This document shows positions 1 to 8,762 of a DNA stretch of 8,762 nt, one piece after another (the first letter of the stretch is position 1; the number at the start of each line of letters is the position of its first letter). Source of the stretch: Syntrophomonadaceae bacterium (GTDB lineage: Bacteria; Bacillota; Syntrophomonadia; Syntrophomonadales; Syntrophomonadaceae); NCBI GenBank assembly GCA_031265005.1, contig JAISDD010000022.1:1-8762 (forward strand). The letters are read 5' to 3'. The position numbers and the translations under genes were made by a program. Below the pieces are notes generated by a model. It saw nothing but the letters and a program-made list of their open reading frames with translations, was not told the origin of the DNA and searched no databases.

Positions 1-373
1 CTATTTGCTCGCCGTATATGGTAGATTTACCTAATAAAATTTTGAACCCGTTGTCCGAAGCGGGATTATGGCTGGCCGTTATCATCAGTCCGGCTTCAAC
101 ACGCAAATGAACCGCCGCAAAATAAAACATAGGCGTTATCACTTCCCCCACGTCTATAACATTTAATCCGGACAACAGCAAATTTTCCACTGTCAAATCC
201 CGAAAATGCAGCGATGAAAAACGATTGTCACGCCCTACTAAAACAGTATTTTGGTTAGACGAATACGCGTATTTTGCGAATGCTTTCGCGATACCGGCAA
301 CCATGTCGTCATTTAATTCTGTCCCGGCCCGGCCTCTGATGTCATATTGACGAAAAATTGGTGAATTTTCCAT
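1..373 (-). CDS. Phosphomannomutase/phosphoglucomutase, N-terminal part (cut by left window edge)
   Basis: This open reading frame starts at an ATG at 371-373 and is still open at the left edge, giving 124 residues of an enzyme that is usually about 450 residues. The family (alpha-D-phosphohexomutase, AlgC/ManB type) interconverts hexose 1- and 6-phosphates in the cytoplasm, feeding cell-envelope sugar synthesis. The start reads MENSPIFRQYDIRG, the family's N-terminal FR-YDIRG signature. A VLVGRDNR-like segment follows, and then TASHNP with the catalytic phosphoserine at about residue 101 (codon 71-73). The start is supported by an AGGGG-type ribosome binding site a few bases upstream. Whether it prefers mannose or glucose phosphate cannot be read from this part, because the sugar-specificity loop lies outside the window. 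It has the same orientation as ilvE, but a 244-base spacer with terminator-like hairpins suggests separate transcription. Confidence 0.93.
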   Translation of the reverse strand, partial: MENSPIFRQYDIRGRAGTELNDDMVAGIAKAFAKYAYSSNQNTVLVGRDNRFSSLHFRDLTVENLLLSGLNVIDVGEVITPMFYFAAVHLRVEAGLMITASHNPASDNGFKILLGKSTIYGEQI

Positions 374-444
374 GCTAGTCCCCTTTTCATTGGCAAAAGT
401 TTTTATTTTTAGTAATATAATAATTTAATAAAATATTTATTCAT

Positions 445-488
445 AAAAATTTAATCCGCGCGCAACTACAATCAACCGGCGGATTAAA
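445..488 (-). terminator. Intrinsic terminator-like hairpin between ilvE and the phosphohexomutase gene
   Basis: Arms 479-488 and 450-459 are perfectly complementary over 10 bases (GCGGATTAAA against TTTAATCCGC), with a 19-base loop. Read on the minus strand, the second arm is followed directly by five T (449-445). This is the best terminator-like structure in the window. It could end ilvE transcription, or it could sit in the leader of the phosphohexomutase gene, whose start codon lies about 75 bases further on. The plus-strand reading lacks a T-run. Confidence 0.6.
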
Positions 489-535
489 ATCTTGTAAAAC
501 AGCTAAACTGTACATATTTATTATAACATTAGGAT

Positions 536-566
536 TTTTTCAATATTTGCTGTAAATATCCAAAAA
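536..566. repeat. AT-rich imperfect palindrome
   Basis: A 31-base inverted repeat has 13-base arms and a 5-base loop (GCTGT). On the plus strand the left arm begins TTTTTCAATATTT, and the right arm ends in five A. Eleven pairs are Watson-Crick, with one G-T wobble and one mismatch. It is almost all A/T, so the RNA hairpin would be weak in either direction. It abuts the T-run of the terminator candidate at 562-595 and may act with it, or may be a protein binding site. Confidence 0.4.
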
Positions 567-595
567 GCGGGCTGTCGTTCAGCGCATAAGCAGCC
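562..595 (-). terminator. Weak intrinsic terminator candidate downstream of ilvE
   Basis: On the minus strand, GGCTG (595-591) and CAGCC (574-570) can pair across a 16-base loop. CGC and then five T (566-562) follow. It lies about 22 bases past the ilvE stop codon, a natural place for a terminator. The stem is only 5 pairs, so it is less convincing than the hairpin at 445-488. Confidence 0.3.
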
Positions 596-617
596 TATAG
601 ACGCCACATTGATTTTA

Positions 618-1691
618 TTAATCTATTTTGACGGTCCACTCGAAGGGATCGTCAATAACTCCTGACTGAACGCCAGTGATAAAATCATAAAGTTTTTTAG
701 CTGTTTCACCAGTTTCAAAATTATTTATGACAATAGTGTCGCCATCCCAGTTCAACTCTCCTATAGGAGAAATGACCGCGGCTGTTCCGGTCCCGAAAGC
801 TTCTTCCAGCAGACCTTGTTTATGAGCTTGATAAATTTCATCTATCGCTATTTTCGTTTCATTTACCTTTACGCCCCAGTGCTTTAGCAGCCGTATAACG
901 GAATCCCTGGTTATACCGGCTAGTAAAGTTTCTTCCGTCAAAGTAGGGGTAACGACTTCGCCATTAATTTTAAAGAAGACATTCATAGTACCGACTTCAT
1001 CAACATATCTTTTTTCGATCGCGTCCAGCCACAATACTTGGGTAAAGCCTTTTTTAGCGGCTTCGGCCTGCGCTAACAGGCTGGCGGCATAATTTCCAGC
1101 GGCTTTAACCTGACCCATACCGCCTTTGACCGTACGGGCAAACTTATTTTCCACAAAAATTTTTACCGGATTAATGCCTTCCGGATAATACGCCCCTACC
1201 GGCGATAATATGATTATAAACAAATAAGTGCTGGCTGGCTTGACGCCGATATGAACGTCGGTTGAAATAACAAAGGGCCTGATGTAAAGAGAAGTGTCTT
1301 TCGCGCTGGGGATCCATTCCCGGTCCACTTTAACCACTGCTTTTATAGCTTCAACTATGGCCTCGGGTTCCAGCTTAGGTATGCATAAGCGCTCACAGGA
1401 TAGATTAAGGCGGGCAGCGTTGGCGTATGGTCTGAATAATAGCAAGTCTCCGTTCGCTGATTTATACGCTTTTAATCCTTCGAATACCGATTGCGCGTAA
1501 TGGAGCACATCAGTGGCCGGATCAAAACTTAAAGGTCCGTACGGCACTATTCGGGGGTCATGCCAGCCCTTCCCGCTGGTATAATTCAATAAAAACATAT
1601 GGTCGGTAAAATAATGGCCGAATCCTAAATGGTTTTGATCAGGTTTGCTTTTCGGATCAGGGTTTTTGGTTACAGCGATGTCCAACGCCAT
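618..1691 (-). CDS. ilvE: Branched-chain amino acid aminotransferase
   Basis: This PLP-dependent fold-type IV enzyme transfers the amino group between glutamate and the 2-oxo acids of leucine, isoleucine and valine, the last step of their synthesis and the first of their breakdown. At 357 residues it matches the longer, eukaryote-like subgroup (IlvE type II, about 340-360). Visible motifs are the FEGLKAYK substrate/PLP region (70-77), the PLP-lysine segment QVKAAGNYAAS with the Schiff-base lysine at K196, DEVGTMNVFF with its glutamate (E232), LLAGITRDS (256-264) and the phosphate-binding GTGTAAVISPIGEL (300-313). All key residues are present. The ATG at 1689-1691 follows a strong AAGGAGC ribosome binding site. 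No biosynthetic partner gene lies nearby, so it seems to be transcribed alone. The promoter candidate at 1747-1775 would leave a leader of only about 50 bases, too short for a T-box riboswitch. Confidence 0.96.
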   Translation of the reverse strand: MALDIAVTKNPDPKSKPDQNHLGFGHYFTDHMFLLNYTSGKGWHDPRIVPYGPLSFDPATDVLHYAQSVFEGLKAYKSANGDLLLFRPYANAARLNLSCERLCIPKLEPEAIVEAIKAVVKVDREWIPSAKDTSLYIRPFVISTDVHIGVKPASTYLFIIILSPVGAYYPEGINPVKIFVENKFARTVKGGMGQVKAAGNYAASLLAQAEAAKKGFTQVLWLDAIEKRYVDEVGTMNVFFKINGEVVTPTLTEETLLAGITRDSVIRLLKHWGVKVNETKIAIDEIYQAHKQGLLEEAFGTGTAAVISPIGELNWDGDTIVINNFETGETAKKLYDFITGVQSGVIDDPFEWTVKID

Positions 1692-1746
1692 AGCTAGTCA
1701 GCTCCTTTATAAATGGTGAGATAAAAATTTAATCACTTAGCTTATA

Positions 1747-1775
1747 ATAATAGCAAATTTTTAATATAATTTGTA
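1747..1775 (-). promoter_or_regulatory. Candidate ilvE promoter with extended -10
   Basis: On the minus strand an extended -10 element, TGCTATTAT, lies at 1755-1747 (TATTAT is 5 of 6 to consensus). A poor -35 hexamer, TACAAA, lies 17 bases upstream (1775-1770). Transcription would start near 1740, leaving about 50 bases before the ilvE start codon. The region is very AT-rich, so chance matches are easy. Confidence 0.35.
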
Positions 1776-1847
1776 GTATAGTAATTTCATAAAATTGAAC
1801 TGAAATTTAAAATCAGCAATTTTAGCCCGGAAATTTTTCGCAAAACG

Positions 1848-1876
1848 CTGACCGAAATGTAAACACGTTTTATACT
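1848..1876 (+). promoter_or_regulatory. Candidate promoter of the RACo/UroD fusion gene
   Basis: CTGACC (1848-1853, 4 of 6 to the -35 consensus) and TATACT (1871-1876, 5 of 6 to the -10 consensus) are separated by exactly 17 bases. Transcription would start near 1883, about 95 bases before the start codon. The arms AAAACG (1842-1847) and CGTTTT (1866-1871) flank the -35 box as an inverted repeat and could be part of an operator, though 6-base arms are weak evidence. Confidence 0.5.
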
Positions 1877-1978
1877 ATTCGGAATAGGTAGGGAAAAAAG
1901 CCATATCGATACACAGATCGTATATACTAAGTAAAATGTGTCTTTTCGGCCTATAACCAGCAAATACAGGAGAATATC

Positions 1979-3658
1979 ATGAAAAACCAACTTATATCAA
2001 ATTCTCTGGCGGCAATTATTTTTGAAGCGTACCATAGCCTGGATAAACAAAATAAAAACCAATTAATCATCAACGCTGGCTTGAGCAGCACCCTTTATTT
2101 AATCAATAAAGGCCGTATTTACGCGCTCCTCTGCTCAGATGGCGGCGTTTTTGAAGGTTTAGGGATAAAATGCGGTATGCGCACGGTTGACCAGGCGATT
2201 CATTCCGTAAATATCGACCCCTTAACGCTGGAGCCTAAGCTCAGTATTATTGGGGGCGGAGAAGGCCAAAAACCCGCAGGCGTTTGCGGCGCCGGCGCTG
2301 TAAGCGCGGTGGCTCAGATGGCTGAAGCCGGCATTATAGAGCCTGACGGTAATTTTTCTAAACAGGCCGTATCCCCCCGGATACGCGGCAGCGAAAGCGG
2401 AGACCTTGAATATGTGCTGTATTTCGGCCTTGACGCTTCTCATATAGATGTAACTATTTCCCAAAAAGATGTGCTATCCGTACAAAAAACCAAAAGCTCT
2501 ATTTATGCCGGCGCGAAATATTTAATGAATTATGCCGGAATTACTAAAATAGACACGATAATTTTAACCGGCGCTTTCAGCGAGTACCTTAACAAAAAAC
2601 ATGCGCTTGCTCTGGGCTTGTTTCCTGACTGTCATTTGGATAATGTGAAAACCGCCGCCGCGGACCATTTTAATATGGATGCCCAATCATTGAACGATGA
2701 ACCCCGTAATATGATCGAGTGGGCGGTTAAAAATATAGAAACAGTTGAACCAGCATATAACAAGGATTATTCCGTCATGCTCGCCCAGGCTGCGATTATA
2801 CCGCATGAGAAAGATTCTTTCAGCATCAACCATCCTTATTTATGGAATTGCTCTGCTGACAGCGGTGTGCCAGCCGTTTCCTCCGGGATGCGCGTTGACG
2901 CTAAAATATTGCCCGGCGGTGCTTTACGAAACAGTTCTTCTGCCGAATTTGCTCCTAAGCGTTACATAAGTTTGCCTTTGATTAAAAGAAGCGAAGCTGC
3001 TGCTGCCGGGCGCATAGCTGAACAAGATATAAATTCTTTTTTGAGAGGCGGATATATTTATGAATCTCTTGATGAAGTGAAAATCAACCGGTCTCTTTTG
3101 GAGCATCCGTTAATAAAGAAAACTTTACATTACATTGAAGAAAATGCTGATTTACCTATTATTTTAGAAATTTCCGGACCTTTTTCCGTTTTAGCGGCCC
3201 TTATAAATCCTGTGCGTTTATATGTTGATTCTTTACAAAACAAAGAAAAAATAATGTTTATATTAAACAATATAGCTGAATCTTTAGCGGAATATACGAT
3301 CGAAGCGCTGAAAAAAGGGCTGAAAATCATATCTTTCGCCAATGTTGAAGGAGTAAGCGAATTGGTAGGTCCAGCCTTTTATGCTGAGATAAGCGGAGCG
3401 GCTGATTATCTGTACTTGACCAAAATAGCTGATCATTTAGACCAAGGGCTAGTCCATATTTGCGGAAAATCTTCCTATTCTTTGCATAACGCTGGTTTGG
3501 TGACCGCTAAAACCTACAGGGTTTCCGCGGAAGTGGAATACATAGACTGCTTGTTTGCATACTCTCAGAAGAAAGCCTTTCGCTTTGTAGGACACGGCTG
3601 TTTGCATACTAAAAAAACAACCTTCCTTCCGCTGATCTATCAATTGCAATTGACATGA
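1979..3658 (+). CDS. Fusion protein: RACo-like C-terminal ASKHA module plus UroD/MtaA-like corrinoid methyltransferase domain
   Basis: This 559-residue protein appears to join two families of corrinoid (B12) methyl-transfer metabolism. Residues about 28-276 resemble the C-terminal ATPase-fold module of RACo, the reductive activator of corrinoid proteins. Seen are VFEGLGIKCGMR (57-68), KPAGVCGAGA (98-107), a GIIEPDG segment (118-124), ISQKDV (160-165), LTGAFSEYL (196-204) and a closing IIPH (273-276). Residues about 285-559 resemble a short UroD-like methyltransferase: LEISGPFSVLAALI (396-409), IISFANVEG (450-458), HICGKSS (493-499, a His-X-Cys zinc-type motif) and GHGC (538-541, a possible third zinc ligand, C541). 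RACo's 2Fe-2S, linker and middle domains are missing. The loop normally DIGTNGE reads NAGLSST (32-38), so ATP use is doubtful. The start has AGGAG six bases upstream and an in-frame stop at 1928-1930. No corrinoid protein or other methyltransferase gene is adjacent. Domain identity is from pattern recognition; the function is unknown. Confidence 0.75.
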   Translation: MKNQLISNSLAAIIFEAYHSLDKQNKNQLIINAGLSSTLYLINKGRIYALLCSDGGVFEGLGIKCGMRTVDQAIHSVNIDPLTLEPKLSIIGGGEGQKPAGVCGAGAVSAVAQMAEAGIIEPDGNFSKQAVSPRIRGSESGDLEYVLYFGLDASHIDVTISQKDVLSVQKTKSSIYAGAKYLMNYAGITKIDTIILTGAFSEYLNKKHALALGLFPDCHLDNVKTAAADHFNMDAQSLNDEPRNMIEWAVKNIETVEPAYNKDYSVMLAQAAIIPHEKDSFSINHPYLWNCSADSGVPAVSSGMRVDAKILPGGALRNSSSAEFAPKRYISLPLIKRSEAAAAGRIAEQDINSFLRGGYIYESLDEVKINRSLLEHPLIKKTLHYIEENADLPIILEISGPFSVLAALINPVRLYVDSLQNKEKIMFILNNIAESLAEYTIEALKKGLKIISFANVEGVSELVGPAFYAEISGAADYLYLTKIADHLDQGLVHICGKSSYSLHNAGLVTAKTYRVSAEVEYIDCLFAYSQKKAFRFVGHGCLHTKKTTFLPLIYQLQLT

Positions 3659-3663
3659 AAAAA

Positions 3664-4560
3664 TTATGGCCTTAACTGTTCGACGTCCACTGGATTCACA
3701 TGTACCATACAGTGCTTTATCAGGGGAAAGTTATTTTCCATTGCGTCATGAACTTGCTGGGCTATATTATGAGCTTCCAGTAGAGTAGCGCTCTGATCGG
3801 CGCTTATTTCTACGTCAACGTAAATTTTATCCCCAAAAATACGGGTTTTAATTTGATCCACAGCCATAACCGCCTCATGAGCTTTGATAATCTCGAGCAT
3901 TTCCTCTATGACTGCGTCACTGCAGGAGCGGTCCGTCATTTTCCCGATGGCGTCTTTAAATATACCAATGACGGCTTTCAATATAAATAAACAAATAATC
4001 ACACTGGCTAAAGGGTCGAGCAGGGGAAATCCCATTCTGGCCCCCAAAATGCCGGCGAAGCTTCCGACAGAAGAAAGAGCGTCTGAACGATGATGCCACG
4101 CGTCAGCCATGAGAGCGCTGGAATTACCTTTTTTGGCAGCTTTATATGTATACCAATACATACTTTCTTTTACGGCTATGGAAACTAATGCGGCTATCAA
4201 CGCTAAAGAACCTGGAATTACAAAATAGCCGCCATGATTATAAATGATTTTTTGTACTCCTGACCAGCCGATACCCAAACCTGTTACAAATAAGACCGCG
4301 GACAAAATAATTGCGGCGACGCACTCAAAGCGTTCATGTCCGTACGGATGTTCTTTATCCGATTTTTTATGAGCCAAATTCACGCCGACGATCACGATGA
4401 CCGTACTGAAAACATCCGCTAGCGAATGCAGGGCATCAGAGATCATGGCTGCCGAATGCGCAGTCACTCCGGCCACCAATTTAAAAAGCGACAGAACAGC
4501 ATTAACAATAATGGTGTTTCGCGCCGTCTTAATAGCTGCTTCCTTATTTGCCGCCGTCAT
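3664..4560 (-). CDS. Cation diffusion facilitator (CDF) family metal efflux transporter
   Basis: This is an inner-membrane antiporter family exporting divalent metals such as Zn, Fe, Co or Mn. From the chosen start it is 298 residues, normal for the family. It has six expected membrane segments: about 14-32, 36-60, 82-104, 113-132, 160-177 and 181-200. The transport site is visible as H45-x3-D49 in segment 2 (SDALHSLADV) and H156-x3-D160 at segment 5 (AWHHRSDALSS). The HD-HD set is commonly linked to zinc or cobalt, but the metal cannot be fixed from sequence. HPYGHER (71-77) is the conserved inter-helix loop. Residues about 205-298 form the cytoplasmic dimerisation domain, with HCMVH (283-287). 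An in-frame ATG at 4578 has no ribosome binding site, whereas the ATG at 4560 has AAAGGA eight bases upstream; I prefer 4560. It converges on the fusion gene with a 5-base gap and no clear terminator between them. Confidence 0.93.
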   Translation of the reverse strand: MTAANKEAAIKTARNTIIVNAVLSLFKLVAGVTAHSAAMISDALHSLADVFSTVIVIVGVNLAHKKSDKEHPYGHERFECVAAIILSAVLFVTGLGIGWSGVQKIIYNHGGYFVIPGSLALIAALVSIAVKESMYWYTYKAAKKGNSSALMADAWHHRSDALSSVGSFAGILGARMGFPLLDPLASVIICLFILKAVIGIFKDAIGKMTDRSCSDAVIEEMLEIIKAHEAVMAVDQIKTRIFGDKIYVDVEISADQSATLLEAHNIAQQVHDAMENNFPLIKHCMVHVNPVDVEQLRP

Positions 4561-4568
4561 CAACGTTA

Positions 4569-4574
4569 TCCTTT
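4569..4574 (-). promoter_or_regulatory. Ribosome binding site deciding the CDF start
   Basis: On the minus strand AAAGGA (4574-4569) lies 8 bases before the ATG at 4560-4558. The alternative in-frame ATG at 4578-4576 is preceded only by AT-rich sequence. It would also sit about 9 bases from the predicted transcription start. Confidence 0.6.
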
Positions 4575-4588
4575 CCATTCATTCAGAT

Positions 4589-4622
4589 ATTATATTATAA
4601 TACTATTGAAGATAAAATTAAA
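4589..4622 (-). promoter_or_regulatory. Candidate promoter of the CDF gene
   Basis: The minus strand carries two overlapping perfect TATAAT hexamers (4599-4594 and 4594-4589). A weak -35, TTTAAT, lies at 4622-4617, 17 bases upstream of the first hexamer. Transcription would start near 4587, giving a short leader to the preferred start at 4560. Confidence 0.4.
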
Positions 4623-4651
4623 TTTACTGCGATACGTATAAAAATCATACT
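4623..4651 (+). promoter_or_regulatory. Candidate promoter of comEA-comEC
   Basis: TTTACT (4623-4628) and CATACT (4646-4651), each 4 of 6 to consensus, are spaced by 17 bases. Transcription would start near 4658, about 53 bases before the comEA start. This promoter lies back to back with the CDF promoter candidate. The match is modest, and natural competence genes can use alternative sigma factors or activators. Confidence 0.3.
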
Positions 4652-4710
4652 GGTAATGTTTTGAAGGATAATATCCTCGCTGGGAGAAAATTAACACAAG
4701 GTGATGTATT

Positions 4711-5310
4711 ATGCTCAATTTAGACAAGCGCTATTTAGTTGTTGGCATTTTATTTATAGGTTTATCTTTTTTCATCGGACTAAAATACGCAGAACACCAA
4801 AATAACTTTAAAATTCAAGAAACCACAGATTTGGTTGCCATCAGCGGCGATACTGAAAACAATAGTACAGTTCAGGAATCTTTCAACACTATTCAAGTTT
4901 ATGTGACGGGAGAAGTTGTAAATCCTGGAGTGTATGTTTTAAATGAAGACGCGCGCGTTCACGAGGCGGTCGATATGGCTGGAGGGTTATCGTCTGAAGC
5001 CCAGGACAAAAATTTGAATATGGCCGCGAAGTTAAGAGACGGCGAAACTCTGTATGTACCTTCCATCAACGAGACCGGTCCGTCTGTTGCTCCTTCTGTT
5101 TCGGCCGCCGCTAACAGCCGGGTAAATATCAACACTGCCAGCGCGGCGGAATTAGAGCAAAAACTTGACGGCATTGGCCCCTCTCTGGCTCAGCGCATTG
5201 TGGAGTATCGCGACAATCAAGGTTTTTTCAAAAAAGTTGAAGACCTGAAAAAAGTATCTGGAATAGGTGATAAAAAATTCGAAGCCATTAAAGAACAGAT
5301 TGATGTGTGA
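4711..5310 (+). CDS. comEA: Competence protein ComEA, membrane-anchored DNA receptor
   Basis: ComEA binds incoming double-stranded DNA outside the cytoplasmic membrane and passes it to the ComEC channel. The protein is 199 residues, the usual size in Bacillota. It has an N-terminal membrane anchor (about 8-24) preceded by a short charged stretch. A linker follows, then an SLBB domain (about 61-117, with VTGEVVNPGVY at 65-75). The DNA-binding domain at about 138-197 opens with VNINTA and carries two helix-hairpin-helix turns, GIGPSLA (154-160) and GIGDKKF (184-190). The ATG at 4711 has an AAGGTGAT ribosome binding site. comEC begins 31 bases downstream, so the two are almost certainly co-transcribed. 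The comEB gene that lies between them in Bacillus is absent here. Confidence 0.95.
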   Translation: MLNLDKRYLVVGILFIGLSFFIGLKYAEHQNNFKIQETTDLVAISGDTENNSTVQESFNTIQVYVTGEVVNPGVYVLNEDARVHEAVDMAGGLSSEAQDKNLNMAAKLRDGETLYVPSINETGPSVAPSVSAAANSRVNINTASAAELEQKLDGIGPSLAQRIVEYRDNQGFFKKVEDLKKVSGIGDKKFEAIKEQIDV

Positions 5311-5341
5311 GTATTTTACCTGAGACAGGCGGAGATGATTA

Positions 5342-7666
5342 ATGAATAATTTTTGGTTTCGGGTTTTTCTTTTTCTGTCTTTATCTATAGTTTTGGCTCT
5401 TTACCGATGGTGGATTATAATTGCGGCATTGGCTGTACTTTTGTCTGTGGTAATAGTTTTTTATCCTGACAAACGCCGGGAAGCTGGTTTATTTCTTCTG
5501 TTCATTATTTTGGGAAGCGGCTATTTTCAGTTAAGGCACATCGAGAAACCGGACTTTGGGGAAGTATCAGAAAATAAAGTTTTGCAGGGAGAAATACTTA
5601 CTATTCCGCGTCATACCGAAGACAGAACCAGGTTTGTGCTGCGTTGTAACGATAAAGACCCGGCGCAGCGGAAAATTCAAATATTTTGTAATTTCGATGG
5701 TAATCTTCAGCAAGGAGAAACGATCCGTATCGAGGCCGATTATGAGCTGGCTGCCCGGCCTGGCAACCCTGGAGAATTCGATTATCCTACCTACCTTTCC
5801 TATCAAAATATTTTTTATGTCGCGTCGGTTGATGAATTAGAAAAAATAACTGTCATCGCTCCAGCCTCCGGCATTAAAAAATGGATGAACAGTTATCGCC
5901 AGATTATTGAAAAGGTTTTTAAAGAAGCCTTACCTTTAGACGAAGCTAACATCTTGTTAGGAATGCTGCTGGGCAACATTGACGGTATCGAAGCCTCCGA
6001 GTACTCTAATTACCAAAAATCCGGCATTGTACATATATTTTCCGTATCCGGGATGCATATAGCCTTTTTGCTTTTAATGATTACTTATATCTGTTCTTTA
6101 TTGAAACTCCGTAAGCGCAATCGCTTCTTGGTGGTTTTAATTATATTCTTACTATACGGTTGTCTTATTGGCTGGCCGGTGCCAGTGGTGCGCTCTGTTT
6201 TCATGGGATTGCTGCCTCTTTTAGCTCATTATTTGGGGCGGGATAATGATATGCTCAACAGTTTAGGGTTATCAGGAGTATTTATATTGCTGATAAATCC
6301 TCAAAGTCTCATGCAGATATCTTTTCAGCTTTCTTTTTTAGGGACCTGGGCTCTGGTCTACCTGTATCCTTTGTTAAAAAAATACCATATTTTCGGCTCA
6401 ACTAACAGTATAATCATTGATAAATATTTGAAAGACCTGCTTTTGATCCCTTTTTGCGCGCAATTATCCGTACTTCCGCTGATAGCTTATAATTTTAATA
6501 TTTTCAGTCCCATATCCATTATCAGTAATTTATTATTGAGCTACGTATCCGGAGCTATTGTGATTCTCGGCTTCATAGCGTTGATTTTTGCTCCTGTTTT
6601 CAGCGCCCTCAGTTCATTGATTTTATTCGCGGGCGGTTGGCTTATTGAAATCATGCGTACGGTTACCCGCATTTTACTGTATGTACCAGGTTCCTATTTT
6701 TGGGTGGCTACTCCTGGCGTTTTGCTGATCATATTATATTACGCGGGATTGCTGTTGGGTTGTAAATGCCTGGAAAACAAGTGCGCCTTTTTTTGGCGGC
6801 ATAACTGGAAGCTGAAAATCATGCTTCTTTTGTGGACAGTATTCTTTACCGGCATTTTCTGGCCTGCCTCCTGGGTGGACAAAGGTTTAGCTGAAGCGGT
6901 CTTTGTTGACGTGGGGCAAGGAGATTGTACCTTGTTAAAAAGCCCTCAGGGTAAATTTATATTGATTGACGGCGGCGGCAGCGAATATAGTACTGTCGGG
7001 CAAAGAAAATTACTGCCCTATCTGCGTCATCGAGGCATAAATGAATTATACATGATCATTAACACTCATCCGGATACCGACCATTTACGCGGCTTGGAAG
7101 AAATACTGCCGGAAATTAAAGTCCGTTACGCGGCTATCCCCGCTGTTCTCAGCCAAGATCCCGCTTACGCTAATTTTTTCCAACTGCTGAAAAAATCCTC
7201 GACCCAGTTAATACTATTAAAGTCTAAACAAAATCTTAACATTGAAGATAACTGGAATCTGGAAATTATTTACGCTGGTAAACAAGATGAAAATATTGGT
7301 GTTTCCAATGAAAATTCCGCCATCATTCGCTCTGCTTTCGGGCTTTTTTCGGTTATAATCACTGGAGACGCCGGCATAGAAACTTTAGCAACTGTAGCGG
7401 AGGATAAAAATTTAGCTGCCACTCTGATCGTAAAAATACCTCACCACGGCAGCCGTAATTCCTACTCAGAAGAATTTTACCAAAAGATAAAGCCTAAGTA
7501 TGCGGTAATCTCGGCGGGATTGAAAAATCGGTACGGACATCCTCACGCTGAAGTAATAACCGGGCTGAAGACGCAAAATATTAAAATTTACCGTACCGAT
7601 CAGCAAGGCGCCGTCCGCTTTCTTAGCAATGGAAAAAATTTGCGCATGGAAGTATTTGGGAAATAA
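5342..7666 (+). CDS. comEC: ComEC/Rec2 DNA-uptake channel with metallo-beta-lactamase-type domain
   Basis: This polytopic protein carries single-stranded DNA across the membrane during transformation. At 774 residues it is full length. Hydrophobic segments at the start (about 5-62) precede a soluble OB-like N-terminal region (about 65-175). The competence domain (about 200-480) has FSVSGMHIAFL (233-243), GWPVPVVRS (277-285) and ISFQLSFLG (326-334), all typical. The C-terminal metallo-beta-lactamase fold (about 517-774) retains VDVGQGD (522-528), IDGGG (542-546), the HPDTDH metal motif (576-581), TGDA (674-677), HHGS (701-704) and GHPH (732-735). The nuclease centre therefore looks intact. GGCGGAG precedes the ATG at 5342. 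No frameshift or truncation is seen. The holA gene that often follows comEC in Bacillota is not next to it here. Confidence 0.96.
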   Translation: MNNFWFRVFLFLSLSIVLALYRWWIIIAALAVLLSVVIVFYPDKRREAGLFLLFIILGSGYFQLRHIEKPDFGEVSENKVLQGEILTIPRHTEDRTRFVLRCNDKDPAQRKIQIFCNFDGNLQQGETIRIEADYELAARPGNPGEFDYPTYLSYQNIFYVASVDELEKITVIAPASGIKKWMNSYRQIIEKVFKEALPLDEANILLGMLLGNIDGIEASEYSNYQKSGIVHIFSVSGMHIAFLLLMITYICSLLKLRKRNRFLVVLIIFLLYGCLIGWPVPVVRSVFMGLLPLLAHYLGRDNDMLNSLGLSGVFILLINPQSLMQISFQLSFLGTWALVYLYPLLKKYHIFGSTNSIIIDKYLKDLLLIPFCAQLSVLPLIAYNFNIFSPISIISNLLLSYVSGAIVILGFIALIFAPVFSALSSLILFAGGWLIEIMRTVTRILLYVPGSYFWVATPGVLLIILYYAGLLLGCKCLENKCAFFWRHNWKLKIMLLLWTVFFTGIFWPASWVDKGLAEAVFVDVGQGDCTLLKSPQGKFILIDGGGSEYSTVGQRKLLPYLRHRGINELYMIINTHPDTDHLRGLEEILPEIKVRYAAIPAVLSQDPAYANFFQLLKKSSTQLILLKSKQNLNIEDNWNLEIIYAGKQDENIGVSNENSAIIRSAFGLFSVIITGDAGIETLATVAEDKNLAATLIVKIPHHGSRNSYSEEFYQKIKPKYAVISAGLKNRYGHPHAEVITGLKTQNIKIYRTDQQGAVRFLSNGKNLRMEVFGK

Positions 7667-7713
7667 TTATTATCCTGGCTGAAATTTCAACATATATGTC
7701 ATAAGTAAGTGAA

Positions 7714-7742
7714 TCGCCAACTCAAAGCAAATAATATATAAT
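7714..7742 (+). promoter_or_regulatory. Candidate promoter of lspA-rluD
   Basis: TCGCCA (7714-7719, 4 of 6 to the -35 consensus) and a perfect TATAAT (7737-7742) are spaced by 17 bases. Transcription would start near 7749, about 37 bases before the first possible lspA start. No convincing terminator for comEC is seen between 7667 and 7713, so read-through is also possible. Confidence 0.45.
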
Positions 7743-7785
7743 ACCTATTAATTATGTTTAAATTAAATTAGGAAAGCACTTTAGT

Positions 7786-8253
7786 ATGTGGAGGTTTGTT
7801 GTTTTGAAATTTTTTCTTGCTGCCGCGTCAATTATCGCCCTGGATCAAATCACCAAATGGCTGGTCGTTTTAAATTTCCATTGGGGGGAAAAGCTGACCA
7901 TTTTCAACCCCTGGCTTCACTTCACTTATGTAACCAATACCGGGGCCGCGTTTGGAGTACTTCCAGGACGAAATTGGGTCTTTGTGGTATTTTCGTTTAT
8001 TGTCGTTGCCGGTATAGTATTTTACAATTGGGTTTACAAACCTTCGTTTAGTATGGCGGTAACTACTGCTTTGATTGCCGGGGGCGCGGCTGGTAACCTC
8101 ATTGACCGCTTATTCAGATCAGAGGTGGTCGACTTTATTGACTTAGGCTGGTGGCCGGTTTTTAATATTGCTGATTCGGCCATATTTTGCGGCGCTGTCA
8201 GTTTACTTATCTTCACTTTTATTCAAAATAAAAATGAGGTGTCCAGTGAATAA
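7786..8253 (+). CDS. lspA: Lipoprotein signal peptidase (signal peptidase II)
   Basis: LspA is a four-helix inner-membrane aspartyl protease that removes the signal peptide of prolipoproteins after lipid attachment to the cysteine. From the ATG the protein is 155 residues, normal length. Visible motifs are LDQITKW (19-25), the conserved NTGAAFG (51-57), GGAAGNLIDR (99-108), VVDF with catalytic D116, and FNIADS with catalytic D130. Membrane segments lie at about 7-28, 62-81, 90-106 and 130-147. The start is ambiguous. The ATG at 7786 has AGGAAAG upstream, but a TTG at 7804 is preceded by GGAGG at ideal spacing and would give 149 residues, matching the N-terminal length of Bacillus LspA better. 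The end overlaps the next gene by 8 bases, indicating one operon. Confidence 0.96.
   Translation: MWRFVVLKFFLAAASIIALDQITKWLVVLNFHWGEKLTIFNPWLHFTYVTNTGAAFGVLPGRNWVFVVFSFIVVAGIVFYNWVYKPSFSMAVTTALIAGGAAGNLIDRLFRSEVVDFIDLGWWPVFNIADSAIFCGAVSLLIFTFIQNKNEVSSE
7788..7794 (+). promoter_or_regulatory. Internal ribosome binding site supporting a TTG start for lspA
   Basis: GTGGAGG contains a perfect GGAGG (7790-7794), 9 bases before an in-frame TTG (7804-7806). It overlaps the ATG codon at 7786-7788, so only one of the two starts is likely to dominate. Confidence 0.45.
8236..8241 (+). promoter_or_regulatory. Ribosome binding site deciding the GTG start of the rluD-family gene
   Basis: GAGGTG lies just upstream of the GTG at 8246, with 6 bases between GAGG and the start. 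The in-frame ATG at 8234 has only A-rich sequence before it. The site is inside the lspA coding region, consistent with translational coupling. Confidence 0.6.
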
Positions 8254-8762
8254 AATTGACAAATTAACTGTAGAAGCCCATATAGAAGGAGAGCGTTTAG
8301 ACGTTGCTTTAGCCGGTTACTATGAAAACGTCTCCCGTTCGCTTATTAAAAAATATATAAATGACGGCAAAATTCTCGTAGACGGTCAAACCAGCAAAGC
8401 CAGCCATAAACTGCAAATAGGAGAAGAAATTACGATAAGTATACCTCCTGTTCAAAACTTGCAAATTCTGCCTCAAAATTTGCCTTTGGAAATCATATAC
8501 CAGGATCAGGATATCGCGTTGGTCAACAAGCCTCAGGGACTGGTAGTACATCCGGCTCACGGCCATTGGGAAAACACTTTGGTAAATGCTTTGCTGTATC
8601 ACTTAGATGACCTTTCGGGCATAAACGGCATTCTTCGTCCGGGGATAGTTCACCGCTTAGATAAGGATACTTCCGGGGTCATGGTCATAGCCAAAAATGA
8701 CAAAGCTCATCAGTCGCTGGCTCGCCAAATCAAAGCTCATACCATTAACCGGGAATACACCG
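8246..8762 (+). CDS. RluD-family 23S rRNA pseudouridine synthase, N-terminal part (cut by right window edge)
   Basis: RluA/RluD-family enzymes convert uridines in large-subunit rRNA to pseudouridine. The window holds the first 172 codons of an expected 300 or so. Residues about 14-67 form an S4 RNA-binding domain (ERLDVALA at 16-23, SRSLIKKYI at 30-38, then a DGKILVDG turn). The catalytic domain begins near 82 with IIYQDQDIALVNKPQGLVVHP (83-103). It contains RPGIVHRLDKDTSG (131-144), whose D139 is the catalytic aspartate of the HRLDxxTSG motif. The GTG start at 8246 is chosen from its ribosome binding site; the ATG at 8234 would add four residues. It overlaps lspA by 8 bases, the pairing seen in many Bacillota. 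The product is most likely RluD-like, but the C-terminal half and the exact rRNA target lie beyond this sequence. Confidence 0.93.
   Translation, partial: MNKIDKLTVEAHIEGERLDVALAGYYENVSRSLIKKYINDGKILVDGQTSKASHKLQIGEEITISIPPVQNLQILPQNLPLEIIYQDQDIALVNKPQGLVVHPAHGHWENTLVNALLYHLDDLSGINGILRPGIVHRLDKDTSGVMVIAKNDKAHQSLARQIKAHTINREYT

Follow-up and report, generated by a model that had tools for sequence, protein, structure and literature searches.

A truncated RACo-UroD fusion gene with an eroded activase half and a conserved UroD module in a Syntrophomonadaceae genome

What can a protein do that joins part of a corrinoid activase to a methyltransferase-like domain? The question is raised by an 8,762-nucleotide stretch of a Syntrophomonadaceae genome (the whole stretch analysed, hereafter the window), for which a sequence-only reading had described a RACo C-terminal module and a UroD-type domain in one frame, set between ilvE and a metal-transporter gene with no corrinoid protein gene in view. 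All of this holds: both Pfam domains score above their cut-offs in a single frame (RACo_C_ter, E 8e-52, 176.3 bits against a cut-off of 27; URO-D, residues 365-511, E 1.2e-8, 34.8 bits against 23.9), the neighbours are a class IV aminotransferase and a cation-efflux protein (Table 1), and none of the four matches to pyl-type corrinoid proteins (TIGR02370) in the window's genome, G000, lies on the window's contig, C109. The protein belongs to the UroD superfamily (PF01208) by Pfam gathering score and by fold, and contains the C-terminal ASKHA subdomain of the RACo/RamA type. Nor is the frame a chance join of two genes in one strain, because 19 further proteins (P0002-P0020) align across both halves and a fold is predicted for the whole chain (mean pLDDT 89.0, pTM 0.91; pLDDT below 50 at residues 298-319). 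These domain facts are firm; the protein's function we infer below. No Rfam family scores over threshold anywhere in the window, no repeats were found in the stretches 1600-2050 and 3600-3760, and we put no weight on 11 promoter-like sites, against 5.4 +/- 2.3 in shuffled sequence. Between 4711 and 8253 the window carries ordinary ORFs by Pfam: SLBB plus helix-hairpin-helix (comEA-like), Competence/metallo-beta-lactamase (comEC-like) and signal peptidase II (lspA).

Table 1. Coordinates of the features discussed; positions are in the window unless a locus is named.
Feature	Position	Strand	Detail	Basis
ilvE-like class IV aminotransferase	618..1691	-	neighbour; 90% identical in sister genome	Pfam, genome comparison
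AGGAG, Shine-Dalgarno-like	1968..1972	+	6 bases 5' of ATG	sequence
Truncated RACo::sUroD ORF	1979..3658	+	559 aa	open-frame list, Pfam, protein alignment
RACo_C_ter half	2060..2818	+	residues 28-280; 71/128 conserved positions kept over residues 7-272	
DIGTN site	2072..2086	+	residues 32-36, now NAGLS	alignment, conservation count
VxGNAAGxGA site	2651..2689	+	residues 225-237, mostly lost	alignment, conservation count
sUroD module	2819..3655	+	residues 281-559; 37/38 conserved positions kept over residues 273-559	
Cys291	2849..2851	+	66/66 sUroD rows; aligns with Cys of full-size UroD relatives	alignment, profile comparison
HICG	3455..3466	+	residues 493-496, aligned to MtaA HICG; His in 62/66 rows, Cys in 66/66	
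GHGC	3590..3601	+	residues 538-541; Gly538 and Cys541 in 66/66 rows	alignment
Cation-efflux protein	3664..4578	-	neighbour; no match in sister genome	Pfam, genome comparison
Fer2::sUroD genes	L046:9491-10702, L059:9440-10702, L060:555-1775, L061:9497-10717, L062:9497-10717		403-420 aa	
Scar of fusion gene	L094:1748-1786 (G000 C142)		12 codons, between tRNA-Pyl and pylB	genome alignment

The window protein is the rear part of a longer protein. A protein search, in which the 7,996 candidates with the most shared words were scored, returned 31 proteins including the window's own. Sixteen of P0002-P0020 are 851-934 aa long and contain RACo_linker, Fer2, Raco_middle and RACo_C_ter; 15 of these 16 carry a URO-D label, and P0017 aligns over both halves though it has no precomputed URO-D label. 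The window protein begins just after the position of the middle domain and lacks the first ~350 residues of its full-length relatives, and neither Pfam nor tblastn found Fer2, linker or middle (first ASKHA half) domains in it. Queries made of the N-terminal 370 or 115 residues of P0002 gave no significant tblastn match in the window (best E 1.3 and 0.34), and the spacer upstream of the gene has stops in frame. The protein has thus lost its ferredoxin domain, its linker and half of its ATPase, a loss for which the contig end is not responsible. We also rejected read-through of TAG as a source of a longer protein, because the gene ends in TGA and its frame is closed several times upstream. P0010, a 550-aa metagenome protein, is truncated at almost the same point; P0007 (783 aa), from the same-genus genome G001, has no Fer2 match; and P0018 (662 aa), encoded on a contig of 3,509 bases, has the middle domain as its first. 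A ferredoxin remnant suspected by eye in one frame upstream of P0007 gave no significant tblastn match, the best match there (E 0.30) lying in the linker region. A second search with P0010 as query returned 15 proteins and no further truncated fusion among the 7,996 candidates with the most shared words.

The fusion had been described as an orphan, a description that fails for its family, whose full-length members adjoin mtmB and pyl genes. A scan of genome contigs with UroD-tail patterns yielded 65 loci, and profiles were then run on all of their ORFs of at least 80 aa. We found 62 genes for the small UroD module (sUroD) in 61 of these loci (nine RACo::sUroD, five Fer2::sUroD and 48 stand-alone), and none by profile in the other four (L074, L075, L078 and L082). 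Every one of the nine RACo::sUroD loci matches pylB or pylC profiles, and the typical order is mtmC-mtmB(TAG)-pylT-fusion-pylBCD-pylS. In L018, a pyl-type corrinoid protein lies upstream, PylB, PylC, PylD and the small and large PylS subunits are encoded downstream (NCBIfam), and Pfam recognises the second half of a TAG-interrupted MtmB. ARAGORN found tRNA-Pyl in 10 of the 14 loci submitted; the 989-aa ORF of L021 is an over-long call, with tRNA-Pyl inside its first part. We did not count L055 as a pyl locus, its PylB- or PylC-profile match, without mtmB, probably being another enzyme of those superfamilies.

The five Fer2::sUroD loci (Selenomonas, Megamonas or Veillonellaceae) have mtmB or pyl profile matches and a separate RACo gene within 1.8 kb. 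Of the four loci scanned with Pfam, L046, L060 and L061 exceed the Fer2 cut-off and L059 narrowly misses it (20.9 of 21 bits). L060 and L061 score identically, and these two, perhaps with L062, have the same or nearly the same protein, so the five cases are not independent. Split versions, which the sequence-only reading had suggested surveying, do occur: RACo and sUroD are found as adjoining separate genes, 41 of the 48 stand-alone sUroD genes having RACo within 2,001 bases. Altogether, RACo is either fused to or within 2 kb of 55 of the 62 sUroD genes (including the five with a lone ferredoxin domain), counted without a background rate for UroD near RACo; the remaining seven have no RACo in the fetched stretch, some of these stretches being short or ending at a contig edge. 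A CobW-like GTPase gene is present in 26 annotated loci, often between RACo and stand-alone sUroD; the one checked by Pfam, L064:8943-9857, is PF02492. In L072 (Candidatus Formimonas warabiya), sUroD (9821-10744) adjoins a full-size UroD gene, with a corrinoid protein near; UroD proteins of unclear role are described for the dichloromethane mec cluster of this organism in part of PMC9768040, and we draw no correspondence between them and the L072 sUroD.

In the tree, the window protein groups with the RACo::sUroD rows included, in a single clade of 27 rows (support 100/99), and, with RACo_C_ter followed by sUroD in one chain, it is a member of the fusion family. L059, the sole Fer2::sUroD protein placed in the tree, lies outside this clade, and the split sUroD proteins of pyl loci L026, L029, L030, L031 and L040 form their own clade among stand-alone sUroD. 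Under a midpoint root only, these clades point to what seems to be a single origin of the RACo::sUroD fusion and repeated uptake of sUroD by pyl operons.

The window gene lies outside the mtmB/pyl operon, and the operon of its own genome lacks the fusion. G000 is 77% complete, in 276 contigs; its sister genome G001 is a 93% complete draft. Contig C142 of G000 carries mtmB with one TAG, tRNA-Pyl, and then genes for PylB, PylC, PylD and the small and large PylS subunits, all over NCBIfam cut-offs. The slot that holds the fusion gene in G001 is without it in G000: the two genomes align as far as base 231 of L020 and then again from base 3163, within the last codons of the fusion gene, and the scar that remains encodes LDLPIIYKFTLR-stop, 8 of 12 codons giving residues identical to the end of P0007. 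The simplest account of this alignment would be that the fusion once occupied the slot in G000 and was then deleted. The window gene is another copy. Beside ilvE, at the corresponding place, G001 has other ORFs, and neither a counterpart of the window gene nor a second sUroD was found in that 93% complete draft. The window protein (P0001) is 44-45% identical to P0007, compared with 90% for ilvE between the two genomes, and the window gene is thus either an old paralogue or fast-evolving. Corrinoid-protein genes in G000 comprise a complete one on C228 and fragments of a second, found where C228 and C142 begin, and a 605-aa RACo on C201 has Fer2, middle and C-terminal domains with no linker match. 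On C210 of G001, a four-domain RACo (L096:3-1901) is interrupted by the contig edge and shows the IPH-linker that fusions have; G001 may thus carry a second fusion here, an intact one.

The two halves of the window protein have fared very differently. We defined conserved columns as those identical in at least 15 of the 16 full-length fusions, P0007, P0010 and P0018 not being among the reference rows. In the window protein, 57 of the 128 such positions of the ASKHA half are lost, compared with one of the 38 in its UroD half (Fisher p 1.8e-7), whereas the 16 full-length members, each left out in turn, keep 91-100% and 85-100%, respectively. The counts for the ASKHA and UroD halves are 60/128 and 35/38 in P0010, 100/128 and 37/38 in P0007, and 121/128 and 35/38 in P0018; the last of these indicates that a missing Fer2 in a database protein is alone no sign of erosion. 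Mean identity in the ASKHA half is 0.437 for the window protein versus 0.628-0.717 among full-length members, and in the UroD half 0.365 versus 0.341-0.470. The losses include DIGTN, which we take to be a phosphate-binding motif, and most of the GNAAG stretch; both motifs presumably bind ATP in ASKHA proteins. DIGTN is kept in the RACo of known structure, in G000's own RACo and in G001's other RACo. Given these losses, together with those of the ferredoxin, linker and middle domains, the idea that this half is a working reactivator module is not supported. The UroD half is kept at key sites but is not slow-evolving overall, given its branch of 0.73 versus a median of 0.24 in the tree and the low pLDDT at residues 298-319.

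MtaA takes a methyl group from a methyl-corrinoid protein. This enzyme (methylcobalamin:coenzyme M methyltransferase, 4ay7) has the UroD fold and H-x-C-G motif in common with sUroD; however, a stand-alone sUroD protein (290 aa) is ~50 residues shorter, the structural alignment stopping at MtaA residue 314, and the window protein scores far under the NCBIfam equivalog cut-off for MtaA (34.9 of 400 bits), as it does for MtbA (22.2 of 600). The structural Z to MtaA is 13.6 for the window UroD half versus 20.2 for a stand-alone sUroD member. Of the zinc-site pattern, H-x-C is present in sUroD, and Cys541 is a candidate third ligand of a His-Cys-Cys site. Cys291 was considered as a hallmark of the small module and rejected, because profile comparison aligns it with a Cys common to full-size UroD relatives. 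Unlike the corrinoid reductive activases RACo/AcsV/RamA (PF14574; 3zyy, 4c1n), the window protein has no ferredoxin, linker or middle domain and no DIGTN, and has a UroD tail.

Because the front domains and 57 ASKHA positions are lost while the UroD positions are kept, we predict that the window protein is no corrinoid activase but a UroD module. Our preferred reading, to which we give about an even chance, is that the UroD module docks onto a corrinoid protein, whose reactivation it aids in trans; this reading builds on the observed domain losses, uneven conservation, mtmB/pyl setting of the family and scar in the G000 operon. The module would bind corrinoid proteins in the manner of MtaA, the nearest relative with a solved structure; docking is suggested by MtaA receiving its methyl group from such a protein and by sUroD being wired to corrinoid-reducing parts (RACo, ferredoxin). 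It would also assist the Co(II) to Co(I) reset, a role suggested by what accompanies sUroD genes: a fused RACo, a fused lone ferredoxin domain or a RACo gene nearby. Clients in G000 would be the corrinoid proteins encoded in the mtm operon and the C228 cluster, a separate RACo would handle ATP and electrons, and the dead ASKHA half would be a scaffold. Having no ferredoxin and no full ATPase, the window protein could act only in trans, so the coupling of reactivation to methyl transfer proposed earlier may hold in full-length relatives but not within this chain. Against docking we count the long UroD branch, the low-pLDDT residues 298-319, the lower Z to MtaA, the seven sUroD genes with no RACo in their stretch, the lack of a second sUroD in the G001 draft, the non-independence of the Fer2::sUroD cases, and a conserved zinc motif that fits a true methyltransferase equally well. 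In the literature searched, we found no activity or binding reported for any protein identified here as sUroD.

The main rival is a relic in decay: a piece of the fusion gene, duplicated or displaced, that has lost its function. Such a fragment would fit the deletion of the operon copy in G000, the lack of a counterpart in the sister genome, the long branch and the eroded ASKHA half; yet 559 codons are open behind a good ribosome-binding site, the conserved UroD positions are kept, and without selection ~3.4 stops would be expected where none is seen (P ~0.03, counting one missense change for each of the 57 ASKHA positions lost). We consider a relic unlikely. It is also doubtful that the UroD module works as a genuine methyltransferase II, moving methyl groups from a methyl-corrinoid to an acceptor with the ASKHA remnant as mere scaffold: for all the fit of the zinc motif, the stand-alone module is short of MtaA at its end, Cys541 is no more than a candidate replacement for the third zinc ligand, and clusters with sUroD often contain full-size UroD genes as well. 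A working two-function enzyme, coupling corrinoid sensing or reactivation to methyl transfer in one chain, has both domains in its favour but is very improbable without Fer2, the middle domain, DIGTN and most of the GNAAG stretch. We give scarcely any credence to an assembly artefact, despite a metagenome-assembled genome so incomplete and fragmented: the start site and upstream spacer are coherent, P0010, a protein of separate origin in the database, is truncated almost identically, and ilvE is common to the sister genome, with a phosphoglucomutase-like neighbour in both.

To our knowledge, the reset of oxidised corrinoid methyltransferases is known mainly for activases (RACo, RamA) on their own. 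RACo, UroD methyltransferases and pyl operons are already known; the fused and stripped forms seem to be new. We met no RACo-UroD or ferredoxin-UroD fusion in the literature searched, coverage of which was partial, and a RACo-UroD fusion is absent from the portions considered of PMC10418091, PMC13222342, PMC9768040, PMC9888536, PMC5214803 and PMC5764234. Many stand-alone sUroD loci resemble the mlp gene clusters, in which UroD methyltransferases, a corrinoid protein and a Ram/RACE protein occur together (PMC10418091, in part); the likeness drawn here concerns cluster content, and the main text does not use 'CobW', 'fusion' or 'truncat'. The epsilon subunit ApcE of acetophenone carboxylase (9fou), with its ASKHA subunits (PMC5214803, in part), may be alike in role, but belongs to a carboxylase with no corrinoid system. 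Parts of PMC5764234 infer that RamA-like DUF4445 proteins reactivate B12 and tie a DUF1638 protein of unknown role to B12 reactivation in one bacterium, a loose parallel to sUroD.

For the family as a whole we propose, more tentatively and at somewhat less than an even chance, that corrinoid reactivation has an unrecognised third partner in sUroD, which, as a miniature MtaA, would grip the corrinoid protein during reduction by RACo or ferredoxin. It would be wired in three ways (RACo fusion, ferredoxin fusion and stand-alone), and its outliving of the activase half in this genus would point to a separable job. If this is true, a small UroD module that is repeatedly associated with the activase, within pyrrolysine operons and elsewhere, would fill a gap in the picture of bacterial methylamine use, and the window gene, with its activase half eroded and its UroD half kept, would be a natural separation of the two functions that makes the module's role directly testable.
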